From NCBI GenBank assembly GCA_030649335.1, contig JAUSLL010000003.1, positions 1-64,000 of the forward strand: a stretch of 64,000 bases of DNA, written 5' to 3'. This stretch comes from Parvibaculum sp. GTDB taxonomy: Bacteria > Pseudomonadota > Alphaproteobacteria > Parvibaculales > Parvibaculaceae. Positions 1 to 64,000 of the stretch are shown here, piece after piece. Each line of letters begins with the position of its first letter. The first letter of the stretch is position 1. Under the pieces are notes generated by a model. It did no database searches. It saw only the letters and a list, made by a program, of their open reading frames with translations, and was not told where the DNA came from. Made by a program: the position numbers and the translations under genes.

Positions 1-189
1 CCCCCATCTCGCTTCGCGAAGGGCGTGTCCGGACTGGCCGAATACGTGGAGAGGGATAGCAGCGTCCTGCGTCATGTGAGGTACCAGTCACATGCCCCGG
101 GAGGTCCATCATGTGGGCCGGACAATATCGATCCGGTGGATGCGCCGCCGATAAAAGCGGCGTGGTCTGGTGGGGTTGGAAAGACCTAA
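1..189 (+). CDS. possible 3' end of an unidentified protein (partial)
   Basis: Frame 1 is open from the window edge to a TAA at 187-189, giving 62 residues ending in ...AAWSGGVGKT. I do not recognise the family. Codon use is unlike the rest of the window (AGG twice, ATA, several GGA and GGT where neighbours use GGC), so this may be a chance frame or non-coding DNA. The short inverted repeats GCCGCC/GGCGGC near 150 and GTCCGGAC/GGCCGGAC around 27-125 could equally indicate a structured RNA. The segment 190-361 shows no gene I can support. Confidence 0.2.
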   Translation, partial: PPSRFAKGVSGLAEYVERDSSVLRHVRYQSHAPGGPSCGPDNIDPVDAPPIKAAWSGGVGKT

Positions 190-361
190 AATCGCTGCGT
201 GCGGAGCGTCGGAAGGGACGTCAAACCGCCACTAAAAAACATAAAGGCGGCGTCGCCGCCGCTCCGCGCATCCTTCTTCGAAGGTAACGTGTGTTCTGGG
301 GTCATCGCTCTGCAATGCCATGGGGTTTGCGGAGGTATTGCTATGTCTCACCTCCCCCAAA

Positions 362-397
362 CAAAAACGCCCCCGCATTTCTGCGGAGGCGTTTTTA
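362..397 (-). terminator. rpsU terminator hairpin
   Basis: AAAAACGCC-CCCGC / GCGGAGGCGTTTTT forms a GC-rich stem with a short loop, flanked by A and T runs on both sides. It lies 20 bases beyond the rpsU stop and could work in either direction. Confidence 0.85.
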
Positions 398-416
398 GAA
401 TTCCGGTGCGGCCGAA

Positions 417-656
417 TTAGCCGCGGGGAGCTGCTTCGCGCGGCTTGGCGACGACGCCGCTTTCACGCTGCAGGCGCTTGCGCGCAAGCTTGCGGGCACG
501 GCGAATGGCTTCAGCCTTTTCGCGAGCTCTTTTTTCCGACGGCTTCTCATAGAAGTTACGGAGTTTCATTTCGCGGAACACGCCTTCGCGCTGAAGTTTC
601 TTCTTCAGGGCCTTCATGGCCTGATCGACGTTATTATCGCGGACGAGTACCTGCAC
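417..656 (-). CDS. rpsU: 30S ribosomal protein S21
   Basis: This 79-residue basic protein begins [20 protein letters not shown] and carries the S21 core ([30 protein letters not shown] at about residues 27-56). It is a component of the small ribosomal subunit near the anti-Shine-Dalgarno region of 16S rRNA. The length is normal for the family, with an arginine/lysine-rich C-terminal extension as is usual in alphaproteobacteria. It is transcribed away from def-coq9, with a 220-base divergent promoter region between them, and ends in a good hairpin terminator. Identification is secure. Confidence 0.96.
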
Positions 657-876
657 GAGCCAAATCCTGTCTGGGATTTCCCTAATGGGATCAAATTGTT
701 AGCCGCTGAGAGGCGTGAGCCCCTTGCGAGAGAGCCGCTTTCTAGCAAAGGAATCGGGCCTTGTCCACCGTGTGAGGGGTGGAAAGCCCTGCAAAAGCGG
801 GTTTCTTTGTCGCGGTGTGGGGTCCCGCGACCTTGCGGCGGTTGCCGAAACCCGTGCTCAGCGCCATATTCTGCCC

Positions 877-1473
877 ATGGCCATACTGAAAATCGCCCGC
901 ATGGGGCATCCCGTTCTTTCCCGCATAGCCCAGCCGGTGGCCGATCCGACCGCGCCGGAGATCCGTGCGCTGGTGGTCGATATGGTCCAGACCATGATCG
1001 ACGCCAACGGGGCGGGGCTTGCCGCGCCGCAGGTCTATGTGCCCCTGCGTGTGGTGATCTTCCAGGCCCCTCCTGAGCGTGCGCCTGAGGGCATGGACGA
1101 GGAGGAGAGCTATGACCACACAGCGGCTCTCACCGTGCTCATAAACCCCGAAATCGAGCGCCTCGGCGATGCGATGGAGGAGGGCTGGGAAGGGTGCCTT
1201 TCCGTCCCCGGTCTCAGGGGCCTTGTGCCGCGCCACAGCGAGATCATCTATCGCGGTCTGGGGCTCGACGGTGAAATGATCGAACGCCGTGCCAAGGGCT
1301 TCCACGCCCGTGTGGTCCAGCATGAATGTGACCACCTCGACGGAATACTCTATCCCCAGCGGATGAGCGATCTCGGCAATCTGATATTCGAGAGCGAGGT
1401 GCGCGCCCGCATCGAGGCTGAGGCTGAAAGTCAGGCTGAAGCCGAAAACAGAGAGCAAGCCGCAGATGCCTGA
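877..1473 (+). CDS. def: peptide deformylase
   Basis: Removes the N-terminal formyl group from nascent proteins. All three family motifs are present: GAGLAAPQ at residues 45-52, EGCLS at 105-109 and HECDH at 149-153 (metal-binding Cys and two His with the catalytic Glu). I chose the ATG at 877 because it gives the usual MAILKIARMGHPVL start; an in-frame upstream extension to 715 has no family similarity. The protein has 198 residues, with an acidic insertion near residues 66-80 and a Glu/Ala-rich C-terminal tail after about 175. Its last 8 bases overlap coq9, implying translational coupling. Confidence 0.95.
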   Translation: MAILKIARMGHPVLSRIAQPVADPTAPEIRALVVDMVQTMIDANGAGLAAPQVYVPLRVVIFQAPPERAPEGMDEEESYDHTAALTVLINPEIERLGDAMEEGWEGCLSVPGLRGLVPRHSEIIYRGLGLDGEMIERRAKGFHARVVQHECDHLDGILYPQRMSDLGNLIFESEVRARIEAEAESQAEAENREQAADA

Positions 1474-2155
1474 CACCATTGCCAAGCCCGGCGGTGCAAA
1501 ATCCCGTCCCGACGACCGTATCGCGCGGACCCGTGCCGCGATCCTTGCGGCTGCGCTGCCCAATGTTGCTTTTGACGGCTGGACGACAAAGCTTATGCGC
1601 GAGGCGGCCGACAGTGCCGGCATCTCGCACGGCGAAATGCGTCTCGCTTTTCCCGGCGGCATCACGGATCTGGCTGATTGTTTCTTGGCCGACGGCGACC
1701 GCCGCATGGAAGAGACGCTCGCCAAGCGCGATCTCGCCTCGCTCAAAATCCGCGAGCGCATCACGTTTGCCGTGCGCACGCGTATCGAAGTAGATATGAA
1801 ACATCGTGAGGCCCTGCGCCGTGCCGTGACGCTGCTGGCGCTGCCGCTGTCGGGCACCACCGGCCCCCATGCGCTCTACCGCACGGTCGATGCGATCTGG
1901 CGGGCCATCGGAGACACGTCCACCGATTTCAATTTTTACACCAAGCGTGCCTTGCTCGCGGGTGTCTATTCGACTGTTACAATCAACTGGTTCGGTGATG
2001 AGAGCGAAGGTTACGCTGACACATGGGCGTTTCTTGATCGTCGCATTGCCGATGTGATGCAGATCGAGAAGGCCAAGGCGAGTGTCCAGAAGCTCGGCAG
2101 CTTTTTGCCTGATCCGTTGGCGCTTCTCAGCCGGTTGCGTTACCGCAAATCCTAG
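1466..2155 (+). CDS. COQ9 family protein
   Basis: A 229-residue protein with the COQ9 layout: an N-terminal TetR-like helical region (RIARTRAAILAAALPNVAFDGWT, about residues 21-43) followed by a mostly helical C-terminal lipid-binding domain containing the FYTKRALLAGVYSTVT stretch (about 155-170). COQ9 proteins bind isoprenoid lipids and present ubiquinone intermediates to the hydroxylase COQ7. The N-terminal domain makes it easy to mislabel as a TetR regulator, but the C-terminal half is diagnostic. It overlaps def by 8 bases. Its presence beside rpsU is typical of alphaproteobacteria. Confidence 0.88.
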   Translation: MPDTIAKPGGAKSRPDDRIARTRAAILAAALPNVAFDGWTTKLMREAADSAGISHGEMRLAFPGGITDLADCFLADGDRRMEETLAKRDLASLKIRERITFAVRTRIEVDMKHREALRRAVTLLALPLSGTTGPHALYRTVDAIWRAIGDTSTDFNFYTKRALLAGVYSTVTINWFGDESEGYADTWAFLDRRIADVMQIEKAKASVQKLGSFLPDPLALLSRLRYRKS

Positions 2156-2159
2156 CCAC

Positions 2160-2744
2160 TCAGATTTTGATGTCGGGTACGCCGAAGCCGATGTCGATCC
2201 ACATCAGGTCGAGAATGTCTGTTCCGGATACAGATTGTTCGATGGGCGTGGCATAGGTCGCGTCTTCCTCGCGCCGTGTCAGGCAGGCAATGCGGGGAAA
2301 GCCGCCTTGCGGGGCCTTCAGCGGCAGATAAAGCGTGCGGACCACACCGGAGCGGCCTGAGCTGTAGTGATTTGTATAGCGTGAGATCGCGCAGCAGGGC
2401 TGGTTGACGACAGCTTGATAGGAGGCACGGGTCAGGTCGCGGGTCGCTTCCGACTGAAAGGTGAAAATATTTTTCTGGCTCATGTCAAAGCCGAGGCGTT
2501 CGACGAGGGCGGTGCCCGCAAAGCGGCAAAGATAATTATCCGGCCCCAGAACATCCAGCAGGCTCATATCGGCGAGCCACGGGGTCACGGCCAGAAGGTC
2601 GAATTTGTCGGCGCGCGGCAGATCACCGGCTTCGCGGCCGGATTCCCAATAATCGTAGAGTTCCGAGAAGTCGGTATCGTCGCGCCAGGGCGCACGCGCC
2701 TTGCTGTCGCTACCGCGGCTTTTGTCCGCTGGTGAAAAATGCAT
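2160..2744 (-). CDS. PAS-domain-like protein (PAS_5/DUF1488-type alphaproteobacterial family)
   Basis: Encodes about 194 residues with the pattern of the alphaproteobacterial PAS_5 family: an opening LYDYWESGREAGDLPRADKFD, then a PAS-like core (SLLDVLGPDNYLCRFAGTALVERLGFDMSQ) and a C-terminal LYLPL...FPRIACLT strand region. Members are small cytosolic proteins of unknown function, thought to be sensory. The family assignment is from memory and the exact Pfam number is not certain. I prefer the start at 2744, which has GGGAA a few bases upstream; an in-frame ATG at 2789 lies 2 bases after the purK stop but has poor ribosome-binding sequence. The gene probably belongs to the purE-purK transcript. 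Confidence 0.7.
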   Translation of the reverse strand: MHFSPADKSRGSDSKARAPWRDDTDFSELYDYWESGREAGDLPRADKFDLLAVTPWLADMSLLDVLGPDNYLCRFAGTALVERLGFDMSQKNIFTFQSEATRDLTRASYQAVVNQPCCAISRYTNHYSSGRSGVVRTLYLPLKAPQGGFPRIACLTRREEDATYATPIEQSVSGTDILDLMWIDIGFGVPDIKI

Positions 2745-2791
2745 TGTCGTTCCCGCGCCCGTTTCAGGACGATATTGTGGCCTTACCATCC

Positions 2792-3907
2792 TTAACGGAT
2801 TGTATGCGGGGCACTGCCAAAAGGATACAGACGGGTGAAATGGCCCATTTTTCGGCCGGGACGGGCCTCTGCCTTGCCGTAAAGGTGAAGGGCGGTTGCA
2901 GGTTCGGCGGCAAGGGCTGCCCAGCCGTCCACATCATCGCCGATCAGGTTTTCCATCACGGCGTCACAATGGCGCTCAGGCGAGCCGAGCGGCCAGCCGC
3001 AAATGGCGCGGATATGCTGTTCAAACTGGCTGACGTGGCAGGCGTCCTGCGTCCAGTGGCCGGAATTGTGAACGCGCGGGGCGATTTCGTTGACGAGCAG
3101 GCGCGGGCCTGCCGTGCCTTCGCGCAGCACGAAAAGTTCGACGCCCATGACGCCGACATAGTCGAGATCGGCCACGATATGGGCGGCGATGGCGCGGGCT
3201 TCGTCGGCGAGCCCTTTGTCGATGCGGGCAGGTGCGAAGCTCCGGTCGAGAATGTGATCCTTGTGGATGTTTTCGACCGGATCATAGGCGGCGATTTCGC
3301 CGTCGATGCCGCGCGCGACGATGACGGAGATTTCGAGTTCGAAGGGTACAAAACCTTCAAGGATCGCCGGTGCGCGGCCGATGGCATCATAGGCGGCGAG
3401 TGCGTCGGCGGGAGAGGCGATCTTTGCCTGACCTTTGCCGTCGTAGCCAAAGCGGCGCGTTTTGAGGATCGAGGGCGTGCCGATTTCGGCGACCGCTTTC
3501 AGCAGCGCGGCTTCGTCGGCGACATCGGCATAAGGCGCGGTCGCGATATTGTGCGAGGAGAGGAAGTTTTTTTCGACAATGCGATCCTGCGCGGTTGCCA
3601 GCGCCACAACGCCGGGGCGCACGGGCGCGTGTTCGGCGAGAATACGTGCGGTCTCGGCCGGCACGTTTTCAAATTCATAGGTCACAACGTCAACGCTGTC
3701 GGCAAAGCGGGCGAGCGCATCCGCATCATCGTATGCCGCGCGGGTGGCGTGGCTGGCCACGTCCATCGCAGAGGCTTCGGCGTCAGGGCAATAGATGTGG
3801 CAGTTGAGGCCGAGTTCGGCAGCGGCCATAGCCAGCATGCGACCGAGTTGACCGCCACCCAAAATGCCGATGCGGCCGCCCGGCGCGATGATTGCGGGTT
3901 TACTCAT
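2792..3907 (-). CDS. purK: 5-(carboxyamino)imidazole ribonucleotide synthase
   Basis: ATP-grasp enzyme that converts aminoimidazole ribonucleotide and bicarbonate to N5-CAIR in purine synthesis. The N terminus has [23 protein letters not shown], followed by the D...[10 protein letters not shown] motif, the ATP-grasp lysine region [12 protein letters not shown] and the metal-binding [15 protein letters not shown]. Length 371 is normal. The ATG at 3907 overlaps the purE stop by 8 bases (ATGAGTAA); an ATG six codons upstream is also possible. It acts with PurE, the next enzyme, encoded immediately upstream in the same operon. Confidence 0.95.
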
Positions 3908-4391
3908 CGACGGGAATGTCACCAACGGCGGCCGTCAGCGCGGCGCGATAGGCGTCAAGACGGGCGGCGAGTTTGTCGTCGGACAGAGCGAGTACGGCAG
4001 CAGCCAGCAGGCCCGCGTTCTTTGCGCCCGCATCGCCGATGGCAAGCGTGCCGACGGGAATGCCGCCCGGCATCTGGACGATGGAGAGAAGGCTGTCCTG
4101 ACCGCTCAGGGCTTTGGATTGCACAGGCACACCGAAAACTGGCAGCGGCGTCATTGATGCGCACATGCCCGGCAGATGGGCGGCACCACCGGCACCGGCA
4201 ATGATCACCTTCAGCCCGCGGGTCTTGGCGGTCTTGGCATATTCGACGAGACGGTCGGGGGTGCGGTGGGCCGAGACGATGCGGCATTCATGCGCAACGC
4301 CCAGCTCGCTCAGCACCTTGGAGGCGAGTTTCATGGTTTTCCAGTCAGACTGACTGCCCATGATAATGCCGACTAATGCTTGCTCTGCCAT
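3900..4391 (-). CDS. purE: N5-carboxyaminoimidazole ribonucleotide mutase
   Basis: Moves the carboxyl group of N5-CAIR to form CAIR. It has the class I PurE signature: [13 protein letters not shown] near the N terminus, SAHRTPDR (catalytic His) around residue 44, and [28 protein letters not shown]. The ATG at 4391 has GGAAAG eight bases upstream and gives the standard 163-residue length; a longer frame upstream lacks similarity. It is the first gene of purE-purK-(PAS_5). Confidence 0.96.
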
Positions 4392-4507
4392 ATGGCTTTC
4401 CGATTGGCCAAGGCGCCCGTTGGAGCGCGGAAAGCGGCGCAGTATAGGCATGGAGCGCCGCTTGGCAAGGCGGGGGAGTGGTCGGGGACTGTCACGCCAA
4501 ATAAGAC

Positions 4508-4536
4508 TGTCATCCCGGGCTTGTCCCGGGATGACA
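4508..4536. repeat. perfect 29-bp palindrome (intergenic)
   Basis: TGTCATCCCGGG, a 5-base loop, then CCCGGGATGACA. The GTCAT...ATGAC ends match the ends of the larger composite palindromes at 9391 and 29580, so it looks like a minimal member of the same intergenic repeat family. It lies between the 3' end of the monooxygenase gene and the 5' end of purE and might also end transcription from the monooxygenase side, although there is no T-run. Confidence 0.7.
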
Positions 4537-4550
4537 TCTATTTTTGGATT

Positions 4551-6053
4551 TTAGGCCGCCGCCTTCTCTTTGACGGGTGTCGCGGCCTTCTGGTCCGACG
4601 CTTTGTTCGTGAACATCATCACGCCGTCTTCGACCTTGCCGAATTTCAGCGCCACCAGATCAAGCGCGTAGTTCTGATAGACCTTCCACGGGGCCTTGGT
4701 GCCCTGACGCGGCAGCTTGTCGAGGGCGCGCTGTACGTAGCCGCTGGAAAAATCGAGCCATGGCTCGGATTCAATGTTCGGATCGTTCAGCACGGGTGTC
4801 GCCTGCCGTGTGCCGGTCTTGTCCATGTGGTTGATCAGACGGCAAACATAGGCGCAGGTGAGATCGCATTTCAGTGTCCACGAAGCATTCGTGTAGCCGA
4901 AGGACGAGGCGAGGTTCGGCACGCCGCTGTACATCATGCCTTTGTAGTTGAAAGTCGTGTTCATCGCGACGGGTTTGCCGTCCACGATCACTTCAAGCCC
5001 GCTCAGCAGTTCCATGTTGAGCCCCGTCGCCGTGACGATGAGGTCGGCTTTGAGTTCCGTACCGGATTTGAGTTTGATGCCGTCTGCCGTGAATGTCTCG
5101 ATGTGATCGGTCACCACATCGGCGCGGTCTGTTTTGATCGCGTCGAACAGATCGCTGTCGGGAACAAGGCAAAGGCGCTGATCCCAGGGGTTGTAGGTCG
5201 GTGTGAAATGCTTGGCGACGTATTCTTCGCCCAGATGCTCTTTCACCATGTTGAGAATATATTCTTTGACCTTCTGCGGCTTGTTGCGCGCGATGCGGAA
5301 GAAATACATGCCAAACAGCACGTTTTTCCAGCGTGTCAGGCCGTAGGCGAGCTTTGCAGGCAACCAGGCGCGCAGCTTGTTGGCCAGCGCATCTTCGGCA
5401 GGGCGCGAGACAACATAGGTCGGCGAACGCTGCAACATGGTGACGTGGGCGGCTTCTTTTGCCATCTCAGGCACCAGCGTCACGGCGGTCGCGCCCGAGC
5501 CGATCACAATGACGCGCTTGCCCTTGTAGTCGATGTCGCTGGTCCATTTCTGCGGATGGACAATGCGGCCCTGAAACTTATCCGCACCCGGAAACTCGGG
5601 CGTATAACCGCCCTTGTAGCTGTAGTAGCCCGAGCACATGAAAAGGAAGTTGCAGGTGTATTGCACGACCGTCTTGTCTGCGCCGGTTTCAACATCGACC
5701 GTCCAGCTTGCCGTCTCGCTCGACCATGAGGCGCGCTTTACCATGTGGCGGAAACGGATATGACGTTCGATGTCGTTCTCGCGGGCGGTCTCGTGCAGGT
5801 AATTCAGAATGGCCGGACCGTCGGCAATGGCTTTGGCTTGTGTCCAGGGTTTGAACGAATAGCCGAGCGTGTACATGTCACTGTCGGAGCGGATGCCGGG
5901 ATAGCGGAAGAGGTCCCATGTGCCGCCGATGGCTTCGCGGCCTTCAAGGATAGCGTAAGTCTTGCTCGGGCAATTCGCGCCCAGATGATAGGCCGCGCCG
6001 ATGCCGGAAATGCCGGCACCCACAATCAACATGTCGAAATGTTCGCTCGTCAT
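4551..6053 (-). CDS. flavin-containing Baeyer-Villiger monooxygenase, EthA-like
   Basis: A 500-residue FAD/NADPH monooxygenase. Visible are the FAD-binding GAGISGIG (12-19), the GGTWD motif (43-47), the Baeyer-Villiger fingerprint FQGRIVHPQKW (160-170, ending W-T rather than the usual W-P or W-D) and the NADPH-binding GSGATA (185-190). The layout, including HPQKWTSDIDYKGKRVIVIGSG, is that of the EthA group, which converts ketones to esters. It stands alone, transcribed away from the GGDEF gene, with palindromic operator sequences 37-62 bases upstream of its start. The natural substrate cannot be told from sequence. Confidence 0.88.
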   Translation of the reverse strand: MTSEHFDMLIVGAGISGIGAAYHLGANCPSKTYAILEGREAIGGTWDLFRYPGIRSDSDMYTLGYSFKPWTQAKAIADGPAILNYLHETARENDIERHIRFRHMVKRASWSSETASWTVDVETGADKTVVQYTCNFLFMCSGYYSYKGGYTPEFPGADKFQGRIVHPQKWTSDIDYKGKRVIVIGSGATAVTLVPEMAKEAAHVTMLQRSPTYVVSRPAEDALANKLRAWLPAKLAYGLTRWKNVLFGMYFFRIARNKPQKVKEYILNMVKEHLGEEYVAKHFTPTYNPWDQRLCLVPDSDLFDAIKTDRADVVTDHIETFTADGIKLKSGTELKADLIVTATGLNMELLSGLEVIVDGKPVAMNTTFNYKGMMYSGVPNLASSFGYTNASWTLKCDLTCAYVCRLINHMDKTGTRQATPVLNDPNIESEPWLDFSSGYVQRALDKLPRQGTKAPWKVYQNYALDLVALKFGKVEDGVMMFTNKASDQKAATPVKEKAAA

Positions 6054-6089
6054 CGGTCGTCACCTTCCCAAGTGGTCCCTTGCCGGGAC

Positions 6090-6115
6090 GTCAGTTTTAA
6101 AACTGACAAATTGTC
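6090..6115. promoter_or_regulatory. palindromic operator upstream of the Baeyer-Villiger monooxygenase gene
   Basis: GTCAGTTTTAAAACTGAC (6090-6107) is a perfect 18-bp palindrome. It overlaps a second palindrome, GACAAATTGTC, at 6104-6114. The pair sits just upstream of the monooxygenase start, as expected for a TetR- or MarR-type operator. No regulator gene is adjacent. Confidence 0.65.
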
Positions 6116-6327
6116 GGTTGGCGTCTTTTTATCCCGAAAACAGGAAAAATCACAGAAATTTCGTAACACGCCGCTACGTGATGCCGCCATGATGGCGCGT
6201 CTGAGCCCGAAATGGCGGCTTCTGGCGTTTTTCTATGTTTAATGGCATCTTTGATTCGTATTTTACGCGTGCTTCGCCGGATGGTCCTATCGCTCGTCCC
6301 TGAATCACGCAGCCGATCGGACATGGC

Positions 6328-7083
6328 ATGAAAATCGGTGATAACCGGCCTGCGGAGACCAATCCGGCTGCGGCGCGCGAGCGTGCCGAGGGCGCGGGGC
6401 GTGCCGCTGCCAGTTTCACGACCGTTCCGACGCCGGGCGCTCAGGCCGCAAATGCGGGCCGCACGATCACCGATGACGTCAGCTTCATGGGCATTCCCCA
6501 AGCCGAGATCACGCCGATGGTGCGCGATGCGCTGATGTCGCTGATGTCGGAAGTGGACAAGCTGCGCCGCGACGTCGAGAAAATGCGCACCCGTATCCGC
6601 GAAGCTGAAAAACTCGCTGACCATGATGTCATGCTGCCGGTGCTCAACCGCCGTGCCTTCATGCAGGAACTGAACCGCGTGGTCGCTATAGCGCGGCGCT
6701 ACAAAGAGCCTGCGGGACTGGCCTTTATCGACATCGACAATTTCAAACAGATCAATGACACCTATGGCCATGCGGCGGGCGACGCCGCGCTGCGTCATCT
6801 GGTTGATATTGTGGCGGGCAATGTGCGCGAGACCGATGTGGTAGGGCGTCTGGGCGGCGACGAGTTCGGCGTCATTCTGGTGCGCAGCGACGAGGCGAGT
6901 TCGCTTGCCAAGGCGCAGGCGTTGCGGCTGTTGATTTCGCTCCATCCTTTGCTGATGGACGGGGCCGAAATTCCCATGTCTGTTTCGGTCGGGGCCATTG
7001 CCGTTGATGGGCAGCTTGACCCGCTTGCAGCCTTGGCGCTTGCCGACAAGGCGATGTATCAGGCCAAGCGTCAGCCGCAGTAA
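6328..7083 (+). CDS. diguanylate cyclase (GGDEF domain protein)
   Basis: A soluble 251-residue protein with a low-complexity N terminus (about 1-50), a coiled-coil stretch (about 65-97, MSEVDKLRRDVEKMRTRIREAEKL) and a GGDEF domain. The active-site GGDEF is intact at 176-180, and the product-inhibition I-site RETD (167-170) precedes it by five residues, so the enzyme should make cyclic di-GMP and be feedback-inhibited. FIDIDNFKQINDTYGH, the metal/substrate segment, is also intact. No membrane segment or sensory domain is visible; the coiled coil probably mediates dimerisation. It is not obviously in an operon. Confidence 0.92.
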   Translation: MKIGDNRPAETNPAAARERAEGAGRAAASFTTVPTPGAQAANAGRTITDDVSFMGIPQAEITPMVRDALMSLMSEVDKLRRDVEKMRTRIREAEKLADHDVMLPVLNRRAFMQELNRVVAIARRYKEPAGLAFIDIDNFKQINDTYGHAAGDAALRHLVDIVAGNVRETDVVGRLGGDEFGVILVRSDEASSLAKAQALRLLISLHPLLMDGAEIPMSVSVGAIAVDGQLDPLAALALADKAMYQAKRQPQ

Positions 7084-7096
7084 GCTGCGGGATTGT

Positions 7097-7303
7097 TCAG
7101 GCAATAATATCCGGAAAGATCTGGTCGTCGATTTCGCGGATACGGTCGCGCAAATAGAGTTTGCGCTTTTTCAGGCGCTGGATCTGCAACCGGTCAGGCG
7201 AAGTCATCGCTTCGAGCGCCGAAATGGCTGCATCGAGGTCGCGGTGGTCTTCTTTGAGCCGCGCCAACGCTTGTTGCAGCTCTTGTTCTTCCTGTTCGGT
7301 CAT
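7097..7303 (-). CDS. YdcH/SlyX-like small coiled-coil protein (DUF465)
   Basis: A 68-residue charged protein, MTEQEEQELQQALARLKEDHRDLDAAI..., ending LKKRKLYLRDRIREIDDQIFPDIIA. The closing pattern LQIQRLKKRKLYLRDRI is the hallmark of DUF465. The function is unknown. The start at 7303 is chosen because the upstream frame is proline/arginine-rich and unlike the family. It converges on the GGDEF gene and diverges from the TIGR02444-like gene. A second DUF465 gene lies at 8770. Confidence 0.8.
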   Translation of the reverse strand: MTEQEEQELQQALARLKEDHRDLDAAISALEAMTSPDRLQIQRLKKRKLYLRDRIREIDDQIFPDIIA

Positions 7304-7521
7304 GCCTGTCCGATGGCGTGGTGGTGGAGTTTGTGGCGGGCCCATCGTGGCGAAGCGGGGGCTTGAGAGCAAGCCCGCACGGTGTATCGGCCAGATAAAT
7401 TTTGGAACAGGGATCATCCGGCAATGTGCGAGAAAATTGCGTTGCCGCGTGTTTGCCGTCAGGCTGCGCGGAACCGTTCCCCAGCGAGACGAAACCCGTG
7501 ACGGCAAAGACCGAAGATGCG

Positions 7522-8016
7522 ATGGCGCAAGCCTTCTGGAGTTTTTCGACAGGGCTTTATTCTAGCCCCGCTGTCGAGGCGCATCTGCTCACGCTGCAGG
7601 ACCGCGACGGGCTCGACGTCAATCTCGCTCTCTTTTGTCTTTTCGCCGCAGAGGTCCGCCGTCCGCTCGACTATGCGGCCATCGAGGCTATGCGCGCACT
7701 GGCGATTGCATGGGGGCACGGCGTTGTCGCGCCTTTGCGTCAGGCGCGTCGCGCGATGAAGCATCGTGCGAGCGAAAGCGAAATTGCGGCCGGTTTGCGC
7801 AATGAAGTGAAGGCGATTGAACTGGCGGCTGAAAAAGCCATGCAGACGGCGCTCGCGCATATGCTGGTTGTCGTGCCTGAGGGCGAGGCTGATCAGAAAC
7901 CGCGTGAATTGGCGGCGGCGCATTTTGCAGATTGGTTTCGTGCCGAAAGTGTCGAAGGCGATGGACCGCGCGTGATTGCCAAGGCGCTCATCGACGCGGC
8001 TTTTCTGTCCGCTTAA
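7522..8016 (+). CDS. TIGR02444 family protein
   Basis: A 164-residue mostly helical protein beginning MAQAFWSFSTGLYSSPAVEAHLLTLQDRDGLDVNLALFCLFAA. The pairing of FWxFS...LQDRxGLDVNLxLFCLF with a helical remainder is characteristic of TIGR02444, whose role is unknown. A GTG at 7498 would add eight residues; I prefer the ATG at 7522, which matches family N termini. Its stop overlaps the end of ubiX by 4 bases in convergent orientation. Confidence 0.75.
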   Translation: MAQAFWSFSTGLYSSPAVEAHLLTLQDRDGLDVNLALFCLFAAEVRRPLDYAAIEAMRALAIAWGHGVVAPLRQARRAMKHRASESEIAAGLRNEVKAIELAAEKAMQTALAHMLVVVPEGEADQKPRELAAAHFADWFRAESVEGDGPRVIAKALIDAAFLSA

Positions 8017-8648
8017 TGCTTGGTGGGTTTCACCGGACGCCGCTTGCCGCCCTTCAGGTCTTCGCCCCAGCGTTTTGTCAGATCAGTGCTGACGTCGAAA
8101 AGGTCAAGCACACGCGCAACCGTTTGCGTCACGATGTCGTCGATGGATTTCGGGGCGGCATAAAAAGTAGGTACAGGCGGCGCAATGATCGCGCCGATTT
8201 CAGACAGATGCGTCATGGTGCGCAGATGGCCCGTGTGCAGCGGCGTCTCGCGCACCATCAGCACAAGGCGGCGACGTTCTTTCAGCACGACGTCGGCGGC
8301 GCGCGTCAGCAGGTTCGATGTGACGCCTGTAGCGATTTCCGACATGGAGCGGACCGAGCAGGGCGCCACCACCATGCCTAGCGTCTTAAACGAACCGCTA
8401 GCGATGGCGCCGCCGATGTCACTCAACTGGTAGCGTGTATGCGCCAAGGCTTCCACGTCGCGCGGTGTCATGCCGGTTTCGTGACCAATTGTTAACTCTG
8501 CGGCCTTGGTCATCACCAGATGCGTTTCAATTTTTTCGCTTTTTAAAATTTCCAGCAGACGCACGCCGTAAATGACGCCGGACGCGCCGGATATGCCGAC
8601 GATCAGGCGTTTTGTTTCGGGCTTATGGGTGGTTTTGGCTTGGGTCAT
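8013..8648 (-). CDS. ubiX: UbiX family flavin prenyltransferase
   Basis: Attaches a dimethylallyl group to FMN, producing the prenyl-FMN cofactor of UbiD-type decarboxylases. The N terminus carries LIVGISGASGVIYGVRLLEIL (FMN binding), followed by SDIGGAIASGSFKTLGMVVAPCS and the VLMVRETPLHTGHLRTM phosphate/prenyl-binding motif. Length 211 includes a basic C-terminal tail (GGKRRPVKPTKH). No ubiD is in this window. It supports ubiquinone synthesis alongside the COQ9 protein at 1.5 kb. Confidence 0.93.
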   Translation of the reverse strand: MTQAKTTHKPETKRLIVGISGASGVIYGVRLLEILKSEKIETHLVMTKAAELTIGHETGMTPRDVEALAHTRYQLSDIGGAIASGSFKTLGMVVAPCSVRSMSEIATGVTSNLLTRAADVVLKERRRLVLMVRETPLHTGHLRTMTHLSEIGAIIAPPVPTFYAAPKSIDDIVTQTVARVLDLFDVSTDLTKRWGEDLKGGKRRPVKPTKH

Positions 8649-8769
8649 GACTAAGACTTAACGTCTCCGGCGAAAATTTGCGATAGGGCGTCGAAGTCGT
8701 TCGACAGGCTGTCAAAAAAGAGTCATGCTTTTCACATCACCCACCCACAACAACTAAGGTAGGTAGATT

Positions 8770-8949
8770 ATGGCGCTGGAGTCGCATATTGCTGAACTTA
8801 ATAATCGGCACCGTGCTCTCGAAACTGAAATCGAGGGCGAACTTCACCATCCCGCAAGCGATGACCTTCATATTGCCGAGCTGAAGAAGCAAAAGCTCAA
8901 ACTGAAGGAAGAGATCGAAAGACTGACGGCGCATCGACCAGCCGCCTGA
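8770..8949 (+). CDS. small YdcH-type protein (DUF465)
   Basis: A 59-residue gene, starting MALESHIAELNNRHRALETE with a middle HPASDDLHIAELKKQKLKLK and ending TAHRPAA. This is the classic alphaproteobacterial DUF465 pattern (SDDLxIAELKxxKLxLKxEI), predicted to be a short antiparallel coiled coil. AAGGTAGG lies 9-16 bases before the ATG and serves as ribosome-binding site. Function is unknown. It is a paralogue of the protein encoded at 7097-7303 and is much closer to the family consensus. Confidence 0.82.
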   Translation: MALESHIAELNNRHRALETEIEGELHHPASDDLHIAELKKQKLKLKEEIERLTAHRPAA

Positions 8950-9099
8950 CGTTCCCCCAACCATCTTTTATCAGGACATCCGCTTGCGCCGGGCTTTCAT
9001 GCCCGGCGTTTTGCTGTTTATTAACTTCGTTTTCTCATGGGGCATTAACAGCGATTGCGTAATCTGGCGCAGGTTTCACACCGGTCCCGGACAAAGAAT

Positions 9100-9378
9100 T
9101 TGATCAGCGGCGATTATTCAACACCCGTCAACGTCAACGGATACGTCTGCCACAATTGTACAGAAGTGGATCAGGCGAAGAAGAGTATTGACCCCGCCCA
9201 TCCCAAATCCGGCCCCAATGGGGCAGACGCCGACCTTGATCCGACGCTGCCGTCAAACGATGCCCGCAAGGTCAAAGCGGTCGAAAAAAGCGAACAGGCA
9301 AAAGGCGAGAATGTTGCCAGCGAAAATGGTTTTGCGGGTGACCGCACGAAGGGTCTGGCGGTCAATATTTTGATTTAG
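9100..9378 (+). CDS. small Cys-motif hypothetical protein
   Basis: The frame open from 9049 to the TAG at 9376-9378 encodes VNVNGYVCHNCTEVDQAKKSIDPAHP..GPNGADAD near its N terminus, followed by a charged low-complexity tail. I recall similar short alphaproteobacterial proteins with an NVNGY.C..C.EVD.AKK.IDPAHP core and no known function. There is no ATG in frame; a TTG at 9100 (92 residues) or at 9055 must serve, neither with a strong ribosome-binding site. The single CxxC pair is too few for a classical zinc ribbon. Treat the exact start as open. Confidence 0.45.
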   Translation: MISGDYSTPVNVNGYVCHNCTEVDQAKKSIDPAHPKSGPNGADADLDPTLPSNDARKVKAVEKSEQAKGENVASENGFAGDRTKGLAVNILI

Positions 9379-9390
9379 TCAAAAAACACC

Positions 9391-9472
9391 GTCATGCGCG
9401 GGCTCGACCCGCGCATCCACGTCTTAGCTGCGGGACAGAGACGTGGATGGCCGGATCAAGTCCGGCCATGAC
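9391..9472. repeat. composite palindromic intergenic repeat, copy 1
   Basis: An 82-base element made of three nested or adjacent palindromes: GTCATGCGCGGG/CCCGCGCAT on the left, ATCCACGTCT/AGACGTGGAT across the centre and GGCCGGA/TCCGGCC ending CATGAC on the right. It is homologous to the element at 29580-29659, with the two outer hairpins exchanged. Confidence 0.8.
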
Positions 9473-9491
9473 GAAGAAAAGTAAGGGCTCC

Positions 9492-11132
9492 CTAAAGTTC
9501 GCCCGCCATATCCCTCAGCTTGAACTTCTGCACCTTGCCCGTCGAAGTCTTCGGCAGTTCCGTGAACACGACCGTCTTCGGGCATTTGAAATGCGCGAGG
9601 TTTTCGCGGCAATAGGCGATCACCTGTTCGGGCGTCAGAGTGGACCCCGTCTTCAGCATGATAAAGGCGCACGGCGTCTCGCCCCATTTTTCGTCGGGCC
9701 GCGCGACAACGGCGGCCTCAACAACATCGGGGTGCTTGTAGAGAATATCCTCGACTTCCAGCGATGAGATATTCTCGCCGCCGGAAATGATGATGTCCTT
9801 GGAGCGGTCTTTGAGCTGAATGTAATTATCGGGATGCCAGACGCCGAGATCGCCGGAGTGGAACCAGCCGCCTTCAAAGGCTTCGTTCGTTGCCTTGGGG
9901 TTTTTGAGATAACCCTTCATCACGACATTGCCCTGAAACATCACCTCGCACATGGTCTCGCCGTCGCGCGGCACTTCGAGCATGGTTTCAGGGTCGCGCA
10001 CGGATATGCCTTCGAGCACTGGATAGTTCACGCCTTGCCGCGCCTTCACCTGCGCGCGGGCGCCTGCTTCCAGCTCGTCCCATTCATCGTGCCAGGCATT
10101 CACCACGGCAGGCCCGTAGGTTTCGGTGAGCCCGTAAACATGGATCACGTTGAAACCTTCGCTTTCGAGCTTGCGGATTGTGGCGGCAGGCGGCGGTGCG
10201 GCGGCGGCGAAAAAATGCACAGTGTTCGGCAGCGGCTTCTTTTCTTCTTCCGTCGCATTGATGAGAAAACCCATCACGGTCGGCGCACCGCCCATATGCG
10301 TCACGCCATATTTGTCGATGGCATCAAAGATGTTGGCGGCATTGACGCGGCGCAGGCAGACATGCGTGCCTGCCACCACGCTCATCGACCATGTGAAAAT
10401 CCAGCCGTTGCAATGGAACATCGGCACGGTCCAGAGATAGACCGAATTATGCGTCATGCCCGCGGTGACGATATTGCCCATTGCCAGCAGGTAGGCGCCG
10501 CGATGATGGAAGACGACGCCCTTGGGGTTGCCCGTGGTGCCGGACGTATAGTTGAGGCTGATCGCGTTCCACTCGTCGGCGGGCAGCGACCATTGGAAAT
10601 CTTCGTCGCCTTCTTCGAGCAGGCTTTCATAGTCCGTCTCGCCGATGGATGTGCCCGGCCCGTCATATTCCGGATCGTCAATGTCGATGACGATGGGCTT
10701 CACTTTGGCATTGGCCAGCGCCTCTTTGCCGAGGCTCGCGAATTCGCGGTCCACCATCAGCATTTTGGTGTCGGCATGATCGAACATGAAGCCGATGAGC
10801 GGTCCGTCGAGGCGGATGTTCATGGTGTTCAGCACCGCGCCCACCATCGGCACGGCATAATGGAGTTCGAGCATTTCGGGTGTATTGGGCGCAATCACCG
10901 ACACGGTGTCACCAAGGCCGATGCCGCGCTTGGAGAGGGCGGAGGCCAGTTGGCAGCAGCGGGCATAGAAATCCGCGTAATTGCGACGCAACTCGCCATG
11001 CATGACGGCGATGGTCTCAGGATAGACTTCGGCGGCACGTTTCAGGAAGGAGAGCGGCGACAAGGGCTGATGGTTCGCCGCATTCTTGTCGAGGTCGGTC
11101 TCATAGGGGCTCTTGGTCATTCGTGTGCTCAT
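9492..11132 (-). CDS. AMP-dependent acyl-CoA synthetase (medium/long-chain fatty acid or DmdB-like)
   Basis: A 546-residue adenylate-forming ligase that activates a carboxylic acid as acyl-AMP and then acyl-CoA. It shows the P-loop motif YTSGTTGNPKGV, the A5 motif VYGLTETYGP, the A7 motif GWFHSGDLGVWHPDNYIQLKDRSKDIIISGGENIS and the A10 lysine region LPKTSTGKVQKFKLR. The overall pattern, including PMFHCNGWIFTWSMSVVAGTHVCLRRV, matches the AlkK/DmdB-like group, acting on medium-chain fatty acids or 3-methylthiopropionate; the sequence alone does not settle which. It faces prpE divergently across 110 bases. Confidence 0.88.
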   Translation of the reverse strand: MSTRMTKSPYETDLDKNAANHQPLSPLSFLKRAAEVYPETIAVMHGELRRNYADFYARCCQLASALSKRGIGLGDTVSVIAPNTPEMLELHYAVPMVGAVLNTMNIRLDGPLIGFMFDHADTKMLMVDREFASLGKEALANAKVKPIVIDIDDPEYDGPGTSIGETDYESLLEEGDEDFQWSLPADEWNAISLNYTSGTTGNPKGVVFHHRGAYLLAMGNIVTAGMTHNSVYLWTVPMFHCNGWIFTWSMSVVAGTHVCLRRVNAANIFDAIDKYGVTHMGGAPTVMGFLINATEEEKKPLPNTVHFFAAAAPPPAATIRKLESEGFNVIHVYGLTETYGPAVVNAWHDEWDELEAGARAQVKARQGVNYPVLEGISVRDPETMLEVPRDGETMCEVMFQGNVVMKGYLKNPKATNEAFEGGWFHSGDLGVWHPDNYIQLKDRSKDIIISGGENISSLEVEDILYKHPDVVEAAVVARPDEKWGETPCAFIMLKTGSTLTPEQVIAYCRENLAHFKCPKTVVFTELPKTSTGKVQKFKLRDMAGEL

Positions 11133-11242
11133 CCTCTGGCGGCTGTTTAAAGTCAGCTAACCAAACCCTTGCGGGGGTTGCAATGGTGCGCGGGCCTTGA
11201 AAGAGTCACCCCAACAAGAAAATACGCCGAGGGAGACGTAAG

Positions 11243-13138
11243 ATGGGCCGCTACGCCGACACCTATGCCGATTGGGTCCGTGACCCGCATGAATTTTGGG
11301 CAGATGCCGCCCGCGACATTGACTGGGTGACACCCGCCAGCGACACCCACGGGGCTGACGGCTGGTTCACCGGTGCCACCTGCAACACCTGCTGGAACGC
11401 GCTTGACCGCCATGTCGCCGCTGGTCGCGGCGATCAGAATGCGCTCATCTATGACAGTGCCATGCTGGGCAAGGTGAAGCACTTCACCTATGCGCAATTG
11501 CTCGACAAGGTCGCGACTTTCGCCGGTGTCCTTCAGCGTCACGGCATCGTGAAGGGCGACCGCGTCATCGTCTATATGCCCATGGTGCCGCAGGCCGTTG
11601 TCGCCATGCTTGCTTGCGCGCGGCTCGGTGCGATCCATTCGGTTGTCTTCGGCGGCTTTGCGGCCAAGGAGCTTGCAACCCGCATTGATGACGCGCGCCC
11701 TAAACTCATCGTCACGGCCTCCTGCGGATTGGAACCCGGTCGCACCATTGCCTATAAGCCGCTGCTTGATGCCGCGATTGATCTTTCGAAGTCAAAGCCC
11801 TCGGCCTGCATCGTCATGCAGCGCGCCGCGCTCGAAGCCGACATGATCGAGGGCCGCGACTTTGATTGGTCGATGGAAATGGAAAAGGCGCGTGCTGCTG
11901 GCCTCAAGCCCGCATGCGTGCCCGTCGCCGCCACCGATCCGCTCTATGTGCTCTACACGTCCGGCACCACTGGCGTGCCCAAAGGTGTGGTGCGCGACAA
12001 TGGCGGCCACATGGTCGCGCTCAAATGGTCGATGCAGCATGTCTATGGCATCAATCCGGGCGAGGTTTTCTGGGCGGCGTCCGATGTCGGCTGGGTCGTC
12101 GGCCATTCCTACATCGTCTATGCGCCGCTCTTGCATGGTTGCACCACGGTGCTCTTTGAAGGCAAACCCGTCGGTACACCGGATGCCGGAACGTTCTGGC
12201 GCGTCATCGCAGACCATGGCGTCAAGGCGCTCTTCACCGCGCCCACGGCCTTTCGCGCGATCAAAAAAGAAGACCCCAAAGCCGAACTCGTCAAAGACTA
12301 TGACTTGTCGAAATTCGAAATGCTGTTCCTCGCAGGCGAGCGCGGCGATCCTGATACTATTCAGTGGGCGGAGAGAGCCTTGGGCGTGCCGGTCATCGAC
12401 CATTGGTGGCAGACCGAAAGCGGCTGGCCGATGGCCTCGAACCCGATGGGGCTTGAGCCGCTGCCGGTCAAATACGGCTCGCCGGGCGTCCCCGTGCCGG
12501 GCTTCGACATTCAGGTCGTGGATGAAGCCGCCAAGCCCGTCGCCGCAGGTGTCACGGGTGCCATCGTCGTCAAGCTGCCGCTGCCGCCGGGTTGCCTGCC
12601 GACGCTCTGGGAGAACGAAGCCGGTTTCCACGCGTCTTACCTCGCCGACTATCCGGGCTATTACAAAACCGCTGACGCTGGCTTCATCGACGAAGACGGC
12701 TATCTCTATGTGATGAGCCGCACCGACGACATCATCAATGTCGCGGGCCACCGGCTTTCGACAGGCGGCATGGAGGAAGTGCTGGCGGGTCATCCCGACG
12801 TCGCCGAATGTGCCGTCATCGGTGTGGCCGACGCGCTCAAAGGTCAGGTGCCGCTCGGCTTCCTCGTGATCAACAAGGGCGTGAACCGCCCGATGGCCGA
12901 CATCGAGAAGGAAGCCGTGGCGCTGGTGCGTGACAAAATCGGACCGGTGGCAGCGTTCAAAATTGCGCTCGTCGTCCAGCGCCTGCCCAAAACGCGCTCG
13001 GGCAAGATCCTGCGCGGTACGATGCGCAAGATCGCCGACGGTGAGGCCTGGACGACGCCCGCGACCATCGACGATCCGGCCATTTTGACCGAAATCGGCG
13101 AAGTGCTGACAGGGGCCGGACTGGGGAAGAAGGGCTGA
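11243..13138 (+). CDS. prpE: propionyl-CoA synthetase (PrpE-type acyl-CoA ligase)
   Basis: A 631-residue acetyl/propionyl-CoA synthetase. Seen are an N-terminal ACAS domain (YADTYADWVRDPHEFWADAARDIDW), the substrate-loop region GAIHSVVFGGFAAKELATRID, the nucleotide motif YTSGTTGVPKGVVRDNGGH, WWQTESGWP (A5), and a C-terminal KTRSGKILRGTMRK containing the catalytic, acetylation-controlled lysine. The VPKGVVRDNGGH segment with YGINPGEVFWAASDVGWVVGHSYIVYAPLL is typical of PrpE rather than Acs. GAGGGAGACG precedes the ATG. No methylcitrate genes are nearby, so propionyl-CoA probably feeds a pathway encoded elsewhere. Confidence 0.88.
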   Translation: MGRYADTYADWVRDPHEFWADAARDIDWVTPASDTHGADGWFTGATCNTCWNALDRHVAAGRGDQNALIYDSAMLGKVKHFTYAQLLDKVATFAGVLQRHGIVKGDRVIVYMPMVPQAVVAMLACARLGAIHSVVFGGFAAKELATRIDDARPKLIVTASCGLEPGRTIAYKPLLDAAIDLSKSKPSACIVMQRAALEADMIEGRDFDWSMEMEKARAAGLKPACVPVAATDPLYVLYTSGTTGVPKGVVRDNGGHMVALKWSMQHVYGINPGEVFWAASDVGWVVGHSYIVYAPLLHGCTTVLFEGKPVGTPDAGTFWRVIADHGVKALFTAPTAFRAIKKEDPKAELVKDYDLSKFEMLFLAGERGDPDTIQWAERALGVPVIDHWWQTESGWPMASNPMGLEPLPVKYGSPGVPVPGFDIQVVDEAAKPVAAGVTGAIVVKLPLPPGCLPTLWENEAGFHASYLADYPGYYKTADAGFIDEDGYLYVMSRTDDIINVAGHRLSTGGMEEVLAGHPDVAECAVIGVADALKGQVPLGFLVINKGVNRPMADIEKEAVALVRDKIGPVAAFKIALVVQRLPKTRSGKILRGTMRKIADGEAWTTPATIDDPAILTEIGEVLTGAGLGKKG

Positions 13139-13148
13139 CACCATTACT

Positions 13149-13175
13149 AGCCCTCTCCCCAGAGGGGAGAGGGCT
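13149..13175. repeat. 27-bp palindrome after prpE
   Basis: AGCCCTCTCCCC-AGA-GGGGAGAGGGCT is a perfect inverted repeat 10 bases beyond the prpE stop. The arm sequence (CCCTCTCCCC) recurs in the larger hairpin at 15307-15355, so this is a CT-rich intergenic repeat family. It could weakly terminate prpE transcription, although the T-run is missing. Confidence 0.65.
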
Positions 13176-13255
13176 AATTGGCGCCTTCCTTCCCAAAACC
13201 TCGCCGCCACCATGCCGCAATTGACCTTTTTGCCATCAAGTCGCATGTTCCGGCC

Positions 13256-15283
13256 ATGGAAGCCGCAAAATCACTCTTTTCTTATCGCAAGCACTGGGCG
13301 CACCGCTTCGGCATTGCCCCGTTCCTCCCCATGTCGCGGGCGGAAATGGACGAGCTTGGCTGGGACCAGTGTGATGTGATCCTCGTCACGGGCGACGCCT
13401 ATGTTGACCATCCGAGTTTCGGTATGGCGATCATCGGTCGCTTGCTTGAGTCACAAGGCTTCCGCGTCGGCATCATCTCGCAACCCGACTGGCAGTCCGC
13501 CGAGCCCTTCAAGGCGCTCGGCCGCCCTGCGCTTTATTTCGGCGTCACCGGCGGCAATATGGATTCAATGGTCAACCGCTACACGGCCGATCGCCGCGTC
13601 CGTCGCGATGACAATTACACGGCAGGCGGTGAGGGCGGCAAACGTCCCGACCGCTCGACCATCGTTTATGCCCAGCGTTGCCGCGAAGCCTATAAAGATG
13701 TGCCGATCATGCTCGGCGGCATCGAGAGCTCGCTCCGCCGCATCGCGCATTACGATTATTGGTCCGACAAAGTACGCCGTTCGATCCTCGTCGATGCCAA
13801 AGCCGATATTCTTCTTTACGGCAATGCCGAGCGCGCGGTCGTTGAAGTGACCCATCGCCTTGCCAAAGGTGATAAAGCCTCCGATCTCGATGATGTGCGC
13901 GGCGTTGCGCTGCTGAAATCCGGCACGCCTGAGGGCTGGACCGAAGTTGCCGCCGACGATATCGAGAGTTCCGATGAAGGCGCGCGCGCCAGCAACACGC
14001 AGACCGTCATCCGCCTGCCGTCCTATGAGCAGGTGTCGGCGGACCCCGAGACTTATGCCCGTGCCTCGCGCGTTCTTCACCGCGAAAGCAACCCCGGCAA
14101 TGCGCGCGGCCTCGTGCAGCGTCACGGCGACCATGATGTGTGGCTGACGCCGCCGCCCATTCCGCTGACCACGCCGGAAATGGACGGGGTTTACGATCTG
14201 CCCTATGCGCGCGGACCGCACCCCGTTTACGACGGCGCGAAAATTCCCGCTTGGGACATGATCAAAACCTCGGTCACGATCATGCGCGGCTGCTTCGGCG
14301 GCTGCTCCTTCTGCTCCATCACCGAGCACGAAGGCCGCATCATCCAGAACCGTTCAGAGGAATCGATCCTCAAGGAAATCGAAACCGTCCGCGATAAAGT
14401 GGAAGGCTTCACCGGCATCATTTCGGACATCGGCGGCCCGACGGCGAATATGTATCGCATGGCCTGCAAGGACGAGCGCACCGAAGCCCTCTGCCGTCGT
14501 CCGTCCTGCGTCTATCCGGGCATCTGCCCCAATCTCAATACGAGCCACGAAGCGCTGATTGGTCTCTATCGCAAGGCGCGCGAGATTCCGGGTATCAAGA
14601 AGGTCATGGTCGCGTCGGGCGTGCGCTACGACCTCGCGGTTGAAAGCCCGACTTATATTAAAGAGTTGGTGACGCATCACGTCGGCGGGTACCTGAAGAT
14701 TGCGCCGGAACATACCGAGCATGGTCCGCTCACCAAAATGATGAAGCCCGGCATCGGCACTTATGATCGTTTCAAAACGATGTTTGATGCCGCGACAAAA
14801 GCCGCGGGCAAAAAATATTTCCTCATTCCTTATTTCATCGCTGCCCATCCGGGTACGGAAGATGAGGATATGATGAACTTGGCGATCTGGCTGAAGCGTA
14901 ACAGCTACCGCGCCGATCAGGTCCAAACGTTTTTGCCGTCCCCCATGGCATTGGCGACGGCCATGTATCATTCGGGCAAGAACCCTTTGAAAGCCGTGCG
15001 CCGTGGCGTGTCGGAAGACGTGTCCACCATCAAGGGTTTGAAGCAACGCCGCTTGCACAAGGCTTTCCTGCGTTACCACGACGCCGAAAACTGGCCGCTG
15101 CTGCGCGAAGCCCTGAAGAACATGGGCCGCGCCGACCTCATCGGCCCCGGCAAAAAACACCTGATCCCCAACTGGCAACCCGCCGGTACAGGCAATAAGG
15201 GCGGCGAAGGCAAACGTCTCGGCACGAAGCATAAGATGCAGACGTTCACGACCAAGGGGAACTATCCCAAAGGGTTGAAGTAG
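13256..15283 (+). CDS. YgiQ family radical SAM protein
   Basis: A 675-residue radical SAM enzyme of the YgiQ (UPF0313) family, of unknown substrate. The N-terminal cobalamin-like domain begins [35 protein letters not shown] and contains [13 protein letters not shown]. The iron-sulfur cluster motif CFGGCSFC (Cys 346, 350 and 353) follows the family spacing CxxxCxxC. The C-terminal YgiQ extension ([20 protein letters not shown]...) is present and lysine-rich at the end. The start at 13256 matches family N termini; the upstream in-frame extension has none. The strong conservation of the family suggests a housekeeping role. Confidence 0.92.
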
Positions 15284-15306
15284 GGCCCGAGACACCCTTA
15301 TCTTGG

Positions 15307-15355
15307 CCCTCTCTCCCACCTTTCTTTTTGCGCCTACGCGCAAGTGGGGAGAGGG
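15307..15355. repeat. CT-rich inverted repeat downstream of the YgiQ gene
   Basis: CCCTCTCTCCCAC pairs with GTGGGGAGAGGG across a 24-base loop that itself holds TTGCGC/GCGCAA. It belongs with the palindrome at 13149-13175 by arm sequence. Confidence 0.6.
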
Positions 15356-15382
15356 TTGGGTGAAGGGTCTCTCTCCAAACTA

Positions 15383-15417
15383 AAAAACCCTCCGTCATTT
15401 CTGACGAAGGGTTTTTC
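15383..15417. terminator. bidirectional terminator between the YgiQ gene and trcR
   Basis: AAAAACCCT-tc-CGTCA / TGACG-AAGGGTTTTT forms a stem with A and T runs on opposite sides. It lies between the convergent YgiQ gene and trcR and should end both transcripts. Confidence 0.85.
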
Positions 15418-15443
15418 AATTTTCAGACAACCATTAGACGAAA

Positions 15444-16181
15444 TTAATCCGCGTCGTCCTCATCGATCTTCACGCCCTTGAGGCTCGCGAAGACACTGTC
15501 GGCGTCGTAGCTCTTTTTGGTTTCGTCTTCTTCCGGCTTCACTTCCGGTGCGGCAATCGTTGCGTGCTGCACTTCGGGTGCTGTTGTTTCGGCAGCCGAC
15601 AGAAGCGTTTCGCCGGTGCGGCCCGCGGCCTTGTCGGCTTTTTTGCGTTCGCGCTCAAGCTTGCGACCGGCTTTCTGCACGGCGGCGTCGAGTTCGATCT
15701 GGGTCGAGAGGCCGAGCGTCACAGGGTCGACCGGTTTGATATTGGCCGAGTTCCAATGCGACCGATCCTTGATCGATTCAATCGTCGGCTTCGTGGTGCC
15801 GACCAGTTTCGAGATCTGCGCGTCGGTCAGTTCCGGGTGGTTGCGGAGCAGCCAGGCCACGGCGTCGGGACGGTCCTGACGGCGTGAGACGGGTGTGTAG
15901 CGCGGGCCTTTGCGGGGCGCTGCCGGCGGAATCTTGTATTTGCTTTCGGCGCGCATCAGGCGTGTCGCCGGGTTGGCCTGGCAGCGTTCGATTTCCGCGC
16001 GTGACAACTGGCCAGAGACGATCGGGTCCATGCCTTTGATGCCTTGCGCCACGTCGCCGTCGGCAATGCCCTTCACCTCAAGGACATGCAGACCGCAAAA
16101 GTCAGCGACCTGGTCAAAGGTGAGCGCGGTGTTTTCGACAAGCCAGACGGCTGTCGCTTTGGGCATGAGGGGCTGAATCAT
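15444..16181 (-). CDS. trcR: cell-cycle transcriptional regulator TrcR (DUF1013)
   Basis: A 245-residue protein of the alphaproteobacterial DUF1013 family. It begins MIQPLMPKATAVWLVENTALTFDQVADFCGLH, in which LTFDQVADFCGLHVLEVKGI reads as a helix-turn-helix; a second similar unit is at ELTDAQISKLVGTTKPTIESIKDR. The C-terminal third is charged and disordered. TrcR associates with RNA polymerase and the family is essential or nearly so where tested, in line with its universal presence in the class. The ATG at 16181 has AGAGGA 8 bases before it. RcdA, another cell-cycle factor, lies 2 kb away. Confidence 0.88.
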   Translation of the reverse strand: MIQPLMPKATAVWLVENTALTFDQVADFCGLHVLEVKGIADGDVAQGIKGMDPIVSGQLSRAEIERCQANPATRLMRAESKYKIPPAAPRKGPRYTPVSRRQDRPDAVAWLLRNHPELTDAQISKLVGTTKPTIESIKDRSHWNSANIKPVDPVTLGLSTQIELDAAVQKAGRKLERERKKADKAAGRTGETLLSAAETTAPEVQHATIAAPEVKPEEDETKKSYDADSVFASLKGVKIDEDDAD

Positions 16182-16323
16182 ATGGGTTCCTCTGATCCAT
16201 CCGGGGCCGCCGGACGAACCCTCTGTCTCGTCAATGAGATCGGGTATGGCGGTTATATACGGCGAAACCCCGCCCAAAGGAAGGGGAATCCCGCCATGTG
16301 AGGTTGCTGTGAGGCCGCCCGCG

Positions 16324-17319
16324 TCAGAGCGTCAGCACGATCTTGCCGATATGGGTGCTTTTTTCCATAAGTACATGGGCTTTGGCGGCATCTTCCAGCG
16401 GGAAAGTCGCGTCGATCAGTGGTTTGACACGGCCTGCGTCGAGCAGCGGCCAGACTTTTTCGCGCAAGGCGTCGGCGATCCCGGCTTTTTCGGCGATGCT
16501 GCGCGGGCGCAGTGTCGAGCCGGTCATGGTCAGGCGCTTCAGCATGACGGGCATGAAATTGACTTCCGCCACCGATCCGTTGAGGAAGGCGATGGAGACG
16601 ATGCGCCCGTCGCGCGCTGCCGCCTCGATGTTGCGGGCGATATAGTCGCCGCCCACCATGTCGAGGATGACGTCCACGCCGCGCTTTTCGGTGAGCGTCT
16701 TGACCTCGGCGACGAAATCCTGCTCGCGGTAGTTGATGGCGGCGTCCGCGCCCAGTTCTAGGCAGGCCGCGCATTTCTCAGCCGAGCCTGCGGTCGCGAA
16801 AACCCGCGCGCCGAAGATTTTGGCAAGCTGGATCGCCGTCGTGCCGATGCCACTTGAGCCGCCGTGGATCAGGACGCTCTCGCCGCCCTTCAGGCCCCCT
16901 CGTTCAAACACATTGGTCCAGACGGTGAAGAAGGTTTCAGGCAGGCCCGCCGCTTCAATGGCGTTAAAGCCATGCGGCACAGGCAGTGCGTGGCTTTCAT
17001 GCGCCACGCAATATTCGGCGTAGCCGCCGCCGCCGACTAGCGCGCAGACATGGTCGCCAACCGTCCACAGCGTCACGCCCGCGCCAATGGCCACCACTTT
17101 GCCCGCTACTTCCAGTCCCGGTGTGTCGGGTGAACCGGGGGGCGGGGCGTAAAAGCCCATACGCTGGATCGTGTCGGGCCGGTTGACGCCTGCCGCTTCG
17201 ACATGGATCAGGATTTCACCGGGCGCGGGGGCGGGGGTTGCAATCTCGGTCAGTTGCAATACTTCGGGGCCGCCGGGGGTGGTGATCGCAATGGCGCGCA
17301 TGGTCTTGGGCAAAGTCAC
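16324..17319 (-). CDS. NAD(P)H:quinone oxidoreductase, zeta-crystallin/PIG3 family
   Basis: A zinc-free medium-chain dehydrogenase/reductase of 331 residues. It has the N-terminal GroES-like fold (MRAIAITTPGGPEVLQLTEI), the VEAAGVNRPDTIQRMGFYAPPPGSPDTPGLEVAGKV segment characteristic of the PIG3 (TP53I3) branch, and the NADPH-binding VLIHGGSSGIGTTAIQLAKIFGARV. No catalytic-zinc ligands are seen. These enzymes reduce quinones with NADPH. The start is GTG at 17319, with AGGTG 7 bases upstream; a shorter start at MRAIAI (17301) lacks such a site. It diverges from the DUF1192 gene. Confidence 0.88.
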   Translation of the reverse strand: MTLPKTMRAIAITTPGGPEVLQLTEIATPAPAPGEILIHVEAAGVNRPDTIQRMGFYAPPPGSPDTPGLEVAGKVVAIGAGVTLWTVGDHVCALVGGGGYAEYCVAHESHALPVPHGFNAIEAAGLPETFFTVWTNVFERGGLKGGESVLIHGGSSGIGTTAIQLAKIFGARVFATAGSAEKCAACLELGADAAINYREQDFVAEVKTLTEKRGVDVILDMVGGDYIARNIEAAARDGRIVSIAFLNGSVAEVNFMPVMLKRLTMTGSTLRPRSIAEKAGIADALREKVWPLLDAGRVKPLIDATFPLEDAAKAHVLMEKSTHIGKIVLTL

Positions 17320-17435
17320 GTCTCGTCACCTTTTTTGGTTTGTCGCGGAGGGCTCTGGCGTCCGGCCGGTTTCGCCGTAACAATAGGCGGCAACGGCTTT
17401 GCCGAACAGACGCTTTCAGGGAAGGGGCCAAACTC

Positions 17436-17636
17436 ATGGATGCCGACGATCTGGAACCGCGCAAAAGGCGGGGCGAGGCGCTGAAGGCGCTCGCGGGCGA
17501 AGACCTCGAATTGCTGGGCGAGGAAGAGTTGAGGGACCGAATCACTGCGCTCGAAACCGAGATCATGCGCATAAAGACCCAACTTGGACGCAAAGAGGGG
17601 ACGCGCTCGGCCGCCGAGGCGCTTTTTAAAAAATAG
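17436..17636 (+). CDS. DUF1192 family small protein
   Basis: A 66-residue acidic, then basic protein: MDADDLEPRKRRGEALKAL...LGEEELRDRITALETEIMRIK...LGRKEGTRSAAEALFKK. The MDxDDLEPRK start and ELxxRIxxLExEIxRxxxxL middle are diagnostic of DUF1192, a small alphaproteobacterial coiled-coil family of unknown role. GGAAGGGG precedes the ATG by 8 bases. In many alphaproteobacteria, as here, the rcdA gene follows closely. Confidence 0.88.
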   Translation: MDADDLEPRKRRGEALKALAGEDLELLGEEELRDRITALETEIMRIKTQLGRKEGTRSAAEALFKK

Positions 17637-17738
17637 GGTGCGATCTGCTAATCCCTTCAATTCATGTGGGTTTTACGGCTCGTTTCGTAAAATCAGCCGT
17701 CATGGATGAAGTTGAGAACATGTCAGTTTGGCGACGCT

Positions 17739-17753
17739 TTAACAGTTTGGTAA
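17739..17753. promoter_or_regulatory. CtrA-type box upstream of rcdA
   Basis: TTAA-N7-GTAA, one base short of the TTAA-N7-TTAA consensus for the response regulator CtrA. It is upstream of both the candidate small RNA and rcdA. RcdA controls CtrA breakdown, so a CtrA site here would form a feedback loop; this is inference. Confidence 0.4.
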
Positions 17754-17764
17754 GTATGGGGTGC

Positions 17765-17873
17765 TAGGATGACCTTGCGTAATCCAGTGTTCCTGGATGT
17801 GAGTGGTTCACTCCACTCTGTTTGACGCCTCCCTGTTAGAACTGAGCCGCGGCTGTTCCGCGGCTCTTTTTTT
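17765..17873 (+). ncRNA. candidate small RNA upstream of rcdA
   Basis: The 370-base gap between the DUF1192 and rcdA genes holds a CtrA-like box (17739), then about 100 bases with no supported reading frame and an internal hairpin ATCCAGTGTTCCTGGAT, ending in a strong intrinsic terminator (17844-17873). A promoter, a structured stretch and a terminator together are what a small RNA gene looks like. The transcript start is not determined. It could instead be a terminated leader, since the terminator lies 134 bases before the rcdA start. Confidence 0.35.
17844..17873 (+). terminator. intrinsic terminator
   Basis: GAGCCGCGG-CTGTT-CCGCGGCTC followed by eight T residues: a 9-bp perfect stem with a U-tract. 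Confidence 0.9.
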
Positions 17874-18007
17874 ATGTTTTTTTTGCCGCCTGATTTTTTG
17901 GGGTGGCCTTGCGGTCCTGCTCTGACCCCCTGCCTCTGGCACGAATGTTGATCCCTCATAGTCATGTTGTGCCGCAGTGGCACAGGGGGTGATAAGGGGT
18001 CTGGCTG

Positions 18008-18556
18008 ATGGCGATTGATAATTTTGACGATCAGGATGTGGTTTTCGCAAGCGATGAGGATAATCTCTCGCTGGCCGAATTCATGTCATCCGGCGTCTTT
18101 CAGCGCACCTACCGCGAAGGCATGCAGCTTGTGGAGGAAACCTCGGCCTATCTCGACGGGCCGGGCCGTGAAGCGGCGCGCAACCTGTCGCGTGATGCGT
18201 CATTGGCCTATGCAGGCGAGAGCATGCGTCTCACGACACGTCTGATGCAGGTCGCAGCCTGGCTGCTGGTGCGCAAGGCCGTGCATGAAGGCGAAATTGC
18301 GCCGGAGGAAGCGCGTTCGGAGAAGTACCGCCTCGCGTCCAAGGAAATCGCCCGTTCGGCCCGTCTCGCCGGTGCCGCCGCTTTGCCGGCGCGCCTTCTC
18401 GAACTTATTGAGCATTCTGAGCGGCTTTATGCGCGTGTTGAGCGCCTCGACAGCGATCTGCGCCGCCAGCCCGAAGGCATGCCGTCTGCCAACCCGCTGG
18501 CCGACCAGATGAACCGCGTCGAAGCCTTTTTCCGCGAAAGTGCCGCCCGCTTCTGA
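18008..18556 (+). CDS. rcdA: protease adaptor protein RcdA (DUF1465)
   Basis: A 182-residue protein of PF07323. The start MAIDNFDDQDVVFASDEDN is acidic and disordered, then three helices follow: LSLAEFMSSGVFQRTYREGMQLVEETSAYLDGPGREAARNLSRDASLAYAGESMRLTTRLMQVAAWLLVRKAV (about 20-92) and RLASKEIARSARLAGAAALPARLLELIEHSERLYARVERLDSDL. In Caulobacter, RcdA joins CpdR and PopA to deliver CtrA and other substrates to ClpXP at the G1-S transition. Its upstream region holds a CtrA-like box. The C-terminal NPLADQMNRVEAFFRESAARF is conserved in the family. Confidence 0.88.
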   Translation: MAIDNFDDQDVVFASDEDNLSLAEFMSSGVFQRTYREGMQLVEETSAYLDGPGREAARNLSRDASLAYAGESMRLTTRLMQVAAWLLVRKAVHEGEIAPEEARSEKYRLASKEIARSARLAGAAALPARLLELIEHSERLYARVERLDSDLRRQPEGMPSANPLADQMNRVEAFFRESAARF

Positions 18557-18593
18557 GCGCGGCTATCGTTTCACTCCGGCACAGAACCATAAG

Positions 18594-18624
18594 AAAAAGC
18601 CCCGGGCGGAACCCGGGGCTTTTG
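18594..18624. terminator. bidirectional terminator between rcdA and rpmE
   Basis: AAAAGCCCCGGG-cggaa-CCCGGGGCTTTT, a 12-bp stem with T-runs in both readings, in the convergent gap between rcdA and rpmE. Confidence 0.92.
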
Positions 18625-18651
18625 CTTGTCAGCGATGCGTGAAAGGCCGGA

Positions 18652-18882
18652 TTAGGCCTTGGCGCCGCCGAGTGTGCCGAATTTCTTGTTGAAGCGGCTG
18701 ACGCGACCGGCGCGGTCAACGAGCTGCGTGCCACCACCGGTCCAGGCCGGGTGCGTGGTGGGGTCGATATCGAGGACCATCGTGTCGCCTGCGGCACCAT
18801 AGGTCGAGCGGGTCTGGAAAGACGTCCCGTTCGTCATGGTCACGGTGATCATGTGGTAGTCGGGATGTGTGTCTTTTTTCAT
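18652..18882 (-). CDS. rpmE: 50S ribosomal protein L31
   Basis: A 76-residue ribosomal protein: [29 protein letters not shown]...[42 protein letters not shown] and the C-terminal RVxRFxKKF are the family marks. The four zinc-binding cysteines of the C+ type are absent, so this is the zinc-independent (C-) form. It ends in the shared terminator at 18594 and diverges from the ABC exporter gene, a pairing that is common in alphaproteobacteria. Confidence 0.95.
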
Positions 18883-19117
18883 GGCTCAAACTTCTCGGAT
18901 GCGCGCGACATGGACTAGGCGCTGCCCGTCTGGGACACCGCCGAAAGGGGGCTTATAGCGAACCCCAGAAGGGTTGGCAAGCATGGGGCAGGGTATCGGC
19001 ACCCCGCCGGTGCGACGATGCCGCATGCCTTGATTTCCGCCAAAGATTGGCGCTTTCAGCCCCCCGTTGCTATATGAACACCACGCCCGCCCGCCCCCGA
19101 ACCAGAGCCGGTCCTTC

Positions 19118-20959
19118 ATGAGCGATGCATCCAACCCCGCCGTAGACGCCATCGAGGCCGAGGCCCAGCGCCGTCGGCCCGGCAAGGCCGTCGGCCCCAT
19201 TATGGGCCTCCTGCCTTATGTGGCGCGCTACAAGCTCATGGTCAGCGCCGCCTTCGTGGCGCTTGTTCTGGCCACAGCGGCTACGCTCATTGTGCCCATC
19301 GCCGGTCGCCGCCTCCTCGACAATGGCTTTGATGTCACCAATGCGGCCTTTCTCGACACTTATTTTCTGGCCCTCATTGCGGTGGCCGCCATGCTGGGTG
19401 TGGCCAGCGCCTCGCGCTTCTATTTTGTGAGCTGGATCGGCGAGCGCGTGGTCGCGGATCTGCGCGATGCGGTCTATGCCCATGTGCTGAAACTCTCGCC
19501 CGCCTTTTTTGAAGTCACGCGCACCGGCGAAGTCCTCTCGCGCCTCACCGCCGATACGACGCTCATCAAAACAGTCGTCGGTTCGTCGGCCTCCATCGCG
19601 CTGCGCAATATCTTCCTCTTCTTCGGCGCCGCCGTGATGATGGTCTACACCAGCGCCCATCTGTCGGGCCTCGTGCTGCTGGCGATCCCCATGATCATCC
19701 TGCCGCTCATCATCTTTGGCCGCTGGGTGCGCCGCCTGTCGCGCGCCTCGCAGGACCGTCTTGCCGACACATCGGCCTTTGGTTCCGAAAGCCTCAACGC
19801 CATTCAGACCGTGCAGGCCTTCACGCATGAAGACATCGACCGGAAATATTTTTCCGAGACGGTCGAACGTAGTTTCGAGACGGCACGTTCGCGCATCATC
19901 GCGCGGGCCGTGCTCACGGCGCTCGTCTTCTTCCTCGGTCTGTCGAGTGTCGTCGGCGTCCTCTGGTACGGCGCGCATGATGTCGTGACCGGCACGATGA
20001 CCGGCGGTTCGCTGCTGCAATTCATTCTCTATGCGGGCTTTGCGGCGACTTCTGTTGCGGCGCTCTCTGAAGTCTGGGGCGATGTGCAAATGGCAGCAGG
20101 GGCTACCGAACGTCTCGTTGAACTCATCAACACCGTGCCCGACATTGCGGCACCCTTGCAGCCCATTCCGCTGCCTGTGCCTGCGCGCGGGGCCATCGCC
20201 TTCAATCAGGTCATGTTCTCCTATCCGACACGGCCCCATGTGTCGGCCCTCGACAATTATTCGTTGCGGGTCAATCCGGGCGAAACGGTCGCCATTGTCG
20301 GCCCGTCCGGTGCGGGCAAAAGCACGGTCTTCCAGCTTCTCCTGCGCTTCTATGATCCGCAGTCGGGCAGCATCACGCTTGATGGTGTCGATATCGCCGC
20401 TGCCGATCCCGTTGACGTGCGCCGCCGCCTTGCCGTTGTGCCGCAGGAAACAGTCGTCTTTGGCATGACCATCGGCGAGAACATCCGCTATGGCCGCCCC
20501 GATGCCTCCGACGATGATCTGCGTGCCGCCGCCGTTGCCGCCCGCATTGATGGTTTCATCATGTCGCTGCCGCGCGGCTATGAAACACAGGTCGGTGAAC
20601 GTGGTGTCACATTGTCCGGCGGCCAGCGTCAACGTATTGCCATTGCGCGTGCTATTTTACGCGACGCGCCTGTGCTGCTTCTCGATGAAGCGACTTCCGC
20701 GCTCGATGCTGAAAGCGAAACACTGGTGCAGGCCGCGCTCGAAGGTCTGATGGAAGGCCGCACCACATTGGTCATCGCCCATCGTCTGGCGACCGTGCTC
20801 AAGGCCGACCGCATCATCGTCATGGACGAAGGCCGCATCATTGCCAGCGGCACACATGACGAGTTGATGAAACAGGGCGGGCTCTATTCGCGCCTTGCGC
20901 GTCTGCAATTCACCGGCGACATTCTCGGCGACGAGCGCGCCAATGTCGCTCTGCACTGA
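19118..20959 (+). CDS. ABC transporter, fused permease/ATPase (MsbA-related exporter)
   Basis: A 613-residue half-transporter. Six membrane helices occupy about residues 30-320, opening with [31 protein letters not shown]. The ATPase domain has Walker [10 protein letters not shown] (near 396), the signature LSGGQRQR (near 500), Walker [13 protein letters not shown] and the H-loop VIAHRL. The fold and its place next to rpmE fit the MsbA-related TIGR02204 group, widely conserved in alphaproteobacteria; its cargo, perhaps a lipid, is unknown. The ATG at 19118 is preferred over one 17 codons upstream that adds an arginine/proline-rich stretch. Confidence 0.9.
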
Positions 20960-21001
20960 CAAACTTCACTGAATCCATAAGAACCTGAAGGATAAGCATC
21001 C

Positions 21002-22096
21002 ATGTCGACCCTGCAACGCTGGCTGATTTTTGCTGCTGTGATCGTCGTCGGCATGATGAGCATCATCACATGGCGCTTCCTTGCGGCTGCCGGTTACTTC
21101 ACCGCGATCAAACTTGAAGTCACCGCCGAATGTAGCCCCATCGCCGCGCCGCCCGGGCCTGAAGACATTGAAATCGACCGCGCCCGTGGCCTCGCCTTTG
21201 TGGCAGCGTCCGACCGTCGTGCGCTGATGGCCGGTTCGAAGGCCGCGCGTGGCGGCATCTATGTGATCGACCTCACAGCACCTGCCGACCATTGGCAGTT
21301 GCGCCCCGTGACGGCGTCAGAGCCTGCGGACTTCCACCCCCACGGCCTCAGCCTCTACACAGGTGCCGATGGTGCGCGTCGTCTCTTTGTGGTCAATCAC
21401 CGCAGCGACAAGACGGAAGCCGTTGAAATTTTCGACATCGCCGAAGACGGCACTCTTTCCCATGTGCGCAGCGTCACCGACCCGCTTCTCGTCTCGCCCA
21501 ATGATGTGGTTGCTGTGGGCCCTGACAGTTTCTATGCAACGAACGACCACAGCACGGGCAACAAAACGCGCTCCATGATCGAGGACGTTCTTCTCTCGAT
21601 TAAATCCAACGTCGTTTATTTCGATGGCGCGAAGATGAGTGTTGCGACTAACCGTCTCGCCTTTGCCAATGGCATCAACAAGAGCGCCGACGGCAAGACA
21701 ATCTATGTCTCGGAATCGCTCGGCCTGTCGCTTCATGTCTATGCCCGTGATCTTGACACGGGTGTCCTCACGCAAACCGATTACACTCAGCTCGGCACAA
21801 GCCTCGACAATATCGACGTGCTGGAAGACGGTGCCTTGCTCATCGCCGCGCATCCGAAAGTGACATCGTTTATTTCGCATGTGAATGACGCGTCTGAATT
21901 GTCACCAAGCCAGGTGCTGCGCGTCGAGTTCGCCAAGGGCGGCGGCGGCAAGGCCGGTACGATTTATCTCAATCTCGGCAAGGAAATCTCCGGCGCAACA
22001 GTGGCGGCCGGCTACCGCGACGTGATGCTGCTCGGCAATGCATATGATCCGGACATTCTGGTGTGCAAGCAGTCGAAAGAGATCAAGGGTTATTAA
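21002..22096 (+). CDS. paraoxonase-like lactonase/arylesterase
   Basis: A 364-residue six-bladed propeller hydrolase, anchored by an N-terminal helix (residues 7-30). It aligns by eye with vertebrate PON1 throughout: GPEDIEID (Glu54, Asp55), HPHGLS (His114), VVNH (His133), SPNDVVAVGPDSFYATNDHS (Asn167, Asp168), FANGIN (Asn223) and LDNIDV (Asp269, Asn270). These match the PON1 calcium ligands and catalytic histidines almost number for number, so it should be an active calcium-dependent lactonase or arylesterase. It follows the ABC exporter by 42 bases and may share its transcript. The natural substrate, perhaps a lactone, is not known. Confidence 0.82.
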   Translation: MSTLQRWLIFAAVIVVGMMSIITWRFLAAAGYFTAIKLEVTAECSPIAAPPGPEDIEIDRARGLAFVAASDRRALMAGSKAARGGIYVIDLTAPADHWQLRPVTASEPADFHPHGLSLYTGADGARRLFVVNHRSDKTEAVEIFDIAEDGTLSHVRSVTDPLLVSPNDVVAVGPDSFYATNDHSTGNKTRSMIEDVLLSIKSNVVYFDGAKMSVATNRLAFANGINKSADGKTIYVSESLGLSLHVYARDLDTGVLTQTDYTQLGTSLDNIDVLEDGALLIAAHPKVTSFISHVNDASELSPSQVLRVEFAKGGGGKAGTIYLNLGKEISGATVAAGYRDVMLLGNAYDPDILVCKQSKEIKGY

Positions 22097-22102
22097 TCAG
22101 TT

Positions 22103-22181
22103 CGTCATTGCGAGCGCAGCGAAGCAATCCAGTGCGGCATTTGCGGCTCTGGATTGCGTCGCCCCGCTCCTCGCAATGACG
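22103..22181. repeat. palindromic intergenic repeat, CGTCATTGCGAG type
   Basis: CGTCATTGCGAG...CTCGCAATGACG at the outer ends, with GAAGCAATCCAG/CTGGATTGCGTC inside: a 79-base imperfect palindrome. This is the widespread proteobacterial repeat whose ends read GTCATTGCGAGC; one copy lies here, just past the lactonase gene. Confidence 0.85.
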
Positions 22182-22207
22182 AAGGCGAACGGAGCGACAG
22201 CCTTCGG

Positions 22208-23215
22208 CTATCTCTCCGTCAACTTAAACTCAATCCGCCGGTTGCGCTTCAGCGCGTCAGCACCCTTGCCCTTGTCGAGCGGCTGAAACTCGCCAAAGCC
22301 CGCCGCCACCAGATGTTCCGGCGCGACGCCCTCTTTCACCATGAAGTTCACCACCGCAATGGCCCGCGCGCTCGACAGATACCAGTTCGACGGGAACTGC
22401 GTGGTCTTGATCGGGTTCACGTCCGTGTGCCCGTCGATGCGGATCACCCATGAAATATCGTTCGGGATCTGAGCCGAAATCTCGTGCACGGCGTCTGTGA
22501 TCTTGCGCAATTGTGCTTCGCCCGACGCATTGATGTCGGCAGAGCCTGAGCCGAACAGAATTTCCGACTGGATCACAAAGCGGTCGCCGACGATTTCAAT
22601 GTCGGGCCGGTTGCCGAGAATTTCGCGCAAGCGCCCGAAAAATTCCGAGCGGTACTTGGCAAGCTCCTGAACCTTTTGTGCGAGCGCCGCGTTGAGGCGT
22701 TTGCCCAGGTCTGCGATCTGCGCCTGACTTTCCTTGTCGCGGGCTTCGGACGCATCAAGGGCAGCTTCCAGTGTCGCGAGTTGCCGCCTCAGCGCCGAGA
22801 TTTGCTGGTTCAGCAATTCGACCTGCGCCAGCGCCTGATTTGAAATTTCTTTCTGCTTGGTCAACTCGTCATTCAGCAGTGTCACTTTGCTGCCCGTACC
22901 GGCGCTGGCGGCCAGCGCCGCCTTTTGCGAGTTGGCTTCGGCAAGGTCGGTCTGCAAGCTCATAATCAGAACCTGCATGTCCGCACCTTCCTGCTTCGAC
23001 AAGGCAAGCTGGCTCACCAGTTCGGCGATCTGGCTGCGCAGGCTTTGCAGCGCATTGTCCTTGTTGGACACAAGTTGCGAAAGCACGAATTGCGTCAGCA
23101 TGAAAATCGTCAGCAGAAAAATAAGCACGAGCAACAGGCTCGACATGGCGTCGACAAAACCCGGCCAATAGTCGGCGCTCGGGGCGCGGCCGCGTATGCG
23201 TCTGGAATTGGCCAT
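22208..23215 (-). CDS. MotB/OmpA-like peptidoglycan-binding stator protein
   Basis: A 335-residue inner-membrane protein with one membrane helix (about 24-46) preceded by DYWPGFVDAMSSLL, in which Asp22 sits where MotB and TolR place the proton-carrying Asp. A coiled coil of about 140 residues follows, then an OmpA-like peptidoglycan-binding domain (about 210-335) with ISWVIRIDGHTDVNPI, SARAIAVVNFMV and RNRRIEFKL. The design is that of an ion-driven stator tethered to the wall. It is the last gene of a three-gene operon with the ExbB/MotA-like channel 10 bases upstream. It is not flagellar MotB: no flagellar genes are near. Confidence 0.82.
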   Translation of the reverse strand: MANSRRIRGRAPSADYWPGFVDAMSSLLLVLIFLLTIFMLTQFVLSQLVSNKDNALQSLRSQIAELVSQLALSKQEGADMQVLIMSLQTDLAEANSQKAALAASAGTGSKVTLLNDELTKQKEISNQALAQVELLNQQISALRRQLATLEAALDASEARDKESQAQIADLGKRLNAALAQKVQELAKYRSEFFGRLREILGNRPDIEIVGDRFVIQSEILFGSGSADINASGEAQLRKITDAVHEISAQIPNDISWVIRIDGHTDVNPIKTTQFPSNWYLSSARAIAVVNFMVKEGVAPEHLVAAGFGEFQPLDKGKGADALKRNRRIEFKLTER

Positions 23216-23225
23216 CTGCCTGCCC

Positions 23226-24188
23226 CTACTTGCCGAGACGCTTGGCGATCTGGTCGAGCAGGGGCGCAATGGCCTCCTGATTTTGCGCCATGCGTGCGAT
23301 CAGGTGCTGCTCGTGGCGCAATTGTTCGGTTAGCGCCGTGATCTGTCCGGCGAGCGCCATCATGGGTGCATTATTCGCCGTGCCGCCGCCATTTGTCAGC
23401 GCCTGTTCAATGCGTTCCAGCCGCTTCACGGTGTCGCCCAGCATGCCGGGGCCGCGTTCCTGATCGCCGGTGAGATCGGTCACGGTCGAGAGCCATTCTT
23501 CAAGCTCGTTGTAAAAGCGGTTCTGCGCGTGGCCCGCCTGCAAATCGAGGAAGCCGAGGATCAGTGATCCGGCGAGACCAAAGAGCGATGATGAAAACGA
23601 AGTGCCCATGCCGCCGAGCGGGCCTTCGAGGCCTGCTTTGAGGTTCTGGAAGACGACAACAGGGTCGGAGGATTCAACGCTGAGGTTGTGCACGGTCTCG
23701 CCGACAGAGGTGACGGTGGCGAGCAGGCCCCAGAAGGTGCCGAGCAGGCCCAGAAAGATCAGCAGGCCGATCATATAGCGCGATGTTTCGCGCTGTTCAT
23801 CAAGACGCGAGCCGATACTGTCGAGGATCGAGCGCATGGAGAGCGCGTTGAGTTGCATCCGGCCGCGCCGGTCGCCGAGCATGGTCGCCATGGGGGCAAG
23901 CAGCACAGGCGGTTTGGTCTGTCCGATGCCGGGGTCGGCGCGGCGGAAATTATTGACCCAGCGCACTTCAGGTCCGAGCGCCAGCACCTGCCGGAAGGCG
24001 TAGAGCACACCGAGCCCCAGCACACAGAGGATGAGGCCGTTCAAACCGGGGTTGGTGAAGAAGGCCGTCTTCATCTGCGGCGAGAGGACGATCAGCAGTA
24101 GACTGATAAGCACCAGAAAGATGAACATGCGCATGAGATAGGGCCGCGCGTTGGAAAGCGTGCTGCCGTCGCTGTAGTCCTTCGCCAT
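23226..24188 (-). CDS. MotA/TolQ/ExbB-type proton channel protein
   Basis: A 320-residue protein with four predicted membrane helices: about 19-37, 48-66, 138-162 and 190-215. The third and fourth carry the family pattern, YMIGLLIFLGLLGTFWGLLATVTSV and GLEGPLGGMGTSFSSSLFGLAGSLILGFLDL, which line the ion path in ExbB and MotA. A C-terminal coiled coil (about 250-320) follows. It should pair with the MotB/OmpA-like protein encoded downstream. Such pairs occur next to suhB in other alphaproteobacteria, with no assigned function as far as I know. Confidence 0.82.
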   Translation of the reverse strand: MAKDYSDGSTLSNARPYLMRMFIFLVLISLLLIVLSPQMKTAFFTNPGLNGLILCVLGLGVLYAFRQVLALGPEVRWVNNFRRADPGIGQTKPPVLLAPMATMLGDRRGRMQLNALSMRSILDSIGSRLDEQRETSRYMIGLLIFLGLLGTFWGLLATVTSVGETVHNLSVESSDPVVVFQNLKAGLEGPLGGMGTSFSSSLFGLAGSLILGFLDLQAGHAQNRFYNELEEWLSTVTDLTGDQERGPGMLGDTVKRLERIEQALTNGGGTANNAPMMALAGQITALTEQLRHEQHLIARMAQNQEAIAPLLDQIAKRLGK

Positions 24189-24200
24189 GGTGCGTGTCTC

Positions 24201-24812
24201 CTAGCGGCCTGGTTTCAAAATATCGACGCGGTCCCGTGGGCCTGAATCCCTGACGCCACCCAGCGCCTGCACAGTGATGCGGTCGGCGCTTATGTCCTGC
24301 GCGAGCAGATAGTCTCTTACAACCAGGACACGGCGCAGTGACAGGCGGCGCATGTTCGAGTTGGATGAGCCGGGCGGTCCGGCATAGCCGCGCAGGCGCA
24401 CGCGTCCGCCGCGCTCTTTGAACGAAATGGCAAAGGCGCTGATATCGGCGATGGATTGATCGTCGAGCGTGCTGCTGTCGCTGGAAAAGAAGATGCGCAG
24501 GATAGCCGTTTCAGGTGTCGGCAGTTCAGACGGCGCGAGCAATGTGTCGGCGGCGGGGGCAGGCGGCGTCGGTGTCAGCAGGTTCAGCGGATCATTGCCG
24601 GGCTTTGGGTCATCGGCATTGTCAAAGCGCATGCTGTGGCCGGGATCGCCGGGAATGTCGAGCGGGGCGGCGTCAACCGGTTCGTTCTCGCTTGCGGCGT
24701 GTGCGGTGCCTGCAGCACCTGCCAGCAAGGCGATGGTCACGCCGGTTGCAAAGACAAAATGCCGGAAAATATGGAAGGTCCGATGGTCAGCCGTCTGGAT
24801 CAATGCCGTCAT
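24201..24812 (-). CDS. secreted OmpA-family protein
   Basis: A 203-residue periplasmic protein. A signal peptide covers about residues 1-39 (hydrophobic core FATGVTIALLAGAAG, cleavage after AHA). A proline-rich linker (40-95) leads to an OmpA-like C-terminal domain (ILRIFFSSDSSTLDDQSIADISAFA...RVRLRGYAG...SLRRVLVVRDYLLAQDISADRITVQALG). It lies 12 bases before the ExbB/MotA-like gene and is probably the third, periplasmic part of the same module. Confidence 0.75.
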   Translation of the reverse strand: MTALIQTADHRTFHIFRHFVFATGVTIALLAGAAGTAHAASENEPVDAAPLDIPGDPGHSMRFDNADDPKPGNDPLNLLTPTPPAPAADTLLAPSELPTPETAILRIFFSSDSSTLDDQSIADISAFAISFKERGGRVRLRGYAGPPGSSNSNMRRLSLRRVLVVRDYLLAQDISADRITVQALGGVRDSGPRDRVDILKPGR

Positions 24813-24963
24813 TTTCCGCTTTCGCTCTTAACCGCGTCTGCCATCAGTCTAAGCAGGTTCGCGCCAAGGGCATAGTCTCGCCCGCGCTTCTTCGCGCGTG
24901 ACAGGCTTTAACGGTTAATTTCGACGGAAGTTGGACAGCGGGGCAGGGGCGTTCTGCGCGAGA

Positions 24964-25764
24964 TCAGCCGTTGCGGGCGGCTTTCAGCACTTTGCTCAGC
25001 TGGGCATGGATCATCTCATTGCCGACGATAATGCCGCCCGACGAGATCATGTCGTCGCGGCCTTCGATGCTGCTCACCGTACCGCCGGCTTCGCGCACCA
25101 GCACGATGCCTGCTGCCATGTCCCAGGGCGCAAGGGCTGCTTCCCAGAAGCCGTCGAAGCGTCCGGCGGCGACATAGGCAAGATCGAGCGAGGCAGCACC
25201 CATGCGGCGCAGGCCCGATGTGTTGAGCATCACGGCGCGTTCTTCTTTGATGAACGTTTCGTGGCCCGGACGGCCGATATGGGGAATGCCGCAGCCGATG
25301 ACGCTGCTCGTGAGTTCGCGGCGAACGGCGACGCGCAGGCGACGGTCGTTGAGGAACGCGCCCTGACCTTTTTCAGCGAGGTAAAGTTCGTCGGTGATCG
25401 GATTGTAGACAACGCCCGCCACCATCTGTCCGTCGCGCTCAAGGCCGATGGAAATGGCGAAATGCGGAATGCCGTGCAGGAAGTTTGTCGTGCCGTCGAG
25501 CGGATCGATGATCCAGCGATGCGATTTGTCGGCGCCTTCGACCACGCCGCCTTCTTCCATCAGGAAGCCATAGCCGGGCCGTGCCTTGCTCAGTTCTTCA
25601 AACAGAACCTTCTCGGCCTTTTTGTCGGCGGCGGAGACGAAGTCGCCGGGGCCTTTCATGGAGACCTGAAGGTTTTCGACTTCGCCGAAGTCGCGTTGCA
25701 GCCCCCGCGCGGCCTTGCGGGCGGCGGCAACCATGACAGTCATGACGGGGGTGTGACGTGACAT
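24964..25764 (-). CDS. suhB: inositol monophosphatase family protein
   Basis: A 266-residue magnesium-dependent phosphatase. Metal-binding motifs are complete: MEEGGVVEG (the usual GEE is GFLMEEGG here), WIIDPLDGTTNFLHGIPHFAISIG (about 83-106) and the second motif WDMAAGIVLVREAGG (about 202-216). These proteins dephosphorylate inositol phosphates; in enterobacteria SuhB also acts in rRNA antitermination. The start ATG overlaps the efp stop by one base (TGATG), so the two are translationally coupled. Confidence 0.92.
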   Translation of the reverse strand: MSRHTPVMTVMVAAARKAARGLQRDFGEVENLQVSMKGPGDFVSAADKKAEKVLFEELSKARPGYGFLMEEGGVVEGADKSHRWIIDPLDGTTNFLHGIPHFAISIGLERDGQMVAGVVYNPITDELYLAEKGQGAFLNDRRLRVAVRRELTSSVIGCGIPHIGRPGHETFIKEERAVMLNTSGLRRMGAASLDLAYVAAGRFDGFWEAALAPWDMAAGIVLVREAGGTVSSIEGRDDMISSGGIIVGNEMIHAQLSKVLKAARNG

Positions 25765-26330
25765 CAGTCAGCGCGACGCAGGTAGGTGACTTCGTTGGTG
25801 TCAACAATGATGCGTTCGCCGGTTGTGACGAAAGGGGGCACCATGACGCGGACGCCGTTGGTCAAGATTGCGGGCTTGTAGGAGCTGGTCGCTGTCTGGC
25901 CTTTGACCGAGGGTTCGGTTTCGGCGATTTCGAGCGTCACCTGATCGGGGAGCGAAATGCCGAGCGCTTTGCCTTCGTGGCTTTCGACCGTGACCTTCAT
26001 GCCGTCTTGTAGGAAGGCGGCGCGGTCGCCGACCCATTCGCGGGCCAGTTCGATCTGCTCGTAAGTTTCGTTGTCCATGAAGGTCAACATGCCGTCGGCT
26101 TCGTAGAGGTACTGGTAGTCCTTCTGCTCAAGACGGATACGCTCGACGGATTCGGCGGAACGGAAACGCTCGTTGAGCTTGCGGTTGTCGACGAGGTTTT
26201 TCAGTTCGACCGTCGCGAAGGCGCCGCCCTTGCCGGGTTTCACATGAGCCACTTTCACAGCAGCCCAGAGACCACCCTGATGCTCGATAACATAGCCGGG
26301 ACGAATTTCATTACCGTTGATCTTGGGCAT
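25764..26330 (-). CDS. efp: translation elongation factor P
   Basis: A 188-residue three-domain translation factor that relieves ribosome stalling at proline runs. The N terminus [38 protein letters not shown] carries the modification loop with Lys34. The C terminus has domain [27 protein letters not shown]. Lys34 points to the EpmA/EpmB modification route; those genes are not here. suhB follows with a one-base overlap. Confidence 0.95.
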
Positions 26331-26340
26331 GGTGGACTCT

Positions 26341-26378
26341 CAAAGGGTCAAAGAGCGGGCAAAGGGTCAAAGAGCGGA
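26341..26378. repeat. two tandem copies of a 19-bp repeat upstream of efp
   Basis: CAAAGGGTCAAAGAGCGGG followed directly by CAAAGGGTCAAAGAGCGGA, 18 of 19 bases identical, starting 11 bases before the efp start codon. Each unit itself contains CAAAG twice. It lies in the efp leader and may be a recent slippage duplication. Confidence 0.75.
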
Positions 26379-26448
26379 TGGCGCGTGGCCGCAAAACGGG
26401 CATCAAGCCGCGTTCTGATAACATCTGGCGGGCCGAAAAGCCAAGCCT

Positions 26449-27162
26449 TTATGGGTTTTTGTGAAGCTCTGCAAAGAGTTGGTTAAAAGCGCGCACGGCT
26501 GCTGCGGGGCCGTTGGGGTGCGCCCAGACGCCACCGGAGACCGCGAGGAAATCCGCGCCTGCGCTCACCAAAGGGGCGGCATTTTCCACTGTGATGCCGC
26601 CTATGGCGACGCAGGGCACGATGAACATTTCAGTCCACCAGGCCAATAGATCCACCTCGGCGCGGCTTTTTGCCTCTTTTGTCGCGGTGTCGAAAAAAGC
26701 CCCGAAGGCCACATAATCGGCGCCTGCTTCGCCTGCTTCCATCGCTGTGTGGCGGCTGGCGTGGCAGGTCACGCCGACAATGCGGTCAGGCCCCATGATC
26801 GAACGCGCCATTTTATAGGAGGCGTCTTCCTGCCCCACATGCACGCCGTCAGCGTCGAGTTCGGCGGCAAGCTCGGGATTGTCGTTGAGGATGAAAGCTG
26901 TGTTGTAGCGCATGGCGAGCGGCATCAGCACGTCAGCGGCGCGGCGCACCGTGTCGGCGTCCGGATAGCCACCCGCTTCGGTTTTGAGCCTGAGTTGCAG
27001 CGAAGCGACATCGCCCGCGTCGAGCGCGCTTTTCAGCGTCTCGCCAAAGGCCACAGGCTCAAAACGCGGTGGCGTGATGAGATAGAGGCGGCAGGGATCA
27101 TTGGTCTCAACGATCTTCTGTTCCTGCTTCGGCTTTGACTTCTGCTTTGTCTTTTTGCTCAT
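26449..27162 (-). CDS. thiE: thiamine phosphate synthase
   Basis: A 237-residue TIM-barrel enzyme that joins HMP-pyrophosphate and thiazole phosphate. Seen are CRLYLITPPRF at the first strand, SLQLRLKT, NTAFILNDNPELAAELDADGVHVGQED (pyrophosphate and magnesium binding), GVTCHASRHTAMEAGEAGADYVAFGAFFDTATK and PCVAIGGIT. The first 20 residues are a lysine-rich extension (MSKKTKQKSKPKQEQK) absent from most homologues. No TPP riboswitch pattern is seen upstream. thiD lies far away at 61 kb. Confidence 0.9.
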   Translation of the reverse strand: MSKKTKQKSKPKQEQKIVETNDPCRLYLITPPRFEPVAFGETLKSALDAGDVASLQLRLKTEAGGYPDADTVRRAADVLMPLAMRYNTAFILNDNPELAAELDADGVHVGQEDASYKMARSIMGPDRIVGVTCHASRHTAMEAGEAGADYVAFGAFFDTATKEAKSRAEVDLLAWWTEMFIVPCVAIGGITVENAAPLVSAGADFLAVSGGVWAHPNGPAAAVRAFNQLFAELHKNP

Positions 27163-27177
27163 GTCACTTTGTAGCGT

Positions 27178-29502
27178 CTAGTCGAGTTTCATGCCAGCCC
27201 GTCGCAGCGCGTCGGCCAATGCCCCGCCTGCCGCCGGTGCCGATGGTTTGGGCTGGGCGGCCTGCACATGGCGCTGCTGGGTCTGCCGGTTCGGGGTGCG
27301 CTCGCGCTTTTCACCGGCCACGGGCACGGCGTCATCCATGCGCATGGTCAGCGCCACGCGTTTGCGCTGCACGTCCACTTCCAGCACTTTCACCTTCACC
27401 ACATCGCCGGGCTTTGCCACGTCGCGCGGGTCCTTGATGAATGTGTTCGACATGGCCGAAATATGCACGAGCCCGTCCTGATGGACGCCGATATCCACGA
27501 ATGCCCCGAAGGCCGCGACATTGGTCACCACGCCTTCCAGCATCATGCCGGGCGTGAGGTCCGACAGTTTCTCAACGCCGTCCTTGAATGTAGCGGTCTT
27601 GAAGGCCGGTCGCGGATCGCGGCCGGGCTTTTCCAGTTCTTTCAGAATATCGGTGACAGTCGGCAGGCCGAAAGTCTCGTCGATGAAATCCTTGGGCGAC
27701 AAGGCCCGCAGCGCGGTGACATTGCCGACAATGCTTTTCAGATCGTCGCCAGTCTTGGCGATAATACGCCGCACGACCGGATAGGCTTCGGGATGCACTG
27801 ACGATGCATCAAGCGGATCGTCACCATTGGGGATGCGCAAAAAGCCCGCGCAAAGTTCAAACGCCTTAGCGCCCAGACGCGGCACTTGCTTCAACGCAGC
27901 GCGCGTCTTGAACGGCCCCGTTGCATCGCGATGCGCCACAATCGACTGCGCAAGGCTCTCGCCGATGCCCGACACGCGTGCCAGCAGCGGTACAGAGGCG
28001 GTGTTTGCGTCCACGCCCACGCCGTTCACGCAGTCTTCGACGACCGCATCGAGCGACTTCGATAATTTATATTCGCCGATGTCGTGCTGATACTGCCCGA
28101 CGCCGATAGATTTCGGATCGATCTTCACAAGTTCCGCCAGCGGGTCCTGCAGTCGCCGCGCGATGGAGACAGCACCACGGATCGACACATCAAGCTCGGG
28201 CAGTTCGGCGCTCGCGTATGCGGATGCTGAATAAACCGACGCGCCCGCTTCGGACACCATCGCCTTGGTGAGTTTCAAATCGGGGTGGCGGCTCATCAGT
28301 TCAGCGGCCAGCTTGTCCGTCTCGCGGCTCGCTGTGCCATTGCCGATGGCGACGAGATCGACCTTATGCGCTTTGCACAGGCGCGACAGCACAGAGATCG
28401 CATCGTCCCAGCGGTTTTGCGGCTGGTGCGGATAGATCGTGTCATGCGCCACAACCTTGCCGGTCGCATCCACAATGGCGACCTTCACGCCCGAACGAAA
28501 CCCCGGATCAAGACCCAGCGTCGCGCGTGTGCCCGCCGGTGCCGCCAGCAACAGGTCGCGCAAATTGCCCGCGAATACCTTTGTCGCCTCGTCTTCAGCG
28601 AACTGGCGCAAGCGCATACGCAGATCGAGATTGACGTGGAGGAGAATTTTCGTCCGCCACGTCCAGCGCACGGTTTCGGCCATCCATTTGTCGCCCGCGC
28701 GGTCCTGATGCGTGATGCCGAAATGATGTGCGATGCGGCGTTCATAAGACGAAGGCATCGTTTCCTGTCCGGCGGCGATTTCTTCGGGCACCAAAGTCAG
28801 CGACAGCATTTCTTCTTTCTCGCCGCGATAAAGCGCGAGAATGCGGTGTGAGGGCAGTTTCGTTAGAGGCTCGGAGAATTCGAAATAGTCAGCAAACTTT
28901 TCGCCCGCCTGTTCCTTGCCCGCCTGTACCTTCGAGGCGATCTTGCCACGCGTCCAAACCTCTTCACGCAATGCGCCGACAAGGTCTGCATCTTCCGAGA
29001 AACGTTCAATCAGGATCGCGCGCGCGCCTTCGAGCGCGGCTGCGGCATCCGCCACACCTTTGTCGGCATCGGCATAGGTCGCACCGACCACCAGCGGATC
29101 GAGTTTCGGATCGGCCAGCAGCGCATCGGCCAGTGGCTCAAGCCCCGCTTCCTTGGCAATCATCGCCTTGGTGCGGCGCTTGGGCTTGAATGGCAGGTAA
29201 ATATCTTCAAGACGCGCTTTTGTTTCAGCCAGATTGATCGACGCTTTCAGCGCATCGGTCATCTTGCCCTGTTCCTCAATCGAGGCCAGCACGGCGGCGC
29301 GGCGTATTTCCAGATCGCGCAAATAGGTGAGGCGTTCTTCCAGATTGCGCAGCTGCGTGTCATCCAGCGTGCCCGTCACTTCCTTGCGGTAGCGCGCAAT
29401 GAACGGCACCGTCGCGCCTTCGTCCAGCAGTCCGATGGCGGCTGCCACCTGTTCTTCACGGACGGCAAGTTCTTCGGCGATACGGGCGGCAATGGATTTC
29501 AC
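27178..29502 (-). CDS. tex: Tex family RNA-binding protein with S1 domain
   Basis: A 774-residue nucleic-acid-binding protein of the Tex/Spt6 group. The N terminus has IAARIAEELAVREEQVAAAIGLLDEGATVPFIARYRKEVTG, the centre a YqgF-like domain (LGLDPGFRSGVKVAIVDATGKVVAHDTIYPHQP), then helix-hairpin-helix repeats (VNGVGVDANTASVPLLARVSGIGESLAQSIV) and an S1 domain (GMMLEGVVTNVAAFGAFVDIGVHQDGLVHIS, near 650-720). A basic tail follows. The start is GTG. The family acts in transcription and ribosome-associated RNA handling; the role here is not specific. Confidence 0.92.
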   Translation of the reverse strand: MKSIAARIAEELAVREEQVAAAIGLLDEGATVPFIARYRKEVTGTLDDTQLRNLEERLTYLRDLEIRRAAVLASIEEQGKMTDALKASINLAETKARLEDIYLPFKPKRRTKAMIAKEAGLEPLADALLADPKLDPLVVGATYADADKGVADAAAALEGARAILIERFSEDADLVGALREEVWTRGKIASKVQAGKEQAGEKFADYFEFSEPLTKLPSHRILALYRGEKEEMLSLTLVPEEIAAGQETMPSSYERRIAHHFGITHQDRAGDKWMAETVRWTWRTKILLHVNLDLRMRLRQFAEDEATKVFAGNLRDLLLAAPAGTRATLGLDPGFRSGVKVAIVDATGKVVAHDTIYPHQPQNRWDDAISVLSRLCKAHKVDLVAIGNGTASRETDKLAAELMSRHPDLKLTKAMVSEAGASVYSASAYASAELPELDVSIRGAVSIARRLQDPLAELVKIDPKSIGVGQYQHDIGEYKLSKSLDAVVEDCVNGVGVDANTASVPLLARVSGIGESLAQSIVAHRDATGPFKTRAALKQVPRLGAKAFELCAGFLRIPNGDDPLDASSVHPEAYPVVRRIIAKTGDDLKSIVGNVTALRALSPKDFIDETFGLPTVTDILKELEKPGRDPRPAFKTATFKDGVEKLSDLTPGMMLEGVVTNVAAFGAFVDIGVHQDGLVHISAMSNTFIKDPRDVAKPGDVVKVKVLEVDVQRKRVALTMRMDDAVPVAGEKRERTPNRQTQQRHVQAAQPKPSAPAAGGALADALRRAGMKLD

Positions 29503-29579
29503 GGGGGGGACTCACTTGCGTGGGGAATCGGGGGAGGTGAGTTTTACCGCGTATGGACGGGTGCTTCATTATTTATATC

Positions 29580-29659
29580 GTCATGGCCGGGCTCGACCCG
29601 GCCATCCACGTCTTTTATGCGGCCAAGACGTGGATGCGCGGGTCAAGCCCGCGCATGAC
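29580..29659. repeat. composite palindromic intergenic repeat, copy 2
   Basis: GTCATGGCCGGG/CCCGGCCAT, then ATCCACGTCTT/AAGACGTGGAT, then GCGCGGG/CCCGCGC ending CATGAC: the same three-hairpin plan and 80-base length as the element at 9391-9472, but with the two outer hairpin sequences in the opposite order. Confidence 0.8.
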
Positions 29660-29667
29660 GGAGACAA

Positions 29668-29700
29668 CAAAAAACGCCCACTGTTTCCAGCGGGCGTCTT
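29668..29700 (-). terminator. fba terminator
   Basis: On the minus strand, ACGCCCGCTGGAAACAGTGGGCGT followed by TTTTT, 23 bases past the fba stop. Confidence 0.85.
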
Positions 29701-29722
29701 CAAAATCCAAACCAAAAAAGCA

Positions 29723-30745
29723 TCAAGCCTTTTCGAGTTTCGCGTCCCATTTACCCAAGGCCGCAAGGCTGTTCATCTTCGCGCGATGGGCAAAAGCCTT
29801 CTGTGCCGCAGGCACATTCTCTGCCTTACCGCCCCATGCCTTCTGCGGTGCGGCTTGCAGCGCGCGACCGTAGGAGAAAGAGAGCGCCCACGGCAGGTTG
29901 CCGAGTTTGTTCATTGCGTCGAGATGCGCGGTCGCGAGTTCGTCGGACTGACCGCCTGAGAGAAACACGATGCCGGGCACAGCGGCGGGCACAGTGCGTT
30001 TGAAAACCGTGATGGTTTTTTCCGCGACTTCGGCGATACCGGCCTGTGTTGCGCATTTCTTGCCGGAGACGACCATATTGGGTTTCAGGATTGTGCCTTC
30101 GAGCAACACATTGTGGCGCGCCAGCGCGTTGAAGAGCGAGCGCAGCGTGGCTTCGGTCACTTCCATGCAGCGGTCGGCTGTGTGGTCGCCGTCCATCAGC
30201 ACTTCAGGTTCGACGATCGGCACAATGCCGTTCTTCTGGCAGAGAGCCGCATAGCGGGCCAGCGCTTCGGTATTGGCTTCGATGCAGGCATTGGTCGGGA
30301 TCGTGGGCGAGATGTCGATCACCGCGCGCCATTTCGCAAAACGTGCGCCGAGCTTGTAATATTCGGCAAGGCGTTCATCGAGACCGTCGAGGCCTTCGGT
30401 GATCGTTTCGCCGGGAAAGCCCGCCATCGGCTTTGCGCCCGCGTCCACTTTGATGCCGGGGATTGAGCCTGCCGCTTTGATGATTTCAACAAGCGGCGTC
30501 GCGTTGCCGTCGGCCGATGTCTGGCGGATCGTTTCGTCATAAAGAATGACGCCCGAGATGTAATTCTTCATCGCTTCGTCGGTGCGGAACATGAATTCGC
30601 GATAATCGCGGCGGCTTGTTTCCGTCGACTCTGTGTTGATCGCGTCGAAACGCTTTTTGATCGTGCCCGAGCTTTCATCGGCGGCGAGAATGCCCTTGCC
30701 GGGGGCAACCATGGCTTTTGCGATCTGTTGCAGGGATTCAGTCAT
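29723..30745 (-). CDS. fba: fructose-bisphosphate aldolase, class I
   Basis: A 340-residue Schiff-base aldolase. It begins MTESLQQIAKAMVAPGKGILAADESSGTIKKRFDAI, the animal/plant-type class I opening, and has the catalytic lysine segment LLEGTILKPNMVVSG and the C1-phosphate-binding VPGIVFLSGGQSDELATAHL. It cleaves fructose 1,6-bisphosphate or forms it in gluconeogenesis, with no metal. It is the last gene of the tkt-gap-pgk-fba series, 24 bases after pgk, with a terminator beyond it. Confidence 0.94.
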   Translation of the reverse strand: MTESLQQIAKAMVAPGKGILAADESSGTIKKRFDAINTESTETSRRDYREFMFRTDEAMKNYISGVILYDETIRQTSADGNATPLVEIIKAAGSIPGIKVDAGAKPMAGFPGETITEGLDGLDERLAEYYKLGARFAKWRAVIDISPTIPTNACIEANTEALARYAALCQKNGIVPIVEPEVLMDGDHTADRCMEVTEATLRSLFNALARHNVLLEGTILKPNMVVSGKKCATQAGIAEVAEKTITVFKRTVPAAVPGIVFLSGGQSDELATAHLDAMNKLGNLPWALSFSYGRALQAAPQKAWGGKAENVPAAQKAFAHRAKMNSLAALGKWDAKLEKA

Positions 30746-30769
30746 GTCTCACTATCCTCTTGATAGAAA

Positions 30770-31975
30770 TTATCGCACCAGCGCCGCAACGCCGGGCAGT
30801 TCCACGCCTTCCATCCACTCAAGGAAGGCCCCGCCAGCGGCGGATACATAAGTAAAATCATTGGTCGCATCGGCTTCATTGAGGGCTGCCACCGTGTCGC
30901 CGCCGCCCGCCACCGAGATGAGCTTGCCTTCGCGCGTGAGCTTGGCGACATGGCGCGCCGCCGTCACTGTGCCCGTGTCGAAAGGCTTCATTTCAAAAGC
31001 GCCGAGCGGGCCGTTCCACACAACTGTCTTTGCCGTGTCAATGCGTGTCGCGATATAGGCGAGCGTTTCAGCGCCTGCGTCTAGGATCATGCCGTCTTCG
31101 GGCACGTCGCTGGCCGCCACCGTCACGCAATCCGCACCGGCTTTGAATTCCTTGGCGACGACAACATCGGTCGGCAGGATGATTTCGCAATTGGCCGAGC
31201 GGGCGTTCGCCAGAATGTGGCGCGCGGTGTCGAAGAGATCGCGTTCGCACAGCGACTTGCCGACAGCTTTGCCCTGCGCTGCGAGGAATGTGTTCGCCAT
31301 GCCGCCGCCGATCACCAGCGCATCGACTTTTTTGACGAGATTGCCGAGCAGCGAAATCTTGGTGGAGACTTTTGCGCCGCCGACAATGGCCACAACAGGA
31401 TGTGTCGGGTTACCGAGTGCCGCGTCGAGCGCCTTGAGTTCTGCTTCCATCGCGCGACCGGCGTAGGAGGGCAGTTCATGCGCAATGGCTTCGGTCGAGG
31501 CATGGGCGCGGTGGGCGCAGGAGAAAGCATCGTTCACATAGATATTGCCATTGGCGGCGAGGCTCGCGGCAAAATCAGGATCGTTGTTTTCTTCGCCTGC
31601 GTGAAAGCGCGTGTTTTCCAGCACGATGACGCCGCCGTCGGGCAGCGCGTCAATCGCCTTGGCGGCCAGATCGCCGATGCAATCATGGGCGAAGGCTACT
31701 TTGCGTTTCAGAAAGGGTTCCAGGGCGTCGGCGACAGGTTTCAGAGAATATTTGGCTTCCGGCGCGCCCTTGGGGCGTCCGAAATGCGACAGCACAATCA
31801 CCTTCGCGCCGCGATCAGACAGTTCGGTCAGCGTGCCCGCGACGCGTTCAATGCGTGTGGCATCGGTGATCTTGCCATCAGCCATCGGCACATTGAGATC
31901 GGCGCGCACAAGAATCTTCAGGCCCTTGAGGCCCACAGCTTTGAACAGATCATCAAGGGTCTTATGCGTGGACAT
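30770..31975 (-). CDS. pgk: phosphoglycerate kinase
   Basis: A 401-residue glycolytic kinase. Motifs: [27 protein letters not shown] (substrate binding), [55 protein letters not shown] and the nucleotide-binding [14 protein letters not shown] near the C terminus. The ATG at 31975 (MSTHKTLDD) is standard; an upstream GTG at 32005 would add ten lysine-rich residues. A repeat-bearing gap of about 215 bases separates it from gap. Confidence 0.95.
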
Positions 31976-32001
31976 TGTTTTTATCTTCGTTTTCTTGCCT
32001 A

Positions 32002-32057
32002 CCACCTCCCCCTTGAGGGGAGGTCAAAACATTCACTCGAATGTTTTGGGTGGGGGT
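32002..32057. repeat. G/C-arm hairpin repeat with AAAACATTC core, copy 1
   Basis: Layout: CCTCCCCCTTGAGGGGAGG, then TCAAAACATTC-ACTC-GAATGTTTTGG, then GTGGGGGT. The element at 61037-61090 has the same plan (GGGGAGGTCAAAA...TTTTTTGGGTGGGGGG). A further CCCTCCCCC/GGGGGAGGG palindrome is at 32108-32120, next to this copy. Confidence 0.7.
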
Positions 32058-32145
32058 CTCTTCAACGTCGGTACTCGGAGCTTCACCCCCTCCCTAGCCC
32101 TCCCCCCTCAAGGGGGAGGGAAAAGACAAGAGGGGCCGTCAAACA

Positions 32146-32178
32146 AAACCCCTTTCCTGATTTTCAGGAAAAGGGTTT
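32146..32178 (-). terminator. gap terminator
   Basis: AAACCC(C)TTTCCTGA-ttt-TCAGGAAAAGGGTTT, a long stem with flanking A/T runs, 13 bases after the gap stop on the minus strand. Confidence 0.75.
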
Positions 32179-32190
32179 CGTCTCAACTTA

Positions 32191-33201
32191 TCACTTCAGC
32201 AGCTTGCCCATCGCAACGGCGGTGTCACCCATGCGGTTGGAGAAACCCCATTCATTGTCGTACCAGCTCAGAATACGCACGAGCTTGCCGTCGATGACCT
32301 GCGTCTGCGTCAGATCGAACGTCGAGGACGCCGGGTTATGGTTGAAGTCCACCGACACGAGCTTTTCATCCGTTGTCGCCAGCACGCCTTTGAGCGGGCC
32401 TTTGGCAGCGGCGATGATCGCGGCGTTCACTTCTTCGACGGTTGTCTTCTTCTTGGCGGTGAAGACGAGGTCGATGACCGAGACGTTGGCGGTCGGCACG
32501 CGGATCGATGTGCCGTCGAGCTTGCCTGCGAGTTCCGGCAGCACGAGGCCGACGGCTTTGGCGGCACCGGTCGATGTCGGGATCATGGAGAGGCCGGAAG
32601 CGCGGGCGCGGCGGGCGTCCGAGTGCAGCGTGTCCACTGTGTTCTGGTCACCTGTATAGGCGTGGATCGTCGTCATGTAGCCCTGTTCGATGCCGACGGC
32701 CTTGTTCAGCACAGCGGCGACGGGGGCAAGGCAGTTTGTCGTGCACGACGCGTTCGAGACGATCTTGTGGCTCTTTTTGATCTGCTGGTGGTTCACGCCG
32801 TAAACGACCGTGATGTCGGCGCCTTCGGCAGGAGCCGAGATCAGCACGCGCTTGGCGCCGGCTGTCAGGTGCATGCCAGCTTTTTCTTTCGAGGTGAAGA
32901 TGCCTGTGCATTCAAAGGCGATGTCGATTTTGAGTTCGGCCCACGGCAGCTTGGAAGGATCGCGTTCGGCCAGCACCTTGATCGGGCCACGGCCCAGATC
33001 AAATGTCGATTTCGTCACTTTGATTTTGCCGGGGAAGGGGCCGTGCACCGAGTCCCACTTCAGCAGATGTGCGTTCGCTTCAACCGAACCCAGATCATTG
33101 ATCGCAACAACTTCGATGTCCTTGCGGCCGGATTCCGCGATAGCACGAAGCACCAGACGTCCAATGCGGCCAAAACCGTTAATTGCAACGCGAACTGCCA
33201 T
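32191..33201 (-). CDS. gap: glyceraldehyde-3-phosphate dehydrogenase
   Basis: A 336-residue NAD-dependent dehydrogenase. The Rossmann start [21 protein letters not shown] is followed by NDLG, the catalytic [16 protein letters not shown] (Cys) and the C-terminal [15 protein letters not shown] at 33201 gives the standard N terminus and has AGGAGAC before it. It sits 26 bases after tkt, so the two are probably co-transcribed, and the terminator at 32146 separates them at least in part from pgk. Confidence 0.95.
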
Positions 33202-33227
33202 TTTATCGTCTCCTGAGGTTAGTCGGT

Positions 33228-35276
33228 TCAAGCCTTGAGGCACGCTTTAGCGGCGGCAACGGTGGCTTCTGCGGTAATGTTGAAATGCTTGTAGAGGTCT
33301 TTGGCGGGGGCCGACGCGCCGAAGCCCGTCATGCCGATGAACGCTCCATCATGGCCGATGTAGCGGTCCCAGCCATACTGGATTGCGGCTTCGATGGCGA
33401 CTTTGACCGTGCCTTCGCCGAGTGTCTTCTTCTTGTAGTCTTTGGACTGCGCTTCAAAGAGTTCGACGCAGGGCATGGAGACAACACGTGTCGCAATGCC
33501 GTCGGCTTCGAGCGTCTTTTGCGCGGCCATGGCGATTTCGATTTCCGAACCCGTGGCGATCAGCGTCACTTTTGCCGTGCCGCTGGCGGGTGAAAGTTCG
33601 TAAGCGCCCTTGGCCGAAAGGTTTTCGTCCGTATGCGTCGTTCTGACCGTCGGCAGGTTCTGGCGCGAGGCCGCGATCACCGAGGGTGTTTCCTTGGCTT
33701 CGAGTGCGGCCTGCCAGCATTCGGCTGTTTCAACGGCGTCCGCAGGGCGGAACACATAGAGGTTCGGCATAGCGCGAAGCGATGCGAGATGCTCGACCGG
33801 CTGATGCGTCGGGCCGTCTTCGCCGAGACCGATCGAGTCATGCGTCATCACATGGATCACGCGCTGTTTCATCAGAGCCGCGAGGCGGATCGAGGGGCGG
33901 CAATAGTCAGTGAACACCAGAAATGTGCCGGAATAAGGAATAAAGCCCTTATGCAGCGCCATACCGTTCATCGCAGCCGCCATGCCGTGTTCGCGGATGC
34001 CGTATTGGATGAAGGAGCCGGAGAAGTCGGTCGGTGTGACGGGCTTCTGGCCTTTGGACTTGGTATTATTCGAGCCGGTGAGGTCAGCGGAGCCGCCCAC
34101 GGTTTCGGGGATAATTGCGTTGATGATGTTCAGCGCTTCTTCGGAAGATTTCCGCGTCGCCCATGAAGGCTTATCCTCGGAAAGTTTCTTCTTATAGGCG
34201 TTGATCGCGTCTTTGAAACCCGAGGGTAAGTCGCCGGACTGCTCTCGTTTGAACTCGACTTGGATTGCACTCGAAAGTGACTTGAAACGCTCGTTCCAGC
34301 TCGAGGATTTCGAGGCTCCCTTGGCGCCGATGGCGCGCCACGCGTCGAGCACGTTCTGCGGGATAACGAAGGGCTCATGCGCCCAGCCGAGTGCTTCGCG
34401 CGTCAGTTTGATTTCGTCGCCGCCGAGTGCCGCGCCGTGTGAGCCGGACGTGCCCTGCTTGTTCGGGCTGCCGTAGCCGATGACGGTCTTGCAGGCGATG
34501 AGCGTCGGCTTGTCGGATTTCTGAGCGGCTTCAATGGCTTGGGCAATGGCCTTGGCGTCATGGCCGTTGATCCGCGTGGCGTTCCAGCCCGCCGCTTTGA
34601 AGCGCATCAACGCGTCGCCGGATTCCGAAAGCGACAGCGCGCCGTCGATGGTGATGTCATTGTCATCATAGAGAACGATCATCTTGGAGAGCTTCAGGTG
34701 ACCGGCAAGGCTGATCGCCTCGTGGCTGATGCCTTCCATCAGGTCGCCGTCGGACGCGATGACATAAGTGAAATGGTCAACGATTTCAGCGCCGTAGCGG
34801 GCTTGCGCCATGCGTTCGGCAAGGGCCATGCCGACGGCTGTCGAGATGCCTTGGCCAAGCGGTCCGGTCGTTGTTTCGATGCCCAGCACATGGCCATGTT
34901 CGGGATGGCCGGCGGTGATCGAACCCAGTTGGCGGAAGTTTTTGATCTGCTCGATCGTCATATCCTCGTAGCCGAGGAGATAATGGAGTGCATAAACCAG
35001 CATCGAACCGTGACCGGCTGACAGCACAAAGCGGTCGCGGTCGGCCCAATCGGGCTTTTTCGGGTCGATGTTGAGGAATTTCGAGAAGAGGACGGTCGCC
35101 ATATCGGCGGCGCCCATCGGCATGCCGGGGTGGCCGGAGTTGGCAGCTTGCACCGCGTCCATCGCCAGCGCACGGATGGCATTGGCCATGTCGTTGTGCT
35201 CGGCGGAGTTGGTGTTTGGCGCCAACGCGGCGCTCCGCTTCGTGTCCGGGGCGGCCGACTGATCTGCTGGCGTCAT
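33228..35276 (-). CDS. tkt: transketolase
   Basis: A 682-residue thiamine-pyrophosphate enzyme of the pentose phosphate pathway. It shows [54 protein letters not shown], the cofactor-binding [40 protein letters not shown], and the transketolase motif [19 protein letters not shown]. About 28 residues at the N terminus are a low-complexity extension before the conserved core. It heads the run tkt-gap-pgk-fba, the order also seen in cbb and central-carbon clusters. Confidence 0.95.
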
Positions 35277-35432
35277 GTCTCTAAACTCTAATTAAGAGCG
35301 TCAGGGCAGGCCTTTTGGGCCGGTTTCAGTGCTCAAACCTCACAAAATGACCCAAATCCGGTTGCGGCAGGGGGCCGGAATCGTGTCCGGGCGGAGGGGG
35401 GTAGGAGCGAGGCCACATTGATCATGTGCCTT

Positions 35433-35447
35433 TCATTGAGTCAATGA
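35433..35447. promoter_or_regulatory. 15-bp palindrome with a GANTC site between tkt and the DUF4164 gene
   Basis: TCATTGA-g-TCAATGA is a perfect palindrome in the 313-base divergent gap 35277-35589. Its centre, GAGTC, fits the CcrM methylation site GANTC. The rest of the gap holds no gene that I can support. Confidence 0.35.
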
Positions 35448-35589
35448 TGGAATCGCGCAAATTGCCGCGCTTTTCTGCGGTTTGGCGTCGCGTTTGGCGT
35501 GAGGTGCATTGACCTGATTTCATAGCAGCGCCTATCTTGGCGCGCTGGCTGCGGGCTGAACCGCAGCGCAGTCACATAATTGGTCCCGC

Positions 35590-35853
35590 ATGAGCAAACT
35601 CGATACTGCCACGGAGCGTTTCAAAGCTGCTCTCGACCGGCTGGAGGCAGGCCTTCACCGCCAGATCGTGCGGGCGCAATCCGCAGGCCGCCTCGAAAGC
35701 GAGGTCAATACGCTGAAGGAAGACCGCGCCAAACTGGCCGAGGAGCTTGATCAGTTGAAGTCCGACGCGCGCCGTATGAACGAATTAAACGAACGCGCCT
35801 CCGAAACACTTGCCAATACCATCGAAGGTATCCGCGAAGTTTTGGCCGAATAG
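35590..35853 (+). CDS. DUF4164 family coiled-coil protein
   Basis: An 87-residue, entirely helical charged protein, MSKLDTATERFKAALDRLEAGLHRQI...LESEVNTLKEDRAKLAEELDQLKSDARRMNELNERASETLANTIEGIREVLAE. Length, the TATERFxAALxxLE start and the position 12 bases before zapA match DUF4164, a small coiled-coil family of alphaproteobacteria. It may assist ZapA at the division ring, but that is inference from position. Confidence 0.82.
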   Translation: MSKLDTATERFKAALDRLEAGLHRQIVRAQSAGRLESEVNTLKEDRAKLAEELDQLKSDARRMNELNERASETLANTIEGIREVLAE

Positions 35854-35865
35854 AGGATCAGGATT

Positions 35866-36225
35866 ATGGGACAAGTCACGGTTCTCGTGAACGATAAGGC
35901 CTATATGGTCTCCTGCGGTGACGGCGAAGAGCCGCATCTGAAGGAGCTCGGTGCGCTGGTGAACCGCCACGTCACGGAACTGGCCCGCGAAGTGGGGCAA
36001 GTGGGCGAAACACGGCTGCTGCTTATGGCTTCTTTGCTGGTCGCCGACGAGCTTTCGGAAGCCAAAGCCAAGGTCAAAATGCTCGAAGCCGACATCGAGC
36101 AACTGACCCAGACGCGCATCGCCGCCCTTGAGCGGTCGCGCGAGGCCGAAGACCTTTTGGGCGACGTTCTGGACAATGCGGCCCGCCGCATTGAGGACAT
36201 TGCCCGCCGCGTCGAGGCGGCCTGA
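35866..36225 (+). CDS. zapA: cell division protein ZapA
   Basis: A 119-residue FtsZ-ring-associated protein. The N-terminal beta-hairpin domain reads MGQVTVLVNDKAYMVSCGDGEEPHLKELGALVNRHVTELA, the usual ZapA fold, followed by a long coiled coil (about 60-119, LSEAKAKVKMLEADIEQLTQTRIAALERS). ZapA bundles FtsZ filaments. The zapA-6S RNA-fthC order is the same as in E. coli. Confidence 0.92.
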   Translation: MGQVTVLVNDKAYMVSCGDGEEPHLKELGALVNRHVTELAREVGQVGETRLLLMASLLVADELSEAKAKVKMLEADIEQLTQTRIAALERSREAEDLLGDVLDNAARRIEDIARRVEAA

Positions 36226-36248
36226 ACCTAAGGTGACGTTTGTGCCCC

Positions 36249-36280
36249 TTGACGTTGCCACCCCCGAGGGACGATATGAG
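36249..36280 (+). promoter_or_regulatory. probable sigma-70 promoter of the 6S RNA gene
   Basis: TTGACG at 36249-36254 and a -10-like GATATG/TATGAG at 36273-36280, with 18-20 bases between. The transcript start would fall near 36285-36290, which suits the length expected for 6S RNA. Confidence 0.5.
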
Positions 36281-36284
36281 CACG

Positions 36285-36445
36285 GGTACTGCCTGGCTCG
36301 TCAGGAACACATATATCTCGGGGCCTTACGATTCTTTAGGGAGTTGTCCCTGGTTGAGGCCGTGGCCTCTGTCACACGACGCCCACCTACAAATGTAGGT
36401 CTCCGAGAATCACGTTTCCAACGGCCAAGGTGGTCCCACTTATCC
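36285..36445 (+). ncRNA. ssrS: 6S RNA
   Basis: About 160 bases between zapA and the 5-formyl-THF cyclo-ligase gene, the standard 6S location. Features match the family: a terminal stem-loop GAGGCC-GT-GGCCTC, the 3'-side central-bubble hairpin ACCTAC-AAAT-GTAGGT, an inner closing helix GATTCT/AGAATC and an outer GGGGCCTT/AAGG..CCC helix. 6S RNA mimics an open promoter and holds sigma-70 RNA polymerase. Exact ends are estimates, based on the promoter at 36249 and the outer pairing. Confidence 0.82.
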
Positions 36446-36478
36446 CTCAATCTTACCCCGCGCTTTGGCGGGGCATAG

Positions 36479-37060
36479 ATGAGCGTGGGCCAAGACAAAT
36501 CTGACGCGAGGGTTGTTGCCAGATCGCGCCGCGCTGAGGCTCATGCCGCTTACGAGGGGCTTGGCGGCGGCATCTTCATTCAGCCATTCATTCGCTCCCT
36601 TCATCCCGCACCCGGCTCGGTGGTGGCAGGCTATGTTGCCATCGGCGATGAGGCGGATCCCGCGCCGCTTCTCGGCATCCTCGCTCAGCACGGCTGCCGG
36701 CTCGCTTTGCCTTGCGTCACGGGGCCTGGCGTTTCTTTAACCTTTCGTTCATGGGCGCCCGGCGAACCGCTCACGCCCGGTGCCTATAAAATTCCCGAAC
36801 CCAAGGGTGGTGCCGAACTCGTGCCGGATTTCGTGCTCGTGCCGCTTCTGGCCTTTACACCCGACGGACACCGGCTCGGCTATGGCGGCGGCTATTATGA
36901 CCGCACACTGGCCGCCTTGCGGGCGCAAAAGCCTGAAATTCTTGCCATTGGTCTTGCCTTTGCGGCGCAGGAAGTGACACACCTTCCTCTGGACACCAAC
37001 GACCAGTTGCTTGACTGGATCGTGACCGAACGCGGCGCGCGCGCCTTTCAGGATAAATGA
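36479..37060 (+). CDS. 5-formyltetrahydrofolate cyclo-ligase
   Basis: A 193-residue enzyme that converts 5-formyl-THF to 5,10-methenyl-THF. It has the C-terminal hallmark PDFVLVPLLAFTPDGHRLGYGGGYYDRTL (ATP and folate binding) and an N-terminal basic segment (ARVVARSRRAEAHA). The start ATG is 5 bases after a GC hairpin (CCCCGCGCTTTGGCGGGG) whose GGCGGGG can serve as ribosome-binding site. Stop to the next gene is one base, so it is coupled with the YmdB-like gene. Confidence 0.92.
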   Translation: MSVGQDKSDARVVARSRRAEAHAAYEGLGGGIFIQPFIRSLHPAPGSVVAGYVAIGDEADPAPLLGILAQHGCRLALPCVTGPGVSLTFRSWAPGEPLTPGAYKIPEPKGGAELVPDFVLVPLLAFTPDGHRLGYGGGYYDRTLAALRAQKPEILAIGLAFAAQEVTHLPLDTNDQLLDWIVTERGARAFQDK

Positions 37061-37061
37061 T

Positions 37062-37886
37062 ATGAAGCTTCTCTTTCTCGGCGATATCGTCGGCCGCGCC
37101 GCGCGCGATGCCATTGTCGCCGAAATGCCCGCATTGCGTCGCCAGCTCGGCCTCGATTTTGTCATCGTCAATGGCGAGAACGCGGCAGGCGGTTTCGGCA
37201 TCACAGCGCAGATTTGCAATGACCTTTATGATGCAGGTGTCGATGCCATCACGCTCGGCAATCATTCATGGGATCAGCGCGAGGCGCTTGTGCATATCGA
37301 GCGCGAACCGCGGCTCATTCGTCCGGTGAATTACCCCAAAGGCACGCCCGGTCGTGGTGCGAGCCTGTTGGATGGTCCCAATGGCGAACGCGTCCTCGTC
37401 ATCAATGCGATGGGCCGCGTTTTCATGGACCCGCTCGATGATCCGTTCACGACGGTTGAGCGCGAAATCGACGCTTGTCCGCTCGGTGAAGTGGCTGACG
37501 CCATTGTTGTCGATTTTCACGGCGAAGCGACGTCAGAGAAAATGGCGATGGGCCATTTTTGTGATGGTCGCGCGAGCCTCGTTGTTGGCACGCATAGTCA
37601 TGTGCCCACCGCCGACGCGCAAATTCTCGACGGCGGCACTGCTTACCAGACAGACGCAGGCATGTGCGGCGATTATAATTCCGTTATCGGCATGGAGAAG
37701 GATGAGCCGATCAACCGCTTTCTCACCAAAGTGCAGAGCGGCCGCTTCACACCGGCGCTGGGACCTGCCACGCTTTGCGGTGTCTATGTCGAAACAGATC
37801 CGCGTTCCGGCCTCGCGCGTCGTGTCGAACCGGTTCGCATTGGTGGTCGTTTGAAACCGACGCTGCCCTCTCCGTCGGAAGCCTGA
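37062..37886 (+). CDS. YmdB-like metallophosphoesterase (TIGR00282 family)
   Basis: A 274-residue calcineurin-fold phosphodiesterase. The metal motifs are complete: MKLLFLGDIVGRAARDAI (Asp8), VIVNGENAAGGFGI (Asn-Gly-Glu-Asn), DAITLGNHSWDQRE (Asn-His), VDFHGEATSEKMA and VVGTHSHVPTADAQIL. YmdB of Bacillus degrades cyclic nucleotides in vitro and affects biofilm decisions. Here it forms part of the fthC-ymdB-(insert)-yebC-ruvC cluster. Confidence 0.9.
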   Translation: MKLLFLGDIVGRAARDAIVAEMPALRRQLGLDFVIVNGENAAGGFGITAQICNDLYDAGVDAITLGNHSWDQREALVHIEREPRLIRPVNYPKGTPGRGASLLDGPNGERVLVINAMGRVFMDPLDDPFTTVEREIDACPLGEVADAIVVDFHGEATSEKMAMGHFCDGRASLVVGTHSHVPTADAQILDGGTAYQTDAGMCGDYNSVIGMEKDEPINRFLTKVQSGRFTPALGPATLCGVYVETDPRSGLARRVEPVRIGGRLKPTLPSPSEA

Positions 37887-37890
37887 CCCT

Positions 37891-39156
37891 ATGACGCAAC
37901 AGGCAGACGTAGGGAAGGACTGGAAAGCAGAACTCGGCGATACATTGCGCCTGTTCCGTCAGCCCGAAAGCGTTGCCTTTGCAGTTCTTGTCTCGCTTGC
38001 CACATGGGCGAGCGTGCTTGCTCCCCGCGTTCTTGGCATCGTTATGCCCGTGGCGGCGGCTTGCGCCTTCATCGGTGCCACACGTTTTCGCCAGCGCATG
38101 CGCATGCCTGCGATGGATTCTGAAATCTGGTGGGTGTGGGCGGTCGTCGTGTCGCTTGTTGGTGTGTCCGCCACATGGTCACCGGATTACGCATACGGGC
38201 TTGAACGCTCGGCCAAGATCGCCAGCAGCTTTGCGATGGGCATTTTCCTCTATTTTCTTGCGAGCGAATTATTTGTCGTGCATCGCGCGCAATTGCGCCG
38301 TTTGCTATTGGCGAGCTTCATTTTCGCGGTGTTGCTGATCGCCGTTTATATGCTGAGCGACGATGTCGTCGTCCGGCGTGTCATGGGTGGTAGCGATCTT
38401 GATGATGCGGCTGTCGGTGCCAACCGCGCCGCTGTGGTGCTGGCGACTCTTCTCTGGCCGACACTTCTTGCCGCCATCGAAGCCGGTCACCGCCGCGTCG
38501 CATGGGCCTTGCCCTTTGTCACTCTGGCTGCCGTGTCGCTCACCTATAGCCAGACCGCGCCCGTTGCGATTCTTGCGGGCCTCATTGTTCTCGTTGTCGC
38601 GCATTTACTGCCGCGCGCTGCCTTGTGGCTCGTCGCGCTCGGCGGTGTCGCGCTCGTCCTGCTGATGCCGTTTTTCTTTCTCAACACCTGTCCGGCTTTG
38701 CTGCAAGAAAACATCAGCTGGGCCGCGGCGGCGGCAGCGGGCGAACGCATCGAAATCTGGTGTGCGGTCAGTGCCCGAGTGCCTGATGATATTTTCTTTG
38801 GTCATGGCATTGAGGCGGCGCGCTTCGTGAACGATTGGGGCATGGAGCATATCTATTTCAAACCTGACGGCATTTTGCATCCGCATAATGCGGCGTTGCA
38901 GGTCTGGTATGAATTCGGCGCGACAGGGGCGTTTATCGCGTCGCTCATCTGGTGCGGTCTTGTGTGGCGCATCGCCTATCTCGGGCCGCAGGCGCGCGCC
39001 ATATGTCTTGCTTCAATTGCTGGAATCGTCACGGTTGCTTGCATCAGTCACGGGCTTTGGCAAAGCTGGTGGCTTGGCACGGTCGGCATCGTGCCTGCCT
39101 TGTTCCGCATGATTGCGGGGCCGGTCTGGTTCAAAGCGCGGGAGGTCTTGCCGTGA
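37891..39156 (+). CDS. O-antigen ligase/polymerase family membrane protein
   Basis: A 421-residue protein with about ten membrane helices and one large periplasmic loop (about 270-340) holding ERIEIWCAVSARVPDDIFFGHGIEAARF and LHPHNAALQVWYEFGATG. The H-P-H-N-A-x-L-Q-x-W-Y-E motif in that loop is diagnostic of the Wzy_C/WaaL family (PF04932), which joins O-antigen to lipid A core or polymerises it. The next gene starts within its stop (GTGA overlap), so it works with that glycosyltransferase on a surface polysaccharide. Confidence 0.85.
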   Translation: MTQQADVGKDWKAELGDTLRLFRQPESVAFAVLVSLATWASVLAPRVLGIVMPVAAACAFIGATRFRQRMRMPAMDSEIWWVWAVVVSLVGVSATWSPDYAYGLERSAKIASSFAMGIFLYFLASELFVVHRAQLRRLLLASFIFAVLLIAVYMLSDDVVVRRVMGGSDLDDAAVGANRAAVVLATLLWPTLLAAIEAGHRRVAWALPFVTLAAVSLTYSQTAPVAILAGLIVLVVAHLLPRAALWLVALGGVALVLLMPFFFLNTCPALLQENISWAAAAAAGERIEIWCAVSARVPDDIFFGHGIEAARFVNDWGMEHIYFKPDGILHPHNAALQVWYEFGATGAFIASLIWCGLVWRIAYLGPQARAICLASIAGIVTVACISHGLWQSWWLGTVGIVPALFRMIAGPVWFKAREVLP

Positions 39157-40181
39157 AGATCGTGATTGTCGGCAATTACAACGAAAAGAAAGCGGGCGCG
39201 AATTTCTACGCGACCGTGCGCAAACTCGGCAACGGCTTCACGCGTAACGGTCATGCGGTGCTTGCCTATAGCGACCGCGATGTGGCGCGCGCCCAGAGCG
39301 CATGGGGCATAGGCCGCGCCGGTCCGCGCAAGGCCAATCGCCAGCTTGTCGATATCGCGCGTGATTTTCGACCCGACCTTATTGTCATGATGCATGCCGA
39401 CCAGATCGCCAATGACACATTGCGCGAAATCAAAGGCCTGCTGCCCGACCTCAAAGTCGCAGGCGTCAACCTTGATCCGATTTTCCTCACCGAAAATCCA
39501 CCGCGTATCAAACGTCTCGGCGATGTCGCCGACATCACCTTCATCACCACCGCAGGCGACGTCATCTCGCAATTTGCGACGCCGACGCATCGCATGGCCT
39601 TCATGCCCAATCCGACCGACCGCTCGGTTGAGGGGCTTGAGTGTTTTGCCCGCAGCGATCAGTCCGTCGATCTTCTCTGCAGCATCGGCAGCGAAAAGGG
39701 CACACCGTGGCGCGCTGATGCCATGCGCGGGCTCAAGGCGGCGGTGCCTGAGGCGCGTTACGGGTTCTATGGCATTGACGGCAAGGGGCCGGTGTTCGGC
39801 GCGGGCTATTTCGATGCCATTGCGGATGCGCGCATGGGGTTCAATCTCAATCGCTCGGACGAGGATTATCTCTATTCATCCGACCGGCTGGCACAATTTG
39901 CGGGCAATGGCTTGCTGACCTTCGTCGCCCGCTCCAGCGGCTATGGCGATATTTTCGGCGACGACGAATTTGCCTTTTATGACGGGTCGGAAGATCTCGC
40001 GCAGAGGTTGCGTCACTTTCTGGCGAATGATGCCGAGCGTCGCAGCGTGGCTGAGAAGGGCCATGCGAAATATCACGCGCTTTTCAACGAGCGCATCGTC
40101 GCCCGTTTTATCGTCGAGGCGACATTCCGGCGCCACGTCGAGCGTGACTATGTCTGGCCGACCAAGGTTTACGGCGGCTAA
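39153..40181 (+). CDS. glycosyltransferase (GT-B fold, CgeB-like)
   Basis: A 342-residue protein starting with GTG inside the ligase stop (4-base overlap). The N terminus, KIVIVGNYNEKKAGANFYATVRKLGNGFTRNGHAVLAYSDRD, is a Rossmann-like GT-B opening. The C-terminal half has MGFNLNRSDEDYLYSSDRLAQFAGNGLLTFVARSSGYGDIFGDDEFAFYDGSEDLAQRLRHFLANDAERR, the layout of Glyco_trans_1_2 (CgeB/spore-coat type) enzymes. It probably adds a sugar to the polysaccharide handled by the adjoining ligase. The sugar is unknown. Confidence 0.78.
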   Translation: MKIVIVGNYNEKKAGANFYATVRKLGNGFTRNGHAVLAYSDRDVARAQSAWGIGRAGPRKANRQLVDIARDFRPDLIVMMHADQIANDTLREIKGLLPDLKVAGVNLDPIFLTENPPRIKRLGDVADITFITTAGDVISQFATPTHRMAFMPNPTDRSVEGLECFARSDQSVDLLCSIGSEKGTPWRADAMRGLKAAVPEARYGFYGIDGKGPVFGAGYFDAIADARMGFNLNRSDEDYLYSSDRLAQFAGNGLLTFVARSSGYGDIFGDDEFAFYDGSEDLAQRLRHFLANDAERRSVAEKGHAKYHALFNERIVARFIVEATFRRHVERDYVWPTKVYGG

Positions 40182-40206
40182 GCACCTGATTTCCTGACTT
40201 CTTTTG

Positions 40207-40390
40207 GCAGAAATGCGCCTCGCCCATGACATTCGAGGTGGGCGAAATGTCGTGGACGAGGCGCGATGGCCAACGCTTTCTGCGATGGCGGGGCCGGAGC
40301 CGTGGGTTTGGGCGGGACCACGAAACCGGCACTTCTGCGATGTGTTCCCGCCCGAACGGTGGGCTGCCGTTCGTGGTGAGCGGGAACATC
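40207..40390. other. strongly structured non-coding segment (three consecutive hairpins)
   Basis: In the 395-base gap before yebC, I see (1) a multi-tier stem: GCAGAAA/TTTCTGC enclosing GCGCCTCG/CGAGGCGC enclosing GACATT/AATGTC, 40207-40283, with CGCCCA/TGGGCG as an alternative inner pairing; (2) GCCGG..CGTGG/CCACG..CCGGC, 40293-40330; (3) GATG-t-GTTCCCGC..CGAACGG/CCGTTCG..GCGGGAACATC, 40339-40390. TTCTGCGATG occurs twice, at 40279 and 40334. No reading frame is convincing. It could be a 3' UTR RNA, a stand-alone RNA or a palindromic DNA repeat. Confidence 0.6.
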
Positions 40391-40410
40391 CTCACAGTAG
40401 GTCCGAATCA

Positions 40411-40425
40411 TTAAATACACGTTAA
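40411..40425. promoter_or_regulatory. perfect CtrA box upstream of yebC
   Basis: TTAA-ATACACG-TTAA matches the full CtrA consensus TTAA-N7-TTAA. It is followed by AT-rich TATATAAAG (40431-40439), a possible -10 region, 140 bases before the yebC start. Confidence 0.5.
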
Positions 40426-40576
40426 ACGAGTATATAAAGTTTTACAACAACCATAGAGGGTGTCGCGCTTTGCGCCACGGCTCTTGCCGCAAGGCTGGAT
40501 TTTGCCCCGACGGGCTCCTATAAAGCCGGTAATTGGCGCGCAGCTCGGGCGCGTGGTTCAGACGGGTGGAGACGGA

Positions 40577-41326
40577 ATGGCTGGCCATTCACAATTTAAG
40601 AACATCATGCATCGCAAGGGCGCTCAGGATAAAAAGCGCTCTAAGATATTTTCCAAACTCGCCAAGGAAATCACCGTGGCGGCCAAATTGGGCTTGCCAG
40701 ACCCAGCGTTTAACCCGCGTTTGCGCTCGGCCATTCTGGCGGCGCGTGCCGAAAACATGCCACGCGACAATATCGAGCGCGCTGTCAAAAAGAGCGCCGA
40801 TCAGGGCGGCGAGAATTACGAAGAGGTGCGCTACGAGGGTTTCGGCCCCGGTGGTGTCGGCGTCATCGTCGAATCACTGACCGATAACCGCAACCGCACG
40901 GCCAGCTCCGTCCGCTCGCTCTTCACCAAGAACGGCGGCAATCTGGGCGAAACAGGTTCGGTCTCCTTCATGTTCACGCGTCTCGGCCAGATCGACTTTG
41001 CCGCTGACGTGGCCGACGCTGACACCATGCTCGAAGCCGCCATTGAGGCGGGTGCCGAGGATTGCGTGTCGGGCGAGGAGGGCCACGAGCTTTTCTGTGA
41101 GGCCGAAGCGCTGCACGAAGTTGCCCGTGCGCTTGAAGCCAAATTCGGCGAACCGAAATCGACCAAGATCATCTGGAAGCCGCAGAACGCCATCGAAGTG
41201 GACGATGAGAAAGCTGAATCGCTCGTCAAATTGCTTGAAGCGCTGGACGACGATGATGATGTGCAGCAAGTTTATTCAAACTTCGAGTTGTCCGATTCGA
41301 TGATGGAAAAGATGTCGGCCTCTTAA
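40577..41326 (+). CDS. yebC: YebC/PmpR family DNA-binding protein
   Basis: A 249-residue protein starting [32 protein letters not shown], the near-invariant family N terminus, with [42 protein letters not shown] in the middle domain. Members are described as transcription regulators and, more recently, as aids to translation of difficult sequences. The ATG at 40577 has GGTGGAG before it. It is upstream of ruvC, the classic order. Confidence 0.94.
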
Positions 41327-41377
41327 GGGCTTTTCTTTTCGATGCTGTTTCGGACCTGAACCTGACAGGTCCATGCC

Positions 41378-41920
41378 ATGCCGACCTCAATACGATTTCT
41401 CGGCATTGATCCGGGCCTGCGGGCAACCGGTTGGGGTGTCATCGACGTCACCGGCTCGCGCCTCACCCATGTCGCCAATGGCACCATCACATCCAACGAC
41501 CGGCTGAGTGTTGCCGAGCGTCTGGTCGAGATCGAGACGGGGCTCGTGCTGGTCGTTGAAACCTATTCCCCCGATGGTGTCGCTGTTGAGCAGGCATTTG
41601 TCGCGCGCGATCCGGTCGCCGCATTGAAGCTCGGTCAGGCGCGTGGCCTTGCATTGCTGGTGCCTGCGCGGGCGGGCATTGCGGTTGCAGAATATGCGCC
41701 CAATCACATCAAGAAAGCCGTGGTCGGTGCAGGCCATGCGGGCAAAGCGCAAATCGCCATGATGGTCGCGATGCTTCTCCCCGGTTGTGCACCTGCCAGC
41801 GAACACGCGGCCGATGCGCTCGCCATTGCCATTGCGCATGCCCATTCCGGTGGTGCCGATCAGCGCATTGCCGCCGCTCTGTTGCGCGACGCTGCCGGTG
41901 CAAAGGCGGGGCGTGCATGA
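41378..41920 (+). CDS. ruvC: crossover junction endodeoxyribonuclease RuvC
   Basis: A 180-residue Holliday-junction resolvase. The RNase H-like fold is marked by [18 protein letters not shown] (catalytic Asp), [22 protein letters not shown] (catalytic Glu), [25 protein letters not shown] and [14 protein letters not shown] (catalytic His and Asp). Length is normal. Its stop overlaps the ruvA start (ATGA). Confidence 0.95.
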
Positions 41921-42531
41921 TCGGACGGCTCAAGGGATTAGTCGATGAAGTCGGCGTTGATTGGGCAATCATCGACGTGAGCGGTGTCGGCTATCACGTC
42001 ACCTGTTCACGCCGCACGCTCACCTCGCTCCCTGCAATCGGCGGCGCGGTGACACTTTCCATTGAAACAAAAGTTAGTGACGATGCGATCAGGCTGGTTG
42101 GCTTTGCCTCGGACCTTGAGCGCGACTGGTTCCGTTTGCTCCTCAGTGTGCAGGGTGTCGGCACACGCGTGGCGTTGGGTGTGCTTGGCACATTGTCGCC
42201 TGCTGATCTCGCACGCGCCATTGCGCTTGAAGACAAGAAAGCCATTTCATCGGCTCCCGGCGTCGGGCCCAAAGTCGCCGCGCGATTGCTGATCGAGTTG
42301 AAAGATAAAGTGCCGCAAGGCGCGGCGCTCTCCGATGTGCTTGAAATCAACGGTGCGCCGACACCGGTCAATGTATCTGCCGCTATGCGCGACGCGGTGT
42401 CGGCTCTCACCAATCTCGGTTATCCGCAGGCGCAAGCGTCAGGCGCGATTTCTGCTGCCATGAAACGCATGGATGGTGAAGCGAGTGCCGAACAGTTGAT
42501 CCGGCAAGGATTGAAGGAGTTGGCACGGTGA
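41917..42531 (+). CDS. ruvA: Holliday junction DNA helicase subunit RuvA
   Basis: A 204-residue junction-binding protein. Domain [32 protein letters not shown]; two helix-hairpin-helix units, [21 protein letters not shown] and [23 protein letters not shown]; and domain III at the C terminus ([19 protein letters not shown]), which contacts RuvB. It overlaps ruvC and ruvB by 4 bases each. Confidence 0.95.
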
Positions 42532-43571
42532 CTGACCGCCTCATCAATGCCGCCAAGCGCGAAGAAGATGAAGCCGAACGCTCGTTGCGCCCACAGGTGC
42601 TCCGCGATTTCGTCGGTCAGGCCCGTGCGCGCGAAAATCTCGGCGTTTTCATCGAAGCGGCGCGCGCGCGCGGCGAGGCGCTGGATCATGTGCTCTTTGC
42701 CGGTCCCCCCGGTCTTGGCAAAACAACGCTGGCGCAAATTGTTGCGCGCGAACTCGGCGTCAATTTCCGTGCGACTTCGGGCCCTGTCATTTCAAAGGCG
42801 GGCGACCTTGCGGCGCTGCTCACCAATCTTGAGCCGCGCGATGTCTTGTTTATTGACGAAATCCACCGTCTCTCGCCAGCGGTTGAAGAAGTGCTTTATC
42901 CGGCGATGGAAGATTTCCAGCTTGATCTCATCATCGGCGAAGGCCCCGGCGCACGCTCGGTAAAGATTGATCTTGCGCCTTTCACGCTGGTGGGTGCTAC
43001 CACCCGAACGGGTCTTCTCACCACGCCGCTGCGCGACCGCTTCGGCATTCCCGTGCGTCTCAACTTTTACGAAGTGTCAGAACTCGAACTCATCGTCCGT
43101 CGCGGTGCTGGCCTCTTTGGCATCGACATGACACCCGATGGCGCCCATGAAATCGCGCGGCGCGCACGCGGCACGCCGCGTGTTGCCGGTCGGCTTCTGC
43201 GTCGTGTGCGCGACTTCGCTTCTGTTGATGGTGTGATGCGGATTGACGCGAAAGCGGCTGACAAGGCGTTGCAACGGCTTGAGGTTGACGAATTAGGCCT
43301 CGACGCGCTCGACCATCGCTATTTGCGCGCTATTGCGGTCAGCTTTTCGGGCGGGCCTGTAGGTGTCGAAACCGTGGCCGCCTCGCTGTCGGAGCCCCGT
43401 GACGCGATTGAAGAAATTATCGAGCCCTATCTCATTCAGCAGGGTCTGGTGAACCGCACCCCGCGCGGGCGCATTTTGACGGCTGCGGCTTTCGCGCATC
43501 TCGGTCTGCCCCTGCCCAAGGGCGGCATCGCCGGTCAGACCGGCTTGTTTGCCGATGACGGGGACCTATGA
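42528..43571 (+). CDS. ruvB: Holliday junction DNA helicase motor RuvB
   Basis: A 347-residue AAA+ ATPase that drives branch migration. Walker A is [15 protein letters not shown], Walker [26 protein letters not shown], sensor 1 [21 protein letters not shown], and the C-terminal winged helix ends in [19 protein letters not shown]. It starts with GTG inside the ruvA stop. The ybgC start overlaps its own stop. Confidence 0.96.
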
Positions 43572-44047
43572 GCAGCGCACAGGATTGGCCGGATCTCGGC
43601 GGGCGCATTGTCGGCAAGACCCACGTCATGGGCGTGCGCGTTTATTACGAGGACACGGATTTTTCCGGCATCGTCTATCACGCCAATTATCTGCGCTTTG
43701 CCGAGCGCGGGCGGTCGGATTTTTTGCGCCTCACGGGCGTCAGCCACACCGATCTCTTTCAGGCCGATGAGCCGCTGGCCTTTGCCATTCACCGCATGGA
43801 AATCGATTTCCTCCGGCCTGCCCGTATTGACGACCGGCTCGAAGTTCATACCCGCTATGTGAAGGCGGGCGGGGCGCGGCTTGAGGCTGAGCAGTCGATC
43901 TGGCTGGTGGGCGAGGGCGGCAGCCTGACCGAGATCTGGCGGGCCAAGGTTCAGGCAGCCTGTATCGACGGGCAGGGACGGCCGCGTCGGTTGCCGGCAT
44001 CTGCCCGCGAAGCCTTGGCGCCTTATGTGGATGAAGCGACAAAATGA
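43568..44047 (+). CDS. ybgC: YbgC/tol-pal-associated acyl-CoA thioesterase
   Basis: A 159-residue hot-dog-fold thioesterase. It has [33 protein letters not shown], where [16 protein letters not shown] is the 4-hydroxybenzoyl-CoA thioesterase-type active site (Asp). It is the gene normally found at the head of the tol-pal operon and here couples ruvB to it, starting within the ruvB stop. It hydrolyses short or medium acyl-CoA, and its link to Tol-Pal is unexplained. Confidence 0.92.
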
Positions 44048-44208
44048 GGCGGGCAGGCGTGACCTGTGCCTTTGCCGCCTGCGCGCCATGTTGTGCGCTT
44101 GCAACATCTTCTCGCTAACCTATTGAACTTCGTAGTAAGTTTTGACCACGCCACGGTTTCGACATATTTCGTGGCGTAACTTCACCTTTAATTTGGGGGT
44201 ATATGGGC

Positions 44209-44316
44209 ATGCTGGACCGTGCAGTCGCGCAAGAATCTGCCTTGCGTTGGCTCGGCCTCATGCCCTATGTGCCGCTTGCTCCGACATGGAGTGTGCTTTC
44301 GGAAATGGACTCGTAA
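44209..44316 (+). CDS. possible 35-residue leader peptide of tolQ
   Basis: ATG at 44209 opens MLDRAVAQESALRWLGLM, ending SVLSEMDS at a TAA that overlaps the tolQ ATG by one base (TAATG). TTTGGGGG lies 8-15 bases before the start. The exact stop-start junction suggests that tolQ is translated by coupling from this frame. I do not know a family for the peptide, and it may be a chance frame. The rest of the gap 44048-44208 shows no gene. Confidence 0.35.
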   Translation: MLDRAVAQESALRWLGLMPYVPLAPTWSVLSEMDS

Positions 44317-45065
44317 TGAACCCGACGACTCAAACCATTGATACCGGTGTGAACACCGCGGCTGTCGTTGCCAATCAGACCGTCAATGCGGCCCCGATAG
44401 ATTTCTCCATTCTGGGCCTTTTCATGCACGCCGATACGATTGTGAAGATCGTCATGCTCGGCCTGCTGCTTGCCTCGGTCTGGTCCTGGGCGATCATTTT
44501 CGACAAGTGGTGGCGTTTCAACCGCGTTGAGCGCCGCGCCGACCAGTTCGAGCGCACCTTCTGGTCCGGTCGTTCGCTGGAAGACCTCTATCAGGAAGTC
44601 GGCCACCGTCCGGGTCACCCTTTGTCGGCACTCTTCATTGCCGCCATGCGCGAATGGCGCCGTTCGCAGGAAATCGCGACCGACAGCTTCATCGGCCTCA
44701 AGGAACGCGTTGATAAAGTGATGCAGGTCACGATCAGCCGCGAAATGCTCACCCTCGAAGCCCGTCTTCTGTTTTTGGCGACCGTTGGTTCGGTTGCGCC
44801 CTTCGTTGGCCTCTTCGGCACGGTTTGGGGCATCATGAACAGCTTCCAGGCCATTGCGGTCAGCCGCGACACCAACCTTGCGGTCGTCGCCCCAGGCATC
44901 GCCGAAGCCTTGTTTGCCACGGCGCTCGGCCTTGTTGCGGCCATTCCCGCGGTTGTCGCCTACAACCGTTTCAACAATCAGGTCGGCCGCTTCGGCTCGC
45001 GCATGGAAAGCTTCGCGGATGAATTCTCCGCCATTCTGTCGCGCCAACTCGACGAACGGAGCTGA
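44316..45065 (+). CDS. tolQ: Tol-Pal system proton channel protein TolQ
   Basis: A 249-residue inner-membrane protein with three helices: about 32-58 (FMHADTIVKIVMLGLLLASVWSWAIIF), 150-175 (LFLATVGSVAPFVGLFGTVWGIM) and 183-212 (APGIAEALFATALGLVAAIPAVVAYN). These carry the ExbB/TolQ signature. With TolR it uses the proton gradient to energise TolA and outer-membrane constriction at division. The ATG at 44316 has GGAAATGGA upstream, or is reached by coupling from the short frame before it. tolR follows after 3 bases. Confidence 0.95.
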   Translation: MNPTTQTIDTGVNTAAVVANQTVNAAPIDFSILGLFMHADTIVKIVMLGLLLASVWSWAIIFDKWWRFNRVERRADQFERTFWSGRSLEDLYQEVGHRPGHPLSALFIAAMREWRRSQEIATDSFIGLKERVDKVMQVTISREMLTLEARLLFLATVGSVAPFVGLFGTVWGIMNSFQAIAVSRDTNLAVVAPGIAEALFATALGLVAAIPAVVAYNRFNNQVGRFGSRMESFADEFSAILSRQLDERS

Positions 45066-45068
45066 CGT

Positions 45069-45530
45069 ATGGCTTTCTCCTCAGGGGGATCGGGCGGTCG
45101 CAAGCGTGGCAAGTTCGGTCGCGCACCGATGGCCGAAATCAACGTGACCCCCATGGTGGACGTCATGCTGGTGCTGCTCATCGTTTTCATGGTGGCGGCA
45201 CCTTTGCTCACTGTTGGTGTGCCCGTTGATCTGCCCAAGACCCAGGCCGCCGCTCTGTCCGGCGACAATGAGCCTCTGACCATTTCGATTGATGCCAAGG
45301 GTCAGATTTTTCTGCAGGAAACCGTTGTTGCGGCCGAGGAACTTGTGCCTCGCCTGACAGCGATTGCGCAGAACGGTTATGAGCAGCGCATTTTCGTGCG
45401 CGCTGACAGCGCCATCGATTACGGCACCGTCATGGATGTGATGGGCCGCATCAGCGCGGCGGGTTTTGCCAAGGTCGGGCTGGTGACTGAGAGCAAAACG
45501 GGGGCCCCCTCTAATTCCGGGTCGAAATAA
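45069..45530 (+). CDS. tolR: Tol-Pal system protein TolR
   Basis: A 153-residue ExbD/TolR protein with one membrane helix (about 29-48) inside PMAEINVTPMVDVMLVLLIVFMVAAPLL. The Asp in PMVDVMLVL is the proton-carrying residue. The periplasmic domain follows (TISIDAKGQIFLQETVV...RIFVRADSAIDYGTVMDVMGRISAAGFAKVGLVTE). It is 2 bases from tolA. Confidence 0.95.
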   Translation: MAFSSGGSGGRKRGKFGRAPMAEINVTPMVDVMLVLLIVFMVAAPLLTVGVPVDLPKTQAAALSGDNEPLTISIDAKGQIFLQETVVAAEELVPRLTAIAQNGYEQRIFVRADSAIDYGTVMDVMGRISAAGFAKVGLVTESKTGAPSNSGSK

Positions 45531-45532
45531 AC

Positions 45533-46378
45533 TTGAGTATGCGCAAGCCGCTTACCTATTCCGCTGTAGTCCATATTGCGATTGTTATCGCCACGATCTA
45601 TGGGTTGCCGGCGCGGAAGCTCGAACCGGTTGAATCAAAAGTTCTGCCGGTCGAGTTGTTGACCGTGGCTGATGTGACGAACCTCAAGCGTCTGGCCAAG
45701 AAGCTGCCGCCCAAGCCGAAGCCGGTTGAGCAGCCGACACCGCCGGAACCCAAGCCCGAACCGGAAAAACCAAAACCCGCACCTGCGCCGGAAAAACCTG
45801 AGCCGACGCCGCCGGAGCCTGAAGAAAAGGCTGAGCCTATTCCGGACAAGGAAGCGGAAAAGCCAAAGCCCGAAGAGAAAAAGCCCGAGCCCCCCAAGCC
45901 CGAGAAGAAAAAACCGACGCCTGAAAAGCCTGCCGAGAAGAAGAAGCCGAAGTTTGATCCCAATGACATCGCGGCCCTTTTGAACAAGCAACCGAAGACC
46001 TCGTCTGAGCCTGCTGAAGCGCAGGAGTCGGATAAGGACATCAATGTTGAGGATCAGGATGATCCGACGATGCCGATGACGGTCAGCCAGATCGACGCGC
46101 TGAAGCAGAAGATCAACCAGTGTTATGACGCAGGCTTCCTCGCCGGTTCACAGGACGCTGACAAGCTATATGCGATCATCGAATTTGAGCTTGCTGAAGA
46201 CGGTTCGCTCAAAGGCGTGCCCTCGATCGGTTCCACGGGTCCGGGCGCATCCGGCCAGCTTGCGGTGCTCGCGCGCAAAGCCATTGTGCAGTGCGCGCCT
46301 TACGACAAGCTGCCCAAGGACAATTACGGCGCGTGGAAAGAAATCGAAGCGAAATTCTCTGTGCAGGGCATGCTCTGA
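45533..46378 (+). CDS. tolA: cell envelope protein TolA
   Basis: A 281-residue protein with an N-terminal membrane anchor (PLTYSAVVHIAIVIATIYGLP, about 5-24), a long middle rich in Pro, Lys and Glu (about 60-150, EPKPEPEKPKPAPAPEKPEP type) and a C-terminal TonB/TolA-like domain (MTVSQIDALKQKINQCYDAGFL...FSVQGML). The middle is proline-rich rather than the alanine-rich helix of E. coli, as in other alphaproteobacteria. Start is TTG at 45533 or ATG two codons later at 45539. Confidence 0.88.
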   Translation: MSMRKPLTYSAVVHIAIVIATIYGLPARKLEPVESKVLPVELLTVADVTNLKRLAKKLPPKPKPVEQPTPPEPKPEPEKPKPAPAPEKPEPTPPEPEEKAEPIPDKEAEKPKPEEKKPEPPKPEKKKPTPEKPAEKKKPKFDPNDIAALLNKQPKTSSEPAEAQESDKDINVEDQDDPTMPMTVSQIDALKQKINQCYDAGFLAGSQDADKLYAIIEFELAEDGSLKGVPSIGSTGPGASGQLAVLARKAIVQCAPYDKLPKDNYGAWKEIEAKFSVQGML

Positions 46379-46548
46379 TATCGGCGCGTATTTGGTGCAA
46401 AATGAGCACTAAAACCAACAATTCGTAAGAAGCGTGACCTATTCGCAGAATTGACAAATTGTGGTCCCATCCTGCTCTCATAGTCAGGGCGACGGATCAG
46501 TCGGGACGGCAGGCCCCACGACAGGCCCCAGTGGCAGGAGCGATAAGA

Positions 46549-47886
46549 ATGATGAAGAAATTTAGCGGCATGTGGCGTTCAACCCTCACGGGGGTTGCCG
46601 TTCTTGCTTTGGCGTCGGGTCTGGTACTGCCCGCTCAGGCGGCGCTTCAGATCGACATCAATACCGCCAAGACCGAGCCTATGCCGATTGCGGTGACAAA
46701 CTTTGTCGGTAGTGCCGGGCAGGAAGCGTCCGCCGGTGCCGACATCGCCAAAGTTGTGACCAATGATCTGGAGCGGTCAGGTCTCTTCAATCCGCTGGCG
46801 CAGAATTCCTTCATCGAAAAAATTTCCGACATGAATGTGCCGCCGCGTTTCGGCGATTGGCGCATCATCAAGGCGCAATCGCTGGTGACGGGGCAGGCTA
46901 AGCTTGAGGCCGACGGTCGTCTGCGCGTCGAGTTCCGCCTCTGGGACGTTTATGGCGAGCAGCAGTTGACGGGCTTGCAGTTTTTTACGACGCCAGACAA
47001 TTGGCGCCGTGTTGCGCATCTTATCTCGGATGCGATCTATGAACGCCTCACCGGCGAAAAAGGCTATTTCGACACGCGCGTTGTCTATGTGTCGGAGACC
47101 GGCCCCAAGAACCGCCGCGTCAAGCGCCTCACCATCATGGATCAGGACGGTTACAACCCGCGCATGCTGACCAATGGTGCCGAACTTGTGCTGACACCGC
47201 GTTTCAGCCCGAATTCGCAGGAAATCACTTATCTCTCCTATCACAACAACGCGCCGCGCGTTTATCTGCTCGATATCGAAACGGGTCGTCAGGAAGTGGT
47301 CGGCGAATTTCCGGGCATGACTTTCGCGCCGCGTTTCTCGCCTGATGGTCAGAAGATCATCATGAGCCTTCAGCGCGGCGGCAATTCCAACATCTACACG
47401 ATGGATTTGCGCTCGCGCAAAGTGACGCGTCTGACCAATACGGCGGCCATCGACACGTCGCCCAGCTATTCGCCGGATGGAACGCAGATCACGTTTGAGT
47501 CCGATCGTGGCGGCTCGCAGCAGATCTATGTGATGAATGCCGACGGGTCGAACCAGCACCGCATCAGCTTTGGTACGGGTCGCTATGCGACACCGGTCTG
47601 GTCGCCGCGCGGTGACTTTATTGCCTTCACCAAGATGGGTAGCGGCCAGTTCGTCATCGGCGTGATGAAACCCGATGGCACGGGCGACCGTGTGCTTACC
47701 GAGGGCTATCACAATGAGGGTCCGACTTGGGCCCCTAATGGCCGCGTGCTGATGTTCTTCCGCGAAGTGCGCGGGGCCAATGGCGGTCCGGGCCTCTGGT
47801 CGGTCGATCTGACCGGTCACAATGAGCGTCCGGTGCCTGCGCCAACATTCGCGTCCGATCCGGCTTGGTCACCGCGAATCCAGTAA
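46549..47886 (+). CDS. tolB: Tol-Pal system beta-propeller protein TolB
   Basis: A 445-residue periplasmic protein. The signal peptide is about residues 1-31 (core [17 protein letters not shown], cleavage after QA). The N-terminal domain ([10 protein letters not shown]...DLERSGLF) precedes a six-bladed propeller with repeated PRFSPxxQEI, [43 protein letters not shown] and [12 protein letters not shown] blades. GCAGGAGCG precedes the first of two adjacent ATGs at 46549. TolB links TolA and Pal. Confidence 0.95.
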
Positions 47887-47962
47887 GTTTGCGCTGGCGC
47901 GGACGGGCCGACGCCTGAAATGCTGCGTTTGTGATGCAAAAGCGCAGCGCTGCCCAACTTCT

Positions 47963-47994
47963 GCCCCGCTGAAAATGAAAGCTTTCGGCGGGGC
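47963..47994. other. hairpin downstream of tolB
   Basis: GCCCCGCTGAAA...TTTCGGCGGGGC, a strong imperfect stem in the 377-base gap between tolB and pal (47887-48263). It is followed by A rather than T residues, so it may stabilise the tolB mRNA end rather than terminate it. The remainder of the gap shows no supported gene and probably contains the pal promoter. Confidence 0.5.
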
Positions 47995-48263
47995 AAAAAT
48001 GGGTGCATTCCGAGCAGGTGCAAATATGTCACTCGGCATATGCTGAAAAGCCGCAACTCTCCCAATGCTCTTGCCAGTCTGCGGGTAAATCGGTACTGTT
48101 TTGTTGCGGTAAGGCAACCCAGCTCCTTCTGGCCGGCTGTGCTAAGCGATCATTTTCCAATACTAAGAGGGCTGGGCCTTCATCGTTTGGGATGTTTGCC
48201 GCCCAATAGCAGTAGGACAACTGAGCCGCTTTGGCCGTTGAGATTAAAATGGAGAGCACCCGA

Positions 48264-48761
48264 ATGAAGTCCCCGTATGCAGGCCTGCGGTTCGCCGCCG
48301 TGGCCGCTGCTTTTTTGATGGTCGCAGCTTGCAGCTCGACAGACGCTGCCACTGACGGCTCGTCGTCATCGTCATCGTCGACAATCACGCCCGGCACACA
48401 GGCCGATCTGACCACCAACGTTGTTGATCGCGTGTTTTTCGACACCGACAAGACGGCCCTGATGGACGAAGGCAAAGCCACACTCACGCGTCAGGCCGCG
48501 TGGATGAAGCTTTACCCGAGCCTCACGTTTGCGGTCGAAGGCCATGCCGACGAACGCGGCACACGTGAATACAACCTCGCGCTCGGCGGCCGTCGCGCCA
48601 CCGCCGCGAAAGACTTCCTCGTCAGCCTCGGCGTTGATGGCTCGCGCCTCAACACCGTGTCTTACGGCAAAGAGCGTCCTGTTTGCCTCGAATCGTCTGA
48701 CGATTGCTGGGCCCAGAACCGTCGCGCTGTGACGGTTGTTGCCGAAGGCGCTGGCAGCTAA
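48264..48761 (+). CDS. pal: peptidoglycan-associated lipoprotein Pal
   Basis: A 165-residue outer-membrane lipoprotein. The lipobox MVAAC is at about 24-28; the chain after it begins Cys-Ser-Ser, followed by a serine run. The OmpA-like domain (RVFFDTDKTALMDEGKATLTRQAAWMKLYPSLTFAVEGHADERGTREYNLALGGRRATAAKDFLVSLG) contains the peptidoglycan-binding Asp and Arg residues. GGAG precedes the ATG at 48264 by 10 bases. It is followed by a strong terminator, yet cpoB lies just beyond. Confidence 0.94.
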   Translation: MKSPYAGLRFAAVAAAFLMVAACSSTDAATDGSSSSSSSTITPGTQADLTTNVVDRVFFDTDKTALMDEGKATLTRQAAWMKLYPSLTFAVEGHADERGTREYNLALGGRRATAAKDFLVSLGVDGSRLNTVSYGKERPVCLESSDDCWAQNRRAVTVVAEGAGS

Positions 48762-48790
48762 TACGGCGTTTAGCCGAATTGATCGTACGG

Positions 48791-48834
48791 GAGCGCCCTT
48801 TCGCTATATGCGAGAGGGCGCTCTCTGCGTTTTT
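48791..48834 (+). terminator. pal terminator
   Basis: GAGCGCCCTTTCGC / GCGAGAGGGCGCTC with a 5-base loop, then CTCTGCGTTTTT. Confidence 0.8.
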
Positions 48835-49005
48835 GGCCCCCCTGTTTTTGAGGGTGGCCCAATGTTCGATTGCGCCCTGCTGATGCGCCTAAATTTGGTC
48901 GCTATGTTGGGTACGATGTTTGACCAAGGGGGGCTTTGCGCGGTGCCGGTTCGGGCCATGCGCATCGCTGGTGTGCGTATGACAAATCGTCTTGAGGCTG
49001 ATCTG

Positions 49006-49854
49006 GTGATTAAGAAAACATCTTTCGTCGTGAGCGGCTTGGTCGCTCTGGTGGGTTTGACGGCACTTCTGCCGGTGGTGGCGCAAGCCGAAGACGCCGA
49101 TTTGCGTTCGATCAACAATCGCCTCGACCGCATCGAGCGTTCGGTCAGCGACATGCGCCGCAACGGTGGCAGCAGCAATTCTGGCGGCGATGCAGGTTCC
49201 CTCAGCACCGATGCGCAAGTCCGTCTCAGTGAGCTTGAAGACCAGATACGCAGCATGATGGGCCGCATCGAGGAACTTGGTCACAAGATCGACGTCGTCA
49301 ATCAGGATTTGCAGACTTACAAGGAAGCCAATGATCTGCGCTTTCAGAACAGTGGCGGCGCATCCGCCGCTGCGGGGGCTGATGCGCCTGCCGCTTCACC
49401 TGCTGCCGCTAAGGCGGCTGCCGCACCGGCCAGGGTCGCCGAAGCCGCGCCCACGGTGACGCTGCCCAACGGCACACCGCAGGTCCAGTATGATTTTGCC
49501 ATTGATCTGTTGAAGCGCGGAGACTTCCCCAAGGCGCGCGACGGGTTCAAGCAGTTCCTGCAGGCTCATCCCAAAGACCCGCTTGCCGGTAACGCACAAT
49601 ATTGGCTGGGCGAAACTTATTACGTGCAGGGACAGTATAAAGACGCTGCCGATAGTTTTCTCAAGGGCTACACAACTTATTCCAAGAGCACCAAGGCGCC
49701 CGACAGTCTTCTCAAGCTCGGCATGACGCTGGTCGCGCTGAAGCAGAAAGATGCAGCCTGCGCCACATTTGGTCAGCTCAAAGAGCAATTCCCGTCGGCT
49801 TCACCTGCCATCGTCGCCCGCAACAAGCAGGAACGCCAGAAGGCCGGCTGCTGA
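49006..49854 (+). CDS. cpoB: Tol-Pal coordinator CpoB/YbgF
   Basis: A 282-residue periplasmic protein. I choose GTG at 49006, which gives a typical signal peptide (VIKKTSFVVSGLVALVGLTALLPVVAQA) and has TTGAGG upstream; ATGs at 48958 and 48979 are alternatives. After the signal come an N-terminal trimerising coiled coil (LRSINNRLDRIERSVSDMRR), an Ala/Pro linker, and TPR repeats near the C terminus (VQYDFAIDLLKRGDFPKARDGFKQFLQAHPKDPLAGNAQYWLGETYYVQGQYKDAADSFLKGY). CpoB coordinates peptidoglycan synthesis and Tol constriction. Confidence 0.9.
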   Translation: MIKKTSFVVSGLVALVGLTALLPVVAQAEDADLRSINNRLDRIERSVSDMRRNGGSSNSGGDAGSLSTDAQVRLSELEDQIRSMMGRIEELGHKIDVVNQDLQTYKEANDLRFQNSGGASAAAGADAPAASPAAAKAAAAPARVAEAAPTVTLPNGTPQVQYDFAIDLLKRGDFPKARDGFKQFLQAHPKDPLAGNAQYWLGETYYVQGQYKDAADSFLKGYTTYSKSTKAPDSLLKLGMTLVALKQKDAACATFGQLKEQFPSASPAIVARNKQERQKAGC

Positions 49855-49863
49855 GGATTTCTT

Positions 49864-51171
49864 ATGTCGCGACCTGAAGCAGTTTTGACAGCGGCGACCT
49901 TCGCGTCCCGCCTCAAGGCGCTTCACGCAGGCCCGAGGATCGCCGTGGCTTTATCCGGCGGTGCGGATTCGCTGTCCCTCCTTGTGCTATGCGCGCAATG
50001 GGCAGCGAAATCGAAATCACGTTTTGTCATCGCCTATACGGTCGATCACGGGTTGCGCAAGGAAGCGGCGGCGGAAGCCCGCGCTTGTGGTCGCATGGCA
50101 AAGACGCTCGGTGTTTCCCATCGCGTGCTGCGTTGGAAAGGCGAGAAGCCCGCATCCGGCATTCAGGCAGCGGCGCGCGACGCGCGCTATGCCTTGCTCG
50201 CGGAGGCGTGCAGGCGCGACAAAATCGACGATCTTCTCACCGCCCATCATCTTGATGATCAGGCCGAAACATTTCTCATGCGTCTTGCACGCGGCAGTGG
50301 TGTCGATGGTCTTGCTGCCATGGCATCTGAGCGCCCGCTGGAACATGGTGTGCGTCTGTTGCGTCCGTTGCTCGATGTGCCGCGCGAAAATCTCCGCGCC
50401 ATTGTTGCGCGGGCGGGGTTGAGCGCCATTGAAGATCCGAGCAATGACAATCCGCGTTTTGATCGCGTCAAAGCCCGCCGCCTCATGTCAGAGCTTGCGG
50501 CCTTGGGGCTGACGCGCGAGCGTCTGGCCGACACGGCCACCAATATGGCGCGTGCGCGGTCGGCGCTTCAGGCGGCAACGGATGAATTGTTTGATGTCGC
50601 TCACCGGCATCCGGGTGGTTTTATTCACATCGATGTTGCTCCGCTTCTTGCGGCACCGGACGAAATCGCCTTGCGTGTGCTGGCGCATATTCTGCGCGCG
50701 GTCGGCGGGACTTCTTATGCGCCGCGCTTTGATGCACTGACGGCAATCCACGCTGCGCTCGCCTCAGGTGCGCTCGCCAAGGCCCGCACGCTCAACGGCT
50801 GCCGCCTTGTTGTCGCCCGTGGCCGCCTTCTCGTCACGCGCGAGGCTTCGGCGGCGTTCAAAGCCGCGCCCGTTTTGCTACAGACGCGTGATGCGGTTCT
50901 TTGGGACGGACGCTTTTCCGTCTCGCTCACCGGCGGCAAGCTTCCCAAATCCGGTTCTGCGCCGGAGGTGCGGGCACTCGGTGCGGAGGGCCTCAAATTT
51001 GCGCATGCGGTGGGCTGTGCTGAGCCTGATTGGCCGAAATCTGTGCTTCCGACGCTTCCCGCGCTCTGGGCGGGAGAAAGGCTCCTTGCCGTCCCGCATC
51101 TGGCGTTTCAGGCCGCAGACACGGGGTTAACGGCCCGGTTTGTCTATCGCGGCCATTTTACGTCTCTGTAA
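49864..51171 (+). CDS. tilS: tRNA(Ile)-lysidine synthase
   Basis: A 435-residue N-type ATP pyrophosphatase that makes lysidine at position 34 of tRNA-Ile(CAU). The PP-loop SGGADSLSLLVL is at about 31-42, and AHHLDDQAETFLMRLARGSGVDGLAAM marks the family. The C-terminal third is weakly conserved. It lies between cpoB and ftsH, the usual alphaproteobacterial order, 10 bases after cpoB. Confidence 0.92.
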   Translation: MSRPEAVLTAATFASRLKALHAGPRIAVALSGGADSLSLLVLCAQWAAKSKSRFVIAYTVDHGLRKEAAAEARACGRMAKTLGVSHRVLRWKGEKPASGIQAAARDARYALLAEACRRDKIDDLLTAHHLDDQAETFLMRLARGSGVDGLAAMASERPLEHGVRLLRPLLDVPRENLRAIVARAGLSAIEDPSNDNPRFDRVKARRLMSELAALGLTRERLADTATNMARARSALQAATDELFDVAHRHPGGFIHIDVAPLLAAPDEIALRVLAHILRAVGGTSYAPRFDALTAIHAALASGALAKARTLNGCRLVVARGRLLVTREASAAFKAAPVLLQTRDAVLWDGRFSVSLTGGKLPKSGSAPEVRALGAEGLKFAHAVGCAEPDWPKSVLPTLPALWAGERLLAVPHLAFQAADTGLTARFVYRGHFTSL

Positions 51172-51237
51172 CAGGGCTTTTACCCCTTTGCTGCCACACT
51201 CATCGTGCGTAATGCAGGGGAAAGCGGGGATAGGCCA

Positions 51238-51266
51238 CTTGGTTATTAGGACCAAGGACCTTATCT
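51238..51266 (+). promoter_or_regulatory. candidate RpoH (heat-shock sigma) promoter of ftsH
   Basis: CTTG (51238-51241), an 18-base spacer, and CTTATCT (51260-51266), which matches the alphaproteobacterial RpoH consensus CTTG-N17/18-CYTATNT. It is about 140 bases before the ftsH start. ftsH is a known RpoH target in other proteobacteria. Confidence 0.5.
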
Positions 51267-51408
51267 TCATTGGGTAGAATGTGGCATTAGCGGGCCACAG
51301 GGCATGAAATCGAGGAGACAGGCCGCTCTGGCACGGCTCCTGCTGAGTGACCTGAGGCACTGTTCCGCCAAGAGATATCGCCACGTAGAGACACGAAAAG
51401 GTCCAACT

Positions 51409-53322
<1,914 letters not shown>

Positions 53323-53343
53323 TTGCCGTTTGATTGAAATTGA

Positions 53344-53372
53344 AAAGGGAGGCTCTTGAGCCTCCCTTTTTT
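53344..53372 (+). terminator. ftsH terminator (GGGAGGCTC family)
   Basis: AGGGAGGCTC-TTGA-GCCTCCC then TTTTTT. The same GGGAGGCT/AGCCTCCC hairpin ends three more genes downstream (54171, 55305, 56923). Confidence 0.93.
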
Positions 53373-53450
53373 CATGTGCGAACCTGGGTTAGATTCTGAT
53401 GATTCACTAGATGCTCGGTCTTCAGAAGATTGAAACGGGGGAAATGCTTC

Positions 53451-54149
53451 ATGTCTATGTCACGACGTTTGTCAGCCGAATTTATCGGCACTTTCTGGCT
53501 TGTCTTCGGCGGTTGCGGTTCGGCTGTTTTTGCCGCTGCCTTTCCTGAACTCGGTATCGGCTTTGCGGGCGTCGCGCTCGCCTTCGGTCTCACGGTGCTC
53601 ACCATGGCCTATGCGGTCGGCCATATTTCGGGCGGCCATTTCAATCCGGCCGTCAGCATCGGCCTCGCTGTCAGCGGTCGTTTTGCCGTCAAGGATGTCG
53701 TGCCCTATGTCGTTGTACAGGTCCTTGCCGCTATCGTTGCTGCATGGGTCATTATGCATATCGCCTCGGGTCGGCTCGACTTTGATATTGCAGTCAACGG
53801 CCTTGCCGCCAATGGCTATGGCGCGCATTCTCCGGGCGGCTACAGCATGGAGGCGGGCTTCCTCGCCGAAGTCGTGCTCACATTCGGCTTCCTCATCGTC
53901 ATTCTGGGGGCGACGCATAAGAACGCCGCTGTGGGCTTTGCTGGTATTCCCATCGGTCTTGCGTTGACGCTCATTCATCTCGTGTCGATCCCGATCACCA
54001 ATACATCGGTCAATCCGGCGCGCAGCACAGGCCCGGCACTCTTCGTCGGCGGTGATGCGGTGGACCAGCTTTGGCTCTTCTGGGTCGCGCCCATCATCGG
54101 CGCAATCATTGCGGGGCTTGTCTATCGTTGGTTGTTGAAGGACGACTGA
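53451..54149 (+). CDS. aqpZ: aquaporin Z
   Basis: A 232-residue water channel with six membrane helices. Both pore loops have their NPA motifs, [17 protein letters not shown] (about 60-76) and [33 protein letters not shown] (about 181-212). The second is preceded by the [10 protein letters not shown] typical of AqpZ, with the selectivity Arg in place. Length and C terminus are normal. It has its own terminator and stands between ftsH and the SDR gene. Confidence 0.94.
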
Positions 54150-54170
54150 GCGGCCCTTAACAGAGATAAC

Positions 54171-54196
54171 GGGAGGCTCTTGAGCCTCCCTTTTTT
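54171..54196 (+). terminator. aqpZ terminator (GGGAGGCTC family)
   Basis: GGGAGGCTC-TT-GAGCCTCCC then TTTTTT; identical across about 30 bases, including the trailing CATG, to the ftsH terminator. Confidence 0.93.
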
Positions 54197-54294
54197 CATG
54201 TCTGCGATTTGAGCAGAGCGTCTGAAATTGACGCAACCCTGTGCATATGTTGCACTCCTCCGCCCACCCTCATTTTCTCGTCGGAGATATACTC

Positions 54295-55275
54295 ATGGCC
54301 CGTACCGCATTTGTGACCGGTGCCACCGGTTTTGTCGGCCTCAATCTGGTTCAGCAACTTATGGCCGAAGGTTGGGACGTGACCGCGCTCCATCGCTCGT
54401 CTTCTGATCTGACTTTTCTTAGCCGCTTCGGCCCGGGTCTCGCGGTCGGCGAGATTACTGATCGGGCCTCTTTGTTTGCCGCCATACCGCAAGGCACGGA
54501 TACGCTGTTCCACGTGGCGGGCAATACCAGCATGTGGCACAAGGGTGATGCCGAGCAGACGCGTGACAATGTTGATGGCACGCGCAATGTCGTCGAGGCC
54601 GCGAAGGCCAAAGGTGTCCGGCGCTTGATTGTCACCTCTTCCATTTCCGCTTATGGCCCTGTGTCGGGCGAAGTCACCGAGACGACGCCGAGCCTCGCTG
54701 AAAAATCCTCCGTTAATTACGAGCGCACCAAATGGCAGGCGCAAGAGATCGCCCGCGCGGCCGTCGGCGACGGTCTTGAAGTCGTCATCATGCAGCCGGG
54801 TGCGATTATGGGTGCCTATGATATTGGCACCTGGTCACGCATGTTTCTCATGGTGCGCGATGGCAAGCTGCCCGGTGTGCCACCGGCGCAGCTTACGTTT
54901 ACGCATGTGCGCGAGGTTGTCGGCGCTCATATCGCGGCAGCCGACAAGGGCGAGAACGGCGGCCAATATCTTTTGGCGGGCGAGAACAGCACCATGCTGG
55001 CGCTGGTGACCGAGATCGGGCAGCTGCTCGGCAAATCGGTTCCGAAGAAACCGCTACCATTGGGTGTCATGCGTATCGCCGCGATGGTCGGCGGTTTGGC
55101 GAGCAGCATCACCGGCAAAGAACCGTCCATAACAAGTGAGATGGTCGAAGCCTTCAGCCATCCGATGACGACACAATCAGCCAAGGCCCAACGTGACCTC
55201 GGCTACAAGATCGTGCCGCTCAAGGTGATGGTGAAAGACTGCTACGACTGGATGGTCGCCGAAGGGCGCATTTGA
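54295..55275 (+). CDS. NAD(P)-dependent epimerase/dehydratase (extended SDR, dihydroflavonol-reductase-like)
   Basis: A 326-residue extended short-chain dehydrogenase. The cofactor motif is TGATGFVGLNLVQQL (about 8-22), the catalytic serine lies in IVTSSISAYGP, and the YxxxK pair in NYERTKWQAQEIA. The MARTAFVTGATGFVG...FHVAGNTSMWHKGDAEQTRDNVDGTRNVVEAAK layout is that of the dihydroflavonol-4-reductase/3-beta-HSD-like group acting on varied sterol or carbonyl substrates. TCGGAGATATACTC provides the ribosome-binding site of the ATG at 54295. Confidence 0.85.
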   Translation: MARTAFVTGATGFVGLNLVQQLMAEGWDVTALHRSSSDLTFLSRFGPGLAVGEITDRASLFAAIPQGTDTLFHVAGNTSMWHKGDAEQTRDNVDGTRNVVEAAKAKGVRRLIVTSSISAYGPVSGEVTETTPSLAEKSSVNYERTKWQAQEIARAAVGDGLEVVIMQPGAIMGAYDIGTWSRMFLMVRDGKLPGVPPAQLTFTHVREVVGAHIAAADKGENGGQYLLAGENSTMLALVTEIGQLLGKSVPKKPLPLGVMRIAAMVGGLASSITGKEPSITSEMVEAFSHPMTTQSAKAQRDLGYKIVPLKVMVKDCYDWMVAEGRI

Positions 55276-55304
55276 GGCTGATTTCCCGGTTGCGCGACAT
55301 TCTG

Positions 55305-55330
55305 AGGGAGGCTTTTGAGCCTCCTTTTTT
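55305..55330 (+). terminator. SDR gene terminator (GGAGGCT family)
   Basis: GGAGGCT-TTTG-AGCCTCC then TTTTTT, a third copy of the hairpin with a changed loop. Confidence 0.88.
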
Positions 55331-55370
55331 GTTTTGCGCTGAAATCTCTGGACAGTTCTGTCGATTTTAT

Positions 55371-55394
55371 TTATAAGTGTTTACTAACTTATAA
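55371..55394. promoter_or_regulatory. inverted-repeat operator before the TetR gene
   Basis: TTATAAGT-N8-ACTTATAA, perfect 8-base arms, ends 11 bases before the regulator's ATG. Its position over the likely promoter or start site suggests autoregulation. Confidence 0.6.
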
Positions 55395-55405
55395 ATGAGC
55401 AAATC

Positions 55406-55999
55406 ATGGGCCGACGCAAAAAAATCGAGGATGGCGACTTACTGAGCGTGGCGCGTGGCGTCTTCAGTGAGCGCGGTCTTGTCGGCTCGTCCAAGCTGAT
55501 TGCCGAGCGGGCAGGCGTGTCGGAAGCCGCCTTGTTCCAGCGTTTTGGAACGCGGGACAAGCTGTTCTTTGCGTCCATGATGCCGCCGTCCTTTGCAGCA
55601 GAAGAAGTGGTTGCGAGGGCAGCTTCAGAGGCGGGCACCCCGCGTGACGCTTTGCAGATTATCGCCAAACGCTCGCTTGTCTTTTTCCGCGAAGTTATAG
55701 GTGTCGCGCTCGTGCTCATGTCGCACCCAAGTTTCGACATGACCGATATCGCGCGCAAGCACGGCGGCGAAAATCCCGGTGCGCGTCTCATTGCGGCTTT
55801 GTCGCTTTGGCTCGGTGATGAATCTGTGGCCGGTCGCGTCCATTGTCCGGACCCGCAGGCCAGCGCAGATCTTATCGTCGCAGCGCTTCACAGTGTGGTG
55901 CTGTTTGAACACCTAGGCATCTACGACAAAGCCGCAGGTGACGCGCGGGCGCTTGCTGCCATTGATGCCATCTGGCCTGCCTTGGAAATCAGAAGCTGA
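55406..55999 (+). CDS. TetR/AcrR family transcriptional regulator
   Basis: A 197-residue repressor-type protein. The DNA-binding domain is at the N terminus: MGRRKKIEDGDLLSVARGVFSERGLVGSSKLIAERAGVSEAALFQRFGTRDKLFFASM, with the helix-turn-helix at about 32-51. The C-terminal ligand domain is unlike well-known subfamilies. It is followed after 16 bases by the fatty-acid hydroxylase gene, with which it is probably co-transcribed and which it may control, and preceded by its own inverted-repeat operator. Confidence 0.88.
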   Translation: MGRRKKIEDGDLLSVARGVFSERGLVGSSKLIAERAGVSEAALFQRFGTRDKLFFASMMPPSFAAEEVVARAASEAGTPRDALQIIAKRSLVFFREVIGVALVLMSHPSFDMTDIARKHGGENPGARLIAALSLWLGDESVAGRVHCPDPQASADLIVAALHSVVLFEHLGIYDKAAGDARALAAIDAIWPALEIRS

Positions 56000-56015
56000 A
56001 ATCAGAGAGTGTTCC

Positions 56016-56918
56016 ATGAGTGATCATGAACCGTTGCAGCGTGTTGTGCCGTTCTTCTTTTCCCGTTTGTTCTATCCGCTCGTCTTTTTTAGCAGCGTAG
56101 GCGTCGGGCTTGTCGCCATTGCGCACGGCTGGAACTACGGCATCGTCAGCGGCGCGTTGATCGGCGGCACGGCCATCTCACTTATCGCGTTGGAGACGAT
56201 CTATCCCGCCAAACGGGCGTGGCGAATGACTTTCATTTCGTTTTTCAAACGTGACCTCAAGTATATGGTGGCCGGAATATCGGCCAGCGCGGCCATTTCC
56301 TATTTGGGCGCGTTGGCCGCGCTTGAGGTCGCGTCATTCCGTGCCGGATTTGCAAGTGAGCTTCCGCTCTATCTGTCCCTGCCGCTTGCCATTCTGATTT
56401 TCGATTTCATCCAGTACTGGACACATCGTTGGATGCACGAAACAACGTGGCCGCTCGGTGGTCTGTTGTGGCGCATCCATGCCGGTCATCACTTGCCTGA
56501 TGCGGTCTATGTGCTGATGCATCCGGTGGCTCATCCTCTCAACGATATTATTGTGCGTCAGGGTCTGAACATCGGCCTCATCTGGCTCATTGGTTTCAAT
56601 ACGGACACTGTTTTGATTTTTACGATCATCACGGTCGTTGGCGGATTGTTTTCACATTTCAATCTTGATGTGCGCGCGGGTGTTCTCAACTACTTTTTTG
56701 TCTCGACAGAGCTGCACCGTTTTCACCACAGCGCCGATCTCGATGAGAGTAAAAACTTTGGCATCATCACGCCTTTTTGGGACATTGTTTTCGGTACATT
56801 TGTTTATCGTCCCGGGCGGTTGCCGCAAAGGATCGGCGTAGTGGACCCCGCGCAATATCCCCCGTCCAATCATTATTGGGCGGTGTTCATGCTGCCGTTC
56901 AGGCGCGCGGCACGATAA
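56016..56918 (+). CDS. sterol desaturase/fatty acid hydroxylase family membrane protein
   Basis: A 300-residue di-iron membrane oxygenase. The histidine motifs are complete: HRWMH (137-141), HAGHH (155-159) and LHRFHH (near 230). Around them lie four or more membrane helices (about 20-36, 42-62, 84-106, 118-134). The family hydroxylates or desaturates sterols, carotenoids and fatty acids; the QYWTHRWMHET start of the first motif is typical of the bacterial fatty-acid hydroxylase type. It sits immediately after the TetR gene. Confidence 0.86.
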   Translation: MSDHEPLQRVVPFFFSRLFYPLVFFSSVGVGLVAIAHGWNYGIVSGALIGGTAISLIALETIYPAKRAWRMTFISFFKRDLKYMVAGISASAAISYLGALAALEVASFRAGFASELPLYLSLPLAILIFDFIQYWTHRWMHETTWPLGGLLWRIHAGHHLPDAVYVLMHPVAHPLNDIIVRQGLNIGLIWLIGFNTDTVLIFTIITVVGGLFSHFNLDVRAGVLNYFFVSTELHRFHHSADLDESKNFGIITPFWDIVFGTFVYRPGRLPQRIGVVDPAQYPPSNHYWAVFMLPFRRAAR

Positions 56919-56922
56919 AAAA

Positions 56923-56949
56923 GGGAGGCTTTTTCAAGCCTCCCTTTTT
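56923..56949. terminator. bidirectional terminator (GGGAGGCTT family)
   Basis: AAAAAAGGGAGGCTT-TTTC-AAGCCTCCCTTTTT between the convergent desaturase and ferredoxin genes; the fourth copy of the hairpin in 3.6 kb. Confidence 0.93.
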
Positions 56950-56973
56950 CCTGTCCGGCGTCTCCCGATGCCG

Positions 56974-57297
56974 TCAGTGCTGCTTCTCCGGCAGCTTTAG
57001 AACCAGTCCGTCGAGTTCGTCTGTGACTTTGATCTGGCAGGCAAGGCGGCTTGTTTCGCGCACATCTTCGGCAAAATCGAGCATGTCTTTCTCCATGCCG
57101 TCGGCTGCCGTGCCTGTCTTTGCGATCCAGGCTGGATCGACATAGACGTGGCAGGTTGCGCAAGCCGCCGCGCCGCCGCAGTCGCCGTCAATGCCCGGTA
57201 CAGCGTTTCTCACCGCTGCTTCCATGGCGGAAATACCGCTATCGACGGTGACAGAGAGGACCTGTCCGTCCGGTTCGACATAGTTGATTGTTGGCAT
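56974..57297 (-). CDS. 2Fe-2S ferredoxin (adrenodoxin/putidaredoxin type)
   Basis: A 107-residue electron carrier. The cluster cysteines are Cys40, Cys46, Cys49 and Cys87, with the C-G-G-A-A-A-C-A-T-C spacing of P450-type [2Fe-2S] ferredoxins and a closing [21 protein letters not shown]. It starts 24 bases after the P450 gene, so it is the probable redox partner. No ferredoxin reductase gene is in the window. Confidence 0.92.
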
Positions 57298-57321
57298 TTT
57301 TTGTTTCTCCAGTCGTTTCGT

Positions 57322-58575
57322 TCAGACGTGCAGCTTCACCGGCATATAATTATAGCCGCGCACGAAATTGGAGCGCACGCGTTCGGGTTCCTGCATGACT
57401 TCGATATGCGAGAAGCGCGCGAGGATTTCTTCCCAGAGAATTTTCAACTGCATTTCCGCGAGGCGATTGCCGACGCAGCGGTGGACGCCGAAGCCGAAGG
57501 ACAGATGCTGGCGCGGCCTTGCGCGGTCGATGATCAGCTCTTCAGGCCGTTCGATCACTTCTTCGTCGCGGTTGCCCGACAGATACCACATGACGACCTT
57601 GTCACCTTTTTTGATCATCTTGCCGCCAACCTCGTGGTCAGCGAGCGCTGTGCGGCGCATATGGGCGAGCGGTGTCTGCCAGCGGATCACTTCAGGCACC
57701 ATCGTTTCGATGAGTGCGTGATTGGCTTTCAGCTTTTCAAATTCTGCCGGAAAGCGGTTGAGCGCCAGCACACTGCCGGTCATCGAGTTGCGCGTTGTGT
57801 CATTGCCGCCAACAATCAGCAGCAGAATGTTGCCGAGGAATTCTGCCGGCGGCATGTTCCGCGTCGTGGGCGAATGGGCGAGCATGGAAATGAGGTCATT
57901 GCCCGGCTCTTTTGCGTTCACGCGCTGGTTCCACAGCGTCATGAACGAGTCCGCACATTCTTGCAGTTCTTTGGTGCGCTGTTCCCAGCTGTCGATGATG
58001 CCGCTGCCGGGTTCGGCTGTTGTCACATCGGACCAGCGCGTCAGCTTGCGGCGTTCCTCGAAGGGAAAGTCAAAGAGGGTTGCAAGCATTTGCGTGGTCA
58101 GTTCGATGGAGACGTTGTCCACCCAGTCGAAAGTCTCGCCGACCGGCAGACCGTCGAGAATTTTCTGCATCCGCTCACGGATCGTTTTTTCAAGCACCAT
58201 CAGATTGCTCGGTGCGACGATGGGGCTTACGACCTTGCGCTGGGCGTCATGGTCGGGCGGGTCCATCGTGATGAAGCTGCGCAGCGGCAGGCCATCACTT
58301 TTCACATTGTTGTCGTCAATGGTAATGCCGCCCACTCCGGCTTCCGACGAGAAGACCTTGTGGTTCGTATCGACGGCCATGATGTCGTTATATTTGGTGA
58401 TCGACCAATAGGGACCATAGGCACTGTCGGCGCAGTAGTGGACCGGGTCTTCCTTGCGCAATCTGGCAAAATGTTCGCCCACAGTGTCATCTACGAAGAG
58501 ATCAGGATTACTCACATTGATTTTGCTCAGCGGTATCGCATTGGCAGCCGAAGCTTCCATTGTTGCAGCACCCAT
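57322..58575 (-). CDS. cytochrome P450, CYP153-type alkane hydroxylase
   Basis: A 417-residue soluble P450. Heme ligand Cys367 is in [12 protein letters not shown], the oxygen-activating I-helix is [12 protein letters not shown], and the K-helix ExxR lies in PEVIRWQTP. The N-terminal [32 protein letters not shown] and GGITIDD stretches, and the [14 protein letters not shown] following the heme site, are those I recall for CYP153, which hydroxylates the terminal carbon of medium-chain alkanes. The adjacent ferredoxin supports this. Subfamily and substrate are not fixed by sequence alone. Confidence 0.85.
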
Positions 58576-58636
58576 CGGTCCCTCCTGTTTTTTTGCGTAG
58601 TTCTAGTCCATATCATCGGGACATCTGGTAGGGATT

Positions 58637-58657
58637 GTCAATCTAGGTCCAATTGAC
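58637..58657. promoter_or_regulatory. inverted repeat in the P450-folP divergent region
   Basis: GTCAAT-N9-ATTGAC lies 62 bases before the P450 start and 106 bases before folP. It could be an operator for either. The GTCAAT arm differs from the TTATAAGT arm of the nearby TetR operator, so it is not an obvious target of that regulator. Confidence 0.3.
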
Positions 58658-58762
58658 TTACGGCTTGAATGAACCCTATTTCGCGCCACTACTTGTAATT
58701 TGCAGGCATATGGCCCGATTGCGCCCTTGCGCCTGCCCATGCGCCCCGTGCTAGAAGCCCCC

Positions 58763-59578
58763 ATGACCCATCCGCTTACCATTTTCGGCATCGTCAACAT
58801 CACCTCGGATAGCTTTTCCGACGGTGGCAAATATCTCGCGCCCGATGCCGCCATTGCGCAGGCGCGCAAGCTGATGGCCGACGGGGCAAACGCGATCGAC
58901 CTCGGCCCCGCGTCGAGCAATCCCGATGCAGCGCCCGTTTCGCCGGAAACCGAAATCGCGCGCATCGCGCCCGTGCTTGACGCGTTGCAGGCTGACGGCA
59001 TCCCCGTGTCGCTTGACAGCTATCAGCCCGCGACGCAGGCCTACGGTCTGTCGCGCGGTGTCGCTTATCTCAATGACATTCGCGGCTTTCCCGACGCAGC
59101 GATCTATCCGCAACTTGCGAAGTCGGCGGCGCGTCTTGTCGTTATGCATTCGGTGCAAAACGGACAGGCCGACCGGCGCGAGGCTCCGGCGGGTGACATC
59201 ATGGATCACATCGGTTCGTTTTTTGAGGCACGCATCGCGGCGCTGACGGACGCCGGCATTAAGCGTAGCCGTCTCATCCTTGATCCCGGCATGGGGTTCT
59301 TTCTCGGGGCCGCGCCCGAAACCTCGCTCTCAGTGCTCGCCCGTTTCGATGAATTGCGCCTGCGCTTCGATTTACCGGTGTTTTTATCCGTCTCGCGCAA
59401 ATCCTTCCTGCGCGCGCTCACGGGCCGCGGGCCGGGTGAGGCGGGGGCGGCAACGCTGGCTGCAGAGCTTGCGGCAGCGGCCTCTGGTGCCGATTTTATC
59501 CGCACTCACGAGCCGCGCCCCTTGCGCGACGGGCTCGCGGTTCTGGCTGCACTGAAAGAAACCGCAAGAATTCGTTAA
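58763..59578 (+). CDS. folP: dihydropteroate synthase, Sul-type
   Basis: A 271-residue TIM-barrel enzyme that joins p-aminobenzoate to the pterin diphosphate in folate synthesis. Unusually it follows the plasmid sulfonamide-resistance enzymes rather than ordinary FolP: FGIVNITSDSFSDGG (8-22), IDLGPASSNPDAAPVSPETEIARIAPVLDAL (45-75), YLNDIRGFPDAAIYP (102-116), LVVMHSVQ, LILDPGMGFFLGAAPETSL (171-189), LSVSRKSFLRA (208-218) and GADFIRTH. Sul1, from memory, has DPGMGFFLSPAPETSL and YLNDIQGFPDPALYP at these places; E. coli FolP has DPGFGFGK. ATG at 58763 is used. It precedes glmM. Confidence 0.92.
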   Translation: MTHPLTIFGIVNITSDSFSDGGKYLAPDAAIAQARKLMADGANAIDLGPASSNPDAAPVSPETEIARIAPVLDALQADGIPVSLDSYQPATQAYGLSRGVAYLNDIRGFPDAAIYPQLAKSAARLVVMHSVQNGQADRREAPAGDIMDHIGSFFEARIAALTDAGIKRSRLILDPGMGFFLGAAPETSLSVLARFDELRLRFDLPVFLSVSRKSFLRALTGRGPGEAGAATLAAELAAAASGADFIRTHEPRPLRDGLAVLAALKETARIR

Positions 59579-59664
59579 CTGCGTATTCGGGATATTTCTC
59601 TATATTCGCCTTTCAGCAGACATGCCCCCTTTGAGGGTGCACGGATCACAGGACATACGACTTT

Positions 59665-61011
59665 ATGGTGCGTAAATATTTCGGCACAGACGGTATTCGT
59701 GGCAAAGCCAACGAAGGCGCGATGACGGCGGAAACCGCGCTTCGCGTCGGCATGGCGGCTGGCCGCGTTTTTCGCCGTGGTGACCACCGCCATCGTGTCG
59801 TGATCGGCAAGGACACGCGCCTGTCGGGCTATATGCTCGAACCGGCGCTCACCGCAGGCTTCACGTCGATGGGCATGGATGTATTCCTCTTCGGCCCCTT
59901 GCCGACGCCCGCTGTCGCCATGCTCACGCGCTCGTTGCGCGCGGATCTTGGCGTCATGATCTCCGCTTCGCATAATTCCTTTCAGGACAATGGCATCAAG
60001 CTCTTCGGGCCGGACGGGTTCAAGCTGTCGGATGAGATCGAGTTTGAAATCGAACACCATATCGACAATGGCCTGTCTGATGATCTTGCGGGACCGCGCG
60101 ATCTTGGCCGCGCCAAACGCGTGGATGATGCGCAGGCGCGCTACATCGAGCATGTGAAACACAGTTTTCCGCGCGACCAGACGCTTGAAGGCCTGCGCAT
60201 TGTCATCGATTGCGCCAATGGCGCGGCCTACAAGGTTGCCCCCGCCGTGCTTTATGAATTGGGTGCAGATGTCGTCACGGTGGGAACGGAGCCCAATGGC
60301 TTCAACATCAATGATGATTGCGGTTCAACATCGCCGCAGCGCATGTGCGCTACCGTGCGCGAACGCCGCGCCGATATCGGCATCGCGCTTGACGGCGATG
60401 CTGACCGTCTCATCATCTGCGACGAGAACGGCACCATCATCGATGGCGACCAGATCATGGCGCTCATTGCGCGCTCGTGGAAAACCGCCGGCAAGCTGTC
60501 CGCCCCCGGCATCGTCTCGACCGTCATGTCAAACCTCGGCCTTGAGCGTTACCTCGGCTCGCTCGATCTTGAGCTTATCCGCACGCAGGTCGGCGACCGC
60601 TATGTCGTCGAACATATGCGCAACCATGGCTTCAACGTCGGCGGCGAACAGTCGGGCCATATTGTGCTGAAAGATTTTTCGACGACAGGCGACGGGCTCA
60701 TCGCCGCGCTACAAATTCTCGCGGTGCTGAAAGCCGAGGACAAACCAGTCTCCGAGCTTTGTCATTCGTTTGATCCGCTGCCGCAGCTCCTGAAGAACGT
60801 CCGCTTCAAACGCGGTGAACCGCTCAACGAGAAAGACGTGAAAGCCGCCATTGCCGAGGGTGAAAACCGCCTCGGCAAGTCGGGCCGCCTTGTCATCCGC
60901 AAATCCGGCACCGAGCCGCTGATCCGCGTGATGGGCGAGGGGGATGACGCCAAGCTTGTTAATGCTGTGGTGCGCGACATCTGCACCGCCATTGAGGCTC
61001 ACGCGGCCTAG
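59665..61011 (+). CDS. glmM: phosphoglucosamine mutase
   Basis: A 448-residue enzyme converting glucosamine-6-phosphate to glucosamine-1-phosphate for peptidoglycan and lipopolysaccharide. It has [14 protein letters not shown] at the start, the phosphoserine loop [23 protein letters not shown] (Ser near 102), the metal loop [18 protein letters not shown], the sugar-binding GGEQSGHIV and the phosphate-binding [15 protein letters not shown]. Length is normal and the gene is intact. It follows folP by 86 bases, the usual chromosomal order. Confidence 0.96.
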
Positions 61012-61036
61012 AATAAAACCACATCTCTCTCTTCCA

Positions 61037-61090
61037 TCTCCCCCTGGTGGGGAGGTCAAAAAATCCTTTTTAGATTTTTTGGGTGGGGGG
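61037..61090. repeat. G/C-arm hairpin repeat with A/T core, copy 2
   Basis: CTCCCCCTGGTGGGGAGG, then TCAAAAAATC...GATTTTTTGG, then GTGGGGGG: same plan as the repeat at 32002-32057. Confidence 0.7.
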
Positions 61091-61169
61091 CACCGAAGTC
61101 CGTTATTCTCTGAATATCAATAAATACTCATCTCCGCCTCAAGGGCGAGAAATTCAGAGAACCAAGCCC

Positions 61170-62006
61170 GTGCAAGACCCCAATCTTATCCTCTCTCTTC
61201 GTGGCCGCGTGCTCATCGTGGCGGGCTCCGATAGCGGTGGCGGCGCAGGCATTCAGGCTGACATCAAAACTGTGACGGCGCTGGGCGGTTATGCGACGAC
61301 AGCGGTGACGGCCATTACCGTGCAGGACACGCTCGGTGTGCATGACATCCATGAAATCCCCCTCGACATTATTCAGGCTCAGATGCGCGTCGTGCTCGAC
61401 GACATCGGCACGGATGCGGTCAAGACCGGCATGTTGCATTCGATCGAAATCATCGAAATGGTGGCCGAGGAAATCTCAGAACGGGCGGCTGCCGCTATCC
61501 TCATCGTCGATCCTGTGATGGTTGCCAAGGGCGGTGCGGCGCTGTTGCAAGCCAATGCGATGGACGCCTATAAGCGCGCGCTGATGCCGCTTGCCGGTCT
61601 CATCACGCCCAATATTCCTGAGGCCGAAGCGCTCACGGGTCGCGTCATCACGACGCTCGATCAACAAAAAGCTGCGGCCGACGCGCTGCTTGGTCTTGGT
61701 TGCGACGCTGTGCTGCTCAAAGGCGGGCACATGCCGGGCACCACGATTTTCGATGTGCTGGCGACGCAGGACACAATTGAGGTCATGTCCGGCCCGCGCA
61801 TCGACACGCGCCACACGCATGGCACGGGCTGCACCTTGGCGTCAGCCATTGCCGCGCTCATGGCGCAGGGGGCGCCGTTGAGTGATGCTGTTGATATTGC
61901 GCGCGACTATGTGACGGAAGCCATCCGCACCGCGCCGGGTTTTGGCAAGGGCCATGGACCGCTTTATCACGCGCATACATTCCGGCCGGATGAAGAAGAA
62001 AACTAG
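61170..62006 (+). CDS. thiD: hydroxymethylpyrimidine/phosphomethylpyrimidine kinase
   Basis: A 278-residue ribokinase-fold enzyme that phosphorylates HMP twice for thiamine synthesis. It has RVLIVAGSDSGGGAGIQADIKTVTALGGYATTAVTAITVQDT at the start and VLLKGGHMPGTTIFDVL and RHTHGTGCTLASAIAALMAQG (catalytic region, GTGC anion hole and Cys). Start is GTG at 61170, with AGAGAACC upstream; the longer frame reaching 61083 runs through the repeat and is not used. It converges on the acetyltransferase gene, sharing 4 bases. Confidence 0.9.
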   Translation: MQDPNLILSLRGRVLIVAGSDSGGGAGIQADIKTVTALGGYATTAVTAITVQDTLGVHDIHEIPLDIIQAQMRVVLDDIGTDAVKTGMLHSIEIIEMVAEEISERAAAAILIVDPVMVAKGGAALLQANAMDAYKRALMPLAGLITPNIPEAEALTGRVITTLDQQKAAADALLGLGCDAVLLKGGHMPGTTIFDVLATQDTIEVMSGPRIDTRHTHGTGCTLASAIAALMAQGAPLSDAVDIARDYVTEAIRTAPGFGKGHGPLYHAHTFRPDEEEN

Positions 62007-62482
62007 AGACGCATTTCCATCAGCGGCAACATGCGGTCGGGGATTGAGACGGACGCCGCCTCACCGCACAGGCTGAAGCCCTGACGTGCGTAAAAGCCTG
62101 TGGCATTAGGATCGGATTCGACACTGATCTGTGTGATGCCGTGGCGGCAGGCATATTGCAGCAGATCATTGATGAGCAAATGACCGATGCCCGTGCCGAT
62201 GAACCGTGGACGGACGAATACATCGCCGATCTCCGCACGACCTACCCCGACGCTCAGCGAGGCAAAGCCCGCGACCTTGCCGTTTACTTCGGCCACGCGA
62301 ATACGTTCGCGCCAGATGCGGGCAACGGTGATGGTGAGTTCGTCGCGGCAGCGTTCCATGAAGGCGGCGTCATAGCCCCAATGGGCTTTGGCTTCGAGCG
62401 CGAGTTCGCTCAGCACCGGACCTTCGTCGGGCCATGCCGGACGCACAAAGACGCGTTTTTTCCGCGGTGAGATTGATCCCAT
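62003..62482 (-). CDS. GNAT family N-acetyltransferase
   Basis: A 159-residue acetyltransferase. Motif A reads IGDVFVRPRFIGTGIGHLLINDLLQYACRHGI with the R/Q-x-x-G-x-G/A pocket (RFIGTGIG), followed by ISVESDPNATGFYARQGFSLCGEA. The first strand VFVRPAWPDEGPVLSELALEAKAHWGYDAAFMERCRDELTI has the family's substrate-side pattern. A strong ribosome-binding site, GGAGGTGAC, stands before the ATG at 62482. The acceptor is unknown. Confidence 0.85.
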   Translation of the reverse strand: MGSISPRKKRVFVRPAWPDEGPVLSELALEAKAHWGYDAAFMERCRDELTITVARIWRERIRVAEVNGKVAGFASLSVGVGRAEIGDVFVRPRFIGTGIGHLLINDLLQYACRHGITQISVESDPNATGFYARQGFSLCGEAASVSIPDRMLPLMEMRL

Positions 62483-62496
62483 GTCACCTCCAAACA

Positions 62497-62522
62497 AAAA
62501 CCCTAACACAGGTAAGGGTTTC
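62497..62522 (-). terminator. terminator of the MocR-type gene
   Basis: On the minus strand, AAACCCT...AGGGTTTTT about 25 bases past the MocR stop, directly before the acetyltransferase gene. Confidence 0.7.
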
Positions 62523-62546
62523 CGGTGAGTCATGATTCGCCGGAAA

Positions 62547-63956
62547 CTAGGCCAGCGCTTGTGTCTCAATCGGTGTTTCTGCCATCAGGTCGCGGAGAAT
62601 GGTCAGGCCCTGTTCCAGTTTGGAGCGGTTTGTCGCCGCACCGAGGCAGAGCCGCACATGGCGCGACGCCTGATCGGGATGCCCGACCATGAAGTCTTCT
62701 CCTGTTGCGATGGCAACGCCGCGCAAGCGTGCTGCCTCCGCAAAAGCTGTTGCGCGCCAATGATCGGGCGGGGCGAGCCAGAGGTGCAGAGCCGCAGAGT
62801 TATATTGCCGTGGCGTCAGTTCAAAGACGCGGGCGGCGATTGCATTGCGCGCGGCGATTTCTGTTTTCTGTTTGGCCAGTAGCGCGTCTGCCGTGCCATT
62901 GGTGATGATGCGTGTGCCGAGGTCGGCCATCAGCGGCGGCAATGTTTGCCCCAACCCGTGCACAATGGCGCGTGTCCGGTCATAGCGGTCGCGCGGCGGC
63001 ACCAGATAGGCCACACGCAGGCCCGGCGCGACTGCTTTCGAGAGGCTGTTGATGTAATAGGTCTGGTCGGGAATGAGATGCGCGATCGGCAGCGGGCGCT
63101 CAGGCGTGAGGTTCGCATAAATATCATCCTCGATGACCGAAATTTGTTGTGCCGCAGCGACTTCGGCAATTGCTGCGCGGCGGGCGGCGCTCATCGTCGC
63201 CGTCGTCGGATTGTGCAGCGTCGGCACGGTGAATAGCGCCGTCACGCGCGAGCCGCGACAGGCGCGGGCGAGCGCCTCGGGGATCAGGCCTTCATGGTCG
63301 ATCTCGACCGGCACCACGCGGCGGCCGAGCATCAGCGCCTGCGCGGTGATCGCGTGATAGGTGAGGCTCTCGGTGAGAATGAGGTCGCCGGGTTCGGTGG
63401 CGGCGAGAATGGAGCCAAGGATCGCCTGCTGAGCGCCCGAACACAGGAGAATATTATCTGCTGACGGATGATAATCGCCGGTCGCGATCCATGCAGCGCC
63501 GCCTTCACGGTGATGCATCGCGCCGCCTGCGGGCAAATATCCAAACCGTGCCGCGCCACCTTCGGCAATCATCTGTGCCGTCTCATCGGCCATGCGCTGC
63601 GTCTGGCCGATCTCGGCGGGCAGGTTCGCTTTCATGCCTATGATGCCGTCGTCGGGCGCGTCCTGACCGCCGGGGGCGGAGAGGGCGGTGCGGCTATGAG
63701 GCGGGCCGAGGTGGACAAAGCTGCCGCGTCCCACTTCACTCGCGATATGCTGGCGCGCGGCGGCGAGCGCATAGGCGCGCGCCACGGTGCCGGTGGTGAC
63801 GGAAAGCGCAAAGGCCAGTTCGCGCATCGGCGGCAACTTTTCGCCTTCGCTCAACGCGCCCGATGTGATGGCGTCCGCAATCGTGTCGGCAATGGCGCGA
63901 TAGCGCGGGCCAGAGCGTGCGTCGATATTGATGAGGTCAGCCAGTTTCATTGTCAT
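62547..63956 (-). CDS. MocR-type GntR/aminotransferase transcriptional regulator
   Basis: A 469-residue fusion of a GntR winged helix (about 1-80: PRYRAIADTIADAITSGALSEGEKLPPMRELAFALSVTTGTVARAYALAAARQHI) and a fold-type I aminotransferase domain (about 100-469). The PLP lysine is in YYINSLSKAVAPGLRVAYLVPP and the aspartate in VIEDDIYANL. MocR proteins are PLP-binding regulators of amino-acid or vitamin genes. ATG is at 63956, with a second one two codons in. The promoter seems leaderless and carries a palindromic operator. Its target genes may lie beyond the window edge. Confidence 0.9.
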   Translation of the reverse strand: MTMKLADLINIDARSGPRYRAIADTIADAITSGALSEGEKLPPMRELAFALSVTTGTVARAYALAAARQHIASEVGRGSFVHLGPPHSRTALSAPGGQDAPDDGIIGMKANLPAEIGQTQRMADETAQMIAEGGAARFGYLPAGGAMHHREGGAAWIATGDYHPSADNILLCSGAQQAILGSILAATEPGDLILTESLTYHAITAQALMLGRRVVPVEIDHEGLIPEALARACRGSRVTALFTVPTLHNPTTATMSAARRAAIAEVAAAQQISVIEDDIYANLTPERPLPIAHLIPDQTYYINSLSKAVAPGLRVAYLVPPRDRYDRTRAIVHGLGQTLPPLMADLGTRIITNGTADALLAKQKTEIAARNAIAARVFELTPRQYNSAALHLWLAPPDHWRATAFAEAARLRGVAIATGEDFMVGHPDQASRHVRLCLGAATNRSKLEQGLTILRDLMAETPIETQALA

Positions 63957-63959
63957 GGT

Positions 63960-63977
63960 TACAATATAGAGATTGTA
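63960..63977. promoter_or_regulatory. palindromic operator at the MocR promoter
   Basis: TACAAT-N6-ATTGTA, a perfect 18-bp palindrome starting 4 bases before the ATG. It overlaps a TATATT -10-like sequence that ends six bases before the start codon, so the transcript would begin at or near the ATG. Confidence 0.6.
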
Positions 63978-64000
63978 TCTATTTTCGTCATGCCTAAATT

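Follow-up and report, generated by a model that had tools for sequence, protein, structure and literature searches.

A predicted small RNA of Parvibaculaceae encoded divergently from yebC behind a CtrA-type box

The folded segment at positions 40207-40390 of the window (the whole stretch of 64,000 nucleotides of Parvibaculum sp. DNA analysed here) is best explained, with a probability of about 0.8, as an undescribed small-RNA gene of Parvibaculaceae that would run leftward from a promoter near 40390-40425 to a strong hairpin at 40215-40264, and whose loops may regulate in trans under CtrA-type timing. This reading is built on sequence comparison, namely on the single copy, the shared genomic site, covariation, strand asymmetry, conserved unpaired loops, a unique upstream box, and the joint loss of RNA and box in one relative (G020). 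The segment is intergenic, with a glycosyltransferase gene on one side and yebC on the other, both encoded on the plus strand. The features of the locus are as follows:

39156-40181, plus strand: glycosyltransferase gene (Pfam Glyco_trans_1_2, E 6.5e-17), convergent with the RNA
40205-40390, minus strand: predicted small RNA gene of ~180-185 nt (covariance models R1/R2 and fold z-scores); predicted 5′ end near 40388-40391, predicted 3′ end near 40205-40214
40215-40264, minus strand: hairpin 4, a long 3′ stem and likely terminator stem, loop CGCCCACCTCG (40234-40244); helices 6 and 7, 9 of 15 pairs with double-sided changes
40269-40289, minus strand: hairpin 3, short, GCC..GCAGAAAGC..GGC; helix 5, mostly without sequence change and paired in 94 % of cells
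40291-40332, minus strand: hairpin 2, loop CCGCCCAA (40308-40315), predicted unpaired; helices 3 and 4, 6 of 10 pairs with double-sided changes
40342-40390, minus strand: hairpin 1 (core), apical loop CAGCCCACC (40358-40366); helices 1 and 2, 10 of 12 pairs with double-sided changes
40396-40401, minus strand: possible -10 element CCTACT (GCTACTAC or TATACT in relatives)
40405-40409, no strand assigned: GANTC site (CcrM methylation type) in the gap that separates the box from the predicted start
40411-40425, minus strand: CtrA-type box TTAACGTGTATTTAA (TTAA-N7-TTAA), a motif match upstream of the RNA
40577-41326, plus strand: yebC (Pfam TACO1/YebC domains), divergent from the RNA

On either strand, the folding energy of the segment lies far beyond that of dinucleotide shuffles, at -98.0 kcal/mol (z -5.1) for the plus strand and -96.2 kcal/mol (z -7.3) for the minus strand, neither of which is reached by any of 200 shuffles. 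This result and the presence of the long stem GCGCCTCGCCCATGACATT/AATGTCGTGGACGAGGCGC bear out the structured segment proposed in the first-pass annotation. Three hairpins had been counted there; the structure stands, but the hairpins number four and the relevant strand is the minus strand. Hairpins 1, 2, and 4 of the RNA carry C-rich apical loops, and hairpin 3 is short. Two further details are present in the window as described, but not shared by relatives: the window copy alone has the 10-base direct repeat TTCTGCGATG twice (at 40278 and 40333), and the repeat is absent from the 19 homologues; the CGCCCA/TGGGCG alternative pairing, put forward as a switch, could form in no more than 2 of 20 copies. 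Neither is thus a conserved feature.

Covariation was assessed in an alignment of 20 copies (A7) that was built from sequence alone and was thus structure-blind. Standard pairs occupy 85.6 % of its cells, and double-sided changes occur in 26 of the 43 base pairs as compared to 16.6 in shuffles, with 0 of 500 shuffles equalling any of the five measures; these shuffles ignore kinship, and the two measures based on counts are more dependable. When the partners were slid by 1-3 columns, the pairs with double changes fell to 8-17, a control that is somewhat flattering because the structure was drawn up partly from A7 itself. In APC-corrected mutual information over the 20 sequences, noise from variable columns prevailed; structural pairs were no more than enriched, with a median rank at about the top 13 % and not one of them among the first 100. 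Together with synteny and the single copy, the covariation makes a conserved structured RNA gene a well-supported reading of the segment, in line with the regulatory RNA that had been considered at the outset. In keeping with an sRNA, the segment is a stand-alone conserved RNA structure that is intergenic and non-coding.

Homologues at the same site were recovered by BLAST in three congeners (72-75 % identity). At E < 0.001, a covariance model of the minus strand (R1) matched 18 family genomes, counting the four copies on which it was trained. In each of them, the RNA stands before yebC and points away from it, and in the genus g1 the glycosyltransferase gene flanks its far side. Since synteny played no part in the search, it independently confirms these matches. 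With a second model of 20 sequences (R2), the RNA was found in 19 of 27 Parvibaculum genomes and in both genomes of the genus g2, in addition to a weak match beside yebC in the genus g5. Four genomes (G009, G010, G017, and G019) come without an assembled yebC upstream region, and the RNA is present in 19 of the 23 testable Parvibaculum genomes. Among 385 alphaproteobacterial genomes, nothing convincing was detected outside the family, the two weak matches having neither a conserved loop nor a yebC neighbour. A DNA pattern for hairpin 4, scanned over a collection of 84,980 species, returned 13 full-length RNAs, each of which belongs either to Parvibaculaceae or to a MAG contig that matches a family genome; the remaining matches comprised hairpin 4 alone. 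In G020 (locus L073, 1300-1504), both RNA and box have been lost next to a yebC that is 92 % identical, the closest among those compared, and both are decayed in G012. The natural loss in G020 offers a strain for direct comparison. Lack of conservation in relatives and many copies at unrelated sites, which had been named as grounds for abandoning a regulatory RNA, were both examined and neither was found. No Rfam 15 family exceeded its gathering cut-off for the segment and 14 homologous loci (permissive settings gave sub-threshold chance matches only), and a literature search found no sRNA study of Parvibaculum and no yebC-linked sRNA. Different C-rich minus-strand segments, strongly folded, occupy the same site upstream of yebC in g5 (L079, L080) and g4 (L088, L089), and a yebC-divergent RNA may accordingly be older than the covariance model can trace.

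Because the segment precedes yebC, stays beside this gene in relatives, and also folds well on the plus strand, a riboswitch or attenuator in the leader of the yebC mRNA could be envisaged, an orientation that the first-pass annotation had implied. We nevertheless consider such a leader unlikely. Raw folding energies do not separate the strands; by z-score, 19 of 20 copies favour the minus strand (mean -4.8, as compared to -2.6 for the plus strand), which is better than its own shuffles in all 20. Read as minus strand, the alignment contains 80 G-U cells versus 45 A-C cells, the T content after the final stem is higher (with a terminator in g5, see below), and the box stands at the 5′ side, all of which favours the minus strand for the RNA and hence an orientation divergent from yebC. 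Moreover, the alternative pairing expected of a switch is not conserved, and the yebC of G020 persists without the segment. Quite unlikely, too, is a mere 3′ end structure or bidirectional terminator of the convergent glycosyltransferase gene with no RNA product of its own: while the hairpin at 40215-40264 is located ~35 nt past the stop codon of this gene, one hairpin would suffice for such a function, whereas there are four here, with conserved loops and their own upstream box. In addition, no T-tract follows the stem on the plus strand, and the RNA is present in g2 and g5, in whose fetched flanks no glycosyltransferase homologue was found. The GCGCCTCG..CGAGGCGC hairpin forms the 3′ end of the minus-strand RNA and is probably its terminator, which renders the earlier verdict of "not a terminator" doubtful. 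The window RNA has no canonical U-tract terminator, its tail CATTTCTGCC being poor; a clear U-tract is seen in g5 only, where the equivalent hairpin ends in GGCGGGGTTTTT and represents a real terminator.

That the segment encodes a small protein is very unlikely, although a 37-codon plus-strand frame with an ATG is open at 40266-40379 (MANAFCDGG...VGCRSW), as the three nearest homologues lack this ATG and, among the 20 copies with their frame-breaking indels, the longest ORF on either strand measures anywhere between 0 and 61 codons. The strong inverted repeats might also be taken for a palindromic or mobile DNA element, the other suggestion made at first, which appears hardly tenable given that each genome has a single copy and the site never changes (one copy in the 3.54-Mb source genome by a genome-wide search), that stems covary while loops stay fixed, and that there is no phage match.

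For the small-RNA gene, the box at 40411-40425 provides a candidate regulatory input. The box TTAACGTGnnnTTAA, or its pattern TTAACGTGNNNTTAA, occurs exactly once per genome in G000, G002, G003, and G023, always at the RNA site, and a reversed control pattern has zero matches in these genomes. In Caulobacter, TTAA-N7-TTAA has been described as the full CtrA motif, and position -39 is reported for the activation of ctrA P2 by CtrA (PMC4287350). The 5′ end of the Parvibaculum box is ~36-39 nt ahead of the predicted RNA start and thus close to this position; as far as the sequence goes, the RNA would belong to a CtrA regulon, with a TTAA-N7-TTAA motif at activating distance from the predicted start. 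The source genome encodes a CtrA that is 83 % identical to the Caulobacter protein. Of the 20 copies, 14 carry the full TTAA-N7-TTAA and three an imperfect version, and G011 and g2 lack it, so that CtrA control is not universal; the box of G026 has a spacing of six, and in g2 a TATACT hexamer stands where others carry the box. As the box is nearly symmetric, it could serve yebC as well, which is disfavoured by G020, where yebC is kept without RNA and box, and by the decay of both in G012. A sigma-70 scan of the window yielded no consensus promoter for the RNA. The GANTC site is found in the same place in ~9 of 20 copies. The RNA is probably under cell-cycle control. In most relatives (L053, L046, L049, L092, and others), a conserved inverted repeat like ACACGCATAACGTGTT is located ~20-30 bases upstream of the box; in the window it is eroded. 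This repeat may act as an operator, either of yebC or of the RNA.

The three C-rich apical loops share the same unpaired motif (GCCCA, GCCCA, and CCCACC), are mostly unpaired in the predicted ensemble, and are nearly invariant, ranking among the most conserved parts of an alignment with a mean identity of 60 %. Across the copies, loop 1 reads YGCCCA (or CAGCCCA), loop 2 CGCCCA, and loop 4 CCCACC or ACCCACCUCGG, with the core CCCAC of loop 4 invariant in 20 of 20; the exceptions are from g2, where loop 1 is without the motif and loop 2 is GCCAAA. The recurrence of one short motif in three separate loops suggests that the molecule repeats a binding site for other RNAs or for proteins. When the loops were paired with the ctrA leader, two of five genomes gave better values than shuffles (p ~0.04 each); the source genome did not, and ctrA is unsupported as a target there. 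Sites complementary to loop 4 ahead of an ATG amount to 4-7 matches per genome, from which no target was identified.

Among known sRNAs, CcnA of Caulobacter crescentus is similar by description, as it comprises ~180 nt, is preceded by a CtrA box, and acts through a C-rich (CCCC) loop, and is located in the replication origin (PMC8959179). The Parvibaculum RNA is likewise alphaproteobacterial and shares the length, the CtrA-type box, and a C-rich loop. However, all Parvibaculum copies are flanked by the glycosyltransferase gene and yebC, nothing origin-like was noted at the locus, and the RNA displays CCCA in three loops instead of CCCC. Given the different location and the unsupported ctrA leader pairing in the source genome, we do not file it as CcnA. 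PmaR of Agrobacterium uses an accessible C-rich loop on one spoon-like stem for target pairing and is restricted to few related genera (PMC6234868). The likeness extends to the alphaproteobacterial origin, the accessible C-rich loop, and the confinement to few related genera, whereas one stem with one loop in PmaR contrasts with four hairpins and three C-rich loops here. The AbcR and alpha-r families of Rhizobiales are trans-acting sRNAs with anti-Shine-Dalgarno type sequences. They come from the same class of bacteria, but the Parvibaculum RNA matches no Rfam model at threshold, permissive settings included. AbcR1 is also mentioned in the literature on PmaR (PMC6234868).

In the proposed mechanism, an RNA of ~180 nt would be transcribed from the minus strand away from yebC, with its transcription timed by CtrA or another TTAA-N7-TTAA-binding factor, perhaps acting together with CcrM methylation. 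The C-rich loops would then pair with G-rich mRNA sites, for example, ribosome-binding sites, and several targets could conceivably be regulated in trans. More speculatively, and with rather less than even odds, the RNA might be a lineage-specific cell-cycle sRNA that is switched on by CtrA and, with CCCA in three loops at once, acts on G-rich mRNA sites or on an RNA-binding protein, be it by regulating through multiple sites or by serving as a sponge, which would make it an independent parallel to CcnA. As a previously unlisted sRNA family, the candidate shows covariation that could sustain an Rfam entry; the invariant loops supply pairing motifs that can be tested directly, and the upstream box makes it possible to test whether small-RNA control is tied to the CtrA cell-cycle circuit in bacteria other than Caulobacter.

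Two known RNAs are also encoded in the window: 6S RNA (Rfam RF00013, 70.9 bits) at 36283-36440 on the plus strand, four kilobases upstream of the RNA segment, and the alphaproteobacterial sRNA BjrC1505 (RF02356, 64.8 bits) at 17731-17873, likewise on the plus strand.
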